Positions 1 to 64,000 of a stretch of 64,000 bases of DNA are shown here, piece after piece. Numbering within the stretch: position 1 is the first letter of the stretch; each line of letters begins with the position of its first letter. The DNA is taken from assembly GCF_030264295.1 (NCBI RefSeq), contig NZ_CP127173.1, positions 2,301,501-2,365,500 on the forward strand. Reading direction: 5' to 3'. The DNA is from Amycolatopsis nalaikhensis. Lineage in GTDB: Bacteria; Actinomycetota; Actinomycetes; Mycobacteriales; Pseudonocardiaceae. The notes beneath the pieces are model-generated. The model ran no database searches. It was given only the letters and a program-made list of their open reading frames with translations, and had not been told where the DNA came from. The position numbers and the translations under genes are program-made.

Positions 1-283
1 CCTGTGTGGAAGTCGGTGCCGGGATGCGGGTCGTTACTCCGCCAGGGACCTGGCCGGCAGGCCGTCGTCCCTCCGGGCAACGAGCGTCGGCGGGGTGGTT
101 CCGGCGTCGGAAGACGGTCATGTGCCCACGTTGCGGGTAAAGAACCAGCTGTCCAGCCGAGATGCTCGAAGGCGTCCTCAGCTTCGATGGTGGCGACCAA
201 GCCGGGTTCGCCCGTCCGCTCTCGGCTGCTCGTGTCCAACGCCCGTCGATGGGCGAGGGCGAGGCCTGCTCTAGTCTCGGGCG

Positions 284-460
284 ATGCGGCGATTACTGCT
301 GGACTCCCAGGGCACCCTCCGGCCGGCCGCCATGCTTCTCGCGGTCCTCGTGGTCGTGGGCGTGGTGCTCGGATTGGCCAGCCTCGGTGGCTGGGCGGGT
401 ATGGCCGGGATCGTATTCGTCCTGGGTGCATGTCTGCTGGCCATGATCCGCTTCGGCTGA
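284..460 (+). CDS. Small two-helix membrane protein, 58 aa, function unknown
   Basis: A 58-codon frame runs from ATG to TGA. An in-frame TAG just upstream leaves this ATG, or an internal ATG at residue 17, as the only sensible starts. The protein is strongly hydrophobic: residues about 17-34 and 38-55 can each span the membrane, with a Gly-rich turn (SLGGWAGMAG) between them and basic residues at both ends. No good ribosome binding site is visible. It stands alone upstream of the end of a convergent monooxygenase gene. No family is recognised. It is supported only by the hydrophobic pattern and high-GC codon use. Confidence 0.45.
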   Translation: MRRLLLDSQGTLRPAAMLLAVLVVVGVVLGLASLGGWAGMAGIVFVLGACLLAMIRFG

Positions 461-639
461 CGACGGTGGTGCCGCCGGCGCCGGTCGGTGGATCAGCGGC
501 CGACGAGTACACCGACGACCGTTGTCACGTGTCCGGGAATGGTCCCCCGGGGAGTTCCGCCGAAGAGGATGACGAACAGGCTGACCGTAACTCGCCAGGC
601 AGCTCACGCTTCCCGGAACTCATCCCGCCGGCGTCCGGC

Positions 640-1695
640 TCAGCGGCGTTCGTGTTCGAACATGTGCCGGGCCAGCTGGGCTGCGTCGCGGCCGACGAAA
701 CCGAGCAGGGCCGAGCCCGCCGTGCGTTGCCAGGGCAGGCCGAGGACGTACAGGCCATCGGTCGAGGTGACTCCGCCGCGGTGACACAGCCGGCCGCCGC
801 ACACGGCCTCCGGGATCCGGATCCAGCTGTGGTTCTGGCGGAACCCGGTCGCCCACACGACCGCGTCGATCTCGGCGGACGTCCCGTCGGCGAAGACGGC
901 CGTGCGGCCGTGCGCGTGCCGCAGCCGTACCCGGAAACTGATGCCGCACCGGCGCAGCGACCTGCGGGTGTGGCCGATCACGGTGCCCTCGCCGCGTCGC
1001 ATCCACCGGCCGCGGCGCGAGGTGGTGGGTGCGGTGATCAGGCCGGTGCGGGTTTGCCACCAGAACAGGTCACGGCCGAGAATCCGTTGCGGGACACAGG
1101 CGTTGCGGGTCCCGATCGCCAGCGCGACCGGCCCGGTGGCGGGGTGGGCGGCCAGTTCGGCGGCGATCTGGAAGCCGGAGTTTCCGCCGCCGACGACCAA
1201 GACCCGTCTGCCAGCGAACGGGGCTGGGTCGCGGTAGTCGCTGCTGTGCTGCTGGAGCACCTCCGGGGCGAAATCGGCCGAGCAGGCGGGGATCGTCGGC
1301 TGCTGGAACGGGCCGGTTGCGACCACGACTTGGCGTGCCCGGACCGGGCCGCCGGGAGTGGCGAGGGCGAAGCCGTCACCGCGTCGGGTCAGCGTCGCGA
1401 CGGAGAGCCCGGTCCGGACGGGAAGATCGAAGGTGGCCGCATAGGTGGCGAGGTAGTCCGCGACCTGATCCTTGCCCGGGTAGCTGTCGGGGGCGGCGGG
1501 GAACGGCAGGCCCGGGAGGGCGGCGTAGCGGGCGGGGGTGAACAGCCGCAGCGAGGCCCAGCGGTCCCGCCACACGTGCCCGACGGCCTCGCCCGCGTCG
1601 AGGATGACGAAGTCGAGCCCGGTCGCGGCCAGCTCGTGCCCGAGTGCGAGCCCGGCCTGCCCGCCGCCGACGATCGCGACGTCGTGGCCGCTCAC
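640..1695 (-). CDS. Flavin-dependent monooxygenase, CzcO/FMO-like
   Basis: Predicted FAD/NADPH-dependent oxidoreductase of the CzcO/flavin-monooxygenase group, 351 aa, cytoplasmic. The N-terminal Rossmann motif VAIVGGGQAGLALGH binds FAD. A second dinucleotide motif, VLVVGGGNSGFQIA, near residue 165 binds NADPH. The ATGPFQQP and VVWATGFRQN strings are typical of the family. The GTG start gives SGHDVAIVGGG and overlaps the upstream marR stop by four bases (GTGA), so the two genes are translationally coupled. The frame stays open upstream through marR, but that part is a shadow. The substrate cannot be told; these enzymes oxidise N, S or ketone groups. The MarR partner suggests a detoxification role. 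Confidence 0.85.
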   Translation of the reverse strand: MSGHDVAIVGGGQAGLALGHELAATGLDFVILDAGEAVGHVWRDRWASLRLFTPARYAALPGLPFPAAPDSYPGKDQVADYLATYAATFDLPVRTGLSVATLTRRGDGFALATPGGPVRARQVVVATGPFQQPTIPACSADFAPEVLQQHSSDYRDPAPFAGRRVLVVGGGNSGFQIAAELAAHPATGPVALAIGTRNACVPQRILGRDLFWWQTRTGLITAPTTSRRGRWMRRGEGTVIGHTRRSLRRCGISFRVRLRHAHGRTAVFADGTSAEIDAVVWATGFRQNHSWIRIPEAVCGGRLCHRGGVTSTDGLYVLGLPWQRTAGSALLGFVGRDAAQLARHMFEHERR

Positions 1696-2126
1696 GGCGC
1701 GGCAGGGGTGACGGTGGCGAGGATGCGGTCCGCGACGCGGACGAACGCGGTGAGATCGGCTCGCGGGACGTCGCCGAGGATCGCCCGCGCGGCGCCGTGC
1801 CGGCTCTCGGTCATCCACCGCGCGGTGGCGGCGCCGTCGTCGGTCAGCGCCACCGAGATCGCGCGCCGGTCCCGGGGATGCGGGCGCCGCTCGACGAGGC
1901 CGGCTCCTTCGAGCTGATCGACCAGGCCGGTGACATGACGCGGCGTGCAGTTCAAGGCGTCGGCCAAGGCGCGCTGCACCAGGTCGCCGTCGCGGGCGAG
2001 CATGTAGATGACCTCCGCGCGACTGGTGGTGAGGCCGCGGTCGGCCAACGCGACGCGCATCGCCTCGGCCAGCCGCGCCGCCAGCTCGAAAGCCTTGTCG
2101 AACGCCTGGACCGGATCCGCTCCCAT
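1692..2126 (-). CDS. MarR-family transcriptional regulator
   Basis: A 144-aa winged-helix regulator. The recognition-helix region is LVQRALADALNCTPRHVTGL and the wing is RPHPRDRRAISVALT, both typical of MarR. The ATG chosen gives MGADPVQAF and is preceded by a GAAGAGGGG ribosome binding site. A longer version starting 12 codons upstream is possible but has no such site. It is the first gene of a two-gene operon with the flavin monooxygenase and is divergent from a methyltransferase. MarR proteins usually repress their own operon and a divergent gene and are released by small ligands or oxidants. Confidence 0.85.
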   Translation of the reverse strand: MGADPVQAFDKAFELAARLAEAMRVALADRGLTTSRAEVIYMLARDGDLVQRALADALNCTPRHVTGLVDQLEGAGLVERRPHPRDRRAISVALTDDGAATARWMTESRHGAARAILGDVPRADLTAFVRVADRILATVTPAAP

Positions 2127-2164
2127 GCCACCCCTCTTCCCTGATCCGTGTAGATAGTACATAG

Positions 2165-2177
2165 TGAAGCCACTTCA
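2165..2177. promoter_or_regulatory. Inverted repeat in marR/methyltransferase intergenic region
   Basis: TGAAGCCACTTCA is a perfect 5-bp inverted repeat with a 3-base centre. It lies between the divergent starts at 2126 and 2195, beside an A/T-rich tract (TAGATAGTACATAG) that could hold the promoters. Its position suits a MarR operator controlling both directions. This is inference from position and symmetry only. Confidence 0.4.
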
Positions 2178-2194
2178 TCATATGGGGAGATGCG

Positions 2195-2827
2195 ATGGCT
2201 GATCTTGACGACGCCGAGCTGCGTCGGCGCTGGGACCGGTACGCGCCGCGGTACGACCGCGACATCGGGGTGATGGAACGGCTGCAGTTCGCCGGGGGCC
2301 GCGAATGGGTGTGCGCGCAAGCCACCGGAGATGTCGTGGAGGTTGCGGTCGGCACCGGCCGCAACTTCGCGCACTACCCGGCCGGTATCCGGCTGACCGG
2401 CGTCGACCTGAGCCCGGCCATGCTGGACCTGGCCCGTGCCCGCGCTGCCGAGCTCGGACTCGAGGTCGAGCTGCGGGAGGGTGACGCGCAGGCGTTGCCC
2501 TTTCCGGACGCGTCGTTCGACACGGCGGTCTGCACGCTCGGCCTGTGCGGCGTCCCGGACGAGCGGGCCGCGCTCGCCGAGATGCACCGCATCCTGCGCC
2601 CGGACGGCAAGTTGTTGCTGCTGGATCACATCGGCAGCCACCACGCGGTGCTGCGCCTCGGGCAGCGGCTGCTGGAGAAGGTCACCGTCCGGATGCTCGG
2701 CGACTACCAGACCCGCCGCCCGCTGCCGCTGCTGGAGGAGGCCGGGTTCGAGGTGACCCGGGCCGAGCGACTCAAGCTCGGCACCGTCGAGCGCGTCGCC
2801 GCGGTCAAACGTCCTGCCGCGGGGTGA
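2195..2827 (+). CDS. Class I SAM-dependent methyltransferase
   Basis: A 210-aa methyltransferase of the UbiE/Methyltransf_11 type. Motif I is VVEVAVGTGRN near residue 48, followed by the acidic LTGVDLSPAML (motif II), the EGDAQALPFPDASFD motif and LRPDGKLLLLDH, all in the usual order. It methylates an unknown small molecule in the cytoplasm. The ATG has a GGGGAG ribosome binding site five bases upstream. It is divergent from marR and its last 23 bases overlap the convergent MFS gene. Co-regulation with the monooxygenase through MarR is plausible. Confidence 0.82.
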   Translation: MADLDDAELRRRWDRYAPRYDRDIGVMERLQFAGGREWVCAQATGDVVEVAVGTGRNFAHYPAGIRLTGVDLSPAMLDLARARAAELGLEVELREGDAQALPFPDASFDTAVCTLGLCGVPDERAALAEMHRILRPDGKLLLLDHIGSHHAVLRLGQRLLEKVTVRMLGDYQTRRPLPLLEEAGFEVTRAERLKLGTVERVAAVKRPAAG

Positions 2828-4064
2828 TCCAGCGGGCGGCCAGCAGCCCGGACGCGGCAGTGAGGACCGCGGCCGCGACCACCGTCGTGGTGAGGCCGAG
2901 GGTGTCGGCGAGGATGCCGGCCAGCAGGGCGCCGACGGCGTAGCCGGCGTCGCGCCAGAACCGGTACGTGCCCAGGGCATTGGCGCGCCAGCTCGGGTGC
3001 GCGTGATCGGAAATGGCCGCGATGAGCGCCGGATAGACCATGGCCGTACCCAGGCCGAGCACGACCGCGGAGACGACCCCCGCGAGCAGCGGGTTCTCCA
3101 GCAGGACGAGGGCGAGGACGAACGCGACGGCTTGGACGAGCATGCCGGTCACGATGAGGGGTTTGCGGCCGAGCCGGTCGGCGAGGTGCCCGGTGGGGAT
3201 TTGCCCGAGCCCCCACAGCAGCGGGTAGAGGCCCTTGATCAGGCCGACCGCGGCGAGGCCGAGGCCGTGCTGGGTGAACAGCAGCGGGAACACGCCCCAG
3301 GTGAGACCGTCGTTGAGGTTGTTGACCAGCCCGGCCTGGCTGGCGCCGCGCAGCGACCGGTCGCGCCAGCTGGTCCGCGCGAACGTGGCGGCCAGCCCGG
3401 TGGCCTCGCCCGGGGCCGGTCGGGGGTGACGGGACAGTTCCAGCGCGACGTGCGCGGCGGTGTCCCGCACGATTAGGGACAGGCCCAGGCCGGCGGCGAC
3501 GAAGACGACGCCGATCAGCTCGGGCACCGGCCGCAGCCCGTAGGAGGTACCGAGGTAGCCGGTGAGCAGGGCGACCCCGCCGACCGCGCAGTACCCGGCG
3601 GCCTCGTTGAGGCCGGTGGCCAGGCCACGCCGGGCCGGGCCGACCAGGTCGATCTTCATGTTGACCGTCATCGACCAGGTCAGGCCCTGGTTGAGGCCCA
3701 GCAGCACGTTGGCGGCCACGATCCAGCCCCACGACGGCGCCCACGCCAGCGCGAACGGCACCGGCACACCGAACAGCCACCCGGCGATCAGCAGCTGCCG
3801 CCGGTGGAAGCGGGCGGTCAACGCTCCCGCGGCCAGGTTCGTCATCGCCTTGGTCAGGCCGAAGGCGATGATGAACGAGAACACGGCCAGATCGCTGGCC
3901 AGGCCGAAGGTCTCCGACCCGATCAACGGCACCGTGGTGCGCTCCAGCCCGACCAGCCCGCCGACACAGGCGTTGACGACGACCAGCAGGGTGAACTGCA
4001 GCCAGTTCTCCCGCAGGCCGAGATGAACCGGGCGCTCGCCCGCAGGCGCCGGGGTACCGGTCAC
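2805..4064 (-). CDS. MFS transporter
   Basis: A 419-aa integral membrane protein with about twelve hydrophobic segments and the MFS loop motif HLADRLGRKPLI between helices 8 and 9; a similar basic turn, ARFHRRQLL, lies in the first half. The GTG start overlaps the stop of the upstream MBL-rhodanese gene by four bases, so it is co-translated with a sulfane-sulfur enzyme. An export role for a sulfur compound or toxic metabolite is suggested by context. The substrate cannot be read from sequence. Confidence 0.85.
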   Translation of the reverse strand: MTGTPAPAGERPVHLGLRENWLQFTLLVVVNACVGGLVGLERTTVPLIGSETFGLASDLAVFSFIIAFGLTKAMTNLAAGALTARFHRRQLLIAGWLFGVPVPFALAWAPSWGWIVAANVLLGLNQGLTWSMTVNMKIDLVGPARRGLATGLNEAAGYCAVGGVALLTGYLGTSYGLRPVPELIGVVFVAAGLGLSLIVRDTAAHVALELSRHPRPAPGEATGLAATFARTSWRDRSLRGASQAGLVNNLNDGLTWGVFPLLFTQHGLGLAAVGLIKGLYPLLWGLGQIPTGHLADRLGRKPLIVTGMLVQAVAFVLALVLLENPLLAGVVSAVVLGLGTAMVYPALIAAISDHAHPSWRANALGTYRFWRDAGYAVGALLAGILADTLGLTTTVVAAAVLTAASGLLAARWITPRQDV

Positions 4065-5440
4065 GACGCCGAACCTCCGGTGCCCTCGATGAGGTGCTGC
4101 CCGTGTGCGGCGGCGTAGTCGCCCGGGCCGCCGTCGAGGACGGCGACGTCGGTGCGGCCCGCGCGTTCCAGCAGGCTGGCGGCGGTCATCGCGCGTTCAC
4201 CGTGGCCACAGGCCAGAACCGCGCCCGCCGGCGTCTCGGCGGCGTGCGCGGCGAGAGCGCCGAGTTCGATGTGGACGGAGCCGGGAACGTGCCCGGCGGC
4301 GAATTCGGCGCTCTGGCGCACATCGAGGTAGCGGCGTCCATGGACACCGGCCGGGCGGAGGAACTCGGTGGTGGTCTGGTGGCCCCCGTCGGCGAGCCAG
4401 GCTTCCATACCGCCGACCAGGTGCCCGGCGATGCGTTCGTAACCGATCTTGTAGGCCTGCCAGGCGATCTCGGCGAGATCGTGCTCGCCGGCGGCGACGA
4501 AGACCAGGGGCTGGTCCTCGGGCAGCAGCCAGCCCAGCCAGCTGGCGAACTGATCCCGCAGCGGGATCGACACGCTGGCGGGGATGTGCCCGGCGGCGAA
4601 CGCGGCGGCGGGCCGGGTGTCGACGACCTGCGCGCCGGAGCCGAGCAGCCGCCGGACCTCGGCGGCGGTCAGCGGCGGGACGGTCGGTGCGCCGGTCAGC
4701 ACCTGCGGGCCGCGGCGGTTGATCTCCCCGAGCCGGTCGAAGTAGGCGGGGTAGGAGCCGAGCTGGGCGATCAGCCGCCGGGCGAAGGTGTCTTCATCCG
4801 GGGCGGCCAGCAACGGGTTGGCGGCTTTCTCCGCGCCGATGGTGGTGGTCCGCTCGCTGCCGCTCGGCGCGGAGCAGAACGAGCCCGTGCCGTGGGTGGG
4901 CCACACCGGCGTGGCATCGGGCAGCGTCGTGAGCCGCCGCAGCGATCGGTACTGGGCGCGGGCGAGCTCGTCGGTGCGGTCCGGGCCGAGCAGGTCGGTG
5001 CGGGCCGCCGAGCCGACGATCAACGACCCGCCGGTGAACACGCCCAGCTCCCGGGCGCCGTCGAGCAGCAGGTAGGACAGGTGCTCGTCGGTGTGTCCCG
5101 GGGTGGCCAGGGCCCGCAGCGTCAGCCCGCCGAGCTCGATCTCCTCGTCGTCGGCCAGCGGCGTGTGCGGGAACGCGCGGTGGCCGGCGGCGGAGGCCAG
5201 CACCGTGGCGCCGTCGTCGTGGCCGAGCTGGACGGCGCCGGAGAGGAAGTCGGCGTGCAGGTGGGTGTCGGCGGCGAAGGCGACGCTCAGCCCGCGGCGG
5301 GCGGCCGCGCGGCGCACGGCGCGCAGGTCGCGGCTGACGTCCATGGCCAGTGCGCGGCCGTCGCCCAGGTCGACGAGGTAGGCGCTGTTGCCGAGCCCTT
5401 CGTCGACCAGCGGGATCAGGTGGTCCTCGGCGAAGCCCAC
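4061..5440 (-). CDS. MBL-fold persulfide dioxygenase-like protein with two rhodanese domains
   Basis: A 459-aa cytoplasmic fusion. Residues about 1-230 form a metallo-beta-lactamase fold of the persulfide dioxygenase (ETHE1/Blh) group, with the metal motif THLHADFLSG, the ATPGHTDEH loop and VWPTHGTGSF. Residues about 255-350 are a rhodanese domain that lacks the catalytic cysteine (the loop reads FVAAGEHDLA). Residues about 360-450 are a second rhodanese with an apparent active loop, ACGHGERA. The likely job is oxidation of glutathione-like or low-molecular-weight persulfide with sulfur transfer. The GTG start follows GAGGAGGA. The gene is divergent from an ArsR-rhodanese regulator and heads a two-gene operon with an MFS exporter. 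A paralogue lies at 17120-18502. Confidence 0.85.
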   Translation of the reverse strand: MGFAEDHLIPLVDEGLGNSAYLVDLGDGRALAMDVSRDLRAVRRAAARRGLSVAFAADTHLHADFLSGAVQLGHDDGATVLASAAGHRAFPHTPLADDEEIELGGLTLRALATPGHTDEHLSYLLLDGARELGVFTGGSLIVGSAARTDLLGPDRTDELARAQYRSLRRLTTLPDATPVWPTHGTGSFCSAPSGSERTTTIGAEKAANPLLAAPDEDTFARRLIAQLGSYPAYFDRLGEINRRGPQVLTGAPTVPPLTAAEVRRLLGSGAQVVDTRPAAAFAAGHIPASVSIPLRDQFASWLGWLLPEDQPLVFVAAGEHDLAEIAWQAYKIGYERIAGHLVGGMEAWLADGGHQTTTEFLRPAGVHGRRYLDVRQSAEFAAGHVPGSVHIELGALAAHAAETPAGAVLACGHGERAMTAASLLERAGRTDVAVLDGGPGDYAAAHGQHLIEGTGGSAS

Positions 5441-5483
5441 GGCTCCTCCTCGTGCTCGGGTGCGATGCGGCCTGAACCTAAGC

Positions 5484-5500
5484 TACAATAATCCATGGAT
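5484..5500. promoter_or_regulatory. Divergent promoter and candidate ArsR-rhodanese operator
   Basis: A TACAAT -10-like box (5484-5489) is followed by the perfect palindrome ATCCATGGAT (5491-5500), flanked by AATA and TTAT so that the symmetry extends imperfectly. It is the only A/T-rich patch between the starts at 5440 (minus strand) and 5518 (plus strand). ArsR-family repressors bind such short dyads over their own promoter, so it probably controls both directions. No clear -35 box is seen. Confidence 0.5.
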
Positions 5501-5517
5501 TTATGGAGGAGTACATG

Positions 5518-6189
5518 ATGGACACCCGCGCCGACCGCAAAGCGGCGCTCTACGGCGCGTTCGCTCTCAGCGGCAAAGCACTGGCCAGCGGCAAGCGACT
5601 GGAGCTGCTCGACCTGCTCGCCCAGGGCGAGCGATCGGTCGATGCGCTCGCGCGGGCGGCCGGGCTGAACCTGACGACCGCCTCGGCGCACCTGCAGACG
5701 CTCAAGCAGGCGGGTTTCGTCACCGCCCGCCGGGACGGCACCCGCATCCACTACCGCTTGGCCGGGGACGACGTCGCCCAGCTGCTGTCGCTGCTGCTGA
5801 AGGTCGCCGAAACCCACCAGGCCGCTGTCACCCCGGCGCTGCAGGACTACCTCGGCAGCGACAGCGCCACGGAAATCGACCGGGCCGAGCTGCAGGCGCG
5901 TGCCGCCGCGGGCGACGTCGTCATCCTCGACGTGCGCCCGGCCGAGGAATACGCGGCTGGCCACATCCCCGGCGCGATCAGCATCCCTGTCGACGAGCTG
6001 GCCGAGCGCATCGGCGAGCTGCCCGAGGACCTCGAGATCGTCGTGTACTGCCGCGGCGAGTACTGCGTCTTCGCCTACGACGCGGTACGCACCCTGACCG
6101 AGCACGGCCGCCGCGCGATCCGGCTCAACGACGGCATGCTCGAATGGCGCGTCGCCGAACTGCCCGTCGACGTGACGGCCACCGCGTGA
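5518..6189 (+). CDS. ArsR-type winged-helix regulator fused to a rhodanese domain
   Basis: A 223-aa one-component regulator. Residues about 10-95 form an ArsR winged helix (recognition region NLTTASAHLQTLKQAG, wing RRDGTRIHYRL). Residues about 120-218 form a rhodanese domain with substrate loop YCRGEYC. The protein has only two cysteines, both in that loop, and no ArsR metal-site cysteines, so reactive sulfur rather than metal is the likely signal. ATG 5518 is seven bases from GGAGGA; ATG 5515 is the alternative. It is divergent from the MBL-rhodanese gene and overlaps the next gene, a cysteine desulfurase, by four bases. The fusion architecture is known, but its ligand is inferred. Confidence 0.85.
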   Translation: MDTRADRKAALYGAFALSGKALASGKRLELLDLLAQGERSVDALARAAGLNLTTASAHLQTLKQAGFVTARRDGTRIHYRLAGDDVAQLLSLLLKVAETHQAAVTPALQDYLGSDSATEIDRAELQARAAAGDVVILDVRPAEEYAAGHIPGAISIPVDELAERIGELPEDLEIVVYCRGEYCVFAYDAVRTLTEHGRRAIRLNDGMLEWRVAELPVDVTATA

Positions 6190-7343
6190 GCGCGCCCCCG
6201 CATCCCGCGCTGGCCCACGGCCCGGTCTACGCCGACTACAACGCCACCACCCCGGTCGACCCCCGCGTCGCCGAAGCGATGCTGCCGCACCTGACCCACC
6301 ACTTCGGCAACCCCTCCAGCGCCCACCCTTACGCCGACATCCCGCGGGCGGCGCTGACCGAGGCCCGCGCCCAGGTCGCCGCGCTGATCGGCGCCCGCCC
6401 CGGCGAGATCGTGTTCACCGGCTCCGGCTCCGAAGCCGACCTGCTCGCCCTGCGCGGCGCCGCCCTCGCCGCCACCGGACGCCCGCACATCATCACCCAG
6501 GCCACCGAACACCCCGCTGTCCTGGAAGGCGCCCGCGCGCTGCAGCGCCTGCGCGGAGCCCGGGTCACGGTCCTGCCGGTCGACCGAGACGGGCTCGTCG
6601 ACCCGGCCGACGTGGCCGCCGCGCTCGATGAGGACACTGCACTGGTGTCGATCATGGCCGCGAACAACGAAACCGGTGCTCTGCAACCGATCGCGGAGAT
6701 CGCGGCCATGGCCCACGAGCGTGGGGCGCTGATGCACACCGACGCCGCCCAGGCCGCCGGGAAGATCCCCGTCGACGTCGCCGGGTGGGGTGTGGATCTG
6801 CTGACCGTGGTCGGGCACAAGCTGTATGCCCCCAAGGGGGTCGGCGCCCTCTACGTCCGCGACGGTGTCGAGCTGGAGCCGCTGATCTACGGCGGCGGCC
6901 AGGAGCGCGGCCTGCGGGCCGGCACCGAGCACACCGCCCTCGCTGTCGCCCTCGGCGTCGCCGCGGCCCTCGCCGCCGACGACCTCGACCACGGCGAACC
7001 CGACCGGCTGGCCGGCCTGCGCGATCGCCTGCACCAGCGGCTCGACCACGCGCTGCCCGGGCGGGTGCACCTCAACGGGCCCGACAAGGCCCGGCTCCCG
7101 AACACCCTCAACATCAGCGTCGACGGCGTCCGCGCCCACGACCTGCTCGCCACCGTCACCGCGTTCGCCGCGTCCACCGGATCCGCCTGCCACAGCGGTG
7201 TCCACAGCCCCTCACCCGTGCTCACAGCCATGGGCATCGAACCCGCGCGCGCCCTCGCCGCGTTGCGGCTGTCGCTCGGGCGCTGGAGCACCGACACCGA
7301 CATCGACCTCATCGCTGCCGCGGTCGCCGATGCCGCCCGCTGA
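6186..7343 (+). CDS. Cysteine desulfurase, NifS/IscS family
   Basis: A PLP enzyme of 385 aa that turns L-cysteine into alanine and an enzyme-bound persulfide. It shows the N-terminal YADYNATTPVDP, the NNETGALQPI segment, TDAAQAAGKIPVD, the Schiff-base lysine in VVGHKLYAPKGVGAL and the catalytic cysteine in GSACHSG near residue 340. The GTG start overlaps the regulator's stop (GTGA), so the upstream open frame is a shadow. Being in one transcript with an ArsR-rhodanese sensor and opposite a persulfide dioxygenase, it probably supplies or handles sulfane sulfur. A role in tRNA thiolation or Fe-S assembly is possible, but no scaffold protein is nearby. Confidence 0.92.
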   Translation: MSAPPHPALAHGPVYADYNATTPVDPRVAEAMLPHLTHHFGNPSSAHPYADIPRAALTEARAQVAALIGARPGEIVFTGSGSEADLLALRGAALAATGRPHIITQATEHPAVLEGARALQRLRGARVTVLPVDRDGLVDPADVAAALDEDTALVSIMAANNETGALQPIAEIAAMAHERGALMHTDAAQAAGKIPVDVAGWGVDLLTVVGHKLYAPKGVGALYVRDGVELEPLIYGGGQERGLRAGTEHTALAVALGVAAALAADDLDHGEPDRLAGLRDRLHQRLDHALPGRVHLNGPDKARLPNTLNISVDGVRAHDLLATVTAFAASTGSACHSGVHSPSPVLTAMGIEPARALAALRLSLGRWSTDTDIDLIAAAVADAAR

Positions 7344-7388
7344 CGAGCAGGCGACCAACCTTCAGCGGATCGGTGGTGGAATCTCATC

Positions 7389-8183
7389 ATGAGCTTCGAG
7401 GACGTCCCGCTGGCCCACGGCAAGGACTACCAAGCCCAGTCGGTGTTCGAGCCGGAGAACCTGCTGCGGGAGGCGCGCCGCCAGCGCGGGCTGCCGTCGG
7501 TGCCGGTGCCGCGGGTGGCGGTCCTTGACCCGGACGGCGACATCGTCCGTCACCTCGCCACGACCGGACGCGGGTCGCGCCACCCGGGCTGGGCCTGCTA
7601 CCACACCGAAATGTGGACCACCGAGGTCAACGGCCTGGAACTGGGCGTGGTCGGCATGGCCGTCGGCGCGCCGTTCGCCGTGCTGGTGGCCGAGCAGCTC
7701 GCCGCCTCCGGCGCCGACCTCGTCGTGAGCGTGACCTCGGCCGGACAGATCGCCGAACTGCCGCGCACGCCGTGTTTCGTGCTCATCACCGACGCCCTGC
7801 GCGACGAGGGAACCAGCCTGCACTACCTGCCACCCGGCCGCTGGAGCCACCTGGACCCGACAACGGCGGACAAGCTCACCGGCGCATTCGACACCACACC
7901 CGAACCGGTCCTGACCGGACCATCGTGGACCACCGACGCGCCCTACCGGGAAACGGCAACCGCGATCGACACCGCCCGCGGCCACGGCGTCCTCTGCGTG
8001 GAGATGGAAGCGGCCGCGCTCTACGCCTACGCCCAAGCCCGCGGCCGGACCGTGGTATGCCTGGCCCACGTGACCAACGCGATGGCCGTCGACGGCGACG
8101 ACTTCGAGAAAGGCATCGACAACGGTGTCCACAGTGCACTCGCCGTCGTCGGTGCGGTCGCGGGCGCGCTGATCCCGGCTTGA
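7389..8183 (+). CDS. Nucleoside phosphorylase-like protein (PNP/UDP family)
   Basis: A 264-aa protein resembling uridine/purine nucleoside phosphorylases. It has the VVGMAVGAPFAVLVAEQL phosphate-site region, an SVTSAGQI strand, and the VLCVEMEAAALYAYA motif in which the Glu contacts the ribose. The ATG follows a GGTGGTGGA element. It lies 45 bases behind the cysteine desulfurase on the same strand and may be part of that transcript. A possible link is sulfur-nucleoside salvage, but that is speculation. The purine or pyrimidine preference cannot be told. Confidence 0.8.
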   Translation: MSFEDVPLAHGKDYQAQSVFEPENLLREARRQRGLPSVPVPRVAVLDPDGDIVRHLATTGRGSRHPGWACYHTEMWTTEVNGLELGVVGMAVGAPFAVLVAEQLAASGADLVVSVTSAGQIAELPRTPCFVLITDALRDEGTSLHYLPPGRWSHLDPTTADKLTGAFDTTPEPVLTGPSWTTDAPYRETATAIDTARGHGVLCVEMEAAALYAYAQARGRTVVCLAHVTNAMAVDGDDFEKGIDNGVHSALAVVGAVAGALIPA

Positions 8184-8268
8184 TCGTGCTTACGAAAGCC
8201 TGACGGAATCCGGCCAACGGGCCCGGATGGGCTTAGCCTGGCGGCACCAATGAGAGGAGCGCGGCGAC

Positions 8269-8781
8269 GTGGCGCTGAAGGACCCGGCTCGTGGTTTCGC
8301 GCGGGCGATGTGCGCGCTGCGGATCTTCACCGGGCTGGTCTGGCTGTCCAACGGGCTGGCGAAGCTGTTCGAGGTCGGCACCTTCGACCTCGGCTTCTTC
8401 TCCTTCAACCTGATCACCAAGGACGCCGCCCGCACGATCGCAACCGGCGCGTCCGGAAAGACCGGAATCGCGCCGTTGGCGGATTTCTACCACGGCTTCG
8501 TGCTGCCGAACTGGGGCTTCTTCGGGGCCTTCCTGACCGCCGCCGAACTCGCCGTCGGCGTGGGCCTGATCCTCGGCATCGCCACCCGGCTCGCGGCCGT
8601 CGGCGGGCTGCTGCTCATCGGCCCCATCTGGATCATGCTCTGGCACACCGGCGGCTACCTGTGGGAATACCCCGCCGAAGACCTGTTTCCGCTCCTGCTG
8701 CTGGCCATTGTCCCCGCCGGACGCATCGGCGGTCTCGACGCCCGGCTCGCGGAGCGGTTCGCCGGCCGCTGGCCCTTCTGA
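8269..8781 (+). CDS. DoxX-family membrane protein
   Basis: A 170-aa protein with four predicted membrane helices of the DoxX/DoxD type, including an N-terminal ALRIFTGLVWLSNGLAKLFE helix and the family's AAELAVGVGLILGIATRLAA segment. The GTG start has AGAGGAG about nine bases upstream. DoxX proteins are small respiratory-membrane components, linked in some species to thiosulfate or redox metabolism. Its place next to a sulfur module is suggestive, but the genes are separated by 85 bases with no clear shared signal. Confidence 0.8.
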   Translation: MALKDPARGFARAMCALRIFTGLVWLSNGLAKLFEVGTFDLGFFSFNLITKDAARTIATGASGKTGIAPLADFYHGFVLPNWGFFGAFLTAAELAVGVGLILGIATRLAAVGGLLLIGPIWIMLWHTGGYLWEYPAEDLFPLLLLAIVPAGRIGGLDARLAERFAGRWPF

Positions 8782-8987
8782 GGCGTTCGGGGGACGCCAC
8801 GCTGCCCCGCACGCCGGAACGCCGAAGAAATCGCCCAGACACCGCGGTCGTCGGCTGAGCCACACTATCGGCCACGGACTGGCTTGGCGGTCGTGCCGCG
8901 GGGCTCCCGGACCTCTTCCTTTGCTCGCTGACAGTGCCGCGCCGAGTCCTGCGCACCGTCGGTGGTCCACGCGTTCAGGAGACGCCC

Positions 8988-9968
8988 TTGACCAGCTACA
9001 GCATTCTGTCCTCCGGCCCCCGCTTCACCGTGCTCGCCACGTGGGCCGGCGTCTACAACGACCACACCGTGAAAGTCACGACCCTCGACAACGGCGACCT
9101 GGCCCGCGACCTCGCCGTCTACCTCACCCACGTGTCCGAAGGCGCATGGGACGCCGCACCGTGGCTCGACACCTACCCCGTCATCGAAGCCGGCATCGCC
9201 GAACTCATCGACCACCTCCGCGGCCACGACGCCGCGATCCCGCGGATCGACCTGTCCGGAGACGGTTACCGCCACCACGACCAGTGGAGCTTCGTCGACG
9301 TCGCCGAAGTCATGCTCTACCTGCCGGATGTACTGAACCACCTGACCAGGGCTCAACGGCTGACCGTCGCCGACGAACTGGCCACCGACGCCGCCGGCCG
9401 AGCCGAAATGCTCCGGGCCTTCCCCGCCCAGCAAGACCCGGCGACGGACGCGTCCCGCGCATGGCAGGCGCTCGAGGTGACGCGCACGCTGCACAACGGC
9501 CAGCTCGGCCCGCTGCCGGAAGGCGCTGCCGGATGGATGGTCCGGGCGTGGGGAAGCGAGCTCGTCCTGGTAGACCGGTGGGCCGCACGCGACCGGCTGA
9601 CTCGCATCGAGCAGCTGGTGGCGGCCTGCCAGAAGTTCGGTGGCCGCGCCACAGCGGAGCTTGACCCCGAGCTGTGCGCGCACCTCGTCGTGCCCCGGAG
9701 CGAATCGGTGACGCACAACGACGTCTTCTACGTGATGGTGCCCTCCGGGCATGGCGGCTCCCACGACGAGCGCCCGACGGCTCCGATGACGATCAAGCAT
9801 GTACACCGCACCAATCACACGGTTGACGTCGTTGCCGTCCTGGAGCCCGCCGACGACGACGGCTTCGCCAAGGCGCTCGGCGAGTGGACGCGACTGGTGC
9901 CCTGGCCCGGCATGCCGGTGCCAGCTGCCGCTGCGGCTACGTCGAGCCCACAAGCAAGCCGAGCTTGA
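8988..9968 (+). CDS. Hypothetical protein, 326 aa, no recognised family
   Basis: The reading frame begins most plausibly at TTG 8988, which has AGGAG six bases upstream. An in-frame ATG at 8934 is less well supported. The product is a soluble, acidic protein rich in Trp, Asp and His, with no signal peptide or membrane segment (for example VYNDHTVKV, GAWDAAPWLDTY, DQWSFVDVAEVMLY). High third-position GC supports real coding. No catalytic motif is recognised. It stands between doxX and a two-component operon, with 206 bases in front of it in which only weak GGCGT/ACGCC repeats are seen. Confidence 0.6.
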   Translation: MTSYSILSSGPRFTVLATWAGVYNDHTVKVTTLDNGDLARDLAVYLTHVSEGAWDAAPWLDTYPVIEAGIAELIDHLRGHDAAIPRIDLSGDGYRHHDQWSFVDVAEVMLYLPDVLNHLTRAQRLTVADELATDAAGRAEMLRAFPAQQDPATDASRAWQALEVTRTLHNGQLGPLPEGAAGWMVRAWGSELVLVDRWAARDRLTRIEQLVAACQKFGGRATAELDPELCAHLVVPRSESVTHNDVFYVMVPSGHGGSHDERPTAPMTIKHVHRTNHTVDVVAVLEPADDDGFAKALGEWTRLVPWPGMPVPAAAAATSSPQASRA

Positions 9969-10046
9969 TCTACGCCCGCGTCCGTCAGCTTGCCGCCGGC
10001 GCACCGGTCGGCGGCAACCGCCACAGTGCGAGGGCATGATGGCGGG

Positions 10047-10736
10047 ATGCCGCACCGTGTCCTGCTCGCTGATGACGATCGCGCGATCCGCGAGTCCCTC
10101 GTCCGGGCCCTCGAGCTCGAGGGGTATCAGGTCACTGAGGTCGACGACGGTGTGGCTGCCCTCGCGACCGCCCGTCGCGCCGAATTCGATGTGCTGGTCA
10201 TCGACGTCATGATGCCCGGTGTCGACGGCCTCGGCGTCTGCCGCGTGCTGCGCGCCGAGGGCGACCGCACCCCGATCCTGATGCTCACCGCCCGGGTCGA
10301 GACGCCCGATCGGGTGGCCGGTCTGGACGCCGGGGCCGACGATTACCTGCCGAAGCCCTTCGAGCTGGACGAACTGCTGGCCCGCCTGCGCGCGCTCTTG
10401 CGCCGCACGTCGGCCGAAGCCGGCCCGGCGAACTCACGGATGCTGCGCCTCGGTGCGCTGGCCGTCGACCCCGGGGGCCGGCGGGTGTGGTGGCGCGACG
10501 CCGAGATCACCTTGTCGAAAACCGAATTCGATCTGCTGGAGCTGCTCGTGCGCAACGAGGGGCTCGTGCTCGACCGCGCCACCATCTACCAGCGGATCTG
10601 GGGCTATGAGTTCGGCTCGGACTCCAAGAACCTCGCCGTCTACATCGGCTACCTGCGCCGCAAGCTCGAGCAGGCCGGCGCGACAGACCTCATCCACACG
10701 GTGCGCGGGGTGGGCTACTCGGTGCGGTCCGCATGA
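10047..10736 (+). CDS. OmpR/MprA-type response regulator
   Basis: A 229-aa regulator: a receiver domain (acidic pocket LLADDD, phospho-acceptor Asp in VIDVMMPG, TARVE Thr switch, Lys in LPKPF) followed by a winged-helix Trans_reg_C domain ending [12 protein letters not shown]. The ATG giving MPHRVLLADD is chosen over one 19 codons upstream because homologues start there. Its stop overlaps the ATG of the histidine kinase (GCATGA). It probably controls the membrane electron-transfer cluster that follows. Confidence 0.92.
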   Translation: MPHRVLLADDDRAIRESLVRALELEGYQVTEVDDGVAALATARRAEFDVLVIDVMMPGVDGLGVCRVLRAEGDRTPILMLTARVETPDRVAGLDAGADDYLPKPFELDELLARLRALLRRTSAEAGPANSRMLRLGALAVDPGGRRVWWRDAEITLSKTEFDLLELLVRNEGLVLDRATIYQRIWGYEFGSDSKNLAVYIGYLRRKLEQAGATDLIHTVRGVGYSVRSA

Positions 10737-12119
10737 ACCTCCGGAGCAAGCTGGCGATCGCCTTCGCCGGCGTCGGCGCGGCGGCCGCGGTACTGGTCGG
10801 CGTGTTCAGCTACCAGACGGCCTCCACCCGGATCGACGGCGAGCCTCGACCGCTCGCTGCTGACGACTTCGGCCGAGCTCGTGGCCGGGGCCACCCAGGT
10901 GCTCGCGCCGAACCCGTTCACCAGCGGCCCGCACGACAACGACCACGACGAGGCCCAGCCCATGGTCGCGCAGGCGATCGCCCCGGACGGGTCGGTCCGG
11001 CCGATCGGCGGCCGCCCGGTCCGGCTCGACGTCGACGACGCCGACCGGGCCCTCGCCGCGGCCGGCTCTCCGGGTCGCTACCGCTACGAGGACCGCGCGG
11101 TGGCACCGGACGACTACCGGGTGATCACCGTCGCGTTGGGCTCCGGTCGCGGAGCGATCCAGCTCGGTATCGACGTGGACGAAACCCGCCACGTGCTCGC
11201 CGAGCTTGCGACGCGCGTCGCCATGGTCAGCGCGCTCGTACTGGCCGCCGCCGCGGTGGCGGGCTGGCTGATCGCCCGCCGGATCACGCGGCGGCTCGTG
11301 CGCCTCACGAAGGTGACCGAGCAGGTCAGCGGTGGCGGCCTGCCAGAAGTGACGGTGGCGGCCGGCGGCCGGGACGAGGTGGGGCGGCTCGCCACGTCGT
11401 TCGACCGGATGCTGACTCGGCTGGCCGACGCCCGCGACGACCAGGAGCGCCTGGTCCAGGACGCCGCACACGAGCTGAGAACCCCGCTCACCAGCCTGCG
11501 CACCAACGCCAGCGTGCTACGGCGCTTCGCCGAGCTGACTCCATCTGCGCGGGCACGGCTGCTCGACGACGTCGACGGCGAGGCACGGGAGCTGACCCAC
11601 CTGATCGACGAACTCGTCGAACTCGCCACCCACCGCCACGAAGCGGAGGAAGCCAGGCCGGTGGGGCTGGCCACCGTCGCGGAACGAGCCGCCGATCGGG
11701 TCAGGCGCCGCTCCGGACGCGTCATCCGGCTCGAAGCCGACGCCACAACGGTGCGCGGCCGACCGAAAAGCCTGGAACGCGCCATCTCGAACCTTCTGGA
11801 AAACGCGGTCAAGTTCGACGGTGGCAGCGGCGACCCGATCGACGTCGTGGTCCACGGGGGCCGGATCGAAGTACGAGACCGCGGTCCCGGGATCGACGAG
11901 GCGGACGTGGACCACGTCTTCGACCGCTTCCACCGCGCAGACGCGGCGCGGGGCCTTCCCGGTTCCGGGCTCGGCCTGGCGATCGTGCGGGAGGTGGCGC
12001 TGGCCCACGACGGCACGGTGTTCGCCGGGGCGCGGGGCGGCGGAGGCGCAGTGGTCGGGTTCACCATCGGCACGGACCGGCTCTTACCGAACTCTCACCA
12101 CGATCACGTCGAGGCCTAA
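10733..12119 (+). pseudogene. MprB-like sensor histidine kinase, frameshifted
   Basis: The N-terminus ([11 protein letters not shown], first membrane helix, about 37 residues) is in one frame; the rest, from [13 protein letters not shown] on, is in the +1 frame and continues to 12119. The break is at GAGCCTCGAC (10841-10850). Removing one C restores GAG CTC GAC and one 461-aa protein. The restored kinase has an extracytoplasmic sensor, a second helix near [16 protein letters not shown], a HAMP domain, the H-box [14 protein letters not shown], the N-box [11 protein letters not shown] and a G-box ([10 protein letters not shown]). Uncorrected, the first frame runs on into the ferric reductase as a meaningless long frame. 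This is either a sequencing error or a real lesion that leaves the regulator without its kinase. Confidence 0.85.
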
Positions 12120-12169
12120 CCGCGCTCGGGAAAGGTGGGATCCAGAAGGATCACCGACCCGGGAGCACG

Positions 12170-13582
12170 ATGTCCACCACCCCTCTCATGGCCCGTCGGC
12201 CGGGCCGGTACCCGGTGCCGCGCCGGGCGCACCCGGTGCGGGGGTGGTGGCGGGATGCCTCGGGGCTGACCGCGTGGCTGAGTCTGTTGTTCGTCGTCGC
12301 TCTGTGGGTGGCGGGCCGTGGCCTCCAGAATCTGGGCTCCGTTTCCGGGTTCTTGACTTCGGCGGGTCGCCTGGCCGGGTTGCTGTCGGCGGACCTGCTC
12401 TTGCTCCAGGTTCTGCTGATGGCACGGATTCCGTGGGTCGAGCGCAGCTACGGACAGGACGAACTGGCCCGCCGCCACCGGCTGGCGGGGTTCACGTCCA
12501 TTACCCTGATGGGGACCCACGTCGTGCTGATCACCGTGGGCTACGCCGTCACCGACCGCTCCGGGTTGGTCTCCGAGGCCTGGGATCTGGTCACCACCGA
12601 CCCTGGCATGCTCCTGGCGACAGCCGGAACGGCGGCGCTGGTCATGGTGGCGATCACCTCTGTCCGGGCCGCGCGCCGCAGATTGCGCTACGAATCCTGG
12701 CACCTGCTGCACCTCTATGCCTACCTGGGCGCCGGACTCGCGCTGCCTCATCAGCTGTGGACAGGCGCCGACTTCACGAGTTCGACGGCCGCGACGGTGT
12801 TCTGGTGGAGCGCCTACGCCACCGCGGCCGCCGCGATCCTGGTGTTCCGCCTCGGGATGCCGGTGTGGCTGAACCTGCGGCACCGGCTCGTCGTCGAGCG
12901 GGTGGTGCCCGAAGCCCGTGGAGTCGTGTCGATCCACCTCCGCGGCCGCCGCCTCGACCGGCTGCCCGTGGCCGCCGGCCAGTTCTTCCTCTGGCGCTTC
13001 CTGCACGGCACCGGCTGGACACGCGGCAACCCGTTCTCCTTGTCCGCGGCTCCCGACGGCACACGGCTGCGCATCACGGCGAAGGACCTCGGCGACGGCA
13101 GCCGAAGGCTGGCGACCGTGCCCGCCGGAACGCGGGTCCTGTTCGAGGGTCCCTACGGCAGGCTGACCGAGTCCGTCCGAAGTGGACGAAAGGTGACGAT
13201 GGTCGCCTCGGGGGTCGGCATCACGCCGTTGCGTGCGCTGCTGGAAGCTCTGCCCTACCGGCCCGGCGAAGCCGTGCTGCTGTACCGGGCAAGGAACGAA
13301 GGCCAGCTGCTGTTCCGCCACGAGCTCGACGCGCTCGCCGCGCGCCGCGGCATCCGGGTGCACTATCTGCTGGGGCGGCGGGGCCGAGGCCGGGTGTCCT
13401 GGCTGCCCGCACAGTACGGAGCGGCGGCCGGCGAGACGATCCTGCAGTACCTCGTGCCCGACATCGCCGAGCACGACGTCTACGTCTGCGGACCGGACGC
13501 CTGGACCGAAGCGGTGATCGCCTCCGCCCGTGGCGCCGGAGTACCGCGATCGCACATCCACTCCGAACGGTTCGGCTGGTAG
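12170..13582 (+). CDS. Ferric reductase-like transmembrane flavoprotein
   Basis: A 470-aa membrane protein. Residues about 30-230 hold six hydrophobic helices with His residues placed as in b-type haem ferric reductases (RRHRLAGF, GTHVVLI, SWHLLHLYAY, LPHQLW). Residues about 235-470 are a ferredoxin-reductase-type FAD/NAD(P)H module with NPFSLSAAP (flavin), MVASGVGITPLRALLE (nucleotide) and DVYVCGPDAW. It would pass electrons from cytoplasmic NAD(P)H across the membrane. The ATG follows CGGGAG. It is followed 15 bases later by an FMN-binding protein, which is a natural acceptor. Confidence 0.88.
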   Translation: MSTTPLMARRPGRYPVPRRAHPVRGWWRDASGLTAWLSLLFVVALWVAGRGLQNLGSVSGFLTSAGRLAGLLSADLLLLQVLLMARIPWVERSYGQDELARRHRLAGFTSITLMGTHVVLITVGYAVTDRSGLVSEAWDLVTTDPGMLLATAGTAALVMVAITSVRAARRRLRYESWHLLHLYAYLGAGLALPHQLWTGADFTSSTAATVFWWSAYATAAAAILVFRLGMPVWLNLRHRLVVERVVPEARGVVSIHLRGRRLDRLPVAAGQFFLWRFLHGTGWTRGNPFSLSAAPDGTRLRITAKDLGDGSRRLATVPAGTRVLFEGPYGRLTESVRSGRKVTMVASGVGITPLRALLEALPYRPGEAVLLYRARNEGQLLFRHELDALAARRGIRVHYLLGRRGRGRVSWLPAQYGAAAGETILQYLVPDIAEHDVYVCGPDAWTEAVIASARGAGVPRSHIHSERFGW

Positions 13583-13597
13583 GGAAGGAAAGCCGCC

Positions 13598-14065
13598 ATG
13601 CGCAGAATCGTCGTCACCGCTGCCGCGACCATCTCCGTCGTGGTGCTGCTGTTCAGCTACCGCACCAGCACGGACCCGGCCCCGGCAGCGTTGCCGAGCC
13701 AGCGCATCGGCGCACCGCGACCGCTCGGCGGGCCGACCACTCCGCCGGCCGCACCCGCGCCGGCCCCGACAGTCGGCACGTCCGGTGGGGACGGCACCTA
13801 CACCGGGGACGCGGTGGACACCCGCTACGGCCCCGTCCAGGTCCGGATCACCGTGGCCGGTGGCCGGATCACGGCGGCCCAGGTCCTGCAGGTCCCGCAG
13901 GAAAGCAGCCGGGACGTCCGCATCAACTCCGCCGCCGTCCCGGTCCTCGTCGACGAGACCATCCGGGCGCAGAGCGCCCAGGTCGACACCGTCAGCGGCG
14001 CCACCTACACCTCCGAGGGCTACCAGCAGTCCCTTCAGTCCGCGATCGACGCGGCGCACCGGTGA
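13598..14065 (+). CDS. Exported FMN-binding domain protein
   Basis: A 155-aa protein with an N-terminal signal or anchor helix (residues 4-20), a Pro/Ala-rich linker (to about 62) and an FMN-binding domain. The motif SGATYTS at residues 133-139 is the ApbE flavinylation site, with Thr136 expected to carry FMN through a phosphoester. It acts outside the membrane as a one-domain electron carrier. An AAGGAAAG ribosome binding site precedes the ATG. Its stop overlaps the start of apbE, the enzyme that would load the flavin, and it follows the ferric reductase that would reduce it. Confidence 0.88.
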   Translation: MRRIVVTAAATISVVVLLFSYRTSTDPAPAALPSQRIGAPRPLGGPTTPPAAPAPAPTVGTSGGDGTYTGDAVDTRYGPVQVRITVAGGRITAAQVLQVPQESSRDVRINSAAVPVLVDETIRAQSAQVDTVSGATYTSEGYQQSLQSAIDAAHR

Positions 14066-14799
14066 CCGCCCCGGCGCCGGAACGCCGGTCGTGGACCCAC
14101 CCGATCATGGGCATGCCGGTCAGCCTCCACATCCGGGCCGACGGCGTCCGCACCGACCCGGCCGTGGAGCCGGCCGTGGCCGCCGTGTTCACGCACCTGC
14201 GTGCGGTCGACCGGCTGTTCAGCACCTACCGCCCCGGCAGCCAGATCAGCCGTATCCGGCGCCACGTGCTGCCCCCGGAGCAGTGGCATCCGTGGGTGAG
14301 CGAGGTCGTCCGGCTGTGTGAGCGGGCCCGAGAACGGAGCGACGGTTGGTTCGACGCCTGGCTCCCCGGCGGCTTCGACCCGTCCGGGCTCGTCAAGGGC
14401 TGGGCGGTGGAAAACGCCGTCGAGCAGTTGGCCCGGCTCGGGCCCTACGACCACTACCTCAACGCCGGCGGCGACATCGCGGCCGTGGTCCGGCCCGGCG
14501 CGACCGCCTGGCGCGTGGGGATCGAAGACCCGCGTGACCGGACGCGGCTGCTCTCCGTCCGCGAGCTGCGGACCGGTGGTCTCGCGACGTCCGGCACCGC
14601 GGCCGGCGGCGCCCACATCGTCGACCCGCGCACCGGCGGCCACCCGACCGCCATCCGGTCGGTGACGGTCGCCGGTCCCACGCTGCTGTGGGCCGACGTC
14701 TACGCCACTGCCGCGATCGCCCGCGGCGGCGACGTCGAACGCTGGATCCGCGCGCGGGCGCCGGACTACCAGGCGTTCGCCGTCCTCCGAGCCTCCTGA
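14062..14799 (+). CDS. apbE: ApbE-type FAD:protein FMN transferase
   Basis: A 245-aa enzyme that moves FMN from FAD onto Thr of FMN-binding proteins. Family motifs appear in order: THPIMGMPVSLHI, LFSTYRPGSQISRI, GLVKGWAVENAV, the FAD site LNAGGDIAAV and TSGTAAGGAHIVDPRTG. The GTG start overlaps the previous stop (GTGA). No signal peptide or lipobox is seen, unlike many ApbE proteins, so flavin loading may happen in the cytoplasm before export. The protein is shorter than Gram-negative ApbE, as is usual for actinobacterial forms. Confidence 0.9.
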   Translation: MTAPAPERRSWTHPIMGMPVSLHIRADGVRTDPAVEPAVAAVFTHLRAVDRLFSTYRPGSQISRIRRHVLPPEQWHPWVSEVVRLCERARERSDGWFDAWLPGGFDPSGLVKGWAVENAVEQLARLGPYDHYLNAGGDIAAVVRPGATAWRVGIEDPRDRTRLLSVRELRTGGLATSGTAAGGAHIVDPRTGGHPTAIRSVTVAGPTLLWADVYATAAIARGGDVERWIRARAPDYQAFAVLRAS

Positions 14800-14822
14800 G
14801 ACCCGACACTGTGAAGGACTTC

Positions 14823-15398
14823 ATGACCACCCTGAACGGCCTGCCCGCCCACGTCCTGCTCGTGCACGCCATCGTCGTGCTGCTGCCGCTCGCCGCCTTG
14901 CTCCTGGTGCTGAGCGCGGTATGGCCCGCGGCACGCCGCAAGCTGGCCGGACCGAACGCCCTGCTGTCGCTGCTCGTCGTGGTTCTGGTGCCGATCACGA
15001 CGGACGCGGGCGAATGGCTCGAACGCCGTGTCGCACCCAGCCCCCTGGTCCGCACGCACACCGAACTCGGCGACACCGCGCTGTGGGTGGCGATCCCCGT
15101 GGCCGTGCTGGCTTCGGTGATCTGGTGGCGGCGCCGCGAAAGCCTGTCGATCGGCCTCTCCGCCACGCAACCGGCAGCCGGACACGACTCAGGCTGGACC
15201 GTCGTCACCAGCCGGGTCACCACGCCCCGCCGGACGTTCCTCGCTCCTGCCTCGAAGGCGGTGACCGTCGTGATCGCGGTGCTCGCGGTCGTGGCCGCCG
15301 GTGCGGCCTGCTACGACATCTACCGCATCGGCGACTCCGGTGCCCAAGCCAGCTGGCAAGGGCAGTTCACCGCCGCCGCGCCGCGTCCCTCGCACTGA
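14823..15398 (+). CDS. DUF2231-type membrane protein
   Basis: A 191-aa protein with four hydrophobic helices. The start, GLPAHVLLVHAIVVLLPLAA, and the PITTDAGEWLERRV / HTELGD segments match the DUF2231 pattern of conserved His and acidic residues. The ATG has GAAGGA just upstream. It is 23 bases behind apbE and is likely the last gene of the electron-transfer operon. DUF2231 proteins often sit with membrane redox systems; its role here, perhaps haem or quinone related, is inference. Confidence 0.7.
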   Translation: MTTLNGLPAHVLLVHAIVVLLPLAALLLVLSAVWPAARRKLAGPNALLSLLVVVLVPITTDAGEWLERRVAPSPLVRTHTELGDTALWVAIPVAVLASVIWWRRRESLSIGLSATQPAAGHDSGWTVVTSRVTTPRRTFLAPASKAVTVVIAVLAVVAAGAACYDIYRIGDSGAQASWQGQFTAAAPRPSH

Positions 15399-15494
15399 GT
15401 CTACGACTGTCAGGTCGGCTCCGGAATCGCCGCGCATTTCCGGCCGATGCTTGCTCCACGCAGGTCGATCAAGACAGGTTTGGACCCGGCCACC

Positions 15495-15518
15495 CCGGAT
15501 ACCCCCGGGTGTATCCGG
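15495..15518. promoter_or_regulatory. CstR/CsoR-type operator 1, upstream of DUF302 gene
   Basis: A 24-bp palindrome centred on ATACCCCCGGGTGTAT with CCGG at both ends and one mismatch. It shares the TACCCC...GGGGTA core with three further sites at 16107, 16380 and 16732. CsoR-family repressors (Cu-sensing CsoR, persulfide-sensing CstR) bind such GC-tract palindromes flanked by TA steps. It lies 33 bases before the DUF302 start. Confidence 0.75.
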
Positions 15519-15550
15519 TGGTCGAAAGACGACGAAAGAGGTGATCGGCG

Positions 15551-15943
15551 ATGGAGTATGGCTTCGCTGTTCGATCGGCAGCGCCGATGGGCGAAACGGT
15601 CGAGCGGGTACGGGCGGCCCTGGCCCAGCAGGGGTTCGGCGTGCTGACCGAGATCGACGTGCAAGCGACGCTGCGGGCGAAGCTCGGCGAGGAGAGCGAG
15701 CCTTACTTGATCTTGGGGGCGTGCAACCCCCAGCTGGCGCATCAGGCGCTGGGCGTGGATCGGCGGATCGGGTTGTTGTTGCCGTGCAACGTCGTGGTGC
15801 GCACCGAGGGCGGGTCGACGGTGGTGGAGGCGCTGGACCCGCAGGTGATGGTCAGCGTGCCGGGCGATGCCCGGCTGCAGCCGATCGCTGACGAAGCCGG
15901 GCGGCGCTTGCGTACCGCGTTGCAGGCGGTGAACGACGGCTGA
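15551..15943 (+). CDS. DUF302 protein
   Basis: A 130-aa cytoplasmic DUF302 protein (FAVRSAAPMGETVERVRAAL, EPYLILGACNPQLAHQAL, LLLPCNVVVR). The family is small, alpha/beta and often encoded beside sulfur-transfer or CsoR-regulated genes. Two cysteines (GACNP, LPCNV) are conserved-looking and could bind persulfide or metal. An AAAGAGGTGATCGGCG leader precedes the ATG. With operator 1 directly upstream it belongs to the CstR-like regulon. The biochemical role is unknown. Confidence 0.85.
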   Translation: MEYGFAVRSAAPMGETVERVRAALAQQGFGVLTEIDVQATLRAKLGEESEPYLILGACNPQLAHQALGVDRRIGLLLPCNVVVRTEGGSTVVEALDPQVMVSVPGDARLQPIADEAGRRLRTALQAVNDG

Positions 15944-16106
15944 CGGTGATCGCGCCGGTCGCAGCGTCTGCCGAGGCCACATTCTCGACCCACCGGCAAG
16001 CCTGGGTGTTGCGGAGTTTCGGACGATGGTGACAGCACCGTCCTTCCAGCGGCAGGCTCCCCGTGTTTCGAGGATGTGGTTTACGCCGCAGACACTGACA
16101 CCTGCA

Positions 16107-16120
16107 TACCCCCGGGGGTA
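16107..16120. promoter_or_regulatory. CstR/CsoR-type operator 2
   Basis: TACCCCCGGGGGTA, a perfect 14-bp palindrome, identical to the site at 16732. It lies 40 bases upstream of the small Cys-rich gene at 16161. The 217-base stretch between 15943 and 16161 holds nothing else recognisable. Confidence 0.78.
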
Positions 16121-16160
16121 CCTTGACAGTGACAGGTCGTCGAGTGAAGGAGATCCACGG

Positions 16161-16328
16161 ATGTGTCGTCGTGTGACGTGTTCGCGTTGCGGGAAAGCCA
16201 CCTACGCCGGGTGCGGCCAGCACGTGGAGCAGGTGCTTGCCGGTGTGCCGGCCTCGCGGCGGTGCGCACGCCCGTCCGAGCCCGGCGCCGTGGCCCGCAT
16301 GTTTCGCAGGCTGCTCGGCCGGGACTGA
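16161..16328 (+). CDS. Small Cys-rich protein, 55 aa
   Basis: The frame begins at ATG 16161, eight bases after AAGGAG; a longer upstream frame is unsupported. The product starts MCRRVTCSRCGKATYAGCGQ and holds five cysteines (2, 7, 10, 18, 35), with CxxC followed by Cys and His, suggesting a zinc ribbon or a sulfur carrier. Residues 20-35 (HVEQVLAGVPASRRC) form a short helix and turn; the tail is basic. Similar small proteins are common in actinobacteria but have no assigned function. It is flanked by CstR-type operators on both sides, so it probably responds to the same signal. Confidence 0.75.
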   Translation: MCRRVTCSRCGKATYAGCGQHVEQVLAGVPASRRCARPSEPGAVARMFRRLLGRD

Positions 16329-16379
16329 CCCGTTCCTGCCCGCGATGCCGGACACAGCTGAGCGAGGCCGCGGAATTGC

Positions 16380-16393
16380 TACCCCCCGGGGTA
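16380..16393. promoter_or_regulatory. CstR/CsoR-type operator 3, upstream of the repressor gene
   Basis: TACCCCCCGGGGTA, palindromic apart from the central pair. It lies 24 bases before the repressor start, which suits negative autoregulation. Confidence 0.75.
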
Positions 16394-16399
16394 TGTTGA

Positions 16400-16687
<288 letters not shown>

Positions 16688-16689
16688 CC

Positions 16690-16719
16690 ACGTCGGCGCA
16701 GAAATTCCAGCGCCGACGT
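16690..16719 (+). terminator. Stem-loop terminator after cstR-like gene
   Basis: ACGTCGGCG and CGCCGACGT form a perfect 9-bp stem around a 12-base loop starting three bases after the stop. A short T-rich tract (TGTTTC) follows. It separates the repressor from the next operator-driven operon. Confidence 0.65.
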
Positions 16720-16731
16720 GTGTTTCATGGA

Positions 16732-16745
16732 TACCCCCGGGGGTA
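16732..16745. promoter_or_regulatory. CstR/CsoR-type operator 4, upstream of rhodanese-cstB-tauE operon
   Basis: TACCCCCGGGGGTA, a perfect 14-bp palindrome, 23 bases before the rhodanese start. It is the only site in front of the three-gene sulfur operon. Confidence 0.78.
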
Positions 16746-16768
16746 CCTGATGAGTGTGGAGGTACGAC

Positions 16769-17083
16769 GTGGCAGTGCGGGAAGCGACAATCGAGGAACT
16801 GGAGCGGGCGCTGGCGGAGGGTGCGCGGCTGGTGGACGTGCGCACGCCAGGTGAGTTCGCCGAAGGGCATGTCCCCGGGGCGGTCAACGTGCCGCTGGAG
16901 CAGATCCCTGACGCGGGCCGGGAGTGGGCCGGGCAGCGGGTGTGGCTGATCTGCCAGTCCGGGGCGCGCAGCCTGCGCGCGGCGCAGGCGCTGGATGCCC
17001 TCGACGTGGCAGCGGTGTCGGTGGCCGGCGGCACCGCCGGCTGGCAGCGCGGTGGCCGGCCCGTACGAACCGGAACCAACTGA
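16769..17083 (+). CDS. Single-domain rhodanese sulfurtransferase
   Basis: A 104-aa cytoplasmic rhodanese with VDVRTPGEFAEGHVPGAVNV and the six-residue active loop in LICQSGARS, whose Cys carries the persulfide. GTG 16769 is five bases from GGAGGT and is preferred over a GTG five codons upstream. It is first in an operon with the MBL-rhodanese protein and a TauE-type exporter. It would transfer sulfane sulfur to or from the next enzyme. Confidence 0.88.
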   Translation: MAVREATIEELERALAEGARLVDVRTPGEFAEGHVPGAVNVPLEQIPDAGREWAGQRVWLICQSGARSLRAAQALDALDVAAVSVAGGTAGWQRGGRPVRTGTN

Positions 17084-17119
17084 GGCAGTAACCGCACTCG
17101 CGCGGGAAGGAGACAGCAC

Positions 17120-18502
17120 ATGCTGGACGTGCAGGTGATCGAGACATCGTCACTGGGAGACCGCAGCTACCTCGCCCACGACGGCGAGTCCGCCGTCGTG
17201 GTGGATCCGCAGCGCGACATCGACCGGATCGTCGCCCTGGCAGGCCGGCTGGGCGTGCGGATCGAGTGGGTACTGGAAACCCACGTGCACAACGACTACG
17301 TCTCCGGCGGGCTGCAGCTGGCCCGGCTGACCGGCGCCCGCTACGGGATCGCCGCGGCCGACGAGGTGCCCTACGACCGGGTGCCGCTGCACGACGGGGA
17401 CGTGCTGGAAGTGTCGGCGCGGATGCGGATCCGGCCGGTCGCGACGCCGGGCCACACCTTCCACCACCTCTCCTACCTCCTCGACGGTCCCACCGGGCCC
17501 GAGGGGGTCTTCACCGGCGGCTCGCTGCTGCTGGGCACCACCGGCCGCACGGACCTGCTCGGCCAGGACCACGCGCACGAACTGGCCCGCCGGCAGCGGA
17601 CCTCCGCGCAGCGGCTGGCACAGCTGCTGCCGGACGGGGCGAACGTGTGGCCCACCCACGGGTTCGGCAGCTTCTGCTCGGCCACCCAGGCCGACGGGGA
17701 CGCCTCCACCATCGGCCGGGAGAAGCAGCTCAACCCGGCCCTGACCCTGGCCGAGGCCGAGTTCGTCGAACAGACCCTCGCCGGCCTGGACGCCTACCCC
17801 GCCTACTACGCCCACATGGGTGCGCGCAACACCGCCGGACCCGGCCCGATCGACCTCACCCCCGTCCGCACCGCCGACCCCGCCGAGCTGCGGCGCCGGG
17901 TCGACGCCCAGGAATGGGTCGTCGACCTGCGCTCCCGCAAAGCCTTCGTGCACTCGCACCTGGCCGGCACGATCAGCCTCGGACTGGACGGGCCGATGGC
18001 CACGTGGCTGGGCTGGCTCATCGACTGGGGCGCGCCGATCACCCTGCTCGGCGACACCCCTGAGCAGGTCACCCAGGCGCAGCGGGAACTCGCGCGCATC
18101 GGCATCGACCGGCCCGCCGCCGCGGCCACCGGCGACCCCGCCCAGTGGGCCGGTGGCCGCCACGAGCAGGTCACCACCATGGTGACCGCGTCGTTCACCG
18201 ACCTCGCCCACGCCCTGCGGCACGGCCACGCCGACCACCTGCCCGCCCCGACCGTGGTGCTCGATGTGCGGCTGGCCCACGAGTGGCGCGACTCCCACGT
18301 GCGGGGCGCCGTGCACATCCCGCTGCCCGAGCTCCCGCACCGGCTCGACGAGGTGCCCGCTGGCCCGGTGTGGGTGCACTGCGGCAGCGGCTACCGCGCC
18401 GCCGCCGCGGCATCCTTGCTCGCCCGCGCGGGCCGCGCGGTGGTGCTGGTCGACGACGCCTTCGCCGACGCCGCCGACGCCGGCGTCCCCATGGCGGCCT
18501 GA
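17120..18502 (+). CDS. CstB-like persulfide dioxygenase-sulfurtransferase
   Basis: A 460-aa fusion: an N-terminal metallo-beta-lactamase fold (ETHVHNDYVSG, ATPGHTFHHLSYLL, FTGGSLLLGTTGRTDLLG, WPTHGFGSFC), a middle degenerate rhodanese without the catalytic Cys (residues about 255-340) and a C-terminal rhodanese with loop VHCGSGYRAA. In CstB this arrangement oxidises low-molecular-weight persulfides to thiosulfate. GAAGGAGAC precedes the ATG. It lies between the rhodanese and a TauE/SafE exporter in the CstR-like operon. It is a paralogue of the enzyme at 4061-5440, which is controlled by a different sensor. Confidence 0.88.
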   Translation: MLDVQVIETSSLGDRSYLAHDGESAVVVDPQRDIDRIVALAGRLGVRIEWVLETHVHNDYVSGGLQLARLTGARYGIAAADEVPYDRVPLHDGDVLEVSARMRIRPVATPGHTFHHLSYLLDGPTGPEGVFTGGSLLLGTTGRTDLLGQDHAHELARRQRTSAQRLAQLLPDGANVWPTHGFGSFCSATQADGDASTIGREKQLNPALTLAEAEFVEQTLAGLDAYPAYYAHMGARNTAGPGPIDLTPVRTADPAELRRRVDAQEWVVDLRSRKAFVHSHLAGTISLGLDGPMATWLGWLIDWGAPITLLGDTPEQVTQAQRELARIGIDRPAAAATGDPAQWAGGRHEQVTTMVTASFTDLAHALRHGHADHLPAPTVVLDVRLAHEWRDSHVRGAVHIPLPELPHRLDEVPAGPVWVHCGSGYRAAAAASLLARAGRAVVLVDDAFADAADAGVPMAA

Positions 18503-18505
18503 CCG

Positions 18506-19294
18506 ATGCTGGTGGCCGCCGCCCTGGCCGGGCTGCTGATCGGGTTCGCGCTCGGACTGCTCGGCGCGGGCGGGTCGATCCTGGCCGTGCCCGCTCTCGT
18601 CTACGCCGCCGGGCAGCCACTCGCCTCCGCGATCCCGGCCTCCTTGCTGATCGTCGGCGTATCCTCGGCCGCGGCGGTGATCCCGCGGCTGCGGGCCGGC
18701 ACTGTGCGCTGGCCGGTCGCGCTGGTCTTCGGCGCCGCCGGTGTTCCCGCCGCCTTCGCGGGGACGGCTCTGGGGCGTCTGGTGCCGCCGCGGTTCCTGC
18801 TGCTCGGGTTCGCCGTCCTGATGGCCGTGGTCGCCGTCCGGATGCTCCGCGAACCCACCGGCACCGGTGGAGCGGCGTGCCGGACCAGCGGCGGCCGGGT
18901 CGACTGGCGGGCGTGCCTGCCCAAGGCCCTCGCCGCCGGGCTCATCGTCGGGCTGCTGACCGGGCTGTTCGGCGTGGGCGGCGGGTTCCTCATCGTGCCC
19001 GCCCTGACTCTGCTGCTCGGTCTGGACGCCGGCGAAGCGGTCGCCACGTCGCTGGTCATCATCGTGCTCAACTCCGCCGCCGGGCTCGCCGCCCACGCCG
19101 GCGCGCCCCTCGATTGGACCACCACCGGCGTCTTCGGCGCCGCCGCCGTCCTGACCGCGCTGGCCGGTGGCCGGCTGGCCCGGCGGCTACCCGTCCGGAC
19201 CATCCGCCGCGGCTTCGCCTACCTCGTCCTGGTCATCGCCGCGGCCATCGCTGTCACCGCCATCGTCGCGCCGGCCACCCTGCCCACCCGCTGA
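18506..19294 (+). CDS. TauE/SafE-family anion exporter
   Basis: A 262-aa membrane protein with about eight helices and the duplicated family motif: LGAGGSILAVPALVYAAG near residue 20 and FGVGGGFLIVPALTLLLG near residue 160. TauE/SafE proteins export sulfite, sulfoacetate or related anions. It begins three bases after the CstB-like stop and so would export the oxidised sulfur product of that enzyme. It is the last gene of the operon; a stem-loop lies 190 bases downstream. Confidence 0.88.
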   Translation: MLVAAALAGLLIGFALGLLGAGGSILAVPALVYAAGQPLASAIPASLLIVGVSSAAAVIPRLRAGTVRWPVALVFGAAGVPAAFAGTALGRLVPPRFLLLGFAVLMAVVAVRMLREPTGTGGAACRTSGGRVDWRACLPKALAAGLIVGLLTGLFGVGGGFLIVPALTLLLGLDAGEAVATSLVIIVLNSAAGLAAHAGAPLDWTTTGVFGAAAVLTALAGGRLARRLPVRTIRRGFAYLVLVIAAAIAVTAIVAPATLPTR

Positions 19295-19485
19295 CGGCAC
19301 CTGTCCGCCGCAAAGAGCGGGTGCCCCGGCCGACTGCCTGCAGCGCAGAAACGCGAATCTGCCCCCGAGGAAGTGTTGCCTGGGTAAAGGAAACGGGACC
19401 GTTCTCAGGATATTGCCGGCCCGGGCCTGCGCCCCTTTCGTTCCAGTTGCGACGAAGCAGGTGTCCCGAGGCCGTTCGTGACCGT

Positions 19486-19521
19486 GGCCCGTGCGTGCTC
19501 GTCACCAAGCGCGCACGGGCC
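19486..19521. terminator. Bidirectional stem-loop between convergent operons
   Basis: GGCCCGTGCG and CGCACGGGCC form a perfect 10-bp stem, with further partial pairing (TGC/GCG) inside. It stands ten bases beyond the stop of the minus-strand binding-protein gene and can also end transcripts from the tauE side. The rest of 19295-19530 shows nothing recognisable. Confidence 0.65.
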
Positions 19522-19530
19522 GAACGCGTG

Positions 19531-20577
19531 TCACTTGAGGGTCTGGTTGGCCTTCGCTGCGAAGTCGTTGGTGTAGGTCTTGGCCAGGTCGATCGTGTGC
19601 CCCTTGACGTCGGGGTTGAAGGCGGAAAGCACGTTGAGCACCGTCTGCGGGCCGTCCGCGGGCATCAGGCCATCGGTGGTGTAGATGCCCTTCTCGCTCT
19701 TCAGCGCGGCAACGTAGGCGGCCTTGCCGACGCCCTTGTAGTAGTCGGCCGGCATCTTGTCGGCGATCTCTTCGGGTGTGTGGGTGCTGATCCAGTGCAT
19801 GGTCTCGACGTAGGCGTTGGCGAGCTTCTGCACGATGTCGGCGTGCTTGGTGACGTAGTCGGTGCTCATGTACAGCGATGACGCCGGGTAGACGCCGCCG
19901 AGAGCGGCGCGAGCGCCGTCGGCGGTGCGCGTGTCGAGGAGGATCTTCGCCTGGCCGCTGTTCAGCAAGGCGGAGACCGTGGGTTCGGTCGTCATGCCGC
20001 AGTCGATGTTCTTGTGCTGCATGGCGGCGATGAACGTGTTGCCGGCCTGGACGCCGCTCTCGTGGATCTGGTCGACCGGAACGCCGTTGCGGACGGCGAG
20101 GTAGCGGGTGAGGAAGTCGGTGGACGAGCCGATGTCGGTCACCCCGAGGCTGCGGCCCTTCCAATCGGCCGGTGACTTGATCTGGCCTGCGACGTCGGAC
20201 CGGCACAGCTCCACTTCGCCGGGCACCTGCAGCATCTGCACCACCGCTTCGGTGGCCTTGCCCTTGCCCTGCAGGTCGATGTTGTGGTCGTAGAAGCCGA
20301 CCACGCCGTCGATCTTGCCGGCGATCATGTCGTTTTCGGCGTTGACCCCGGCCGGTTCGTCCTCGAGGTGGACTTCGAGGCCTTGCTGCTGGTAGTAGCC
20401 GAGTTGCTGGGCGAGCATCGCGGGCAGGTAGATCTGCTTGTCCAGGCCGCCGACCATGATCGTCACGACGGGCTGGCCCTGGGCGTTGCTGGTGGAGCCG
20501 GGCGAGCTGCCGCACGCGGTCAGGGACACCGCGAGCGCGGCGCCCGCCGAGAGGGCGAGCAGTTTTCGGGACACCAT
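19531..20577 (-). CDS. ABC importer substrate-binding lipoprotein, NMT1/THI5-like
   Basis: A 348-aa lipoprotein: basic start MVSRKLLALSAG, hydrophobic core and lipobox LTAC at about residue 22, then an NMT1/SsuA-type periplasmic-binding fold (KQIYLPAMLAQQLGYYQQQG, FYDHNIDLQGKGK, GVTDIGSSTDFLTRYL, DCGMTTEPTVSALL). GGAGT lies upstream of the ATG. It is third in the order ATPase-permease-binding protein. Relatives bind sulfonates, nitrate, thiamine precursors or aromatic acids; the ligand cannot be decided. The nearby CitA/CitB-type system might respond to the same compound. Confidence 0.85.
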   Translation of the reverse strand: MVSRKLLALSAGAALAVSLTACGSSPGSTSNAQGQPVVTIMVGGLDKQIYLPAMLAQQLGYYQQQGLEVHLEDEPAGVNAENDMIAGKIDGVVGFYDHNIDLQGKGKATEAVVQMLQVPGEVELCRSDVAGQIKSPADWKGRSLGVTDIGSSTDFLTRYLAVRNGVPVDQIHESGVQAGNTFIAAMQHKNIDCGMTTEPTVSALLNSGQAKILLDTRTADGARAALGGVYPASSLYMSTDYVTKHADIVQKLANAYVETMHWISTHTPEEIADKMPADYYKGVGKAAYVAALKSEKGIYTTDGLMPADGPQTVLNVLSAFNPDVKGHTIDLAKTYTNDFAAKANQTLK

Positions 20578-20615
20578 GAGGGGAACTCCTTCGTTCACAG
20601 CGGGGTTTCGGAGAT

Positions 20616-21497
20616 TCAGAGTCCGGCCGCGTCGGTGGACAGCGCCGGGGGCCGCCAGGACAGCAGGCGGTTTTCCAGGAGGGTGATGAGTCCTTCGGCG
20701 ATCAGTGCCACGACGGCGATGATCAGCATGGCCGCGAAGACGCCGTTGGGGTTGAAGGTGCCTTGGGCCTGCCGGATCAGCAGGCCCAGCCCCTGGTCCG
20801 CGCCGAGGAACTCCCCGACGATCGCGCCGATCAGCGCGAAGCCGAAGCTGACGTGCATGCTCGCGATGATCCAGGTGACCGCCGAGGGCAGCACCACCTG
20901 ACGCGTGACCTGACCGCGCGAGGCGCCCAGGATCCGCACGTTGGCGATGAGGTTGCGGTCGACCTCGCGGGCGCCCTGGAAGGCGTTGAAGAACACCGCG
21001 AAGAACACCAGGACCACGGCCAGCATGACCTTCGAGCTCAGGCCGAGACCCAGCCACACCACGAAGATCGAGCCGAGCACGATCCGCGGGATCGAGTTCA
21101 TGATCTTGATGTAGGGGCCGAAGATGTCCGCGAGAACTCGGATCCGCCCCAGGGCGATGCCGAGCACGATGCCGAACACGACACCGATCACGAAGCCGAG
21201 GATGGCTTCTTCCAGGGTGACCCACGCCTGGGTCCACAACGGACCGACGGAGGTGCCGTGCTGGGCCCAGTCGACGATCTGGGCGACCACCTGGCTGGGC
21301 TGGCCGAAGAAGAACGGGTCGACGATCCCGGCCCCGGCCGCGAGCTGCCAGCCGCCGACCACGATGACGGCGACGGCGAGCCTGGCGGAGTAGACGAACC
21401 AGCGGCGCCGGGTAGCGGCGGCCTTCCTGGCGTTGGTCACCGTGTTCTTCACGATCGGTTCGGCGATGTTCATCGTGTCCCTCTCGGCGGTGGTCAT
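20616..21497 (-). CDS. ABC importer permease, SsuC/TauC-like
   Basis: A 293-aa BPD_transp_1-type permease with about six helices; the coupling-loop motif reads EVDRNLIANVRILGASRGQV. The ATG giving MTTAERD overlaps the corrected stop of the ATPase gene (ATGA), which fixes this start; MNIAEPIVK eight codons later is an alternative. Because of a one-base insertion in the ATPase gene the two genes appear as one open frame, but they are separate proteins. The partner binding protein is 38 bases downstream. Confidence 0.85.
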   Translation of the reverse strand: MTTAERDTMNIAEPIVKNTVTNARKAAATRRRWFVYSARLAVAVIVVGGWQLAAGAGIVDPFFFGQPSQVVAQIVDWAQHGTSVGPLWTQAWVTLEEAILGFVIGVVFGIVLGIALGRIRVLADIFGPYIKIMNSIPRIVLGSIFVVWLGLGLSSKVMLAVVLVFFAVFFNAFQGAREVDRNLIANVRILGASRGQVTRQVVLPSAVTWIIASMHVSFGFALIGAIVGEFLGADQGLGLLIRQAQGTFNPNGVFAAMLIIAVVALIAEGLITLLENRLLSWRPPALSTDAAGL

Positions 21498-22304
21498 GCC
21501 GCGCTCGTCTGCCGCTGGTAGGCCAGCTGGACCTCGTCGCGCAGGGACTCCCAGATCCGCTGGTAGAGCCTCGACGAAATGCGCGTCGAAGCGGATCTCC
21601 TGCACGGTGCGCGGCCGTGGCAGGTCAACCGGGAACACCGCCTTGACCGTGGCCGGCCCGGCGGTCAGCACGACGACCTTGTCGGCGAGCGCGATCGCTT
21701 CTTCCAGGTCGTGGGTGACGAACACGACCGACGGCCGCGTCAGCTCCCACAGCGCGAGCAGCTCGTCGGACATGATCGAGCGGGTCTGCACGTCCAGCGC
21801 GGAAAACGGCTCGTCCATCAGCAGAATGCGCGGCTCGTTGATCAGGCTCTGGGCCAGCGCGACCCGCTTGCGCATGCCACCGGAAAGCTGGTGGGGATAG
21901 CGGTCCTCGAAGCCGGACAACCCGACGCGGCGCAGCCAGTCCCGGGCCCGCGCATGGGCGTCCTTCTTGGACACACCGTGGAACAGCGGTCCGGCGGCCA
22001 CGTTCGCCAGCACGCTCTTCCACGGCAGCACCGCGTCGTTCTGGAACACGAACCCGATCCCGTCGCCGATACCGGTGACCGGCGCGCCGTCCACCAGAAC
22101 CTGCCCCTCGGTAACGCCTTCGAGACCGGAGATCAGGGTCAGCGTGGTCGACTTGCCGCAGCCGGTCGGCCCGACCACGGCGCAGAACTCCCCGGCGCCG
22201 ATCTCCAGGTCGAGGTCCCGCAGCGCGGTGTAGTCGTCGCCGGCCGGAGTCGCGAACCGCTTGGTGACGTCCCGCAGCACGATCGCGGGTGGTGAGCTGG
22301 TCAT
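21494..22304 (-). pseudogene. ABC importer ATPase, SsuB/TauB-like, frameshifted near the 3' end
   Basis: The ATPase is intact to residue about 244: Walker A VVGPTGCGKST, Q-loop FVFQNDAVLPW, signature HQLSGGMRKRVALA, Walker B RILLMDEPFSALD and H-loop VFVTHDLEEA. Then the frame breaks at plus-strand GAGCCTC (21566-21572). Removing one base gives HFVE-LYQRIWESLRDEVQLAYQ, the normal family ending, a stop overlapping the permease start and an exact 269-aa protein. As sequenced, the frame reads through the permease as a false 562-aa fusion. It may be a sequencing error or a real fusion-generating mutation. The catalytic core is unaffected. Confidence 0.85.
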
Positions 22305-22492
22305 CGATCACTCCTTCATGGATGACCGGTCACGCTAGGCAGCGACAGCCGGCCTCGACAGCCTTGTGCTGCTTTGCCGGATAAACAGCGAAAGTGCAGG
22401 TTCTGCTCGTTCTGCTCGGTCCACGCCTGGAGCGAACGGGTCCGATGAGGGACACTCACCTGGTCCAACGGGGGTCACGGAGAGGAACCGCG

Positions 22493-24079
22493 GTGCGCCG
22501 ACCCCACACGCTGTCGTCTCTGATCCTGACGTACGTGCTCGTCATCCTGGTCGTCACGATGGGCCTCGGTTTCGGTCTCTACACCCGGGTCAGCGGCCGC
22601 TTCCTCGACGAGGACACCGAGCGCCAAGCGCTCGCGATCGCCCAGTCCGTCGCCGCCGACGAAGGCATCCGCACCGCGCTCGCCGCCGGCGACCCCGGCC
22701 ACGAAGTGGCCCGGCTGGCCGAGCGGGTCCGCGCCGCCGACGACGCCGCCTACGTGGTGGTGGTCGACCGCGCCGGGGTCCGCCACTCCCACCCCAATCC
22801 CGCGCTCATCGGACAGCTCCTCGACAACCCGGCGAGCGCGCTGGACGGGCAGACCCACGTCGGCATCGACCAGGGCAGCCTCGGTCCGTCCGCCAACGGC
22901 AAGGCCCCCCTGCGCGCCGCCGACGGCACACTGCTCGGCGCGGTCTCCGTCGGAATCCTGGAAAGCACGGTGTCACGCCGGCTGTGGTCGGAGATCCCGC
23001 TGCTGGCGCTCTACACCGGCGGCGCGCTCGCGGTCGGCGTGGTGGTATCGCTGTTCCTGGCGCGCCGGCTCAAGCGCATGACCTTCGGCCTCGAACTCGA
23101 CGACCTGGCCGGGTTGCTGCAGGAACGGGAGGCGATGCTGCACGGAATCCGTGAGGGAGTCGTCGCCTTCGACCCGCACGGGCGGCTCAGCGTGATCAAC
23201 GACGAGGCCAGGCGGCTGCTGGAGCTCCGGCACGCCACGATCGGTGTCACCCTCGACGACCTGCTGCCCGACGGCCGGTTGCGCGACGTGCTGGCCGGCA
23301 CCGACGCCGGAGCCGACCAGGTCGTGCTGACCGACGAGTTCCTGCTGGTGGTCAACCGGATGCCGGTCCGGCTCGGCGGGCGGGACGTCGGTTCCGTGGT
23401 GACCTTGCGAGACCGCACCGAGCTGGAAGGCCTGCTGCGCGAACTCGACAGCGTCACCGGGCTGACCGACGCGCTGCGCGCCCAGCAGCACGAGTTTTCG
23501 AACCGGCTGCACGTGCTGTCGGTGCTCGTCGGCATGGGCGAGCACGAAGAGGCGATGTCCTACCTGGACGAGCTCACGACGACCAGCACCGGTCAGGCGG
23601 AACAGCTGCGAGCCCAGATCACCCCCGCCGCGCTGGCCGCGCTGCTGCTCGCCAAGATCACCATCGCCGCCGAGCGGGACATTCTCCTCACCGTGGCAGG
23701 GGACTCCCGGCTGGAGAACCCCGGCCCCGACCCACGCGCGCTCCTGACGATCGTCGGCAACCTCGTCGACAACGCCCTGGACGCCGTGGCCGAGAGCCCA
23801 GCGCCGCGGCAGATCACCGTACGGCTCCGGGACGACGCCGACGTCATCACGATCGAGGTCACCGACACCGGTCCAGGGGTGGCCGCCGACGACACCGACC
23901 GCGTGTTCACCGACGGCTACACCACGAAACCGACACGTGCCGGGGTCCGCCGCGGGCTCGGGCTCGCTCTCGTGCACCGGTTGGTGACCCGGCTGGGCGG
24001 GACGATCACCTGCGCGCCTGGGCCCGGCGGCTCCTTTACCACGTGCCTGCCCGCCGCCCGGCCGGTGGTGCGGACGTGA
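22493..24079 (+). CDS. CitA/DctS-type sensor histidine kinase
   Basis: A 528-aa membrane kinase of the citrate/C4-dicarboxylate family. It has an N-terminal helix (LILTYVLVILVVTMGLG), an extracytoplasmic PDC-like sensor (about 40-175), a second helix (about 178-200), a PAS domain (about 215-310), the family's phospho-acceptor region QQHEFSNRLHVLSVL and an HATPase with NLVDNALDAV and GLGLALVHRLV. The GTG start is six bases from GAGAGGA; ATG 22445 is a longer option. The stop overlaps the response regulator. It is divergent from an NMT1-type importer, with 188 bases between them, which it may regulate. Confidence 0.88.
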   Translation: MRRPHTLSSLILTYVLVILVVTMGLGFGLYTRVSGRFLDEDTERQALAIAQSVAADEGIRTALAAGDPGHEVARLAERVRAADDAAYVVVVDRAGVRHSHPNPALIGQLLDNPASALDGQTHVGIDQGSLGPSANGKAPLRAADGTLLGAVSVGILESTVSRRLWSEIPLLALYTGGALAVGVVVSLFLARRLKRMTFGLELDDLAGLLQEREAMLHGIREGVVAFDPHGRLSVINDEARRLLELRHATIGVTLDDLLPDGRLRDVLAGTDAGADQVVLTDEFLLVVNRMPVRLGGRDVGSVVTLRDRTELEGLLRELDSVTGLTDALRAQQHEFSNRLHVLSVLVGMGEHEEAMSYLDELTTTSTGQAEQLRAQITPAALAALLLAKITIAAERDILLTVAGDSRLENPGPDPRALLTIVGNLVDNALDAVAESPAPRQITVRLRDDADVITIEVTDTGPGVAADDTDRVFTDGYTTKPTRAGVRRGLGLALVHRLVTRLGGTITCAPGPGGSFTTCLPAARPVVRT

Positions 24080-24750
24080 TCAGGACGTTGATCGTCGACG
24101 ACGACTACCGGATCGCGAAGGCGCACTCGTCGAGCATCCGCCGGATCGACCCCTTCGTCCCCGTCGGCGAAGCTCATTCACTCGCCGAGGCACGGGCGAT
24201 GGTGCGGACCGTACAGCCCGACTTGCTGCTGCTCGATCTCTACCTGCCCGACGGCAACGGCCTGGATCTCATCAGCGGGCTGCGTGGCGCCGGCCAACCC
24301 GACTTCATCGTGATCACCGCGGCTCGCGACATCGACAGCGTGCGCCGAGCGATCCGCCTCGGCGCGGTGTACTACCTGGTGAAGCCGTTCGGCTTCGCGC
24401 AGCTGCGCGAAGAGCTGACCGCCTACCGGCGGCTGCGGGACGGGCTGAGCGAAGCCGAGGTCGCCAGCCAAGAGACCGTCGACGCGCTCTACGGCCTGCT
24501 GCGTGGTCCCGCGAACCGCGCCGGCGACCGGCGCCTGCCGACCACGATGGCCCAGGTCCTCAGCACGGTGCGCGAATCGGCCGAACCACTGCCGGCCACG
24601 GGGGTCGCCGAACGGCTCGGCATCAGCCGGGCGACCGCGCAACGCTACCTCGCCGACCTCGTCCGCCGAGACCTCATCGATCTTTCCCTCAACTACGGCA
24701 CCGCCGGCCGGCCCGAACACCGATACCACTCGACGGAGAAGAGACGGTGA
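24076..24750 (+). CDS. CitB/DctR-type response regulator
   Basis: A 224-aa regulator: a receiver with LIVDDDYRIAK, phospho-acceptor Asp in LLLDLYLPDGNGLDL and Lys in YYLVKPFGFAQL, then a C-terminal helix-turn-helix of the CitB type (TGVAERLGISRATAQRYLADL). The GTG start overlaps the kinase stop (GTGA). Such pairs usually activate uptake and catabolism of organic acids. The flanking ABC importer and the COG4705 membrane gene, 161 bases downstream, are candidate targets. Confidence 0.88.
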   Translation: MIRTLIVDDDYRIAKAHSSSIRRIDPFVPVGEAHSLAEARAMVRTVQPDLLLLDLYLPDGNGLDLISGLRGAGQPDFIVITAARDIDSVRRAIRLGAVYYLVKPFGFAQLREELTAYRRLRDGLSEAEVASQETVDALYGLLRGPANRAGDRRLPTTMAQVLSTVRESAEPLPATGVAERLGISRATAQRYLADLVRRDLIDLSLNYGTAGRPEHRYHSTEKRR

Positions 24751-24911
24751 ATCGCGGCCCGGCACTCGTCCGTTTTGTCTCCGCTGAGCGCAATTCGACT
24801 TCGGCGCCGGAAAACGTTCCGGAGTACGGTTAAGGTTCGGCAAAAATATTCTGACGAGGTGTTCATCAGATGGGCTGACGGACAGCCGGCAGAGGTGCGT
24901 GGCCCGCTTCA

Positions 24912-25673
24912 ATGGCGATCATGAACACCAAGCTTCCTGAGATCACGGTGGTCTTCTGGGTCATGAAGATCGCGGCCACGACCTTGGGCGAGACGGCCGG
25001 CGACCTGCTTGCCCAAACGCTGCAGGTGGGTTACCTCGTCAGTTCGATCGTCCTCATCGTGTTGTTCCTCGCGAGTCTCGTCACGCAGCTGGCCGTGAAG
25101 AGCTTCCATCCGCTGCTCTACTGGACGGTCATCCTGTCCACCAGTACCGCCGGCACCACCATGTCGGACTTCATGAACCGCACCGCCGGACTCGGCTACG
25201 CCACCGGCGCGCTGGTCCTGATCAGCGCACTCGGCACCGTGTTCGTCATCTGGAAGGCCAGCGGGCAGTCGTTCGACGTGCGGAAGATCGACACGTTCTC
25301 CGGCGAGCTCCTGTATTGGACGGCGATCCTGTTCTCCAACACCCTCGGCACTTCGCTCGGCGACTTCCTCGCCGACGACTCCGGCCTCGGCTTCGGCGCG
25401 ACCGCGCTCCTCATCAGCGGTGTGCTCGTGCTGGCCGTGGTGGCGATGAAGACGACTCGCGTTTCGCGGACGTTGCTGTTCTGGATCGCCTTCGTCCTGA
25501 CCCGGCCACTCGGTGCCTCGGCCGGGGACTTCGTCAGCAAGCCGGTCACCGACGGCGGCATGGGCTACGGCACCGCCGGTGCGTCCCTGTTGCTGTCCTC
25601 GACCTTGGCCGCGTTGATTCTCTACACCTCGTGGCAGAAACGACGTCAGCGGCTGCCGGAATATGCCCGGTGA
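24912..25673 (+). CDS. COG4705-type membrane protein with four internal repeats
   Basis: A 253-aa protein made almost entirely of membrane helices (about eight to nine). A short motif recurs four times at regular spacing: TTLGETAGD, STAGTTMSD, NTLGTSLGD and RPLGASAGD, each a small/Gly-rich turn ending in Asp. This suggests a four-fold repeat of a two-helix unit and a possible ion-binding role for the Asp residues. No good ribosome binding site is seen; ATG 24921 is an alternative start. A paralogue with an extra C-terminal domain is at 56239-57483. Function is unknown. The 161 bases upstream contain an A/T-rich TAAGGTTCGGCAAAAATATTC stretch that may hold its promoter. Confidence 0.75.
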   Translation: MAIMNTKLPEITVVFWVMKIAATTLGETAGDLLAQTLQVGYLVSSIVLIVLFLASLVTQLAVKSFHPLLYWTVILSTSTAGTTMSDFMNRTAGLGYATGALVLISALGTVFVIWKASGQSFDVRKIDTFSGELLYWTAILFSNTLGTSLGDFLADDSGLGFGATALLISGVLVLAVVAMKTTRVSRTLLFWIAFVLTRPLGASAGDFVSKPVTDGGMGYGTAGASLLLSSTLAALILYTSWQKRRQRLPEYAR

Positions 25674-25780
25674 TCTCCGGCGATGACGCGTGTCCCTCAG
25701 TTGAGTGAATCGAGCAGTTTTGCGGGGCGCTAACCCGGTGTTAGGTGGCCTTCCACCCGGACATTCCTACTCTCACGAGC

Positions 25781-27043
25781 ATGACCGGTTCGTCAGCTCT
25801 TCGCGCCCGGCCCACCCTGCCCGTCAGGACGGCGCTGGCCGTCAGACTGGGCGGGCTCGCGGCCCGCGGCTCCCGTGCAGCCGGACTGGGCCGCGGCGCC
25901 ATCATCGGCGGCCGGGTCATTCTCGCCCTCCAGCCGACCGCACTCGCCGATCTGTGTCGCGACAGGGTCGTGGTGCTGGTCACCGGCACGAACGGGAAGA
26001 CGACCACCACCTGCATGCTGGCTCGTGCGATGAACGTGCTGGCCGCCGTCGCGTGCAACGACAGCGGGGCGAACATGCCGGACGGTCTGGTCGCGGCCCT
26101 CGCGGCCGCGCCGGACGCGCCGTGCGCCGTGCTCGAGGTCGACGAAGGCCATCTGCCCGCGGTGCTGGCCGAAGTCACCCCCGCCATGGTGGTGCTGCTC
26201 AACCTCAGCCGGGACCAGCTGGATCGCACCGGCGAAGTACGCCGGTCCGAGAGCGTGCTGCGAGCCGCGCTCGCGCGGTGCTCGTCGACAGTCGTGCTGG
26301 CCAACTGCGACGATGTCTTGGTGACGTCGGCGGCATGGGGTGCCGCGATGCCGGTGTGGATATCACCGGGTACGACGTGGCGAGGCGACGGCGCTACCTG
26401 CCCCCGGTGCGGCAGCGCGATACGCGAAACCGTTGGCCGCTGGTCCTGCTTCTGTGGCTTCGCGCGCCCGGAACCGCGGTGGACCGTCGAACGGGGCGGG
26501 GACCTGACGCACACGGGCGGGCTCCGGGTGCCTCTGGCCACGTCGTTGCCCGGGGAGGTGAACAGGGGCAATCTCGCGTTCGCCACGGCCGCCGCCGCCT
26601 CGCTGGGTGTCCCGGCGGCCGCGGCCGCCGCGGCCGCCGGAGCGGTCAGCGAGGTCGACGGCCGCTATCGCCTCGCCACCTACGGCGAGCACACAGTGCG
26701 AGTCCTGTTGGCCAAGAACCCGGCCGGCTGGGCCGAAACCCTGCGCATCCTCGGGTCCGATGCCGCCCCGGCGGTACTCGCCGTCAACGCGCGCGAGGCC
26801 GACGGAGCCGACCTTTCCTGGCTGTGGGACGTGACCTTCGAGGGCCTGCGTGGCCGCCGGGTCGTCGTCTCCGGCGAGCGGCTGATGGACCTCTCGGTAC
26901 GGCTGAGCTACGGCGAAGTCGCCCATTGGATCGAGCCGGACCCACTCGAGGCAATCACTCGCCTACCGCCGGGACCAGTCGACCTCGTGGCCAACTACAC
27001 GGCGTTTCGCGACGTGACAGCGAGGCTTTCGCATGGCCGGTGA
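25781..27043 (+). CDS. murT: MurT, lipid II isoglutaminyl synthase ligase subunit
   Basis: A 420-aa Mur-ligase-fold subunit of the MurT/GatD complex that amidates the alpha-carboxyl of D-glutamate in lipid II. It shows the ATP loop VTGTNGKTTTTCML, the central Mur motif (LLNLSRDQLDRTGE), an inserted zinc ribbon with CPRCG and CFCG, and the C-terminal DUF1727 domain ending VDLVANYTAF. ATG 25781 is preferred to a GTG 12 codons upstream. It overlaps gatD by 11 bases. The GCTAACCCGGTGTTAGG dyad near 25733 may mark its promoter. Confidence 0.92.
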   Translation: MTGSSALRARPTLPVRTALAVRLGGLAARGSRAAGLGRGAIIGGRVILALQPTALADLCRDRVVVLVTGTNGKTTTTCMLARAMNVLAAVACNDSGANMPDGLVAALAAAPDAPCAVLEVDEGHLPAVLAEVTPAMVVLLNLSRDQLDRTGEVRRSESVLRAALARCSSTVVLANCDDVLVTSAAWGAAMPVWISPGTTWRGDGATCPRCGSAIRETVGRWSCFCGFARPEPRWTVERGGDLTHTGGLRVPLATSLPGEVNRGNLAFATAAAASLGVPAAAAAAAAGAVSEVDGRYRLATYGEHTVRVLLAKNPAGWAETLRILGSDAAPAVLAVNAREADGADLSWLWDVTFEGLRGRRVVVSGERLMDLSVRLSYGEVAHWIEPDPLEAITRLPPGPVDLVANYTAFRDVTARLSHGR

Positions 27044-27827
27044 ATCCGTCGTTCGCATCGGCCTGTTGCTACCGGATCTCCTCGGCACCTACGGCGACTG
27101 CGGCAACGCCGAAGTGCTGCATCGCCGCCTGGCGTGGCGGGACATCCCGGCGGCGGTCGTCGCCCTCCCCCTGGGCACCGCCATTCCTGCCTCACTGGAC
27201 GTCTATCTCCTGGGTGGCGGTGAAGACTCCGCCCAGACGCTGGCCGCCGATGCCCTGACCCGGCAGCCCGGCCTGCTCCGCGCCGTCGACCGCGGTGCCC
27301 CGGTGCTCGCGGTGTGCGCCGGCCTCCAGTTGCTCGGACAACAGTTCACAGTGGACTACGGCAGGCCCCGGCCCGGTGCCGGTCTGCTCGATCTCGTCAC
27401 CACAGCGGCGACGCACCGCGCGATCGGCGAAGTCATCACCCAGCCCGAACCAGGCCCGCTCAGCGAACCGCTGACCGGATTCGAGAATCACCAGGGACAC
27501 ACCGAGCTGGGCCCTGCGGCGCGACCGCTCGGCCGCGTCATCCGGGGCGTCGGCAACGGCACCGGCTTCGACGGCATCGTGCAAGGCCGTGTCATCGGCA
27601 CCTACCTGCACGGCCCGGTGCTCGCCCGCAATCCGGAACTCGCGGATCTCCTCTTGAGCTGGGTCATCGGCCGCCCACTGTCCCCGGTCGAGCTCGTCGG
27701 ATTGACCGACCTGAGGCGGCAACGGCTGGCTCGATATCACCGACGACAGTCGTGGAACGACTTTCGCCGGCTGGTCGGGATACCCGGCCGCTCGTCGCGA
27801 CGCGCGGCGTCAGCGGCCCACGGTTGA
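27033..27827 (+). CDS. gatD: GatD, glutamine amidotransferase subunit of lipid II amidation
   Basis: A 264-aa CobB/CobQ-like class I glutaminase that supplies ammonia to MurT. The nucleophile is Cys95 in VLAVCAGLQLLG, with the oxyanion region YLLGGGEDSAQT and the catalytic His in IGTYLHGPVLARNP. The ATG lies within the murT 3' end and is preceded by GCGAGG. The C-terminal tail is basic. Peptidoglycan amidation is normal in actinobacteria; this pair is the only core cell-wall synthesis pair in the window. Confidence 0.92.
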   Translation: MAGESVVRIGLLLPDLLGTYGDCGNAEVLHRRLAWRDIPAAVVALPLGTAIPASLDVYLLGGGEDSAQTLAADALTRQPGLLRAVDRGAPVLAVCAGLQLLGQQFTVDYGRPRPGAGLLDLVTTAATHRAIGEVITQPEPGPLSEPLTGFENHQGHTELGPAARPLGRVIRGVGNGTGFDGIVQGRVIGTYLHGPVLARNPELADLLLSWVIGRPLSPVELVGLTDLRRQRLARYHRRQSWNDFRRLVGIPGRSSRRAASAAHG

Positions 27828-27857
27828 TCGAACGCCGGACACGGCACCCCCACCCCG

Positions 27858-27902
27858 GCCGGCCGGGGCAGACGGGTGAGTTCCCCGCCTGCCCCGGCCG
27901 GC
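27858..27902. terminator. Strong bidirectional terminator
   Basis: GCCGGCCGGGGCAG and CTGCCCCGGCCGGC form a perfect 14-bp stem with a 17-base loop that can pair further (CGGG/CCCG). It stands between the convergent gatD (ending 27827) and the secreted-protein gene (ending 27919). Confidence 0.8.
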
Positions 27903-27918
27903 TTCCCGCGAGCCGGAC

Positions 27919-28221
27919 TTACTCCTCGCCCTGGAACTGGTGATCGACGTTGCCGGCGGGATCCTGGTGGCCACCCGGGCCGTCGGCTTCGGTCGCCGGC
28001 TCCTGCTCCACCCCGGTCGCTTCGCCGGCCTTCTCCGTTTCCGGTGCGCCCGGCCGGTCCGGCGCGGCTTGATCGCCTTCCTGGACGCCGGCCGCCGGTG
28101 CGGGCACGGACGCGGGTGCCGACGGGCTGGGAGCGGCCGTGGCCGCGGCCGTGCCGAGCGTGGCGGCCAGCAGGGCTGCCGCACCGCCCACGACCGCGGC
28201 GATGCGCGTGCGTCGTCTCAT
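27919..28221 (-). CDS. Small secreted Pro/Glu/Gly-rich protein
   Basis: A 100-aa protein with a signal peptide (MRRRTRIAAVVGGAAALLAA, Ala-rich cleavage region near residue 29) and a mature part of about 70 residues that is acidic, Pro/Ala/Gly-rich and probably disordered (DGPGGHQDPAGNVDHQFQGE at the end). AGGAGGAAAAC precedes the ATG, so translation should be strong. It is transcribed in the same direction as the two-component genes upstream of it but is well separated from them. No family is recognised. Confidence 0.6.
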   Translation of the reverse strand: MRRRTRIAAVVGGAAALLAATLGTAAATAAPSPSAPASVPAPAAGVQEGDQAAPDRPGAPETEKAGEATGVEQEPATEADGPGGHQDPAGNVDHQFQGEE

Positions 28222-28327
28222 GTTTTCCTCCTGGTGCCGGGACGTCGGATCCCCGAGCGGGACCGACACCTCCACGCTGGCACACGGGTGCTGGCCAGAC
28301 CCTGAACGAACCTGAGAGACGAGCGGG

Positions 28328-29008
28328 TCATCGTCCGGCGTCGTTCCTCAGCCGGTAGCCGACACCACGGATGGTCTCGATGGTCTCGCGGCCGAACGGG
28401 ACGTCGATCTTGCGCCGGAGGTAGCCGACGTAGACCTCCACGACGTTCTCGTCGCCGTCGAACTGCGCGTCCCAGACGTGGGCCAGGATCTCGGCTTTGG
28501 TCAGCGCTTCGCCGGCGCGGCGCAGGAAGAACTCCAGCAAGCTGAATTCGCGAGGAGTCAGCCTGATCACGGTGCCCGCGCGCCGCACCGTCCGCCGCGC
28601 CGGGTCCAGCGCCAGGTCACCCAGTTCGAGCACGCTGGGGCGTTCGGGGGCACCGCGGCGAAGGAGCGCACGCAGCCGGGCCAGCAGTACGACGAATGAG
28701 AAGGGCTTGGTCAGGTAGTCATCGGCCCCGAGGTCGAACGCGTCGGCCTCGTCGTATTCCCCGTCCTTCGCGGTCAGCATCAGGACCGGCACCCAGTTCC
28801 CCTCCGCGCGCAGCGCCTCGATCACTCGGTAGCCCGAAAGCCCCGGCAGCATGATGTCCAGCACCATGACGTCGTAGGGGCGTTCCCGCGCGGCCCACAG
28901 CCCGTCCGGCCCGGTCGCCGCGACGTCCACCGCGAAGCCGTCGGCCACCAGGTTCCGGCGTACGGCGTCGGCCAGCCGGGGTTCGTCCTCCACGAGCAGA
29001 ACACGCAT
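28328..29008 (-). CDS. OmpR-type response regulator
   Basis: A 226-aa regulator with receiver (MRVLLVEDEPRLADAV, Asp in VLDIMLPGLSGY, TAKDGEYDEADAFDLG, Lys in LTKPF) and winged-helix domain (RLTPREFSLLEFFLRR, ETIRGVGYRL). ATG 29008 is chosen because GGAAGG is at good spacing and MRVLLVEDE is the usual start; a GTG three codons earlier overlaps the kinase stop. It is downstream of its kinase, an order opposite to the other OmpR-type pairs in the window. Confidence 0.88.
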   Translation of the reverse strand: MRVLLVEDEPRLADAVRRNLVADGFAVDVAATGPDGLWAARERPYDVMVLDIMLPGLSGYRVIEALRAEGNWVPVLMLTAKDGEYDEADAFDLGADDYLTKPFSFVVLLARLRALLRRGAPERPSVLELGDLALDPARRTVRRAGTVIRLTPREFSLLEFFLRRAGEALTKAEILAHVWDAQFDGDENVVEVYVGYLRRKIDVPFGRETIETIRGVGYRLRNDAGR

Positions 29009-29013
29009 GTCCG

Positions 29014-30465
29014 TCACCTTCCGTGCTCAGGTTGGCCCCGCGGGACGCTCGCGTACCGGGGAAGCGCCCCGCCGACGGGCCCAGCCGACACGGCCGGGAA
29101 CGTGAGCCGGAAACAGGCACCCCGATGACCGCGCGGCGGTTCGACGCACGCCGCCTTCCCACCGTGGCGGGCGGCGATCCCCGCGACGATCGCCAGGCCG
29201 AGTCCAGTGCTGCCCGCGTGGCGGGGTCGTTCGGCCTCCAGGCGCACGAACCGGCCGAAGATGCGCACCCGGTCGGCCGCGGGGACGCCCGGGCCGTCGT
29301 CGAGGATCTCCACCACGGCTACGCATTCGTCCTCGCGACGGCAGCTCAGCGACACAGCGGCTTCGGCGTGCTCAGCAGCGTTGTCGACCAGGTTCCGGAC
29401 GGCGCGGGCCACCTGGGCCGGACTGCCCCGGGTTCTTGCGGGCTGCGCCCGGACATCGACCGCCATCCGGGTGGTCGACCGCAGCCGCGCGGCCTCGGCC
29501 CGGATCACGTCGTCCAGGTCGACGTCGGTGATCGGTGGCATGTCGCTGCTGTCGTCGGTGCGCGCGAGCACCAGCAGATCGTCCACCAGTTCACGCAGCC
29601 TGCCGAGTTCCGCGCCCGCGGTGTCGACCACCTCGGCCAGGCTGGTCTGCTCGGGGTGACGTGCCGCGAGGTCCAGCGTCGCGGTGACGGTGGACAGCGG
29701 AGATCGCAGCTCGTGGCCGGCATCGGCCACGAACCGGCGCTGCGCCATCTGCGCCGATGACAGCCGTCCGAGCATCGCGTTGAGCGTGGTCGCCAGCCGA
29801 TGGATCTCGTCCTGTGCCGGCGGCAGTGGCACCCGGGCGGTGAGGTCCGCCGTCGAGATGTCGGCGACGGTACGTCGCATCACCTCCACCGGGCGCAGCG
29901 CAGCCCGCAATGCCAGGTGCACCGCCAGCCAGGCCACGGCCAGCAGTGGAACCAGAGTGATCACCAGCAGCACGGCCAGCTGGGTGATGGCCGCCCGCGC
30001 GGCCTCCAGCGACTGGGCCGCGACGACCGTGTAGCCGTGCGCGCGAACGGCGACCACGCGGTAGTCGGCGTTGTTCTGCCCCAGCGGCAACGGCACCGTC
30101 GCGACCACTTCGCCACCAGGTGGCGGAGAAGCCGCCAGGATCGGCGGATCGCCTGTCAGGTCGGCGCTCGCCCCCACCACCTGACCGGCCGCGTCGAGCA
30201 CCTGCAAGGCGGTCGCCTCCCCCGGAGTGGCCGTGAGGACCGGGCCCACCGCCATCCCCCCGGCGACCAGCTGCGCGGCCACGTTCTGCGCCTTGGCCCG
30301 AGCCGTGTCGGTGATTCCCGAGACGAGGGAACGGTTCAGCAGCCCGAGCACGACAACACCCGCGGTCACCAAGCCCAGGGCGAGAACGCCGATGGCGATG
30401 ATGCTGCTCCACCGTCGAACACCGGCCCGCGCCACCCATCGGCGAATGCAGACATCCGGCCTCAC
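29014..30465 (-). CDS. Sensor histidine kinase, OmpR-partner type
   Basis: A 483-aa kinase: first helix (about 20-43), an extracytoplasmic sensor domain of about 110 residues, second helix (AVLLVITLVPLLAVAWLAVH), a HAMP domain, the H-box VADAGHELRSPLSTV, the N-box VRNLVDNAAEHA and the G-box STGLGLAIVAGI. GTG start. It is followed five bases later by its response regulator. It is divergent from a PAP2 phosphatase gene, 143 bases away, whose promoter region contains GCTAACC. The target genes are not known. Confidence 0.88.
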   Translation of the reverse strand: MRPDVCIRRWVARAGVRRWSSIIAIGVLALGLVTAGVVVLGLLNRSLVSGITDTARAKAQNVAAQLVAGGMAVGPVLTATPGEATALQVLDAAGQVVGASADLTGDPPILAASPPPGGEVVATVPLPLGQNNADYRVVAVRAHGYTVVAAQSLEAARAAITQLAVLLVITLVPLLAVAWLAVHLALRAALRPVEVMRRTVADISTADLTARVPLPPAQDEIHRLATTLNAMLGRLSSAQMAQRRFVADAGHELRSPLSTVTATLDLAARHPEQTSLAEVVDTAGAELGRLRELVDDLLVLARTDDSSDMPPITDVDLDDVIRAEAARLRSTTRMAVDVRAQPARTRGSPAQVARAVRNLVDNAAEHAEAAVSLSCRREDECVAVVEILDDGPGVPAADRVRIFGRFVRLEAERPRHAGSTGLGLAIVAGIAARHGGKAACVEPPRGHRGACFRLTFPAVSAGPVGGALPRYASVPRGQPEHGR

Positions 30466-30608
30466 CTACACCAGCCTAAACCCCGAAAACTGCCGACCGG
30501 CACGATTCTCAGCATCGTCACAGCACACCGCGCCGCGCACATGAATGGTTAAGGCGGCTTAGCGCAGAGCTAACCGAATGTTGTTCGCCCCAGCCATAGC
30601 GTGGCCAA

Positions 30609-31340
30609 ATGGCCGCCCAATCGCCGGCGGAACGGACCGTCGGCCGAAGTGTCCGAGGTCCTTTTGTGGCCGCCGTTTTCGCGGCACTGGCTTTTCTTGC
30701 CCTTCTGGCGTCAGCGAGCGACGCATTCCCCTGGGCTGCCGGGTTCGACCTGGGCGTCCACTCGTGGCTCGTGTCGCACCGCGCCACGGCGCTCATTTCC
30801 GTAGCCACGGCAATCACCTCGACGGCGTTGTCGGGTATCACTGCCCCTGTGGTGTTCGTGGCCGCAGCGGCCCTCACGCCGGGAGCAGTCCGGACGCGGC
30901 TCATCCGAGCCGTTCTCGTCGTCACGCTGATGTTGTCCGCTGTATTGTGCCGCTTCGCCGTCTCCGAGCTGATCGCTCGGCCACGACCGCCCTCGGCGGA
31001 CTGGGCCGTTCAGGCCGGTGGCTTGTCCTTTCCCTCCGGACACACCTCCGACGCCGCCCTGGCCGCCGGGCTCATCGCCTGGCTCGTCGTCCGCCGGTTC
31101 GCCTCCGCTGTGCGGTGGCTCGTCTGGCCGATCGCCGCCGGTTACGCGTTGCTGATCGCGTGGACGCGCGTCTACCTCGGAGTGCACTGGCCCACGGACG
31201 TGCTCGGCAGCTTGGCGTTCGCCACGTCGTGGCTCTCCGGTGCCCTGGTGTTGCAGCGGCTCGACGAACGGGAAACGAATGCCGGCAGTGCCGGGGTTGC
31301 CGGATCGGCCCGGGACAGCACCTCCCGCGGACGCAAGTAG
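30609..31340 (+). CDS. PAP2-family membrane phosphatase
   Basis: A 243-aa integral membrane protein of the PAP2/undecaprenyl-diphosphatase group. The three signature motifs are present: ELIARPRPP (motif 1, with the first Lys replaced), SFPSGHTSDAALAAG (motif 2, catalytic His) and TRVYLGVHWPTDVLGS (motif 3). It would remove a phosphate from a lipid or polyprenyl diphosphate on the outer side of the membrane. It is divergent from a two-component pair and may be its target. A second PAP2 gene is at 58146-58790. Confidence 0.88.
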   Translation: MAAQSPAERTVGRSVRGPFVAAVFAALAFLALLASASDAFPWAAGFDLGVHSWLVSHRATALISVATAITSTALSGITAPVVFVAAAALTPGAVRTRLIRAVLVVTLMLSAVLCRFAVSELIARPRPPSADWAVQAGGLSFPSGHTSDAALAAGLIAWLVVRRFASAVRWLVWPIAAGYALLIAWTRVYLGVHWPTDVLGSLAFATSWLSGALVLQRLDERETNAGSAGVAGSARDSTSRGRK

Positions 31341-31445
31341 CCGCACCCATCGCGGACGGGCTTTGCCTTTCTTGAACCTTTCGCGAGCACCCCGCTGGTG
31401 AACCGGTCACTAGCGTCCGAGGAAACGGCAGTGCAGGAGGATGTC

Positions 31446-32054
31446 ATGTCCACAGCCATCACGGCTCGCATAGCCATCGCGGCGGTCGCGGCGTCGGTTC
31501 TCACGGCCTGCGGCGGCAATTCGGCGCCGAGTCCGAGCCCGGCACCGAGTGGCAGTCCGGCCGGTGGCACCACGGCAACGGAAACCAATCCGGCCGGCGA
31601 TATCCCGGACAACCAGGCCTTCGTGCCCTTCGGCCCGCCAGGTGGTGGTTTCACCGTGAAAATTCCCGAAGGGTGGGCATCGTCCACCGCGGGTTCCACG
31701 ACGACGTTCACGGACAAGCTCAACCAGGTCCAGGTGGCCGCGTCGCACACCGGCGCTGCACCGACCGCGTCGTCGGTCACCTCGACCGACATTCCGGCGC
31801 TGCAGGCGAAGACCCCGAGCTTCGCGCTGGGCCGGCTGTCGACGGTGTCCCGGCCCGCCGGCACGGCGATCCTGCTGACCTATCAGGGAGACTCGGCACC
31901 GAACCCGGTCACCGGAAAGGTCATCCGTGACGCGTTCGAGCGCTACAGCTTCTTCCACGCCGGAATCCGGGTCGATCTGACGCTGTCCGGCCCGACCAAC
32001 GCGGACAACGTCGACCCGTGGCGAACCGTCACCGACTCCCTGGCCTGGTCATGA
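31446..32054 (+). CDS. Secreted lipoprotein, LpqN/DUF-like
   Basis: A 202-aa lipoprotein with lipobox VLTACGGN (Cys at about 22), a Ser/Pro-rich linker (to about 55) and a globular domain of about 145 residues that begins with PPGGGFTVKIPEGW, a pattern seen in small actinobacterial lipoproteins of the LpqN kind. AGGAGG precedes the ATG. Its TGA overlaps the ATG of an ABC ATPase, so it is first in a four-gene ABC operon and may be an extracytoplasmic partner of that transporter. Confidence 0.75.
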   Translation: MSTAITARIAIAAVAASVLTACGGNSAPSPSPAPSGSPAGGTTATETNPAGDIPDNQAFVPFGPPGGGFTVKIPEGWASSTAGSTTTFTDKLNQVQVAASHTGAAPTASSVTSTDIPALQAKTPSFALGRLSTVSRPAGTAILLTYQGDSAPNPVTGKVIRDAFERYSFFHAGIRVDLTLSGPTNADNVDPWRTVTDSLAWS

Positions 32055-32743
32055 TGACCGGGTTCGTCCACGACTGGTCAGCACCCGCGCTGCAAGCTCG
32101 CGAGCTGTACCGGTTCTTCCGCACCGGCGACGACGAAACACCTGCCCTGCGCGGAGTTTCGCTGACCGTCGCCAGGGGCGAAACCGTCGCCGTCGTCGGG
32201 CCATCGGGATCGGGGAAGTCGACGCTGCTGGCCTGCCTGGCCGGCCTGGACGAGCCGGCGGGCGGCAGCGTCGAGGTCGCCGGTGAACGGATCAGCCACC
32301 GACCCGAAGCCGTCCGTGCGAAGATCCGCGCGCACCGGATCGGCGTTCTGCTGCAGTCCCGCAACCTGCTCCCGCACCTCGACGTGCGCGCCAACATCGA
32401 GCTGGCTCGTCGAGCGTGGCGGAGCAGCGTTTTCCGGCCCTCGCCGAGCGAGCTGCTGGAGGAGGTCGGTCTCGGCCGGCGTGGCCGGGCCACGCCGGCC
32501 CAGTTGTCCGGCGGCGAGCTGGCCCGCGCCGGCTTGGCCGTCGCGCTGGCCAACAACCCGGACGTCCTGCTCGCCGACGAACCGACCGGTGAGCTCGACG
32601 GAAACACCGAGCAAGAGGTCCTCGACCTGCTTCGCGACTACGCCCGGCAGGGCACCGGGCTGCTGGTCGTGACCCACAGCGCCGAGGTCGTCGCGATCGC
32701 CGACCGCGTGCTCACGATCCAGGACGGAGTGGTGGCCGCATGA
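32051..32743 (+). CDS. ABC transporter ATPase, MacB/LolD type (first of two)
   Basis: A 230-aa ATPase with Walker A VVGPSGSGKST, Q-loop LLQSRNLLPH, signature AQLSGGELARAGLAVA, Walker B VLLADEPTGELD and H-loop VVTHSAE. ATG 32051 overlaps the lipoprotein stop. It is followed at once by a second ATPase, so the transporter probably works with a heterodimer of the two. The family serves FtsX/MacB-type permeases. Confidence 0.9.
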   Translation: MMTGFVHDWSAPALQARELYRFFRTGDDETPALRGVSLTVARGETVAVVGPSGSGKSTLLACLAGLDEPAGGSVEVAGERISHRPEAVRAKIRAHRIGVLLQSRNLLPHLDVRANIELARRAWRSSVFRPSPSELLEEVGLGRRGRATPAQLSGGELARAGLAVALANNPDVLLADEPTGELDGNTEQEVLDLLRDYARQGTGLLVVTHSAEVVAIADRVLTIQDGVVAA

Positions 32744-33420
32744 ACCCGGAATCTCTGGTCGTCTGCGATGACGTCGCCCGCACGTACGGCACCGGCCCGG
32801 CCGCGGTCGTTGCCGTCCACGGCAGCAGCTGCATCGTCGGCAGCGGTGCGCGGATCGCCATCGCCGGGCCGTCCGGCTCCGGCAAGTCGACCCTCCTGCA
32901 CCTCATGGCCGGGCTCGAGCGCCCGACGCGCGGCACCGTCTCGTGGCCCGCGCTCGGCTCAGGCGACGAGCGTGCCCAAGACATCGGCGTGGTCTTCCAG
33001 AGCCCGAGCCTGATCCCGGCACTGGACGTCAGCGAGAACACCGCCCTCCCCCTCGTCATCGCCGGGGTCGCCGAGCCGGACCGGGCCCAGCGCGTCGCCG
33101 AGGCGCTCGCTCTCCTCGGCATCGACCAGCTGGCCGGCAAGCTGCCCGAGGAGATCTCCGGTGGTCAAGCCCAGCGGGTCGCCGTCGCCCGGGTGCTGGC
33201 CCAGCGGCCGCGGCTCCTGCTCGCCGACGAGCCCACCGGCCAGCTCGATCGCGCCGCCGGGCAGCGGCTGCTGGACGCGCTGCTGGACGCGACCGACCAC
33301 CTGGCGGCGGCGCTCGTCGTGACCACCCACGACAAAGCCGTCATCGAACGTCTGGAAACCCGGTGGACCATGCACGAGGGCCGGCTGCACACCACCATCG
33401 CCCCGGCGGTGCCGTCATGA
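32740..33420 (+). CDS. ABC transporter ATPase, MacB/LolD type (second of two)
   Basis: A 226-aa ATPase: Walker A AGPSGSGKSTLLHLM, Q-loop VVFQSPSLIPAL, signature EISGGQAQRVAVARVL, Walker B LLLADEPTGQLD and H-loop VTTHDKAV. It overlaps both neighbours by four bases (ATGA). A cysteine pair near the start (VVCDDV, SSCIV) is not seen in the first ATPase. Confidence 0.9.
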   Translation: MNPESLVVCDDVARTYGTGPAAVVAVHGSSCIVGSGARIAIAGPSGSGKSTLLHLMAGLERPTRGTVSWPALGSGDERAQDIGVVFQSPSLIPALDVSENTALPLVIAGVAEPDRAQRVAEALALLGIDQLAGKLPEEISGGQAQRVAVARVLAQRPRLLLADEPTGQLDRAAGQRLLDALLDATDHLAAALVVTTHDKAVIERLETRWTMHEGRLHTTIAPAVPS

Positions 33421-36074
33421 TCGGCCTCTGGCTCGGCGGCCTCTTCCGGCGGCGCGCGGGGCGTCTGCTGGCCACCGCTTCCGGTATCGCGCTTGCCGTC
33501 GCCTTGATCGCCGCCCTCGGCTCGTTCCTGGCCGCCTCGCAGGCCACGATGACCGCACGCGCGCTGCGATCAGTCGCCGTGGACTGGCAGGTCGAGGTCC
33601 AGCCCGGCGGCGACCCCAATGCGGTCTTGCAGGGCCTGCAGAACGTTCCCGGGACCAGGGCGGTCAGCACGGTCCACGTCGAACGCACCAGCGGGCTGCT
33701 CGCCACCACGGGCGGCACCACCCAGACCACCGGCCCGGGTGTCGTCCTCGGCCTCCCGTCCGGCTACGCGACCACGTTCCCGGACCAGATCCGGCAGCTG
33801 AGCGGCTCCCCCGACGGCGTGCTCATCGCCCAGCAGACCGCGTCGAACCTCCACGTCGGTCCCGGCGACCAGGTCGCGATCGGGCTCGCCGGCGCCGCGC
33901 CGCAGCCGGTCACCGTCGCCGGTGTCGTCGACTTGCCGCAGGCCGACTCGCTCTTCCAGAAGGTCGGCGCTCCCGCTGGGACACAGCCGTCCGCGCCACC
34001 GGACAACGTCCTGCTCCTGCCGGAGACCGCCTTTGCCGCACTGGTCGGCCACGCCGGTCCCGGTACGCCGGCCGTGGTGACCCAGTTCCACGTCGCCCGG
34101 ACCGCACCCACCGCCCACGATCCGGCGACGGCGTACCAGGCCGAAGTCGCCGCCGCCCACAACTTCGAGGCCCAGGTCACCGGCGGCGCCCTGGTGGGCA
34201 ACAACGTCGGTGCCGCGCTCGACGCCGCCCGCGGCGACGCCGCCTACGCGCAGATGCTGTTCCTGTTCCTCGGCCTGCCCGGAGTCGTCCTCGCCGCCCT
34301 GCTGACCAGTGCGCTCGTCGCAGCCGGCAGCGACCGGCGTCGAGCCGAACAGGCTCTCCTGCGCACGCGTGGCCACACCCCGCGAGCCGTCGTCGGGATC
34401 GCCGTCACCGAAGCCGCGGTCGTCGCCGGAGCCGGCGGGGTGACCGGGCTCGTCATCGCCGCGGTGACCGGGCGGCTGGCCTTCGGTCCCGCGCCGGAAG
34501 GACTCAGCACGACGGCCGCGGTGTGGTGGTACGCGATCGCCTTCGCCGCCGGGCTGCTGATCACGACCGTCACCGTCCTGGTCCCGGCAGTCAGCGGGCT
34601 GCGCCGGCAGACCGTCTCCCAGGCCCGCCAGGTGATCGGCACCCACGGCTCGCCCTGGTGGGCGAAGGCGGGCCTGGACGTCCTGCTCCTGGTAGCGGCG
34701 CTCATCGTGTTCTGGGCCTCCAGCGGCAACGGCTACTCCCTGGTGCTCGCGCCCGAAGGGGTGCCGACCATCTCGGTGTCCTACTGGGCTTTCCTCGGTC
34801 CGGCGCTGCTGTGGCTCGGGGCGGCGGCGTTGCTCTGGCGGCTGACCACCCTCGCGCTCCGGCACGGCCGGGCTCCGCTACGCCGGCTGCTGCAGCCCTT
34901 GGCCGGGCGGCTGGCCCGGCCGGGCGCGGCCGGGATCGCGCGGCACCGCCGGCCGCTGGCCCGCGCCATCGTCCTGCTCGCACTGGCGCTGTCGTTCGCG
35001 GCGTCGACCGCGGTGTTCAACAGCACATACGAACAGCAGGCCGAAGCCGACGCCCAGCTCACCAACGGCGCCGACGTCACCGTCATCGAACCGCCCGCCG
35101 CCCAGGTCTCCCCCGCCGCGGCGGCCCAGCTGCAGAACGTCGCCGGGGTACAGCACGTCGAGCCCCTCCAGCACCGGTTCGCCTACGTCGGAGCCGACCT
35201 GCAAGACCTCTACGGTGTCCGCCCCGACACCATCAGGCAGGTCACCGCGCTGCAGGACTCCTACTTTCAGGGCGGCACCGCAGCCGACCTCATGGCCACC
35301 CTCGAGCGCCGGCCCGACACCATCCTGGTCAGCGCCGAAACGGTCAAGGACTTCCAGCTCAACCCCGGCGACCCGATCAACCTCCGGGTCCAGGACGCCC
35401 GCACCCACGCCCTGCGCACCGTGCCCTTCCGCTACGGCGGGATCGTCAAGGAGTTCCCCACCGCACCCAAGGACAGCTTCTTCGTCGCCAACGCCGCCTA
35501 CATCGCGCAGACCACGGGCTCCGACGCCGTCGGCGCGTTCCTCGTCGACACCGGAGGCCGCAACCAACCCGGTGTCGCCGGCGCCCTGCGTACGCGGCTG
35601 GGAACCACCGCGACGGTCACCGAGATCACGCAGACCCGCTCCCACGTCGGCTCGAGCCTGACCTCGGTCAACCTGCACGGCCTCACCCGCCTGGAACTGA
35701 CGTTCGCGGTGCTCATCGCCGCCGGCGCCGGCGGGATCGTGCTGGCGGTCGGATTGGCCGAACGACGCCGGAGCCTGGCGATCATGGCCGTGCTCGGTGC
35801 GCGACGGCGGCAGCTGCGTGGCCTCGTCCTCGGTGAAGGGCTGGTCCTCATCGCCGGCGGTCTGCTCGGCGGCGCCCTCATCGCCTGGGGGCTCTCCCAG
35901 ATGCTCGTAACGGTCCTGACGGGTGTGTTCGACCCTCCACCGGCGACGATCGCCGTGCCGTGGACCTACCTGGCCGCGACCGTCGCGGCGGTGGCGGCCG
36001 CGTTGGTGGTCGCCGCCCTGACCAGTGCCCGCGCCTCCACCCGTCCCGCTGTGGAGGAACTCCGCGATCTGTGA
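33417..36074 (+). CDS. Large FtsX-domain ABC permease
   Basis: An 885-aa membrane protein built from two FtsX-like units. It has an N-terminal helix (TASGIALAVALIAALGSFLA), a large extracytoplasmic domain (about 45-275), three helices (about 280-395), a central pair (about 420-480), a second extracytoplasmic domain (about 540-740) and a C-terminal helix set ending in AAALVVAALTSARASTRPAV. The start overlaps the ATPase stop. Such single-chain permeases export lipids or lipoproteins, or transmit conformational signals to periplasmic hydrolases. Being coupled to a lipoprotein, lipoprotein or envelope trafficking is likely, but this is inference. Confidence 0.88.
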   Translation: MIGLWLGGLFRRRAGRLLATASGIALAVALIAALGSFLAASQATMTARALRSVAVDWQVEVQPGGDPNAVLQGLQNVPGTRAVSTVHVERTSGLLATTGGTTQTTGPGVVLGLPSGYATTFPDQIRQLSGSPDGVLIAQQTASNLHVGPGDQVAIGLAGAAPQPVTVAGVVDLPQADSLFQKVGAPAGTQPSAPPDNVLLLPETAFAALVGHAGPGTPAVVTQFHVARTAPTAHDPATAYQAEVAAAHNFEAQVTGGALVGNNVGAALDAARGDAAYAQMLFLFLGLPGVVLAALLTSALVAAGSDRRRAEQALLRTRGHTPRAVVGIAVTEAAVVAGAGGVTGLVIAAVTGRLAFGPAPEGLSTTAAVWWYAIAFAAGLLITTVTVLVPAVSGLRRQTVSQARQVIGTHGSPWWAKAGLDVLLLVAALIVFWASSGNGYSLVLAPEGVPTISVSYWAFLGPALLWLGAAALLWRLTTLALRHGRAPLRRLLQPLAGRLARPGAAGIARHRRPLARAIVLLALALSFAASTAVFNSTYEQQAEADAQLTNGADVTVIEPPAAQVSPAAAAQLQNVAGVQHVEPLQHRFAYVGADLQDLYGVRPDTIRQVTALQDSYFQGGTAADLMATLERRPDTILVSAETVKDFQLNPGDPINLRVQDARTHALRTVPFRYGGIVKEFPTAPKDSFFVANAAYIAQTTGSDAVGAFLVDTGGRNQPGVAGALRTRLGTTATVTEITQTRSHVGSSLTSVNLHGLTRLELTFAVLIAAGAGGIVLAVGLAERRRSLAIMAVLGARRRQLRGLVLGEGLVLIAGGLLGGALIAWGLSQMLVTVLTGVFDPPPATIAVPWTYLAATVAAVAAALVVAALTSARASTRPAVEELRDL

Positions 36075-36149
36075 GCATCGGGAGTCCGGTGAGGACAGTG
36101 CCGCGGCGATCAGCCGGTATTGTCCGGGAAGTACGGCAGAATCGCCGGA

Positions 36150-36932
36150 ATGGGAAACGCCACGATCACCTTCGGGCCCGCCCTGGTGGCGGTGCTGGTC
36201 CTGCTCGCCGTCGCCGGCACCGCGGTCGTCCAGGCCGGCGGGCTCGGGCGGGGGCGGGACGTGCTGGTCGCCGCCGTCCGGGCGGTCGCGCAGCTGGCCC
36301 TCGTGTCGTTCGTGATCACCGCCGTGCTGCGCTCGGCGCCGCTGACCGGCCTGTTCGTGCTGCTGATGTTCGCCATCGCCGCGGTGACCTCGGCGCGCCG
36401 CGCCGGCCGCTGGGCGAACCTGCCGTGGACGGCGCTGGCCATCGGGGCCGGCGTCGCACCGGTGCTGGCGCTGGTCCTCGGCGCCGGCGTTGTCCCGTTG
36501 AAGCCGATCGCCGTCGTGCCGATCGCCGGCATCGTCATCGGCGGCGCGATGACCGCGACGTCGCAGGCCGCGCGCCGGGCGCTCGACGAGCTGAAAGCCC
36601 GCCACGGCGAGTACGAAGCCGCGCTCGCCTTGGGATTCATGCCGCGCCCGGCCGCGCTGGAGATCTGCCGCCCGTCGGCCGGGCACGCGCTGATCCCGGC
36701 GCTGGACCAGACCCGCACGGTCGGCCTGGTGACGCTGCCGGGCGCCTACGTCGGCGTGCTGCTGGGCGGGGCCGGGCCGATCCAGGCCGGTCTGACGCAG
36801 GTGCTGGTGCTGATCGGGCTGCTGGCCGCGGAAGCCGTCTCGATCCTGGTGACCGTGCAGTTCGTCGCGGCCGGGAAGCTCAGCTCATCCGCACACCGGA
36901 AGGCACCGGTCCTGGCGACGCATCAGCCGTGA
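36150..36932 (+). CDS. FetB-like (UPF0014) ABC permease
   Basis: A 260-aa membrane protein with about seven helices of the FetB/UPF0014 family, including AVRAVAQLALVSFVITAVL, the ATSQAARRALDELKARHGEYEAAL coupling region in part, and LDQTRTVGLVTLPGAYVGVLLGG. In Escherichia coli FetAB exports iron. The usual FetA ATPase is not next to it; the nearest ATPases belong to the FtsX operon 75 bases upstream. No strong ribosome binding site is seen. Its last 10 bases overlap a convergent DUF1707 gene. Confidence 0.8.
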   Translation: MGNATITFGPALVAVLVLLAVAGTAVVQAGGLGRGRDVLVAAVRAVAQLALVSFVITAVLRSAPLTGLFVLLMFAIAAVTSARRAGRWANLPWTALAIGAGVAPVLALVLGAGVVPLKPIAVVPIAGIVIGGAMTATSQAARRALDELKARHGEYEAALALGFMPRPAALEICRPSAGHALIPALDQTRTVGLVTLPGAYVGVLLGGAGPIQAGLTQVLVLIGLLAAEAVSILVTVQFVAAGKLSSSAHRKAPVLATHQP

Positions 36933-37387
36933 CCGTGCTCGACGGCGTCCATCCCGTGCGATTCGAACCCGTCGGCCCCGAATCCATGCACCGCACCCAC
37001 GACGAGGGCCGCGGCGGCCAAGAGCCCGATAAGGACGACGATGCCGATCAGCACCCGCCGGCGACCCGGTGCCGGCCCGGGAGCGCGCCCGAGCAGCACG
37101 GCGAGGTCCGCGGCGAGCGCGCGACCGGCTGCGATGATGATCGAACGCCAGCCTTCGGCGTCTTTCGCTTCCGTGGCGGGCAAATCGGCGGTCACGGCGG
37201 TGAGTTCGTGCCGGAAGCGGACTTCTTCGAGCCGTCCCAGTCGCTCTTCGACCTCGTCCATGGTGAGCCGGCGTTCACCGGCCGCGGTGTAGAGGCTGGC
37301 CCGGACCTGTTCACGTTCCGCATCCGAACAGCGGATTCCCGTCACCGAATCCGCGGGCAATGTCGAGCCGGGCGCGTTCTCGCTCAT
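36923..37387 (-). CDS. DUF1707 membrane protein (copy 1)
   Basis: A 154-aa protein. Residues about 17-70 match the DUF1707 SHOCT-like helix pair (IRCSDAEREQVRASLYTAAG, LTMDEVEERLGRLEEV), followed by a linker, one membrane helix (RVLIGIVVLIGLLAAAALVV) and a short His/Glu tail (FESHGMDAVEHGHG). The paralogue at 43279-43743 has the same plan, including the GFGADGFESH / GIGEDGFEHH ending. DUF1707 domains occur in actinobacterial membrane and stress proteins; the function is unknown. It is divergent from a two-component operon. Confidence 0.8.
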   Translation of the reverse strand: MSENAPGSTLPADSVTGIRCSDAEREQVRASLYTAAGERRLTMDEVEERLGRLEEVRFRHELTAVTADLPATEAKDAEGWRSIIIAAGRALAADLAVLLGRAPGPAPGRRRVLIGIVVLIGLLAAAALVVGAVHGFGADGFESHGMDAVEHGHG

Positions 37388-37549
37388 CCTGTCCTCTTTC
37401 GTATCGGGAAACCACTTCCTCCGAGGCTAGCCGCGGAAATCGGACTCATGCACGGTCGAACGTTAAGGTTGGATGAGAGTTGGCCGATCAAACCGCACGC
37501 TCGACTACAATTACCCTGAGTCATCTATCATCGGACGAAGGGACACCGA

Positions 37550-38245
37550 GTGCACTTGGTCATCGTCGACGACGAGACAGCTGTGCAGGACTCGCTGTCG
37601 CGGACCCTGCGGTTCGAGGGCTACACCGTCTCCATCGCCGGCGACGGAGCAGCCGGGCTGGCCCTTGTCCGAAGCGAAGAACCCGACGGGGTCCTGCTCG
37701 ACGTCACGATGCCGCTGCTCGGCGGCCTGGAAGTCTGCCGGCTGCTGCGAGCCGAAGGCAACACGGTGCCGATCCTCATGCTGACCGCGCGGACCGCGGT
37801 GACCGACCGGGTCGCCGGGCTCGACGCCGGCGCCGACGATTACCTGGTCAAACCGTTCGCCTTGCAGGAGCTGCTGGCCCGCGTGCGCGCGTTGCTGCGC
37901 CGGACCGAATACCAGTCCCCGGCCGCACCGGCTGCCCCCACGGCCTTGCAGTTCGCGGACGTGACCCTGGACCCCACGACCCGGGAGGTCTTCCGCGGCA
38001 CCCGTCCGCTGCACCTGACCCGCACCGAGTTCGCGATGCTCGAAACCTTCCTGCGCAACCCGCGGATCGTGCTGACCCGGACGGTGATGTTCGAGCACGT
38101 CTGGGGCTACGATTTCGGGACCGCGTCCAACGGGCTCGACGTGTACGTCAGTTACCTGCGCCGCAAATTGGAAGCCGAGGGCGAACCCCGGCTGCTGCAC
38201 ACCGTGCGCGGCGTCGGCTACGTGCTACGCGAGGAACCCCTGTGA
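37550..38245 (+). CDS. OmpR/MprA-type response regulator
   Basis: A 231-aa regulator: receiver ([14 protein letters not shown], Asp in [27 protein letters not shown], Lys in LVKPF) and winged helix ([28 protein letters not shown]). GTG start with GAAGGGA upstream. Its stop overlaps the kinase start (GTGA). The 162 bases to the divergent DUF1707 gene contain GTTAAGGTTGG and AACTAC-type A/T-rich sequence that may hold the promoters. Confidence 0.9.
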
Positions 38246-39640
38246 AACGGCCCCGCTGGAAGACGCTGTCGCTGCGGACCCGGCTCGGCATGCTCGTGGC
38301 CGCCGCCGTCGCGGTCACCGTGGTGGCGGTGTCGGCGATCTCCTGGAGCATCACCCGGGCAGACCTCTACGACCAGTTCGATGCCCGCCTGCAGTCCGAC
38401 GCTCAGCTGGCCGCGACGACTTCGTCGCCCGCCGAAGCACTGGCCACCCTTCGCTCGACCGAAAACCGCGGGCCCGGTCCCGGCCGCGACGGCGGGTTGA
38501 CCGTGCAGTTCCTCTCCTCCGCCGGTGTCGTGACCGGCACCGCGGGTGCGAAACCGCTCATCCCCGTGTCACCTGTGGACGAACCGGTGGCGACCGGATC
38601 GGTCAGCCGCGCCTCCGACGTGCGCCGGATCGACGGGGATCGGTACCGCGTGTGGACGGCCCGGCGCGCCGGCGGCGGTGCTGTCCAGGTCGCCCAGGAT
38701 TCCGAGAGTGTCGAGGACACCTTGGGCCGCTTGGGATTCTGGCTACTCGTTGTTTCCCTGGCCGGGGTGCTCGGCGCGGCGCTGGTGGGCCGGGCGATCG
38801 CCCGGTCGGCCCTGCGGCCGGTCGACGATCTGACCGCCGCGGCCGAGGACATCGCCCGGACGCAGGAACTGTCGGCAGCCATCGATGTCACGGCCGGCGG
38901 GGAAATCGGCAGGCTGGCCACGGCGTTCAACGCGATGCTGAGCGCGCTGGGCCGATCTCGCGACGAGCAGCGACGGCTGGTGCAGGACGCCGGCCACGAG
39001 CTCCGTACCCCCTTGACCAGCCTGCGCAACAACATTGCAGCTCTTGATCCACGCGGAGGCGAACCCGCAACGGCAGCTGTCCGTCGAGGATCGTTCCCGG
39101 CTGCTGGCCGACCTCGACACCCAGACGACCGAGCTGACCACGCTGTTCGGCGAGCTGGTCGACCTGTCCACCGGGGAACGGCCGAGCGAAGCGGCGGAAC
39201 GCCTGGCGCTGGCCGACGTCGTCGGTTCCGCCGTGGAACGCGCGCGGTCGCGGTGGCCGAAGGTGTCCTTCGACGCCGAACTGACCGCTGCGGACGTCGT
39301 CGCCCGTCCCATAGCGGTCGAACGGGCCGTGTTGAACGTACTCGACAACGCCGCGAAGTGGTCCCCGTCCGGAGGGACGGTGCGGGTGTCGATGTCCGTG
39401 GCCTCGGGGTCTGTACGAGTTCGCGTCGACGACGAGGGGCCGGGCATCCCCGACGCGGACGTGCCCCATGTGTTCGAGCGGTTCTATCGCGCCGACGCCG
39501 CCCGGGCGCTTCCCGGCTCCGGCCTGGGCTTGGCGATCGTCGAGCAGGTGCTCGCTCAGCACGCCGGTCGTGCCGAGGCCGGCCGGGCGGAGACCGGCGG
39601 CGCCCGCTTCGATCTCGTCCTGCCGCTGGCCGCTTCTTAG
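38242..39640 (+). pseudogene. MprB-like sensor histidine kinase, frameshifted
   Basis: The first part (38242-39036) encodes two helices, a sensor domain, HAMP and the H-box [18 protein letters not shown]. The ATPase part is in the +1 frame and ends at 39640 (N-box VLNVLDNAAKW, G-box [13 protein letters not shown]). The break is at ATTGCAGCTCTTG (39034-39046). Dropping one base gives NI(A/E)LLIHAEANP, the normal continuation, and an exact 465-aa protein. As sequenced, the phospho-acceptor domain is cut from the kinase domain, so the product would be dead. It is the third one-base insertion of this type in the window and could be a consensus error. Confidence 0.85.
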
Positions 39641-39696
39641 GGAAACCGCGCGCGATCTTCATGGAATTCTCATGGACGGCCAGCACCGTTTGAGAG

Positions 39697-40320
39697 GTGA
39701 CTCCACGAGCCGCCTTCTCCTCCAGTCCACTGGCGACGGTGACGCTGGTGATGGCTGCTGCGGCCCAAGCGATCGTCGCCGGGTTGTCGCTCGGGTACGC
39801 CGGCAACGTCGACCCGCTGCGTGATCCGGTCAGCGACTACGCCTGGCACCGCGGCGGCCGGTTCTTGTTCGCGGCGGCGGTGCTGCTGCTGCTCGCCGCG
39901 GCCGGGGCGCTCGCCGTCGCGGCCCACCTCGCCGCGTTGCCGCGGACGCCACTGACGATCACGCTCTTCGTGCTCTGGGCAGCCGGGCTGGTCGTCGTCC
40001 TGCTGTTCCGGAGCAACGTCAGTGCGGAGGATCCGACGCTGTCCGGGCAGATCCACCGGGCCGGCGGCGCGATCCTGTTCACCAGCCTGCCGCTGGCCGC
40101 CTGGACACTCAGTACGCGGCTGCGCGCCGAACGCCGATGGCTCGCCGCGGCGTCGACGCTTCGACGCGGTGCGATCGCCGGAGTGGTGACGGCGGCGGCG
40201 TTCGGCACGTCCCAAGTCGTGGACTGGCTCCCGATCGGGCTGCTGGAACGCATCGCGCTCCTGGCCGAGTTCGTCATCATCGCCACGACGGCCGGCGTGC
40301 TGCGGCGGGCCGTCCGATGA
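39697..40320 (+). CDS. DUF998 membrane protein
   Basis: A 207-aa protein with six hydrophobic helices and the DUF998 features GNVDPLRDPVSDYAWHRGG, near the first loop, and FGTSQVVDWLP. The GTG at 39697 has only GAGAGG directly before it; ATG 39748 is a possible alternative. Its stop overlaps the ATG of the transporter-glycosyltransferase gene. The function of the family is not known. Confidence 0.75.
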   Translation: MTPRAAFSSSPLATVTLVMAAAAQAIVAGLSLGYAGNVDPLRDPVSDYAWHRGGRFLFAAAVLLLLAAAGALAVAAHLAALPRTPLTITLFVLWAAGLVVVLLFRSNVSAEDPTLSGQIHRAGGAILFTSLPLAAWTLSTRLRAERRWLAAASTLRRGAIAGVVTAAAFGTSQVVDWLPIGLLERIALLAEFVIIATTAGVLRRAVR

Positions 40321-42317
40321 TCGCACTCGCCGTGATCTGCGCGCTGCTCGCCGCGGCCCTGTTTGCGGCGGCTGCCATCCGGCAGCACGCTGAAGTCGCC
40401 GAACTGCGCGTTCCGGGATTGCGGGCGATGGCCGGGCTCGTGCGTTCGCGCGGATGGTGGGCGGGCACATCGCTGGCCATCGGTGGAAGCTTGCTGCACG
40501 TCCTCGCGCTGTCCCTGGCGCCGCTTCCGGTGGTTCAGCCGCTCGGGGTGTTCAGCCTCGTCTTGACCGTCTTTTTCGCCCGGCGTGTGGTGAACCGCCG
40601 GGTGCTCGGCGCTGTCGTGCTCGTCGTGGCAGGCGTCACCGGTTTCGTGACGCTTGCGGCGTTCGCCGCTGCGGCCACGTCGATCTCCACCGGAGCGGCC
40701 GAGTCGGTGGTCGTGGTCGGGCTCGTGGTTGCGGCGGGCGTTTGGTTCGTCCGGGCGAGCTGCGCCGGGCTCGCCGCCTCGGCGGCCGTCCTCTTCGGGC
40801 TCGGCTCGGCCGTGGTGCACGCCGCCGCGTCGCAGGCCCTCGGCACCGCTGTCCTGCTCGGAGTTCAAGCTCTGCTCCTGCTCGGCGCCGGCGGGGTGGT
40901 CCTGCATCGCGCCTACGCCGCCGGGCCGGCCGCCGTGGTTGTCGGCACCACCACCGTCCTCGACCCGTTGACGGCTGTCGCCGTCGCCGCCCTCGCCTAC
41001 GGCGAAGCCCCGAAGCTCACCCACGCCACCGCGCTTCCCGCGGCCATCGCCGTCCTGATCGCTCTCGCCGGGGTGCGCGTGCTCGCCGGCGCCGTCCCGC
41101 ACACCCATTCCCGAGCCGAGGAGAACCCCGTGCCCGAGCACCCGTCCGGCCTTCGCGTCCTGATCGGCGCCGACACCTTCCCGCCCAACATCAACGGCGC
41201 GTCGTTCTTCGCCGAACGATTCGCTCGCGGTCTCGCCGCTCGGAGCCATGACGTCCACGTCGTCTGTCCGTCCGCCGACGGACCTGCGCGCACCGAGCAG
41301 CGCGACGGCTACACCGTGCACCGGATCCGTTCCCGGGCCGTCCCCTTCCACCGCGACTACCGGTTTTGCACCCCCGGCGGCGCGCTCAAGGACGTAGCGC
41401 CGCTGCTGGAGCGGCTGCGCCCGGACGTCGTCCACGTCCAAGCCCACTTCGGCGTCGGCCGTGCCCTGCTCGAGGCAGCTGCCGAACGCGGGGTCCCCGG
41501 TATGGCCACCAACCACTTCATGCCGGATAACTTGCTCGGCTACACCCCGTTCCCCCGGCGGGTCAGGGACGCGATCGCCCGCTGGGCGTGGCGGGACCTG
41601 CTGCGGGTCTACCGCGACGCCCGCATCGTCACCACTCCCACTCCGAGTGCGGCCGAGGTGCTCGCCGGCATCGGGTTCGACCGGCCGGTGCAGGTTGTTT
41701 CCTGTGGGATCGATCTCGCCCACTACCCGGCGTCCGCCGTCCGGCCGGCCGGTCCGACGATGTCCGTGTTGTTCGTCGGCCGGCTGGACGCGGAGAAGAA
41801 CGTCGACCAGCTGTTGCGCGCGCTCGCCCCGCTGCCTCACGTCCGAGCCGATCTCGTCGGCGACGGCACCCGCCGCGACGAACTCGAGGCACTCGCCCGC
41901 GAGCTGGGGATCGCGACGCGCGTGGCGTTCCACGGATTCGTCTCCGACGCCGAGCTCGTTCGCAGGTACGCCGAGGCCGACGTATTCTGCATGCCCGGCA
42001 CGGCCGAGTTGCAGAGCCTCGCCACGATGGAGGCGATGGCCGCCGGCCTGCCCGTCGTCGCCGCCGACGCCCTCGCCCTTCCCCATCTCGTGCACCACGG
42101 CACCAACGGCTATCTCTTCGAGCCGGGCGCCATCACCGCCATCTCCCGATGGCTGGCCGAGCTGGCGGCAGATCCGGACGCGCGAGCCCGGATGGGGCAG
42201 GCATCCCGGGCGATCGTCGCCCGGCATGACATCGAACGCGCGCTGGCGACGTTCGAGACGCACTACCGGACCCTCCTCGACCTGCCCGCCCAAACCAGCA
42301 TCGTCCAAGCGGCATAG
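40317..42317 (+). CDS. DMT-like membrane domain fused to GT4 glycosyltransferase
   Basis: A 666-aa open frame. Residues about 1-265 form eight to ten membrane helices with a DMT/EamA look (SLAPLPVVQPLGVFSLVLTV, GTTTVLDPLTAVAVAALAYG). Residues about 275-650 are a GT-B family 4 enzyme (TFPPNINGASFFAERFARGL, DVVHVQAHFGVGRALLE, LFVGRLDAEKNVDQLL, FCMPGTAELQSLATMEAMAAG), resembling PimB/MgtA mannosyl- or glucosyltransferases. There is no stop between the parts, but GTG 41130 with GAGGAG six bases upstream could start the enzyme separately. It may flip or export a lipid and glycosylate it. The fusion could also be a lost stop. Confidence 0.8.
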   Translation: MIALAVICALLAAALFAAAAIRQHAEVAELRVPGLRAMAGLVRSRGWWAGTSLAIGGSLLHVLALSLAPLPVVQPLGVFSLVLTVFFARRVVNRRVLGAVVLVVAGVTGFVTLAAFAAAATSISTGAAESVVVVGLVVAAGVWFVRASCAGLAASAAVLFGLGSAVVHAAASQALGTAVLLGVQALLLLGAGGVVLHRAYAAGPAAVVVGTTTVLDPLTAVAVAALAYGEAPKLTHATALPAAIAVLIALAGVRVLAGAVPHTHSRAEENPVPEHPSGLRVLIGADTFPPNINGASFFAERFARGLAARSHDVHVVCPSADGPARTEQRDGYTVHRIRSRAVPFHRDYRFCTPGGALKDVAPLLERLRPDVVHVQAHFGVGRALLEAAAERGVPGMATNHFMPDNLLGYTPFPRRVRDAIARWAWRDLLRVYRDARIVTTPTPSAAEVLAGIGFDRPVQVVSCGIDLAHYPASAVRPAGPTMSVLFVGRLDAEKNVDQLLRALAPLPHVRADLVGDGTRRDELEALARELGIATRVAFHGFVSDAELVRRYAEADVFCMPGTAELQSLATMEAMAAGLPVVAADALALPHLVHHGTNGYLFEPGAITAISRWLAELAADPDARARMGQASRAIVARHDIERALATFETHYRTLLDLPAQTSIVQAA

Positions 42318-42333
42318 ACCACTTCCGAGCGGC

Positions 42334-43170
42334 TCAGGCGGGCAGCACACCGGTTCCCAGCAGTCCCAGCAGGACGACACCGACGACGACCCGATAGACG
42401 ACGAAAGTCGCGAAAGTGTGTGCCGCCACGAACTTCAAAAACCACGCGATGGTCGCGTAAGCCACGACGAACGACACGACGGTTCCGACGAGCAGGGGCA
42501 CGATGTCGAGGGTGCCTCCTACTGCATCCTTCAGTTCGTAGATCCCGGCACCGGTCAGTGCCGGAATCGACAGGAAGAACGACAGCCTCGTCGCCGCGAC
42601 GCGGTCCAGTCCGCGCAGCAGGCCGGTGGAGATCGTGGCGCCGGATCGAGAGAATCCCGGGAACAGGAGAGCGAGGATCTGCGATGCTCCCACGAGCATC
42701 GCGTCGGGGAGCGTGACGTCGGCTTCGGCGCGTTTGCCGGTGCCGAAGTGGTCGGCGGCCCACATGATCGCGCTGCCGACGACCAAGGACGCTGCCACAA
42801 CCCACAGTGAGGCCAGCGGACCTTTGACCAGGGACTGGAACAGCAGGCCCGCGGCCACGATCGGCAAGGTGGCGAGAATGACCCACCAGGCGAACTTGTA
42901 GTCGTGCTCGTGCCGGGCTGCCGGGTGGACAATTCCCCGGCCCCAGGCCCCGACGAACCGCGCGATGTCCCGGAAGAAGTACACGAGGACCGCGGCGATG
43001 GCGCCGACCTGGATCACCGCGGTGAACGCGACCACCGACTGGTCGGCCACCGGAACGCCGAGTAATCCCTCGGCTATTTTCAGGTGGCCGGTCGACGAGA
43101 CCGGCAGGAATTCGGTCAATCCCTCCACGATGCCGAGGATGACGGATTGCCCGACGTCGATCACGCTCAA
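42334..43170 (-). CDS. uppP: Undecaprenyl-diphosphatase UppP (BacA)
   Basis: A 278-aa membrane enzyme that dephosphorylates undecaprenyl diphosphate, recycling the cell-wall lipid carrier. Both family motifs are present: the acidic GIVEGLTEFLPVSSTGHL at residues 13-30 and PGFSRSGATISTGLLRG near 170. The predicted start is TTG 43170 with AAGGAATG upstream; GTG 43164 is the alternative. It converges with the glycosyltransferase gene, leaving 16 bases. Confidence 0.93.
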   Translation of the reverse strand: MSVIDVGQSVILGIVEGLTEFLPVSSTGHLKIAEGLLGVPVADQSVVAFTAVIQVGAIAAVLVYFFRDIARFVGAWGRGIVHPAARHEHDYKFAWWVILATLPIVAAGLLFQSLVKGPLASLWVVAASLVVGSAIMWAADHFGTGKRAEADVTLPDAMLVGASQILALLFPGFSRSGATISTGLLRGLDRVAATRLSFFLSIPALTGAGIYELKDAVGGTLDIVPLLVGTVVSFVVAYATIAWFLKFVAAHTFATFVVYRVVVGVVLLGLLGTGVLPA

Positions 43171-43193
43171 GGGTGCATTCCTTCACAAGGGAA

Positions 43194-43230
43194 GACAGGC
43201 ACCCGGGTGGGGGAGGCCCGGGTGCCTGTC
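43194..43230. terminator. Stem-loop terminator between DUF1707 copy 2 and uppP
   Basis: GACAGGCACCCGGG and CCCGGGTGCCTGTC form a perfect 14-bp stem with a 9-base loop. On the minus strand it lies 48 bases after the DUF1707 stop and is followed by TTCCCTTGTG. It probably ends that transcript before uppP. Confidence 0.75.
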
Positions 43231-43278
43231 AGATCTGGACGACGACTGAGAGACGGTAGCGGATCGGGTGGCAGCGGG

Positions 43279-43743
43279 TCAGCCTCGACCGAATTCGTGA
43301 TGTTCGAAGCCGTCTTCGCCGATGCCGTGGAATGCTGCCACGAACAGCGCGGCGAGAACCACGACGATCGTCAGCGCGGCGATGACGAGCGCGAGCCGAC
43401 GACGTGCGCTGACCGCCTTCTCGCCTCGGCCGACAAGCGCGGCGGCGTCAGCGCCCAGCTGCCGTCTCGCCAACGCGAGGACGGGGAGCCACCCGGCGGC
43501 GTTCGATGTCCGTGTGGGATGCGGCGGGAGATCCGCGGTGACGTCGTGGAGTTCGGAGCGGAAACGAGCCGCGGCGACCTGGGTCAGGCGTGCCTCGGCC
43601 TCGTCGACCGTGATGCGCCCTTCGCCCGCGGCTTCGGCCAAGTGCAGCCGGGTCTGCTCTCGCTCGTCGTCCGAGCAGCGGATCTCGCGCAGATGGCCCT
43701 CGCCATTGGCGGGGTCTCCCGACGACACGGGAGCAGTCATCAT
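43279..43743 (-). CDS. DUF1707 membrane protein (copy 2)
   Basis: A 154-aa protein with DUF1707 helices (IRCSDDEREQTRLHLAEAAG, ITVDEAEARLTQVAAARF), a linker, one membrane helix (ALVIAALTIVVVLAALFVAA) and the tail HGIGEDGFEHHEFGRG. It is the same length as copy 1 and has a near-identical plan. Two adjacent ATGs mark the start. It lies beside a response-regulator gene just as copy 1 lies beside another, which suggests a link between DUF1707 proteins and envelope signalling. Confidence 0.8.
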   Translation of the reverse strand: MMTAPVSSGDPANGEGHLREIRCSDDEREQTRLHLAEAAGEGRITVDEAEARLTQVAAARFRSELHDVTADLPPHPTRTSNAAGWLPVLALARRQLGADAAALVGRGEKAVSARRRLALVIAALTIVVVLAALFVAAFHGIGEDGFEHHEFGRG

Positions 43744-43857
43744 AGGTCCTCGAATCGCATCGACTTTCCACCATCGCCGACGTCAAGCTATAAGAAGCAG
43801 TGTTCGCCATCGGCTATGGCCGAGTTAACGCGCTGCAAGAACGTCGACCGTGTGCTG

Positions 43858-44550
43858 TCACTGGGCGGGGACTTCCAGACGGTAGCCGAAACCGCGCACG
43901 GTCGTGATCGTCGGCGTGGCCGTTCCGCCGGTGGCGGCCGCGGCGAGTTTCCGGCGGAGCGTCACGATGTGGACGTCGAGCGTCTTGGTCGAGCCTCGCC
44001 AGTGCGTGTCCCAGACGTCGGCCATCAGGGTGTCCCGGCTGACGGCCGCACCGGGCTCCTTGGCCAGGCGATGCAGCAGATCGAACTCCTTCGGTCGCAA
44101 CGAAAGCTCCTCGCCTGCCAGGGTCACTCGCCGGGCGGCGACCTGAACCACGAGTTCGCCGATACTCAGCGGCGCGACGTTCGAGGAGTTCCCCCGACGC
44201 AGGTGCGCGTGCAATCGGGCGAGGAGTTCGCGCAGCCGCAGCGGCTTCGTCAAGTAGTCGTCCGCTCCGACCTCCAGCCCGATGACGACGTCCATTTCCT
44301 GCGTGCGCGCGGTCGTCATGATGATCAAGGCATGGGGTGTGATCGCCCGCGCGCGCCGGCAGACTTCGATGCCGTCAAGATCCGGCAGCCCCAGGTCGAG
44401 GAGAACCACGTCGTATTCGTCGATCGTCATGCGGCGCAGCCCCTCGCTACCGGTGCGCGACCACATCACGTCGTAGTCGTGCATCCGGAGCGCGGACTCC
44501 AGCAGACTGCCGATGGTTTCATCGTCTTCGACGAGGAGGACTGCCGCCAT
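43858..44550 (-). CDS. OmpR-type response regulator
   Basis: A 230-aa regulator: receiver (AVLLVEDDETIGSLLES, Asp in VLLDLGLPDLDG, TTARTQEMDVVIGLEVG, Lys in LTKPL) and winged helix (SLRPKEFDLLHRLAKE, TITTVRGFGYRLEV). It is transcribed away from its likely kinase at 44722; the 171-base gap between them contains the GCTAACC direct repeat. This arrangement would allow one site to control both genes. Confidence 0.9.
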   Translation of the reverse strand: MAAVLLVEDDETIGSLLESALRMHDYDVMWSRTGSEGLRRMTIDEYDVVLLDLGLPDLDGIEVCRRARAITPHALIIMTTARTQEMDVVIGLEVGADDYLTKPLRLRELLARLHAHLRRGNSSNVAPLSIGELVVQVAARRVTLAGEELSLRPKEFDLLHRLAKEPGAAVSRDTLMADVWDTHWRGSTKTLDVHIVTLRRKLAAAATGGTATPTITTVRGFGYRLEVPAQ

Positions 44551-44641
44551 GATGGAATTCTACCGACTTCGACCTCACCGAAGTGCACTCTGATTCTTCC
44601 CTGCCCCACAGAGATCGTCAGTTAACCCGTTAGAGGCATTT

Positions 44642-44659
44642 GCTAACCACGAGCTAACC
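44642..44659. promoter_or_regulatory. GCTAACC direct repeat, candidate OmpR-family binding site
   Basis: GCTAACC-ACGA-GCTAACC, two identical heptamers with an 11-bp period, the spacing of OmpR-family regulator sites. It lies in the divergent response-regulator/kinase intergenic region, with GTTAACC nearby. A related GCTAACC-TCGC-GATAACC is at 50806. Confidence 0.5.
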
Positions 44660-44721
44660 TTCGTCGGCCGACGAGATGGCCTCTTTGGCGATTATGGGCT
44701 TTCCGCGGGCAGACTGTCGCC

Positions 44722-45996
44722 ATGCGCAGACGCATCATTCTGCTGGCCGTCGCCGCCGCCCTCCTGGCCATCAGCCTGTTCGGGGCACCGCTGGCGGTGG
44801 GCGCCGCGAGCTACTTCGCGCAGGACGAGCGGACGGAGCTGGAGCGCGCCGCCGATGCCGCGGCCCTCTCGATCGCCGACGACGTCCTCATGCACAGCAC
44901 GCTGCCGCAGTTTCCGGGCTCCGAAGAGGACACGACCGGCCTGTACACGCCCGGAGGAACCCTCCTGACCGGGAGCGGCCCGGCAGCCGGCGACGCCGTC
45001 GTGCAGCAAGCTCGCGGCGGCGACGTGGCGACCGGAGACGTCGGTGCCGACATGGTGGTCGCTGTGCCGATCCTGCACGACTCGGTACTGCAGGGCATTG
45101 TGCGTGCCTCGACCCCGCACACGGAGTGGTACCAGAAGGTCGCGCTCTCCTGGCTGGTGATGGCGGGACTGGCGGTGGCCGCCGTCGCCGTGACCTGGTT
45201 GCTGGCCGGACGGCTTGCCGCGCGCGTGGCCCGCCCGTTGGAGCAGCTGTCGGCCGCGGCCGCGCGGCTGGGCGGTGGTGACTTCACCGTCCGCGCCCCG
45301 GTCAGCGGCATCGGCGAGATCGACCAGCTCGCCGAGGCCCTCGACCGGGCTGCGGTCCGGATCGGCGACGTCCTCGACCGCCAGCGCGCGCTCGCAGCGG
45401 ACGCGTCGCACCAGCTGCGTACGCCGTTGGCGGGGTTGCGGCTGCAACTGGAATCCGCGCTCGACCCGCCGGGGCAGGACCTGGAGGCGGCGGTGGAGGC
45501 CGCCATCGTGACAGCGGACCGGATGGAGACGACGATCGACGACCTGGTGTCGCTGGCCAGCCGGCCACCGGAAAACCGTGGCGTGATCGAGCCGGATGCG
45601 CTGCTGCGCGACGTCGTGGCGGGGTGGCGCGACCTGCTTGCCGGCCAGGGCCGGCGCCTGGAGGTCGTCAGTCAGGCGATCAGCAAGCCGAAGGCCGCCG
45701 AAGCGGCGGTGCGGCAGGTCCTCGGCGTGCTGCTCGACAACGCCGCCATCCACGGTCGTGGGTCGGTGACGGTCACGACCCGCGACAGCGGTGAAGCGTT
45801 CGCCATGGACGTCGCCGACGAAGGACACATTGCCGGCGATCCGCCGGACATGTTCACCCGCGGGCACAGCGGCTCGGGCGGCTCCGGTATCGGCCTGGCG
45901 CTGGCCCGTGACTTGGCGGAGGCGGAGGGAGGACGGCTGCAGCTTGGCCGGACGTCCCCGACCACGTTCACTCTGCTGCTGCCGTCGGTCCGCTGA
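44722..45996 (+). CDS. Sensor histidine kinase
   Basis: A 424-aa kinase: first helix at residues 5-27, a sensor domain of about 110 residues, second helix (VMAGLAVAAVAVTWLLAG), HAMP, an H-box ADASHQLRTPLAGLR with the SHQLRTP variant, the N-box VLGVLLDNAAIHG and the G-box SGGSGIGLALARDL. The ATP lid is short. It is divergent from the response regulator at 43858-44550, its probable partner, and is convergent with the glycosidase gene ten bases away. Confidence 0.88.
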   Translation: MRRRIILLAVAAALLAISLFGAPLAVGAASYFAQDERTELERAADAAALSIADDVLMHSTLPQFPGSEEDTTGLYTPGGTLLTGSGPAAGDAVVQQARGGDVATGDVGADMVVAVPILHDSVLQGIVRASTPHTEWYQKVALSWLVMAGLAVAAVAVTWLLAGRLAARVARPLEQLSAAAARLGGGDFTVRAPVSGIGEIDQLAEALDRAAVRIGDVLDRQRALAADASHQLRTPLAGLRLQLESALDPPGQDLEAAVEAAIVTADRMETTIDDLVSLASRPPENRGVIEPDALLRDVVAGWRDLLAGQGRRLEVVSQAISKPKAAEAAVRQVLGVLLDNAAIHGRGSVTVTTRDSGEAFAMDVADEGHIAGDPPDMFTRGHSGSGGSGIGLALARDLAEAEGGRLQLGRTSPTTFTLLLPSVR

Positions 45997-46005
45997 CCGG
46001 AAGCC

Positions 46006-47178
46006 TTACCTCGCTGCCGGTGCGTGCACTGCTCCGGTGCGCGCGGTAACCGCGAAGAAGTCGCGTTGGTCGGCGGACAGGTAGCGGTCCGCCGCGGTGG
46101 GCATGTCCGGCAGCACCGTCGTCGGCGACGAACCGGCGATGTCGGGCCGGAAGAGGTTGGCGCTCACCATTCCGCCGTGGATGTCCAGCTCCATGCCCCG
46201 GACCGCGCCCGCTGTGGCGAGGGCGTTCGCCAAGGCCGTCAGCGTGAGCTGGTTACCGGCCACGTAGATCAGCCTGCCGTGGGCGTCCACCCCGGCCGCG
46301 GAGCGCCAGGTGAACTGGAACTGGTTCTTCGCACTCCCCCACTGCCCGGCCGGATTGCCGGCCAACCCCGGGACCGGCCGGCCGGCGTCGACGATCAGCT
46401 CGAGGTTCTGGCGCACGGCGGCGACGTCCGGGGTCATGTGGGCGTCCCGGCCCCAGAGGGCGACTGTCGCGACCCCGGACTTGTCGATGACCAGCGAGGC
46501 CATTCCGTCCTTGAGCGGCTTCCCGTACCGGCCGTCGGCGTAGAAGCCGCCCGGGGTGTCGCGGAACTTGAACCCCGAGTTGAACGTGGCCAGCAGAGAC
46601 GGACGCATCGCGTCGGGGACCTGCGCCTGCTCCGGCCAGGTACCGCCGGGTTCCTTCGTACCGGCGATGAGGTGGGTACCGGTCCATTTCTGGTCGAACG
46701 CCGCCACCGCGGCCACCACACTCGCGTGGGCGGGATCGGGACGGAGGAACGTCGTGTAGTCCGCCGGCTGACCACCCGCCATACGGGCACCGGGCACCCA
46801 CACTCCTTCTCCGGGCAGAGCGCCGGGAAGGGTCGCCAGCGGTGCGGGCGCGTTCGCGCGATTCGGGGCAGCCACCGGACGTGCCACGGGCAGGGAACCC
46901 GCGCTCGGCGCGCCATTCGCCGGAGGATGCCTGGTGTAGTACCAGTTCTCGAGCGCGTTCACGACCGGTCCGGCACCCATCTGACGGGCCCAGTCGGCGG
47001 TCCGCGCGGCGAAGGTCGCCGCTCCCGGGGCCGTGAGCGCCTGGACGTAGGTGACCGATGGATAAATCAGCAACAGTGCGAGGGCGACGAGTACGCGGTG
47101 GCGCAAGCGCTTTCGACGGCGCTTGACCGGCGGACGGGAGAGGCGCGGGTTTCCGGTTCTGCTCGCTACATCGACCAT
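46006..47178 (-). CDS. Membrane-anchored phosphodiester glycosidase (NAGPA domain)
   Basis: A 390-aa protein with a basic N-terminus, one membrane anchor (VLVALALLLIYPSVTYVQAL, residues about 29-48), a linker region and a C-terminal NAGPA-type domain (ATFNSGFKFRDTPGGFYADG, LELIVDAGRPVPG, YVAGNQLTLTALANALATAG, GMELDIHGGMVSANLF). The domain hydrolyses sugar-phosphodiester bonds, in bacteria probably on cell-wall polymers. It is 56 bases downstream of dedA on the same strand and may share its transcript. Confidence 0.82.
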   Translation of the reverse strand: MVDVASRTGNPRLSRPPVKRRRKRLRHRVLVALALLLIYPSVTYVQALTAPGAATFAARTADWARQMGAGPVVNALENWYYTRHPPANGAPSAGSLPVARPVAAPNRANAPAPLATLPGALPGEGVWVPGARMAGGQPADYTTFLRPDPAHASVVAAVAAFDQKWTGTHLIAGTKEPGGTWPEQAQVPDAMRPSLLATFNSGFKFRDTPGGFYADGRYGKPLKDGMASLVIDKSGVATVALWGRDAHMTPDVAAVRQNLELIVDAGRPVPGLAGNPAGQWGSAKNQFQFTWRSAAGVDAHGRLIYVAGNQLTLTALANALATAGAVRGMELDIHGGMVSANLFRPDIAGSSPTTVLPDMPTAADRYLSADQRDFFAVTARTGAVHAPAAR

Positions 47179-47234
47179 ATCCGACGGTAACGACGCCGTG
47201 GTTCGAGCCAGTGCATCGCATTGCTAGCGAACAG

Positions 47235-47867
47235 TTAAGAACGGCCACCGGTTCCGGCGCGCCGCTTGCGGTCACGCAGGAATTCGAGCGCCAGCGGAAT
47301 CAACGACACGATCACGACGAGAGCGATGATGGGCAGCAGGTACTGGTCGATACCGGGAATGCTGGAGCCCAGGACGTAGCCCGCCAAGGTCACCCCGACC
47401 GACCAGAGAAGGCCGCCGAGTACCTGCCAGATCGCGAAAGTGCGGCCGGGCACAGCGAGAATCCCGGCGAGCGGGTTCAAGACGGTCCGCACGACGGGTA
47501 CGAACCGCGCGAGGACGATGGCTTTGGCGTGGCCGTAGCGGCCGAAAAGCTCCTCGGCTCGGGTCAGCCCGCGGTGCAGGTGCTTGTTGCGAGTTTTGGC
47601 CAGGAGTGCGCGGCCGCCGCGGCGGCCGATGAGGAAGCCGGTCTGCGCGCCCAGCAGCGCCCCGGCGACGGCGGCGATCAGGACCGCCGGCAGCGACAGG
47701 TGGACGGCTGCCGTGGCACTGGTCGTGCAGAACAAGCCCGCGGTGAACAGGAGTGAGTCACCGGGGAGGAAGAACCCGATCAGCAGGCCGGTCTCGGCGA
47801 ACAGGACGAGGAACACCCCTGCGGTGCCGAGACTCGACAACCATGACGTCGCGCTCAACGGATTCAT
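47235..47867 (-). CDS. DedA-family membrane protein
   Basis: A 210-aa membrane protein with DedA/SNARE-associated features: ETGLLIGFFLPGDSLLF near residue 30, a re-entrant Gly-rich region (GALLGAQTGFLIGRRGG) and the basic motif ARFVPVVRTVLNPLAGI. DedA proteins include recently recognised undecaprenyl-phosphate flippases. ATG 47867 (MNPLSATSW) is chosen; an open frame 25 codons longer has no support and would include the regulatory site at 47914. That site is a TGTAGA-type dyad 47 bases upstream. Confidence 0.87.
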   Translation of the reverse strand: MNPLSATSWLSSLGTAGVFLVLFAETGLLIGFFLPGDSLLFTAGLFCTTSATAAVHLSLPAVLIAAVAGALLGAQTGFLIGRRGGRALLAKTRNKHLHRGLTRAEELFGRYGHAKAIVLARFVPVVRTVLNPLAGILAVPGRTFAIWQVLGGLLWSVGVTLAGYVLGSSIPGIDQYLLPIIALVVIVSLIPLALEFLRDRKRRAGTGGRS

Positions 47868-47913
47868 CGGCCGGTCCGCCTTCCAGGCAACTCTACGACA
47901 GCTATGTAATAGT

Positions 47914-47929
47914 TCTACACGTATGTCGT
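47914..47929. promoter_or_regulatory. Candidate BlaI operator, upstream of dedA
   Basis: On the minus strand the 16-mer is ACGACATACGTGTAGA, sharing CGACA-N5-TGTAGA with the site over the blaI start. It lies 47 bases upstream of dedA. A second partial element (TCTACGACAGCTATG) is adjacent. Confidence 0.55.
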
Positions 47930-47954
47930 TTTTTCTCGCCACCTGCCCGTCTGC

Positions 47955-48629
47955 TCACGGCGTCGGCGCGCCCCGCCAGCGCGACCAGGCGCGTTCCCAC
48001 TGCTGCGCCCGGCGTCTGTCCAGGATGCGGCGACCGAGCAGGTAGCAACCACCCAGTGCGACCAGCGCTATCGACTCCCACAGAACACCGCCCAGCACCG
48101 CGGTGATGAACACCTCCACGCCGGTCAACGGCGGGGCGACCTGCCGACCCGACTGGTCGGTCCAGATCTGGACGTGACGTGGAAGAGCCGACCCCGTCGC
48201 GACCTCCACAACACCGCGCTGGAGGTGACCACTCGGCGTACTCCACGTCGCTGCGACCGCCGTCAGACTCGGCCCCCTCGACCCACCGCCCGCGGCGACG
48301 TGTACGGGACTACCCGGATGGACATCGGCGATCACCAGACGCCGCGAATGCACCTGCGTGGCGACCGCGGATTCCATTCGGCCGTAGTCGGCAACAGAGA
48401 GCGTGCCGACGACGGCGACCGACGCGATCGCCAGCAGCGCGACGACCACGACGATCGCCGCCTCCAGTTGATCCGAGGCCCGCGCGGCCCGGCGGAAGAG
48501 CGGCTTGACCAGCCGCAGCTTTCGCGACGCGGCGCCCGACCTCCTCGAAGCCCTCATGACTCCATGGTGAGCTCGCCGGACGGACCGGCGCAGGGCCGTT
48601 AGCCGCGCTCTTGCCCGGCGCTGGAACAT
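47955..48629 (-). CDS. Actinobacterial two-helix membrane protein
   Basis: A 224-aa protein with a very basic N-terminus (about 50 residues), helix 1 (EAAIVVVVALLAIASVAVVG), a central extracytoplasmic segment of about 85 residues and helix 2 (VFITAVLGGVLWESIALVAL). The C-terminal cytoplasmic motif LDRRRAQQWERAWSRW is characteristic of a large actinobacterial membrane-protein family without assigned function. It is divergent from efeU, sharing an intergenic region with iron boxes, and 87 bases upstream of dedA. The start is the ATG giving MFQRRAR. Confidence 0.75.
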   Translation of the reverse strand: MFQRRARARLTALRRSVRRAHHGVMRASRRSGAASRKLRLVKPLFRRAARASDQLEAAIVVVVALLAIASVAVVGTLSVADYGRMESAVATQVHSRRLVIADVHPGSPVHVAAGGGSRGPSLTAVAATWSTPSGHLQRGVVEVATGSALPRHVQIWTDQSGRQVAPPLTGVEVFITAVLGGVLWESIALVALGGCYLLGRRILDRRRAQQWERAWSRWRGAPTP

Positions 48630-48699
48630 CCTTACCTTGGCGTCCGCGCCATCCCGCCGAACCGGTGACGCACGTCTCTCCGGCTGATTTGTCCGTTAC

Positions 48700-48718
48700 T
48701 AAAGTTTGGCTAACTCTC
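48700..48718. promoter_or_regulatory. IdeR/DtxR-like iron box 1
   Basis: TAAAGTTTGGCTAACTCTC agrees at about 12 of 19 positions with the IdeR consensus (TTAGGTTAGGCTAACCTAA). It lies 82 bases upstream of efeU. It is weaker than the box at 48735. Confidence 0.45.
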
Positions 48719-48734
48719 ACGCGGGAGCTGGATC

Positions 48735-48753
48735 TGAAGTGAGCCTTACCTAA
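48735..48753. promoter_or_regulatory. IdeR/DtxR-like iron box 2, upstream of efeU
   Basis: On the minus strand it reads TTAGGTAAGGCTCACTTCA, with the TTAGGT and AGGCT cores of the IdeR consensus in place (about 14 of 19). It lies 46 bases before the efeU start. It is consistent with iron repression of the uptake genes. Confidence 0.65.
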
Positions 48754-48799
48754 TGCTGGCGTGGTCAGCGAGTCACCGGATCGCCAAAGGAGCCGCGCG

Positions 48800-49657
48800 T
48801 TGTTGTTCTCCAGCCTCTTGATCGGCCTGCGGGAAGGACTCGAGGCCGCGCTGGTCGTCAGCATTCTCGTGGCCTTCCTGGTCAAGACCGGACGGCGCGC
48901 GGCGCTGCGCTGGGTGTGGCCCGGGGTGGCCTCGGCCGTGCTGCTCTCGGTCGCCGTGGGCGCGATCCTGACCTACACCACGGCGCACCTGACCTTCGAA
49001 CACCAGGAGCTGGTCGGCGGCGTGCTGTCCATCGTGGCCGTCGCGTTCGTGACCGCGATGATCTTCTGGATGCGCACGGCCGCCCGCCACATCTCCGCCG
49101 AGCTGAAGGGGAAGATGGAGAACGCGCTCCAGCTCGGCCCCCTGGCCATCGCGCTGGTGTCGTTCCTGTCCGTCGGCCGGGAAGGGCTGGAGACGTCGGT
49201 CTTCTTCTACGCCTCGGTGCAGACCGCTCAAGGAAAGACCGCCCTGCCGTTGCTCGGCTTCACCGCGGGGATTCTCATCGCGGTGGCGCTGGCCTGGCTG
49301 CTCTACCGTGGCGCGCTCAGGTTCGACCTGGGCAAATTCTTCAAAATCACCGGAATGCTGCTGGTATTCGTGGCCGCGGGGGTGCTCGGCTACGGTCTGC
49401 ACGACCTGCAGGAGGGCGCCTTCCTGCCCGGCCTGTCCACCCTCGCCTTCGACGCGTCCGGAGTGCTGCCGGAAACCTCGTGGTACGGCACCCTCCTCAA
49501 GGGCATCTTCAACTATTCCCAGCAGACCACGGCGCTGCAGGCGATCGCCTGGGTGGCCTACGTCGCCGTCGTCCTGCCGCTGTTCCTGCGTCCGACCCGG
49601 TCGAGGGACCACGCCGCGGCCGCCGCCTCGCCGGCCGCGGCCGATTCGAAGGAGTGA
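48800..49657 (+). CDS. efeU: EfeU, FTR1-family ferrous/ferric iron permease
   Basis: A 285-aa membrane permease with about seven helices and both FTR1 iron motifs: IGLREGLEAALVVS at residues 8-21 and VGREGLETSVFF near 130, whose Glu residues bind iron. TTG 48800 is preferred because AAAGGAG is seven bases upstream; the earlier in-frame GTG has no such site. It is followed by efeO one base after its stop. Two IdeR-like boxes lie upstream. Confidence 0.92.
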   Translation: MLFSSLLIGLREGLEAALVVSILVAFLVKTGRRAALRWVWPGVASAVLLSVAVGAILTYTTAHLTFEHQELVGGVLSIVAVAFVTAMIFWMRTAARHISAELKGKMENALQLGPLAIALVSFLSVGREGLETSVFFYASVQTAQGKTALPLLGFTAGILIAVALAWLLYRGALRFDLGKFFKITGMLLVFVAAGVLGYGLHDLQEGAFLPGLSTLAFDASGVLPETSWYGTLLKGIFNYSQQTTALQAIAWVAYVAVVLPLFLRPTRSRDHAAAAASPAAADSKE

Positions 49658-49658
49658 C

Positions 49659-50792
49659 ATGTCGACCGCTTTGCGGACCGCTGCCGGGCTGTGCGCGCTC
49701 GCGCTGATGTCAGCGTGCGACGCCCAGCCCGCGGCCACCACAGCCGGTGCGGCTGGCGCCTCGATCGCCGTCACGGCCTCGGACAACGCCTGCCAGGTCT
49801 CGGCGAACACCGCACCGGCCGGGAACATCACCTTCCAGATCGCCAACCAGGGCACGAAGGTCACCGAGTTCTACCTCTACGGACCGGGTGACCGGATCAT
49901 GGGCGAGCTGGAGAACATCGCACCCGGCCTGACCCGGCGCCTGATCGTGGAGGTAGCCGAGGCAGGGACCTACCAGGCAGCGTGCAAGCCCGGTATGGCC
50001 GGCGCCGGCATCCGCAGCCCCTTCACCGTCACTGGCAGCACAGGAAAGGGCACCGGCGCGAACGCCCAGCTGACCGAAGCCGCTCGCAGCTACGCACGCT
50101 ACCTCGCCAGCCAAACCGGTGCTTTCACCGACGAGACGAAGAAGTTCGCCGAGGCGATCAGGGCGAAGGACGTGAACGGCGCCAAGGCCCAGTACACCCT
50201 GGCCCGGATCCACTACGAACGGATCGAGCCGGTCGCAGCCAAGTTCGGCGATCTCGACCCCGCCATCGACGCGCGCGAAGCGGACCTTCAGCCGGGCCGG
50301 AAGTTCACCGGCTTCCACCGCTTGGAGAAGGACCTGTGGGTCACCGGCCTGCAACCCGACTCGGCCGCGATTGCCGACCAGCTCGTCGCCGACGTCACCA
50401 CGCTCGGCCGAAAGGCGACCGCGTTGCCGCTGACCGCGCTCGATTTGGCCAACGGCGCCAAGAGCCTGCTGGACGAAGTCGCCACGAAGAAGATCACCGG
50501 CGAGGAGGAAAACTTTTCCCACACCGACCTCACCGACTTCCAGGCCAACGTCGATGGCTCCAAGGGGGCCGTTCAAGCCCTGCGGCCCATCTTGGTCGAG
50601 CGGGATCCCGCGTTGGTGTCCGGACTCGACAGCAGGTTCGCCGACGTGCAGAAGCTGCTGGACGCTCAGCGCACCGGCGGAGCCTTCAAGCTCTATACCG
50701 AGCTGACCCCGGACCAGATCAAGCAGTTCGCCTCCGCGGTGGACGCGCTCTCCGAGCCGCTGAGCAGGGTGGCGGAGGTCGTCGCGAAATAG
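49659..50792 (+). CDS. efeO: EfeO, iron-binding lipoprotein (cupredoxin + M75 domain)
   Basis: A 377-aa lipoprotein with lipobox LMSACDAQ (Cys near 21). Residues about 35-130 are a cupredoxin-like domain (ITFQIANQGTKVTEFYLYGP, YQAACKPGMAG). Residues about 145-377 form the imelysin-like M75 domain (HYERIEPVAAKFGDLDPAID, GFHRLEKDLWV with the HxxE iron site). It binds periplasmic iron and passes it to EfeU. AAGGAG is four bases before the ATG. The usual third gene, efeB (DyP peroxidase), is absent; a Gln-rich secreted protein follows instead. Confidence 0.92.
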   Translation: MSTALRTAAGLCALALMSACDAQPAATTAGAAGASIAVTASDNACQVSANTAPAGNITFQIANQGTKVTEFYLYGPGDRIMGELENIAPGLTRRLIVEVAEAGTYQAACKPGMAGAGIRSPFTVTGSTGKGTGANAQLTEAARSYARYLASQTGAFTDETKKFAEAIRAKDVNGAKAQYTLARIHYERIEPVAAKFGDLDPAIDAREADLQPGRKFTGFHRLEKDLWVTGLQPDSAAIADQLVADVTTLGRKATALPLTALDLANGAKSLLDEVATKKITGEEENFSHTDLTDFQANVDGSKGAVQALRPILVERDPALVSGLDSRFADVQKLLDAQRTGGAFKLYTELTPDQIKQFASAVDALSEPLSRVAEVVAK

Positions 50793-50805
50793 GCATTAGG
50801 CGCAC

Positions 50806-50823
50806 GCTAACCTCGCGATAACC
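50806..50823. repeat. GCTAACC-type direct repeat, candidate response-regulator site
   Basis: GCTAACC-TCGC-GATAACC, two heptamers with one mismatch and an 11-bp period, matching the repeat at 44642. It lies between efeO and the secreted-protein gene at 50989, 166 bases upstream of the latter. Confidence 0.4.
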
Positions 50824-50883
50824 ATCGGTTTGGCAGGAACGCGTGACCGGCCGATGATCGTCCGGCAGCTGTTCGCGCGCGCT

Positions 50884-50899
50884 TCTAGTCCACTGTAGA
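50884..50899. promoter_or_regulatory. Candidate BlaI operator, upstream of the Gln-rich secreted protein
   Basis: TCTAGTCCACTGTAGA, whose TCTA/TAGA ends are palindromic. It is almost identical to TCGAGTCCACTGTAGA at 54222. It lies about 90 bases before the start at 50989. Confidence 0.65.
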
Positions 50900-50988
50900 C
50901 TTTGTTGATGACGTCGTGAATTTATGTGAACCGCTCGGGGATGTCCGCCGTGTGCCGTGGTGAGGTGGCGACCTGAGAGGAGGGGCTG

Positions 50989-52428
50989 ATGCCCCACTTG
51001 CGTACTGCCGGAAGACACCGCAAACCGGCGACGATCGGACTCGTCGCTCTGCTGGGAGTCGCGGGGGCGACCGCGACGGCGATCGCCCTCAGCAGTCCGG
51101 CGAGCAACGCGGCGACGGAGAGCTGCACTGGTCTGGACACTGCGCTGCAGAACAACCTCGGCTTCATCGCGAGCCAGCAGGCGACGCCGGACGCGCAGTC
51201 CGCCGGCCGGATCGCCAACCGGACGGCGGTGGTCGACCAGCTCCAGCAGCGGCGGCAGAATGCGGGCTGCCAGGGCAAGGTCGCGGCGAACATGGCAGCG
51301 GTCGACTGCGCGGCCGTCGCCGGCGCGGCCGACGGCAACGTGATGGCCGACCAAAAGGGCATGGCGGGTCAGGGTGGTACGGCCGGCAAGAACGGCATGG
51401 CCCAACAGGACACTGCGTCCCAGGAAAGCACACAGAACGGAGCCACGCCCAAGAAGGGCACCGCCCATAAGGGCATGGCCGGGCAACACGACATGGCGGG
51501 TCAATCCCAGGCAACCGGCCAGAACGACGCAGCCCAAAAGGGGATGGCCGCCCAGAACGACACAGCCGATCAGCAGGGCGCGGCGGACCAGGCCGCGGCA
51601 GCGGATCAGGCTTGCGCGGTCGTCCAGAAGTGCGTGGCCCAGGAAGCCACGGCTGCGGACACCAGCGGCATCGCCCAGCAGGACGCGATGACCGGTGCGG
51701 CCGGGGCAACCGGCCAGAACAGCATGGGCAACCAGAGCAGCATGCAGAACGGCATGAGCGGCCTGCAGGGCATGGGAAGTCAGAACCAGGCCACCGACCA
51801 GAACGGTGTTTCCCAGAACGGGATGGCCGGCCAAGACGCGACGGCCGACCCGAACGCGCAGGCCCAGCAGGAGTCGGTGCCGCCGGACGCGAGCGCCGCC
51901 CAGGACTGCGCGGCGATCCTCGCCTGCGTCGCGCAGGCCGACCCCAATGCAGACGCCGCCCAGCAAGGCATGGCCACCGCCCAGAACGGGGCGGCCGACC
52001 AGAAGAAGAAGGCCAAGAACAAGGCGAAGGCCAAGGACAACGGCGCTCAGCAGGCCGCGGACCAGGCGGCGGCCGCCGCGGCCGGCTGCGTCGCGTCGGC
52101 GGCCGCCGACGGTGCCCAGACGAGCGGCGCCCAGGCCACGGATCCCCAAGCCGCCGGCAGCCAGGACGCGGCGGCGGCCGGGGACATCGTCTGCTCCGGC
52201 TCGACCGTCACCCTTTCCGGTGACGCGGGTTCGCCCGCGGCGTCCAGCAACCAGTTCGCCCTCGGCACCATGCTGAAGGTCACGAACCTGGACAACGGGA
52301 AGTCCGTCACGGTGCCTGTGACCGCGACGTCCGGCAGCTGTGCGCTGCTGAACAACTCGGCGTTCGCCAAGATCCACGAGCCGGGCAAGCAGCTCATCCG
52401 CAACGCGAAGATCCAGAAGGTCGGCTGA
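50989..52428 (+). CDS. Secreted Gln/Ala/Met-rich protein with C-terminal double-psi barrel-like domain
   Basis: A 479-aa exported protein. The signal segment is residues about 14-42. Residues about 45-105 are a globular cap with two cysteines. Residues about 115-390 are low-complexity, built from irregular GMAGQ, GQNG, AAQ and ADQ units, with short Cys-containing inserts (ACAVVQKCVAQ, DCAAILACVAQ, GCVASAAAD) and one Lys-rich run (KKKAKNKAKAKD). Residues about 395-479 resemble a double-psi beta barrel (FALGTMLKVTNLDNGKSVTV, SGSCALLN), as in RlpA. AGGAGGGG precedes the ATG. A TGTAGA-type operator and a GCTAACC repeat lie upstream. It may be a wall-bound or surface scaffold; its real function is unknown. 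Confidence 0.7.
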   Translation: MPHLRTAGRHRKPATIGLVALLGVAGATATAIALSSPASNAATESCTGLDTALQNNLGFIASQQATPDAQSAGRIANRTAVVDQLQQRRQNAGCQGKVAANMAAVDCAAVAGAADGNVMADQKGMAGQGGTAGKNGMAQQDTASQESTQNGATPKKGTAHKGMAGQHDMAGQSQATGQNDAAQKGMAAQNDTADQQGAADQAAAADQACAVVQKCVAQEATAADTSGIAQQDAMTGAAGATGQNSMGNQSSMQNGMSGLQGMGSQNQATDQNGVSQNGMAGQDATADPNAQAQQESVPPDASAAQDCAAILACVAQADPNADAAQQGMATAQNGAADQKKKAKNKAKAKDNGAQQAADQAAAAAAGCVASAAADGAQTSGAQATDPQAAGSQDAAAAGDIVCSGSTVTLSGDAGSPAASSNQFALGTMLKVTNLDNGKSVTVPVTATSGSCALLNNSAFAKIHEPGKQLIRNAKIQKVG

Positions 52429-52442
52429 CGACGGCCTCGCCC

Positions 52443-52477
52443 GGGGTGTGCGTCGACGGACCGTCGACGCACACCCC
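52443..52477. terminator. Long perfect inverted repeat, bidirectional terminator
   Basis: GGGGTGTGCGTCGACGG and CCGTCGACGCACACCCC form a perfect 17-bp inverted repeat with a single-base centre. It lies exactly between two convergent stops (52428 and 52484). It contains two SalI-type GTCGAC palindromes, one in each arm. Confidence 0.75.
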
Positions 52478-52483
52478 CGACCA

Positions 52484-54115
52484 TCAGTGCGAGTCAGGCA
52501 GCACCTGGGTCCCTTCTTCGCGGACCGCCTGTAGCGCCTGGGGGTCGAGGCCGAGCAGGCGCAGGATCGTCGGCGCGATCTGCGTTGTCGCCACCGGCGC
52601 GGCGACCGTGCGCGCTTCGCGGTCCGGGCCGCTCACCACGAGCGGGACGGCGCGGTCGTCCGCCGCGACACCGCCGTGTTCGGCGATCTTCTTCGTGCCG
52701 CCGGTGTAGACGACGCCGTACTGGGTGATTCCGAACAGGTCCGGGACCCGGTCGTCACCGGGCCGCACGCCGAAGTACCGGGCCGCGTCGGCGCCCGCGT
52801 ACACCGTCTTCAGGCCGGAGTTGGTGAACGCCTTGGGCGCGCCGGAACTGTCGGTGCCCGTTCCGTTCTGCGCGAGCAGGTATTGCTTCGCGAAGTTCGT
52901 CGCGGCCGGCGAACGGTCGGTCAGCCACAGCAGCATCGCGTCGTCGTCGGTCGACTGGGCGACCAGCTCCCCGGCGCCGGGGTGGCGAGCCTGCCAGGCC
53001 GCGTTGAGCCCGGCGAGCAGCTTGCCGTCGTCGATCCGGGTGAGCGCGCCCGGGTCGGTCGGCGACTGGCCGTGCTTGGCCGAAAGGATGATCGTCGTCT
53101 CGCGGTCGAGGTGCCGCCGGCGCAGCTCGGCGACGAACGCGCCGATCCGGCCGTCCACGAAATCCAGAGCCGAAGTCAGCACCGGTCCCGGCTCGGTGCC
53201 ACCGGGCAGGTAACCGCCGGTCTGCCCGCCCGACTTCGGCAGCTTCTGTGCGGTGGACACGGATTGGAAGTTGAGCCCGAAGACCGCCGGAACTCCGGCG
53301 CGGCGTGTGCCGCTGTGGTCGAATCCGTCGATCTCGTTCAGCACGGCCTGCGCCTTGTAGCCGTCGTACTGCCGGGTGGCGGCGTTGTCGGTGGTCCAGT
53401 CACCGGTGCCAGCGGGGCCGGTGCTGGCGATTTCCGGGGTGAACAGGTCCTGCACACCTGCGCCGGACGGGCCGTTGAGGATCTCATAGGCCGGGTGCTT
53501 GTCCGACCACGCTGTCCGCAGCCCAGCCTGCCTGGCCACCTCGAAGACGGTGTTCACCTTCAGGTACTCGTGCGGCTGAACCGGCCGGCAGGTGCGCGGA
53601 TCGACCGGCAGCCCGGCCGGGTTCAGCAGGGGCCGCGGGTCACCGGTCATGCCCAGTACGGACCCGGGCAGCCCGGAGAGGCCCTGCCCGGCGTCGAGCC
53701 GGCTCTGGTCGCGGTCGAGGTCCTCGGTGAGGTCGACCTGAGCGCCAGGCGTCTTACCAGCGCAGGAGGTCGTGCCGGCGGGGAGCAGGCGGTGGTTGTA
53801 GGTGGCGTCGTAGTAGATGCCGGTCGCGGCCGGGTCGCCGCCGGTGAGCTGCCCGATGAGGCCGGGAAACGAGTCGGACGGCACCGGGGTGCGCGCGCCG
53901 CTGTACGCCGTGCCCCGGGTTAGTAAACCCGCCATGGCCGAGCGCGGGTGCTGGGTGGCGTAGGTGGCCAGGTCGGCCTGGTGGAGGCCGTCGACGGAGA
54001 TGAGCAGGACGTGACGGGTACCGGGGTACCCGTCCGACGCCGACGCGACGGGGACGGCGGCGAGCAGGCCCAGCGCGGCGAGCGCGGCAGGGATGCGGAT
54101 CCGGTTCCTGGACAA
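52484..54115 (-). CDS. Secreted phosphodiesterase / nucleotide pyrophosphatase-like (alkaline phosphatase superfamily)
   Basis: A 543-aa exported hydrolase. Signal peptide about 1-26 (AALAALGLLAAVPVASAS). The catalytic core has HVLLISVDGLHQADL (metal Asp), TPVPSDSFPGLIGQLTGG (the Ser/Thr nucleophile region), an ILSAKHGQSP metal-His motif and KKIAEHGGVAADDRAVPLVV near the end, as in type I phosphodiesterases and phosphoglycerol transferase relatives. TTG 54115 is chosen because GGAGG is five bases upstream and the signal peptide follows directly. Two TGTAGA-type sites lie in the region shared with the divergent ABC gene. The substrate is probably a phosphodiester of the envelope or a nucleotide. 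Confidence 0.85.
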   Translation of the reverse strand: MSRNRIRIPAALAALGLLAAVPVASASDGYPGTRHVLLISVDGLHQADLATYATQHPRSAMAGLLTRGTAYSGARTPVPSDSFPGLIGQLTGGDPAATGIYYDATYNHRLLPAGTTSCAGKTPGAQVDLTEDLDRDQSRLDAGQGLSGLPGSVLGMTGDPRPLLNPAGLPVDPRTCRPVQPHEYLKVNTVFEVARQAGLRTAWSDKHPAYEILNGPSGAGVQDLFTPEIASTGPAGTGDWTTDNAATRQYDGYKAQAVLNEIDGFDHSGTRRAGVPAVFGLNFQSVSTAQKLPKSGGQTGGYLPGGTEPGPVLTSALDFVDGRIGAFVAELRRRHLDRETTIILSAKHGQSPTDPGALTRIDDGKLLAGLNAAWQARHPGAGELVAQSTDDDAMLLWLTDRSPAATNFAKQYLLAQNGTGTDSSGAPKAFTNSGLKTVYAGADAARYFGVRPGDDRVPDLFGITQYGVVYTGGTKKIAEHGGVAADDRAVPLVVSGPDREARTVAAPVATTQIAPTILRLLGLDPQALQAVREEGTQVLPDSH

Positions 54116-54221
54116 GGTTTCCTCCTCGGCACGCCCCAGGCGGGGCGTCCCCGGAATCCCACGCCATCGATCCGGCCGCGAGGAGACCTCGGCGCGAACA
54201 CCGGATGAACACCGGTGCTCG

Positions 54222-54237
54222 TCGAGTCCACTGTAGA
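54222..54237. promoter_or_regulatory. Candidate BlaI operator, upstream of the phosphodiesterase gene
   Basis: TCGAGTCCACTGTAGA, one base different from the site at 50884. It lies 107 bases upstream of the phosphodiesterase start. The GTCCACTGTAGAC core is shared exactly between the two loci. Confidence 0.65.
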
Positions 54238-54294
54238 CCGTTGTTGGGGCATAACAAAAGCGGGCGCGCACCGCGCCTACCCTCGACATCATAA

Positions 54295-54310
54295 ACTACT
54301 TCCGTGTAGA
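54295..54310. promoter_or_regulatory. Candidate BlaI operator, upstream of the ABC-2 exporter
   Basis: ACTACTTCCGTGTAGA, with CTAC/GTAG arms. It is close to TCTACTTCAGTGTAGA at 58835. It lies 95 bases before the ATPase start, in an A/T-rich patch likely to hold the promoter. Confidence 0.6.
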
Positions 54311-54404
54311 AATTCAACCGAGCTCGCTCGCCGTGAGACGGTCGCCCCAGGCACTGTGCGGCCATAGGGTCCGGCCACTGACTTCCGGAGAGGACGAAAC
54401 GCCC

Positions 54405-55334
54405 ATGATCGAAGCACGCGCGGTGTCGAAACGCTACGGCGGGAAGACGGCCGTGGACGACCTCACGTTCACGGTGAAACCCGGTGTGGTGACCGGGTTC
54501 CTCGGCCCGAACGGCGCGGGGAAGTCCACCACCATCCGGATGATCATGGGTCTGGACGCGCCGACGTCCGGCTCGGTGACCGTCAACGGCAAGCCGTACA
54601 AGCGGCATCCCGCACCGCTGCACGAAGTCGGTGCACTGCTGGAGGCCAAAGCCGTCCACACCGGACGTTCCGCCTACAACCATCTGCTCGCCCTCGCGCT
54701 GAGCACCGGCATTCCGCGCCGGCGCGTCGACGAGGTGATCGAGCTCGTCGGGCTGGCCGACGTCGCCCGCAAGCGCGTCGGCGGATTCTCCCTCGGCATG
54801 GGCCAGCGCCTCGGCGTCGCCGCTGCCCTGCTCGGCGATCCGGCGACCCTGGTGCTCGACGAGCCGGTCAACGGGCTCGACCCGCAGGGCATCCTGTGGA
54901 TCAGGAACCTGCTGCGCGGCCTGGCTTCCGAGGGCCGCACCGTGTTCGTCTCCTCGCACATGATGAGCGAGATGGCCCTGACCGCCGAGCACCTGATCGT
55001 GATCGGCAAGGGCAAGCTGATCGCCGACACCTCGGTCGAGGAGTTCATCCGGCGCGCGTCGAGCCGGGTCGTGCGCGTGCGCACCCCGGAGGCCACGCGG
55101 CTGCGTGACCTGCTCACGGGGCCCGGGGTCGGCGTCACCAGCCTGGCGCCGGAGCTGCTCGAGGTCAGCGGGCTCGACGGCGCCGAAGTCGGCCGGATCG
55201 CCTGCCGCGAAGCCATCCCGCTCGAAGAGCTCACGCCGGTCCAGGCATCCCTGGAGGAAGCGTTCATGGAACTCACCGACGACGCGCTCGAGTACCGCGT
55301 CACCCCGGCAGCGCAGGAAAGGCCCGCGTCATGA
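54405..55334 (+). CDS. ABC-2-type exporter ATPase (DrrA/BcrA-like)
   Basis: A 309-aa ATPase: Walker A FLGPNGAGKSTTIRMIMGL, signature FSLGMGQRLGVAAALL, Walker B TLVLDEPVNGLDPQGI and H-loop FVSSHMMSEM, with a C-terminal extension of about 90 residues (VVRVRTPEATRLRDLL) typical of drug or lipid exporters. ATG 54405 follows GGAGAGGA. It overlaps the permease by four bases. The partner permease is truncated, so the pair as it stands may not transport. Confidence 0.88.
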   Translation: MIEARAVSKRYGGKTAVDDLTFTVKPGVVTGFLGPNGAGKSTTIRMIMGLDAPTSGSVTVNGKPYKRHPAPLHEVGALLEAKAVHTGRSAYNHLLALALSTGIPRRRVDEVIELVGLADVARKRVGGFSLGMGQRLGVAAALLGDPATLVLDEPVNGLDPQGILWIRNLLRGLASEGRTVFVSSHMMSEMALTAEHLIVIGKGKLIADTSVEEFIRRASSRVVRVRTPEATRLRDLLTGPGVGVTSLAPELLEVSGLDGAEVGRIACREAIPLEELTPVQASLEEAFMELTDDALEYRVTPAAQERPAS

Positions 55335-55792
55335 CGACCACCACCGCCCCCGCCACCACCGGCGGCGCACCGTCGCCCGGGGTGCCCCTGCCGAACGACC
55401 TCAACGTCACCCCGATCCGGGTCCTGCGTTCGGAGTGGCTGAAGTTCCGCACGGTCCGCTCGTCGCCGCTGGCGGTCGCCGTGACCGTGGTCGGCATGAT
55501 CGCCCTCGGCTGGGTCTTCTCGGCCGCCGACGCGAGCCGCTGGCCGGTCATGCGCCCGCAGGCCAAGGCGCACTTCGATCCCACGGACGTCAGCATCCGC
55601 GGCTACGTCCTGGCGCAGCTGGTGATCGGCGTTCTGGGCGTGCTCATCGTCTCCGGCGAGTACGGACCCGGGATGATCCGCGCGACCTTCTCCGCCGTCC
55701 CGACCCGGACGCCGGTGCTGTGGGCGAAGCTGCGCGACCGGCTCCAAGCCGTCGTACCGGCCTACGACGTTGGCCTGGTACGGCCCGCCTGA
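55331..55792 (+). pseudogene. ABC-2 permease, truncated after about 130 residues
   Basis: The N-terminal 130 residues match ABC-2 permeases of this actinobacterial type: a cytoplasmic tail, RVLRSEWLKFRTVRSSPLAV, a first helix, a loop and a second helix (LAQLVIGVLGVLIVSGEY) followed by MIRATFSAVPTRTPVLWAK. Family members continue for another 130 or so residues with four more helices. Here the frame turns into LRDRLQAVVPAYDVGLVRPA and stops. No downstream frame holds the missing helices, so sequence has been lost rather than frameshifted. The junction is near 55735, next to a minus-strand gene. The product is probably non-functional. Confidence 0.7.
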
Positions 55793-56043
55793 CCGCGGCT
55801 ACGCCACGTGTCGACGGCGAATCCGAGGACACACACGATCGGCGACAAGACAGCCACCGCGCGGAGACAGATCACCGGAACGCCCGGCCTCGGGGTCACG
55901 ACCTCTCCCGATGGCGACACAGGCGCACGGAATCGCAGGGTCTTCGTCATGTGCTTCCGCTGAAAGATCTCCTTCCAGATCAGGTACCAGCTGATGGGCC
56001 ACACCACCAGCGCGAGAGCCCGCAGCATTCTCATGACCGCCAT
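55762..56043 (-). CDS. Small two-helix membrane protein, hypothetical
   Basis: A 93-aa candidate: helix 1 (ALALVVWPISWYLIWKEIF), a polar loop with basic residues (QRKHMTKTLRF), and helix 2 (VICLRAVAVLSPIVCVLGFA). The ATG gives MAVMRMLRA. Its 3' end runs into the truncated permease gene, so its own C-terminus (WRSRGQAGRTRPTS) may also have been altered by the same deletion. No family is recognised and no clear ribosome binding site is seen; moderate doubt remains. Confidence 0.4.
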   Translation of the reverse strand: MAVMRMLRALALVVWPISWYLIWKEIFQRKHMTKTLRFRAPVSPSGEVVTPRPGVPVICLRAVAVLSPIVCVLGFAVDTWRSRGQAGRTRPTS

Positions 56044-56238
56044 TGTTCCAGCCACTGCGGGCTGAGGACACTCGTTCGGGTGACCTGGCCTTTGCCGTTC
56101 GTTCACTTCGCTCTGACCCGTCGCGAACCCGGACCTCGTTACGGTGCGCGGTGTCGTACCCGGCAACCGACCCTTGTGGACGGCCGGCGAACCGGCCCCC
56201 GGAACCGTGCCCTGCGAACCAACCGAGATTGCGAGCCC

Positions 56239-57483
56239 ATGACCTCAGTACGGGTCCCCGTGCCCAGCCGTACGCTCCTGAACAAGGTTCCGGAAGTCAC
56301 GCTCTACTTCTGGCTCATCAAGGTGCTGTGCACCACGGTCGGTGAGACGGCCGCCGACTTCCTCAACGTCGACCTGGGCTTCGGGCTGACCGGGGTGTCG
56401 ATCGTCACCGGCGTGCTCCTGGCCGTCGCGCTGGTGTTCCAGTTTCGCGCGACCCGCTACGTCGCCGGGTTGTACTGGCTGACCGTCGCGATCGTGAGCG
56501 TGTTCGGCACCCTGGTCACCGACAATCTGACCGACAACGCCGGGCTGCCACTGGAGGCAAGCACGATCGTGTTCGGTGTCTTGCTGGCCGTGACCTTCGC
56601 CGTCTGGTACGCCTCCGAGAAGACGCTGTCCATCCACTCGATCGTCACCCGCCGGCGAGAGACGTTCTACTGGCTCGCTATTCTGTTCACCTTCGCTCTC
56701 GGCACGGCGACCGGCGACCTCATGGCCGAGGTGCTGGGACTGGGCTACCTCGTCACCGGCGCGATCGTCGTCGCGCTGGTGGCCGTCACCGCGTTCGCCT
56801 GGCGATTCGGGCTGCACCCGGTGCTCGCCTTCTGGTTCATCTACGTCCTCACCCGGCCGCTCGGCGCGTCGCTGGGCGACTACCTCTCCCAGCCATCGGG
56901 GCAGGGTGGGCTGGGATTGGGCGCGACAGTGACCAGCCTGATCTTCGTCGCGGCGATCGCCGTCACCGTGGTGTACCTGTCGGCCACGAAGGCCGACGTC
57001 ATCCCCGGCGACGCCCACGCACCCGTCGACGAACCAGTTCGGGGTGGAACGTGGCAGACGGTCGTGTTCCTCGCAGTCATCCTCATCGCGGGAGGTGTGG
57101 GGTACACGCTGCGTACCGCGGCGCTGCAGGACGACACCTCGACGCAGGTACCGGTCGCCCTGCGGCCCGTGCCCGGCGGCGGCCCGGCGCAGCCGGTGCC
57201 GGTCCACATGTCGCCGCTCGGTGACCTGTCGGCGTTCCGCGGCATCAGCCAGGACACCTTGAACCTGCTCGACAGCGGCAATCAACCGGGTGCGACGAGC
57301 CGCGTCGACGACCTCGAGATCCAGTGGGACAACGCCGAAGCCCGGCTGAAGCCCAAGGACAAGGCCGAGTGGACGAAGATCGACGGCAAGATCGACAAGG
57401 TCCTGCGCGAACTCCGGGCGGCGAACCCGGATCAGGCCGGCGAAAAAGACGCTCTCACCGCGTTGCTCGCCGCCCTCGGCTGA
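56239..57483 (+). CDS. COG4705-type membrane protein with C-terminal extension
   Basis: A 414-aa paralogue of the protein at 24912. The first 250 residues have eight to nine helices and the same four-fold motif (TTVGETAAD, SVFGTLVTD, FALGTATGD, RPLGASLGD). Then come one more helix (TVVFLAVILIAGGVGYTL) and an extracytoplasmic domain of about 130 residues (DLSAFRGISQDTLNLLDSG, LEIQWDNAEARLKPKDKAEW, KIDKVLRELRAANPDQ) that is helical and charged, like small sensor domains near haem or efflux systems. The start ATG follows GCGAGCCC. It converges with and overlaps the transglycosylase gene by 52 bases. Function is unknown. Confidence 0.78.
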   Translation: MTSVRVPVPSRTLLNKVPEVTLYFWLIKVLCTTVGETAADFLNVDLGFGLTGVSIVTGVLLAVALVFQFRATRYVAGLYWLTVAIVSVFGTLVTDNLTDNAGLPLEASTIVFGVLLAVTFAVWYASEKTLSIHSIVTRRRETFYWLAILFTFALGTATGDLMAEVLGLGYLVTGAIVVALVAVTAFAWRFGLHPVLAFWFIYVLTRPLGASLGDYLSQPSGQGGLGLGATVTSLIFVAAIAVTVVYLSATKADVIPGDAHAPVDEPVRGGTWQTVVFLAVILIAGGVGYTLRTAALQDDTSTQVPVALRPVPGGGPAQPVPVHMSPLGDLSAFRGISQDTLNLLDSGNQPGATSRVDDLEIQWDNAEARLKPKDKAEWTKIDGKIDKVLRELRAANPDQAGEKDALTALLAALG

Positions 57484-58124
57484 GCACTCCGGTACGGCTT
57501 TCCCACCGCCACGCCCGCTTTCGCCCAGTTGGCGCGCAGGTCGGCCAGGTAGGTTCGGGCCTGCGCGCCGGGCTTCGTACCCCGGGCGAACGCCTTCATG
57601 TTCCCGGGCCCGGTGTTGTAGCCCAGGGCGAGCAACTCGTCGGCGGTGTACTGCCCGATGTGTTTCGCGGGCAGCTGGGCGGCGAGATCGTGCAGGTACC
57701 AGGCTTCGGCCTGGATGGCGAGGTCCGGGTCATCGGGCAGGTCCTGCCACTGCCGGGTCGCGAACGGTCGGCCGCGGCGGGTCTGGTCGAACGTCCCACG
57801 GTGCATGTTCGCCACCCCGAACGCGGCGTCCGGCTTGAGGTTCTGCCAGGCGCGCTCGAGCTGCGGGTCGTGCGGCTTGTAGTTCTCGTTGTAGAGGATG
57901 GCCAGCACCAGTTGCGGGTCGACGCCTACTTCATGGGCCCGGGCGATCACCTGCGGTGCGAACTTCGCCGGGTCGGGGTTGACCACGCCGGATCGGGCCG
58001 ACGAGCTCGTGACGGGAGCGACCGGGGCCGTCGACGTCGCGGGCGCGCCAGCTCCCGTCACCGACGAGCAGCCCGTGGCCAGCGCCAGTGAGCAGGCGGC
58101 CGCGAGCAGACGGTACGGCCGCAT
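57432..58124 (-). CDS. Lipoprotein with lytic-transglycosylase-like (SLT) fold
   Basis: A 230-aa lipoprotein: signal and lipobox LALATGCSSV (Cys near 19), a Thr/Ala/Pro linker (to about 50), then an SLT/lysozyme-like domain (ARAHEVGVDPQLVLAILYNEN with the likely catalytic Glu, AFGVANMHRGTFDQT, LLALGYNTGPGNMKAFARG, the latter matching the GYNAG motif of transglycosylases). It would cleave peptidoglycan glycan strands. It is followed upstream by PAP2 on the same strand. Confidence 0.82.
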   Translation of the reverse strand: MRPYRLLAAACSLALATGCSSVTGAGAPATSTAPVAPVTSSSARSGVVNPDPAKFAPQVIARAHEVGVDPQLVLAILYNENYKPHDPQLERAWQNLKPDAAFGVANMHRGTFDQTRRGRPFATRQWQDLPDDPDLAIQAEAWYLHDLAAQLPAKHIGQYTADELLALGYNTGPGNMKAFARGTKPGAQARTYLADLRANWAKAGVAVGKPYRSAQPRAASNAVRASFSPA

Positions 58125-58145
58125 GGATTCGTCCTTTCGTCGGTG

Positions 58146-58790
58146 TCAGTGCCGAGCATCGACGCCGCGGTCCCGGACCCCGGCCGCGGGCCGGTCTTCC
58201 GCACCGGCCCCGACCAGGGGCCGCAGCCCACCGGTTCGCAGGTGGCCGACGAGCGCGGTCATCGGCCGGCGCAGCAGCAGGCCCAAGCACGCGACCAAGG
58301 CGCCGAGAACCGCGCCCGCCAGCACGTCGTGCGGGTAGTGCGCCCCCAGGTAGACACGCGAACAAGCAACCAGCAGCGCGAGTCCCAACGCGATCAATCC
58401 GCTGCGCCGCACAGCCAGCAGCAGGGCGACGGCGGCGGCGACAGCCAGCGTCACGTGGTTGCTCGGGAACGAGTAGTCCGTGGCGTAGTCGCAGCTGGCC
58501 AACGTCGGCACGGCCGGGTACCGGATGCACGGTCGCGGCTCCTGCACGAGCACCTTCACGACGTTGCTCACACCGTAGGCCACCACAACGGCGGCCGGCA
58601 CCCACAACGCGGCAGCCATGCGGCTCGCGTCACGTCCCCGCATCCGCCACCAGGTCCCCACGGCCATGAGCGCGAGCACGACCAGGCTCGCGTTGGTGTA
58701 GATCGCCATGAACCCGTGCAACCACGGGGTTTCGCGGGCGAAACCCAGCACCGCCAGATACCAGTTGCCGTCAATCGCTCCGCCGTCCAC
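58146..58790 (-). CDS. PAP2-family membrane phosphatase
   Basis: A 214-aa membrane phosphatase with six helices: motif 1 KVLVQEPRPC, motif 2 DYSFPSNHVTLAVAAA (PSNH variant of PSGH) and motif 3 SRVYLGAHYPHDVLAG. The C-terminal 25 residues are a soluble Arg/Gly-rich tail. The start is GTG. It lies just upstream of the transglycosylase and is divergent from the glycosyltransferase operon; three TGTAGA-type sites stand in the shared intergenic region. Undecaprenyl-diphosphate or phosphatidate is the likely substrate. Confidence 0.88.
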   Translation of the reverse strand: MDGGAIDGNWYLAVLGFARETPWLHGFMAIYTNASLVVLALMAVGTWWRMRGRDASRMAAALWVPAAVVVAYGVSNVVKVLVQEPRPCIRYPAVPTLASCDYATDYSFPSNHVTLAVAAAVALLLAVRRSGLIALGLALLVACSRVYLGAHYPHDVLAGAVLGALVACLGLLLRRPMTALVGHLRTGGLRPLVGAGAEDRPAAGVRDRGVDARH

Positions 58791-58815
58791 GAGAGCTTGC
58801 CCCTTCCGCCGTACA

Positions 58816-58831
58816 TCTACAATCCTTTAGA
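58816..58831. promoter_or_regulatory. Candidate BlaI operator, PAP2/glycosyltransferase region (site 1)
   Basis: On the minus strand it reads TCTAAAGGATTGTAGA; it fits the consensus in that direction. It lies 26 bases upstream of the PAP2 start, so it would overlie that promoter or leader. Confidence 0.5.
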
Positions 58832-58834
58832 AGT

Positions 58835-58850
58835 TCTACTTCAGTGTAGA
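58835..58850. promoter_or_regulatory. Candidate BlaI operator, PAP2/glycosyltransferase region (site 2)
   Basis: TCTACTTCAGTGTAGA, a perfect 5-bp inverted repeat (TCTAC/GTAGA). It is close to the site at 54295. Confidence 0.68.
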
Positions 58851-58904
58851 TGCAGCTTCGAAGAGAACTTTCCGCCGCGGCCGATTCTTCTTGCCACTCG
58901 TTAA

Positions 58905-58920
58905 TCTACAGCCATGTAGA
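58905..58920. promoter_or_regulatory. Candidate BlaI operator, PAP2/glycosyltransferase region (site 3)
   Basis: TCTACAGCCATGTAGA, a perfect 6-bp inverted repeat (TCTACA/TGTAGA) and the most symmetrical of the set. It lies 34 bases before the glycosyltransferase start. Confidence 0.72.
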
Positions 58921-58954
58921 ACTTGAGCGAGGAAACCGGAGCAGAGGAGGGCAC

Positions 58955-60001
58955 GTGTCGCGCATCGTGATCGTTTCGGCTCGGTTCGGCGCCGGGCACG
59001 ACCGCGCCGCGTACGAGCTGGCGAACCGGCTGAGCGCCCACGACGTCGAGGTCCTCGACTTCCTGGACCTCCTGCCGCCGGCCCTGGGCAGCCGCCTGTG
59101 CCGCCTGTACCGGCGGCAGCTGCAGACGGCCCCGCGCAGCTGGGAATGGACGCTGCGCGCCCTCGACGGCGGCGCCGCAGCCGGACTGACCAGCCGAGCA
59201 GCCACCATGGCCTGCGGCAGGCTCCGCCGGGCACTCGGCGACCGGACCGACCTGGCCGTCTCCACCTACCCGCTCGCGACCCACGCGCTCGCGCACCTCC
59301 GTGTCCGAGGCGCGCTCACCGCACCCTTGGCGACCTACCTGACCGACCCCGCGGTGCACCGCATCTGCGTCGCCGGCGCAGCCGACCTCCACATCGCTCC
59401 CAACCACCTCGCCCAGCAGCAGGCCCGCAGCCACGGCGCCACCGCCGCCGTGGTCGCGGCCCCGCTGGTCGCCACCGCTTTCCGACCAGCGGCCCCCCAC
59501 GAGCGCCTCGAAGCCCGGCGCACATTCGGGCTACCGCCGGCCGGACGGCTGGCGCTAGTCACCGCAGGCTCCTGGGGTGTCGGGCAGGTCCAGCGGACCG
59601 CGCACGACGTCGCCCGGTCCGGGGTGGCGACGCCCGTGGTCGCCTGCGGCAGCAACACCGCACTGCGCGACCGGCTGCGCGCCGAGGGCCTGGCGCACGT
59701 CTTCGGCTGGGTCGACGACATGCCCGGCCTGATGCGAGCAGTCGACATCGTCGTCCAGAACGCCGGCGGCTTGACCAGTTCGGAAGCGCTCGCGGCCGGA
59801 CTGCCCGTGCTCACCTACCGCTGCCTGCCTGGCCACGGGCGCGCGAACGCGGCCGTCCTGGACCGGCTCGGCCTCGCCCGGTGGGTCCACGACCTCGCCG
59901 ACCTGCCCGCCGCGCTCGCCTCCAGTGACCGCCCGCCCGCGAGCGCTCAGCCCGCCGAAGACCCCGTACCGCTGCTCGAGAAGCTTTTGGATCTCGCGTG
60001 A
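58955..60001 (+). CDS. GT28/MurG-like glycosyltransferase (MGDG synthase type)
   Basis: A 348-aa GT-B enzyme: N-terminal domain with IVIVSARFGAGHDRAAYELA (the GAGH loop of MGDG synthase-like enzymes) and C-terminal nucleotide-sugar domain with LALVTAGSWGVGQVQRT, HVFGWVDDMPGLMRAVDIVV and QNAGGLTSSEALAAGLPV. It would add a sugar to a lipid acceptor on the inner leaflet. GTG 58955 is chosen because AGAGGAGGG is five bases upstream; the longer frame would overlap an operator. It is translationally coupled to the deacetylase. Three TGTAGA sites lie upstream. Confidence 0.83.
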   Translation: MSRIVIVSARFGAGHDRAAYELANRLSAHDVEVLDFLDLLPPALGSRLCRLYRRQLQTAPRSWEWTLRALDGGAAAGLTSRAATMACGRLRRALGDRTDLAVSTYPLATHALAHLRVRGALTAPLATYLTDPAVHRICVAGAADLHIAPNHLAQQQARSHGATAAVVAAPLVATAFRPAAPHERLEARRTFGLPPAGRLALVTAGSWGVGQVQRTAHDVARSGVATPVVACGSNTALRDRLRAEGLAHVFGWVDDMPGLMRAVDIVVQNAGGLTSSEALAAGLPVLTYRCLPGHGRANAAVLDRLGLARWVHDLADLPAALASSDRPPASAQPAEDPVPLLEKLLDLA

Positions 60002-60741
60002 AGACGACGGCCGGACTCGCCACGCTGGCCGCACTCGCCCACGTCGCACCTGCAGCGACATTTCTGCCGGGTCCCCGCCGCACCTTCCTGCCCCGGCTGG
60101 CCGGGATCGGCGCTCCCGGCCGGGTCGCACTGACCTTCGACGACGGACCCTCACCGACATCGACACCACAGTTCCTTCGAACACTCGACCGCCTCGGCGT
60201 CAAGGCCACCTTCTTCCTGCTCGGCGACCAAGCCCTGCGCGCGCCGTGGCTGACGAAGGCCATCGCCGACGCCGGGCACGAGATCGGCGTCCACGGCTGG
60301 GACCACAGATGCCTCCTGCGCAAGACACCGGCCCGCACGCACCACGAACTGCTCGGCTGTTGCAACCTCGTCGAGACCCTCACCGGGATCCGGCCCCGCT
60401 GGTTCCGGCCGCCCTATGGCGTCTTCAGCACGGCGGCGCTGCTGTCGGCGAAGCGCCTCGCACTCACACCGGTGCTCTGGAGCACGTGGGGCTTCGACTG
60501 GACCGAGGGCTGCACCCCCACGTCCATCCACCGCAAGGTCATGAAGAACCTCGGCGAGGGCGGCACCATCCTGCTGCACGACAGCGACGTCACCACCGGC
60601 AACGGCGCCTGGCGGGCAACCCTCGGTGCGCTCCCCTCGATCCTCGAAGACTGCCGACGCCGCGGCGTCCTGCCGGGCCGCCTCCTCGACCAGGCACCTC
60701 CCCTGGCCGGACTCACGCCTCGCGCTTCGACACTTCTGTAG
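59998..60741 (+). CDS. Polysaccharide deacetylase (NodB domain)
   Basis: A 247-aa CE4-type enzyme with an N-terminal hydrophobic segment, the catalytic motif ALTFDDGPSPTSTP, the metal-His motif HGWDH, RWFRPPYGVFS and the C-terminal ILLHDSD. It removes acetyl groups from N-acetylated sugars, probably on a glycolipid or wall polymer made by the preceding glycosyltransferase, whose stop it overlaps (GTGA). Its own stop (TAG) lies inside the operator of blaI. Confidence 0.88.
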   Translation: MKTTAGLATLAALAHVAPAATFLPGPRRTFLPRLAGIGAPGRVALTFDDGPSPTSTPQFLRTLDRLGVKATFFLLGDQALRAPWLTKAIADAGHEIGVHGWDHRCLLRKTPARTHHELLGCCNLVETLTGIRPRWFRPPYGVFSTAALLSAKRLALTPVLWSTWGFDWTEGCTPTSIHRKVMKNLGEGGTILLHDSDVTTGNGAWRATLGALPSILEDCRRRGVLPGRLLDQAPPLAGLTPRASTLL

Positions 60742-60742
60742 A
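60727..60742. promoter_or_regulatory. Candidate BlaI operator, upstream of blaI
   Basis: TCGACACTTCTGTAGA, only eight bases before the blaI ATG and overlapping the deacetylase stop. Suits autorepression by BlaI. It anchors the motif to a known regulator gene. Confidence 0.65.
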
Positions 60743-60750
60743 ATGCGGCC

Positions 60751-61134
60751 ATGAGGATGCAGCGAGCCGAAGGACCGCGACGAGCGCCTGGCGCGCTGGA
60801 GGCCGAAGTCCTGACGATCTTGTGGGAGGCGGAAGATCCCCTCGCCCCGGCAGAGGTCCAGGACCGGCTCGAAGGAGACCTCGCCTACACCACCGTCGTG
60901 ACGATCCTCTCGCGCCTGTACGACAAGGGCGTCGCCGCTCGCGAGAAACAGGGCCGGTCATTCCGCTACCACGCCGTCGAAGACGAAGCCGGGCTGGCGG
61001 CACGCCAGATGACCAAGGTGCTCGACAACGAGCCCGACCGCACGAGCGTGCTCGCTCGCTTCGTCTCGAATCTGTCCATGTCGGACGAACGAGAACTCCG
61101 CAAGCTGCTGGGCAAGCCCGGCGCCAAGGACTGA
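60751..61134 (+). CDS. blaI: BlaI/MecI-family repressor
   Basis: A 127-aa BlaI/CopY-type winged-helix repressor: GALEAEVLTILWEAEDPLAP, the recognition-helix region LAYTTVVTILSRLYDKGV, the wing AREKQGRSFRYHAVE and a C-terminal dimer helix. The family is inactivated by proteolysis through a BlaR1-type M56 protease; such a gene follows three bases later. The BlaI dyad type (TACA-TGTA arms) matches eight intergenic sites over 13 kb, so it probably represses several envelope genes as well as itself. Confidence 0.92.
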   Translation: MRMQRAEGPRRAPGALEAEVLTILWEAEDPLAPAEVQDRLEGDLAYTTVVTILSRLYDKGVAAREKQGRSFRYHAVEDEAGLAARQMTKVLDNEPDRTSVLARFVSNLSMSDERELRKLLGKPGAKD

Positions 61135-61137
61135 ACC

Positions 61138-62058
61138 GTGGAGTTCGACGTCTGGGTCCCGCTGTTGCTGCCGCTGGCCGCTTGGCCGTTGGCGCGCTCC
61201 GTCGCGCCCAAGCTCGCACCTCGTGAAGCGAGTTGGCTGCTGACCGCAGGCTGCCTCGTACTCGCTGCCGGCAGCACCCTCACCCTGGCGCTGCAAGCCT
61301 TCGGCGGAATGACGCTCATCCCGGCCGTCGCCCGCGCCGGACACTGGTCGCCCCAAGTGCTGCGAGGCCAGGACCCCATCAACATCCCGGTCTCGATCGG
61401 CTGCGGAGTCCTGCTGGCCGGACTCGCCGTCACCTTCGTCCGCACGGCGCTCGGCTACACGCGCTGGATCCGCGCGCTGACCCGGGAACTCGACGAGCAC
61501 AGCCGCGAACCGGGCGTGGTGATCCTGCCCGGCGCCGAGCCGGTGGCGTTCGCCGCACCCGGCCGTGGTGGCCGGATCGCGGTTTCCACCGGCATGCTCA
61601 GCGCGCTTTCGCCGCGCGAACGCACGGCCCTGCTCGCCCACGAACGCGCCCACCTTCGCCTGCGTCACCACCATTTCCTCGTCGCGGTCACCCTGGCCGC
61701 CACGCTGAACCCGCTGCTGCGCCCGCTGTGCGCGGCCGCCCGGTTCTCGCTCGAGCGTTGGGCCGACGAAGCTGCCGCCCGGCACGTGGGCGACCGCACA
61801 GTGGTCGCCCACTCCGTCGCGAAGGCCGCACTCGCCGGGCACTCCCGGCCGGGGTTCGCCCTCGCCGCCACCGGAGGCCCGGTCCCACGCCGCGTCACCG
61901 CGCTGCTGACGACGCAGCGCCGCAGGCTTCCGGCGGCACTGCTCGCCGCCGCACTGCTCTTCGGCACGACAGCCTGGTCCGCGGTGACGTCCCTGGACTC
62001 GATGACCGACCTGCACAGCACGATCGAATCAGCACAGGCGGAGCACCAACCCGGCTAA
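61138..62058 (+). CDS. M56-family membrane metalloprotease (BlaR1/MecR1-like, no penicillin-sensor domain)
   Basis: A 306-aa membrane protease with an N-terminal helix, two further helices (about 30-55 and 82-105), the zinc motif LLAHERAHLRLRHH (HExxH form) near residue 165 and a second acidic site in FSLERWADEAAARHVG. C-terminal helix near 275, then a short tail. The penicillin-binding C-terminal sensor of BlaR1 is missing, as in most actinobacterial M56 proteins. It is presumed to cleave BlaI on an unknown envelope signal. The start is GTG three bases behind blaI. Confidence 0.88.
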   Translation: MEFDVWVPLLLPLAAWPLARSVAPKLAPREASWLLTAGCLVLAAGSTLTLALQAFGGMTLIPAVARAGHWSPQVLRGQDPINIPVSIGCGVLLAGLAVTFVRTALGYTRWIRALTRELDEHSREPGVVILPGAEPVAFAAPGRGGRIAVSTGMLSALSPRERTALLAHERAHLRLRHHHFLVAVTLAATLNPLLRPLCAAARFSLERWADEAAARHVGDRTVVAHSVAKAALAGHSRPGFALAATGGPVPRRVTALLTTQRRRLPAALLAAALLFGTTAWSAVTSLDSMTDLHSTIESAQAEHQPG

Positions 62059-62303
62059 GCACGGAACGTGCCGGCACCGTCATCCTGTCTTGCGGAAGCG
62101 ATCACCCCGCCGACGCACGCCCGTTCACGCTGCGATTCGCCTTGCGCATGGGTCACACGCTCGTGAGCTGCCTCACCACGGGCGAAAGAGTCGGGGTGTT
62201 CGCGCACAGCGAACTCACCGATCGGCCGCATCCGCACATCCCGGGCCCCGAGCACTCCGGGACGTCAGGTGCCCCGCGATGCTCGGACACCGCAGCCATC
62301 CCG

Positions 62304-62729
62304 TTACGGGCGCCGGATCCAGGTCATGGTGACGGTGGTGCCGTCACCGGTCTCGATGACCGTCTGCTCGGCGAGGGCGCGGATCAAGGGCAGGCCGCGC
62401 CCGTGCAGCAAACCCGGACGCGGCGCGGGTTGCCAACGGCCATGGTCGGCGACGGTGACGATGACCCGGTCGCCACGGCTGCGGGCATGCAGTTCCAGAA
62501 TGCCAGTTGTGCCGAGGTAAGCGTGCTCGGCAACGTTCGCCATGGCCTCGTAGGCGGCCAGTTGCAGGTCCTGCACCTGCTCAGCGTCCAACCCGGTTCC
62601 CGTGGCCCAGGTCACGAGCTGCGCGCGCAACCGGGCCAACTGGTTCGGATCGGCGGTCACGACCCACCGCAGCGAGTCGTCCGTGGCGCCGGAGCCGGCG
62701 GGTTCGTCAGTGGAGGTCGAGGACGGCAT
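62304..62729 (-). CDS. RsbW-like anti-sigma/ATP-binding protein
   Basis: A 141-aa HATPase_c_2 protein of the RsbW/SpoIIAB kinase type: N-box LAAYEAMANVAEHAYLG, the middle VIVTVADHGRWQP motif and G-box LLHGRGLPLIRALAEQ. It would bind a sigma factor or phosphorylate an antagonist; neither partner gene is adjacent. ATG 62729 (MPSSTSTDEP) is chosen, but the ribosome binding site is poor and a longer start is possible. The 245 bases after the M56 gene show nothing else. Confidence 0.82.
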   Translation of the reverse strand: MPSSTSTDEPAGSGATDDSLRWVVTADPNQLARLRAQLVTWATGTGLDAEQVQDLQLAAYEAMANVAEHAYLGTTGILELHARSRGDRVIVTVADHGRWQPAPRPGLLHGRGLPLIRALAEQTVIETGDGTTVTMTWIRRP

Positions 62730-62824
62730 GGCGGCGGCATCGTGCGCGAGTGGGCTTACTGCGCGATTACACACCATCGATCGGGTGTAGGTGCGTCGCA
62801 ACCGCCGGCTGCGAGTGTCGGGGC

Positions 62825-63265
62825 ATGACTGCACAGCCACCACCACCGGACGCGCGCCGGCTCGAGCGAGCCACCCGAATCGCTTGGATCGGCTGCGCGA
62901 CGCTCGGCGTCGTGTTCGTCGGGTTCGGTCTGTACTCGGGGATCGCCTCGGTGACGAGCGCGGACCGGAGCATGGCCGCGCCCGACCTGATCATGGCCCT
63001 GATCGGCGTCGGGTTCGGTGCCATCACCCTCGTCGGGGCCGCCCGGTTGCGCCGGCGGGAACCCTCGGGGGTGCGGTTCGCCTCGACCATCCTGCGCTTC
63101 ATCCTGGTACTAGCGGGCGGGAACCTGGTGTTCAGCCTGGTCAACGGGCTCGGGCAGAACTGGGCGCACTTCGTGTGGTCGCTGGTCGCGACCGTGGTGG
63201 CGGCTGTTCTGGTGGCGGCGTTGGAGCAGCTGCGGGCCGCCCTTTCCCCGCGTCCCGGCGGTTAG
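62825..63265 (+). CDS. Four-helix membrane protein, hypothetical
   Basis: A 146-aa protein with four hydrophobic segments (GCATLGVVFVGFGLYSGIA, DLIMALIGVGFGAITLVGA, ILRFILVLAGGNLVFSLV, WSLVATVVAAVLVAALE). ATG 62825 gives MTAQPPPPDARR. No family is recognised. It is divergent from the RsbW-like gene (95 bases between them) and its stop overlaps the convergent NB-ARC gene by four bases. Confidence 0.6.
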   Translation: MTAQPPPPDARRLERATRIAWIGCATLGVVFVGFGLYSGIASVTSADRSMAAPDLIMALIGVGFGAITLVGAARLRRREPSGVRFASTILRFILVLAGGNLVFSLVNGLGQNWAHFVWSLVATVVAAVLVAALEQLRAALSPRPGG

Positions 63266-64000
63266 GCCCGGGCGGCCGCGTCGATATGCCGTCCGCTTCG
63301 GGCGTGCTCGCGGACCAGTTCGTGCAGGGCGTAGCGGCCCGCGGCGGGTGACACGAGGAGGTGCGCCGACATCAGCCGGTCGATCTCCCGTTGCGCGGCA
63401 ACCGGGTCGAGGCCGACGAGTGCCGCGGTCCTTTCCACGGTGATGTCGGGACCGGTTTCCTGGCCCAGCAACCGGAACAGGCGCCGGGCCGGCTCGGGCA
63501 GCCGCCGGTAGGAATGGTCGAAGACGGCTCCAAGGTCCGCCCGTGGATCACCGACGACCGCGAGTTCGGCCAGGCGGCCGTTGCGCCACAGCCGGGCGGT
63601 GTAGGCCGCCACCGAAAGCGTCCCGGACACCGTCAGCCGCAGCGCCGCGACGCGCAACGCGAGCGGCAGGAACCCGCACGCCCGGGCCAGCGCTCGCACG
63701 GCGTCGGGTTCCCGGTCCGCCCGCGCGTCGCCGATCGACCAGCGCAGCAACGCCGCTGCCGACGCTTCGTCCAGTACGTCCAGGCCGAGCCGTGCCGCGC
63801 CGTCCACGGCGACCAGCCCGTCGAGGCCGTCGCGTCCGGTGACCAGCACCAGGCAGCCGGGCCCGCCCGGCAGCAGTGGTCGCGCCTGGTCGGCGTCGGC
63901 GGCGTTGTCGAGCACGACCAGCACCCGGCGCCCGCCCAGGAACGAGCGGTACTGGGCCGCAGCCTCGTCCAGGTCGGTGGGCAGCCGGTCCCGCGGCACA
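63262..64000 (-). CDS. NB-ARC-type transcriptional regulator, partial (C-terminal part)
   Basis: The gene runs off the right end of the window; about 246 residues are visible. The visible part resembles the nucleotide-binding domain of AfsR/SARP-type and LuxR-type regulators: VLVVLDNAADADQARPLLPG (Walker B region), GCLVLVTGRDGLDGLVAVDG (sensor), ARACGFLPLALRVAALRL (the GLPLAL helix) and a winged-helix module ending YALHELVREHARS. It stops shortly after this without the usual TPR repeats, so the protein is either short or C-terminally lost. The Walker A and DNA-binding domains must lie upstream, outside the window. Confidence 0.8.
   Translation of the reverse strand, partial: VPRDRLPTDLDEAAAQYRSFLGGRRVLVVLDNAADADQARPLLPGGPGCLVLVTGRDGLDGLVAVDGAARLGLDVLDEASAAALLRWSIGDARADREPDAVRALARACGFLPLALRVAALRLTVSGTLSVAAYTARLWRNGRLAELAVVGDPRADLGAVFDHSYRRLPEPARRLFRLLGQETGPDITVERTAALVGLDPVAAQREIDRLMSAHLLVSPAAGRYALHELVREHARSGRHIDAAARA

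Follow-up and report, generated by a model that had tools for sequence, protein, structure and literature searches.

A probable self-regulated sulfane-sulfur regulon in Amycolatopsis nalaikhensis and the operator spacing of sulfur- and copper-type CsoR genes

Within the window (the whole stretch of 64,000 nucleotides analysed here), a gene for a CsoR-family repressor lies among genes for sulfur enzymes and a series of palindromes, raising the question of what this repressor senses and which of its neighbors it controls. The core of a sulfane-sulfur circuit is already known in Streptomyces coelicolor, as described for ScCsoR in PMC7533328. We consider it very probable that the locus is a regulon of this ScCsoR/CstR type, one that regulates itself and serves to detoxify sulfane sulfur (persulfide).

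Genes and operators of the locus

The repressor gene (16418-16687, + strand) encodes 89 residues that match the Pfam family Trns_repr_metal (PF02583, E 6e-20) and CsoR-family chains of the PDB. It is followed on the same strand by genes for a single-domain rhodanese (16769-17083; Pfam Rhodanese, E 2.3e-15, with a CQSGAR active loop recognized by eye), a 460-residue CstB-type persulfide dioxygenase-rhodanese fusion (17120-18502; Pfam Lactamase_B and Rhodanese) and a TauE/SafE sulfite exporter (18506-19294; Pfam TauE, E 5.9e-48). The fusion protein matches PDB entries 3tp9 (E 6.2e-52) and 3r2u (E 3.1e-41), the latter of which we take to be CstB. Upstream of the repressor, also on the + strand, are genes for a 130-residue DUF302 protein (15551-15943; PF03625, E 2.3e-26, 91.9 bits against a cut-off of 23) containing Cys58 and Cys79, and for a 55-residue Cys-rich peptide (16161-16328) with the pattern MC-x4-C-x2-C-x6-GCG-x-H...RC.

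The initial annotation placed four near-identical palindromes before four units, namely DUF302, the Cys-rich peptide, the repressor and rhodanese-CstB-TauE. Coordinates and Pfam assignments bear out this arrangement and four sites are indeed present, but only three carry the exact motif: operator 2 (TACCCCCGGGGGTA, 16107-16120) before the peptide, operator 3 (TACCCCCCGGGGTA, 16380-16393) before the repressor, and operator 4 (TACCCCCGGGGGTA, 16732-16745) before the rhodanese. Operator 1, before DUF302, has a TAC-X8-GTA core with one mismatch (TACCCCCGGGTGTA, 15500-15513), the right G-tract being damaged. This core sits in an 8+8 inverted repeat, CCGGATAC...GTATCCGG (15495-15518), whose first base is the position originally given for the site. 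The distances from operator to start codon are 37 bp for DUF302 (start at 15551), 40 bp for the peptide (16161), 24 bp for the repressor (16418) and 23 bp for the rhodanese (16769). The right arm of operator 3 yields a -10-like TATGTT, and across genomes the last T of the -10 element follows the right-arm TA at 15/20 repressor sites and 27/37 peptide sites; this T is absent from operators 1 and 4.

Compared with chance, a loose test confined to the window gave a modest result, TACCCC-NN-GGGGTA with up to two mismatches having 4 matches against 1.11 expected, a number reached by 3 of 100 shuffles. For TACCC-N4-GGGTA with up to one mismatch, 0.31 matches are expected in the window and 5 are present, the four operators plus a site at 12502; none of 100 shuffles reaches 5. 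At the scale of the 10.67-Mb genome, chance palindromes are ruled out: the exact motif has 7 copies, three at the locus, four in one other cluster and none elsewhere, versus 0 copies of the reversed-pattern control. In 430 kb around 42 loci from the peptide search, 52 exact motifs were found versus 0 of the reversed pattern.

Copper-site residues and spacer length

The repressor contains Cys35, Gly60 and Cys64, with the two Cys 29 residues apart, and alignment confirms that Gly60 occupies the position of the Cu-ligand His. Tyr34 and Glu83, invariant in the copper class (79/79 genes), are lost as well, so that the Cys-His-Cys Cu(I) site of copper CsoRs is missing. Across the sulfur-class genes, the ligand-His position is Gly in 29/30 and Ser in 1/30. 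A structural relative is PDB 7mq1, named csoR in the PDB and presumably CstR, which has Asn at the ligand position where the repressor has Gly. In the tree, the support bearing on monophyly of the repressor with Firmicute CstR is 71/73, with a long branch and a partial PDB sequence. NCBIfam matches of the repressor to FrmR and RicR fell far below the cut-offs and were disregarded.

The sulfur and copper operator classes are set apart by one spacer base, and this difference in spacing, X8 versus X9, is a new result. Among class genes that are not statistically independent, as a Fisher test would take them to be, since one supported branch splits the two classes in a tree built from every second copper-class row (39/79) with rows below 60 aa left out, TAC-X8-GTA is present at 25/30 sulfur-class repressor genes and X9 at 0/30, the region scanned at the other 5/30 being without a site of any spacing. 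The copper-class genes have uniquely TAC-X9-GTA in 58/79 cases and uniquely X8 in 0/79; 18/79 are without a site, two are ambiguous and one has X10. Three of the four Cys-Tyr-Cys genes are without a site and one is ambiguous, while L161 (X9) was left unclassified owing to a gap at the ligand column. A set of 57 distinct genes compiled earlier, and chosen in part by operator, gave 34 X8, 1 X9 and 7 siteless genes for the Gly type, 10 X9 and 2 siteless genes for the His type, and 1 X8 gene for the Ala type, two more X8 rows being Gly by sequence. L039, of Gly type with a one-mismatch X9 site, is an exception to the rule. The operators as described for S. lividans CsoR (PMC3902906) and for S. coelicolor ScCsoR (PMC7533328) fit X9 and X8, respectively. 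As a side observation, the X8 sites at four loci without sulfur genes (L064, L065, L068, L070) resemble, by eye, chance occurrences within reading frames or a hairpin.

Could the locus instead be a copper regulon, with a CsoR/RicR-type Cu(I) sensor and, presumably by analogy to MymT, a metallothionein-like peptide? The repressor family, the many Cys of the peptide and a G-tract TAC/GTA operator common to copper CsoRs would all agree with this. The copper CsoR of S. lividans, in the account of PMC3902906, likewise has a type 2 operator with a TAC/GTA dyad and G-tracts, but with TAC-X9-GTA spacing, copZA and csoR as targets, and Cu(I) sensing. Besides the lost residues, all four operators at the locus are X8 and none has the X9 spacing of copper-type operators, whereas the copper CsoR of the same genome, adjoining a CopZ-like gene, has an X9 operator. 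Moreover, 20 of the 29 X9 loci returned for the family show CopZ or a copper CsoR and none shows a sulfur-cluster gene, while the genes controlled here encode sulfur enzymes. Residues, spacing of the operators and gene content together led us to reject the copper reading as highly improbable. The lost residues, the X8 spacing and sulfur-enzyme targets like those of ScCsoR support the original proposal that the repressor would sense persulfide rather than copper.

DUF302 and the Cys-rich peptide

DUF302 and the peptide had been put forward as new regulon members. A second cluster and sites in other genomes suggest that both do belong to the regulon, with the qualification that the set, including a small hypothetical protein, had already been listed for Arthrobacter plasmids. 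The 'SUL module' there comprises CsoR, the small hypothetical protein, two rhodaneses, a sulfur dioxygenase, TauE and DUF302, and additionally an MFS transporter, in a passage of PMC6305408 that covers gene content, not operators. In Arthrobacter pA40H2, we found the peptide flanked by repressor and dioxygenase; four X8 sites, three of them with exact arms, lie around it.

Neither Pfam nor NCBIfam has a family that matches the peptide at E <= 0.001. At E <= 10, a Pfam search with five peptides returned only zf_UBZ, in two of them (E 0.18 and 0.34), and comparison of the predicted fold (pLDDT 74.1, pTM 0.45) gave no match at E <= 0.001. Position 37 is Arg, whereas the last Cys stands there in 42 of 43 aligned sequences, a conservation limited to those rows, since some peptides of the class-wide set deviate around Cys35 and Cys37. 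The peptide is present in 97/246 genomes of the class. Protein-led searches placed an X8 site no more than 200 bp upstream of 14/33 peptide genes, versus 1/33 with a site of any spacing in the downstream control; for 16/33 the scanned region holds no site, whatever the spacing, one has X7 and two have X9. In the first peptide set, 13/42 loci lack a site out to 600 bp; eight of these are actinobacterial, four come from Deltaproteobacteria/Myxococcales and one is a false match (L059).

For DUF302, Cys58 and Cys79 are nearly invariant in 21 aligned rows. The AlphaFold2 model (mean pLDDT 94.4) resembles PDB 1j3m, 1q9u and 7tj1, none of which gives a usable function; structures of DUF302, made public in 2004, are labelled hypothetical or uncharacterised proteins. 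An X8 site lies within 800 bp of 17/28 protein-led DUF302 genes, versus 3/28 in the control; for 10/28 the scanned region is devoid of sites at every spacing, and one has X10 (L108 is without a DUF302 match).

The repressor might control only itself and rhodanese-CstB-TauE, the sites at DUF302 and the peptide being by-standers. This would agree with the S. coelicolor circuit, described in PMC7533328 as four genes with two neighbors tested and not controlled, in a main text where the term 'DUF302' is absent; with the mismatch at the DUF302 site; and with the scarcity of X8 sites directly in front of DUF302 genes (7/28 within 220 bp). Here, however, both genes have their own sites, and in many protein-found genomes both carry or lie behind X8 sites. 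The peptide also carries sites in isolation, exact at L037, L038 and L046 and with one mismatch at L052, L054 and L058, in loci without a tblastn match to other cluster genes in the flanks, which spanned 6 kb at most and less where contigs were short. The second cluster of this genome holds both genes again: it has exact motifs and paralogues of the repressor (52%), the peptide (58%) and DUF302, the last of which begins 15 bp downstream of a TauE-like gene and lies beside a CstB-like gene (both assigned by eye from translations). By-stander sites thus appear very unlikely, and membership of DUF302 and the peptide is the reading we retain.

Proposed sensing and its implications

The locus combines a PF02583 repressor with a Cys pair and no ligand His, and operators before the repressor and the dioxygenase, rhodanese and TauE genes. 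ScCsoR, as presented in PMC7533328, is a CsoR-family repressor with Cys37 and Cys66, also 29 apart, in a circuit with persulfide dioxygenase, rhodanese, TauE and several TAC-X8-GTA operators; it leaves ATACC-n6-GGTAT (equivalent to TAC-X8-GTA) upon exposure to polysulfide, and both Cys are required. S. aureus CstR is similarly described (PMC5480029) as a paralogue of CsoR that senses persulfide and governs an operon for H2S oxidation containing cstB. A general thiol-oxidation sensor, rather than a specific persulfide sensor, would resemble TTHA1953, which likewise has two Cys and whose affinity for DNA, according to PMC10318464, is lost under non-reducing conditions when H2O2 or Cu(II) is present, and not with NaHS. 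The operator and regulon (Sox) reported for TTHA1953 differ, however, and the gene content here is that of persulfide removal, as for ScCsoR; we therefore see a small chance for this alternative.

For the proposed persulfide-responsive regulon, we infer repression with persulfide as the effector. The reduced repressor would occupy the TAC-X8-GTA operators, and at the repressor and peptide promoters binding should block transcription, because the right arm of the operator overlaps a -10-like element. Modification of Cys35 by persulfide or polysulfide, assisted by Cys64, would release the repressor from DNA, whereupon rhodanese, the CstB-type persulfide dioxygenase and TauE would move, oxidize and export sulfur. 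DUF302 and the peptide would join the response as further members; as a guess, both could be small thiol proteins with a role in carrying or buffering either sulfane sulfur or a metal, for example zinc.

In the sampled genomes, spacer length offers a simple sequence rule distinguishing persulfide-type from copper-type CsoR genes and raises the question of how two paralogues per cell read a one-base difference. Two uncharacterised families, the peptide and DUF302, would be tied to persulfide stress through a directly testable regulatory prediction. With somewhat better than even confidence, we propose that in actinomycetes the one-base spacer difference is a code insulating the persulfide and copper CsoR branches against mutual cross-regulation, and that the widespread, unnamed Cys-rich peptide family and DUF302 are new components of sulfane-sulfur homeostasis.

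Gene cluster and operator-like motifs in the window

On the + strand, the cluster encodes a DUF302 protein (15551-15943), a Cys-rich peptide of 55 aa (16161-16328), a CsoR-family repressor (16418-16687), a rhodanese (16769-17083), a metallo-beta-lactamase/rhodanese fusion (17120-18502) and TauE (18506-19294), all read from the sequence and all except the peptide also assigned by Pfam. The fusion protein aligns with PDB entries 3tp9 (E 6.2e-52, residues 14-438) and 3r2u (E 3.1e-41, two stretches); because we take the latter to be S. aureus CstB, we name the fusion CstB-type. Four TACCCC-NN-GGGGTA-form motifs (putative operators 1-4) each lie 23-40 bp 5' of the first start codon of one unit, namely DUF302, peptide, repressor and rhodanese-CstB-TauE. 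Three are exact; the DUF302 motif has one mismatch and is embedded in a longer inverted repeat (15495-15518). Where close relatives of the cluster genes occur in named genomes, their hosts are actinomycetes.

The loose motif (≤2 mismatches) has four matches in the window, a number reached in 3/100 shuffles and thus only modestly unusual, and a shorter-armed pattern (≤1 mismatch) has five, reached in 0/100. Across the 10.67-Mb genome, the exact motif occurs seven times, three in the window cluster and four in one other cluster, and a reversed control pattern has no match.

The second sulfur cluster of this genome, L009, encodes paralogues of the repressor (52% identity, with Gly at the same position) and of the peptide (58% identity), as well as DUF302, which begins 15 bp downstream of a TauE-like gene. 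Reading its translations by eye added genes for a thioredoxin-like protein, a rhodanese and a CstB-like protein, and Pfam added two more, for a class V aminotransferase and a flavoprotein (Pyr_redox_2). Since gene set and motif recur in L009, the association is seen twice within one genome. The same block flanks both clusters (window 12302-15398, L009 14638-17836), in the order ferric-reductase-like/NAD-binding protein, FMN-binding protein, ApbE and DUF2231-like protein, followed by DUF302; the DUF2231-like assignment is below the Pfam cut-off and some L009 block genes were read by eye. Neither copy of the block contains the motif at ≤2 mismatches. An electron-transfer link between the block and sulfur oxidation is possible.

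Convergent on the window cluster (19531-22304, - strand) are genes for an NMT1-like substrate-binding protein (Pfam) and an ABC permease and ATPase (by eye), for which sulfonate/taurine-type uptake is a guess. Loci in Prauserella flavalba (L018) and a Streptosporangiales MAG (L019) encode a repressor 99% and a dioxygenase 95% identical to those of the window, on contigs that stop no more than 440 bp 5' of the peptide; judged by sequence, this near-identity in other taxa looks like recent horizontal transfer.

Operator spacing in sulfur- and copper-class CsoRs

The source genome has two more CsoRs, both Cys-His-Cys at the ligand positions, one adjoining a CopZ-like gene, and four exact copies of a motif one base longer (TACCCC-NNN-GGGGTA), three lying inside a 1.6-kb stretch at the copper CsoR locus beside the CopZ-like gene. 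These copper CsoRs prompted a test of operator spacing, TAC-X8-GTA (X8) or TAC-X9-GTA (X9). Of 80 family genomes, 21 contain exact X8 motifs and 66 contain exact X9 motifs. When 20 X8 loci outside the source genome were compared (one per genome), 15 had sulfur-cluster genes by tblastn, one (L075) had its site before a flavoprotein that by eye is sulfide:quinone oxidoreductase-like, and the remaining four look like chance sites. CopZ or copper CsoR is present at 20 of 29 X9 loci, which cover 29 of the 65 other genomes with a match, and none of the 29 has the peptide, DUF302, dioxygenase, rhodanese, TauE or an exact X8 site. At another locus, L109 (genome 684025-684039), an exact X9 motif lies ~11 bp 5' of an ORF whose small product, probably a membrane protein, has a His-rich C-terminal tail; by eye, this is a candidate copper gene.

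As these loci had been chosen by operator, the test was repeated on genes found by protein, using a copper-CsoR query against 101 genomes of the order. The sample combined 30 loci, four source-genome loci (of which L009 had been taken for its operators) and 80 regions, a subset of the matches listed, picked without sight of their operators, weak-scoring ones first and then others lower down. Its 114 distinct genes include 79 of the copper class (Cys-His-Cys) and 30 of the sulfur class (29 Cys-Gly-Cys, one Cys-Ser-Cys). Copper-class genes have uniquely X9 in 58 cases (49 with exact arms, nine with one mismatch) and uniquely X8 in none, with no site in 18, an ambiguous one in two and X10 in one. 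Sulfur-class genes have X8 in 25 cases (two being the source genome's), X9 in none and no site in five. A control scan 3' of the gene start matched at 2/30 sulfur-class and 0/79 copper-class genes. A further class with Cys-Tyr-Cys (L174, L175, L177 and L179) lacks a TAC/GTA operator in three members and has an ambiguous one in the fourth.

The published operators agree with this spacing: in the accessible text, that of the S. lividans copper CsoR is ATATACCCCTNAGGGGTATAT and TAC-X9-GTA (PMC3902906), and that of the S. coelicolor sulfane-sulfur repressor ScCsoR is ATACC-n6-GGTAT, equal to TAC-X8-GTA (PMC7533328). The accessible parts of the literature yielded no statement of the one-base difference, which may be in print in CstR papers.

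In the tree, one supported branch (95/92) splits the two classes, so the difference goes back to a single event, or a few, in evolution and was then inherited; a Fisher value for the gene counts is therefore not a probability. Besides His60, Tyr34 and Glu83, presumably second-shell allosteric residues of copper CsoR, are invariant in 79/79 copper-class genes, and the sulfur class has Asp/Glu/Gly and Lys/Arg, respectively, at these positions. Arg23 occurs in 78/79 copper-class genes; sulfur-class genes have Ala, Gly, Thr or His instead, and residue 23 is a candidate for reading the operator spacing.

The Cys-rich peptide and DUF302

A first scan of named genomes gave 42 peptide loci, 41 of them real. 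A site with ≤1 mismatch lies upstream within 150 bp at 20/42 and within 600 bp at 29/42, and the reversed control has no match at either distance. Exact motifs number 52 in 430 kb around peptide loci, against 0 for reversed controls, and six peptide genes (L037, L038, L046, L052, L054, L058) are preceded by a site of their own, with no match to other cluster genes in the flank. Searched for across the class with a two-row model, the peptide was found in 97/246 genomes. Among 33 peptide genes of this search (29 of its loci outside the source genome), X8 with exact arms lies within 200 bp of 14, X7 of one, X9 of two and none of 16; a downstream control of any spacing matched at 1/33. In an alignment of 43 peptides (the 41 plus two source-genome copies), Met1, Cys2, Cys7, Cys10, Gly17-Cys18-Gly19, His21 and Arg34-Cys35 are common to all, and Cys37 is present in 42, the window copy being the sole exception.

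The peptide is also encoded on 53/72,556 PLSDB plasmid records, mostly from Rhodococcus (25), Clavibacter (16) and Arthrobacter (5); among the matches listed, 38/40 have no listed gene beneath them in a gene table that is itself incomplete. In the class-wide search, family f40 comprises many small genomes (~1.2-1.5 Mb) with one or two peptide copies.

DUF302, with both Cys motifs nearly invariant, occurs in 30/121 genomes of the order. At 28 usable loci of 29 (stretches of ≤3.2 kb), a sulfur-type CsoR match lies within the stretch at 17, and an X8 site lies directly in front (220 bp) at seven and within 800 bp at 17, with the downstream control matching at three. DUF302 is reported within a sox cluster of Thermithiobacillus, and no link to a CsoR-family operator emerged from the accessible literature on DUF302 with CstR, rhodanese, CsoR or persulfide.

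Proposed regulation

The TA of the right operator arm with a T four bases on forms a TAnnnT -10 element at 15/20 sulfur-repressor and 27/37 peptide sites, as at 35/49 copper sites; in the window, it lies inside operators 2 and 3 only. With the -10 element inside the operator, bound repressor would cover the promoter. By analogy with ScCsoR, as described in the accessible text of PMC7533328, the repressor would leave the DNA once Cys35 is persulfidated, for which Cys64 would be required. Any function assigned to DUF302 or the peptide would be inferred.

The core circuit is already known, and the gene set is already listed on plasmids in the accessible text of PMC6305408; the previously described Arthrobacter pA40H2 module encodes both DUF302 and the peptide. 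We find four X8 sites in pA40H2, three with exact arms, between repressor, peptide and dioxygenase. What the present analysis adds, at the level of sequence, is a predicted extension of the regulon, with DUF302 and the peptide as putative members, and a putative rule for operator spacing.
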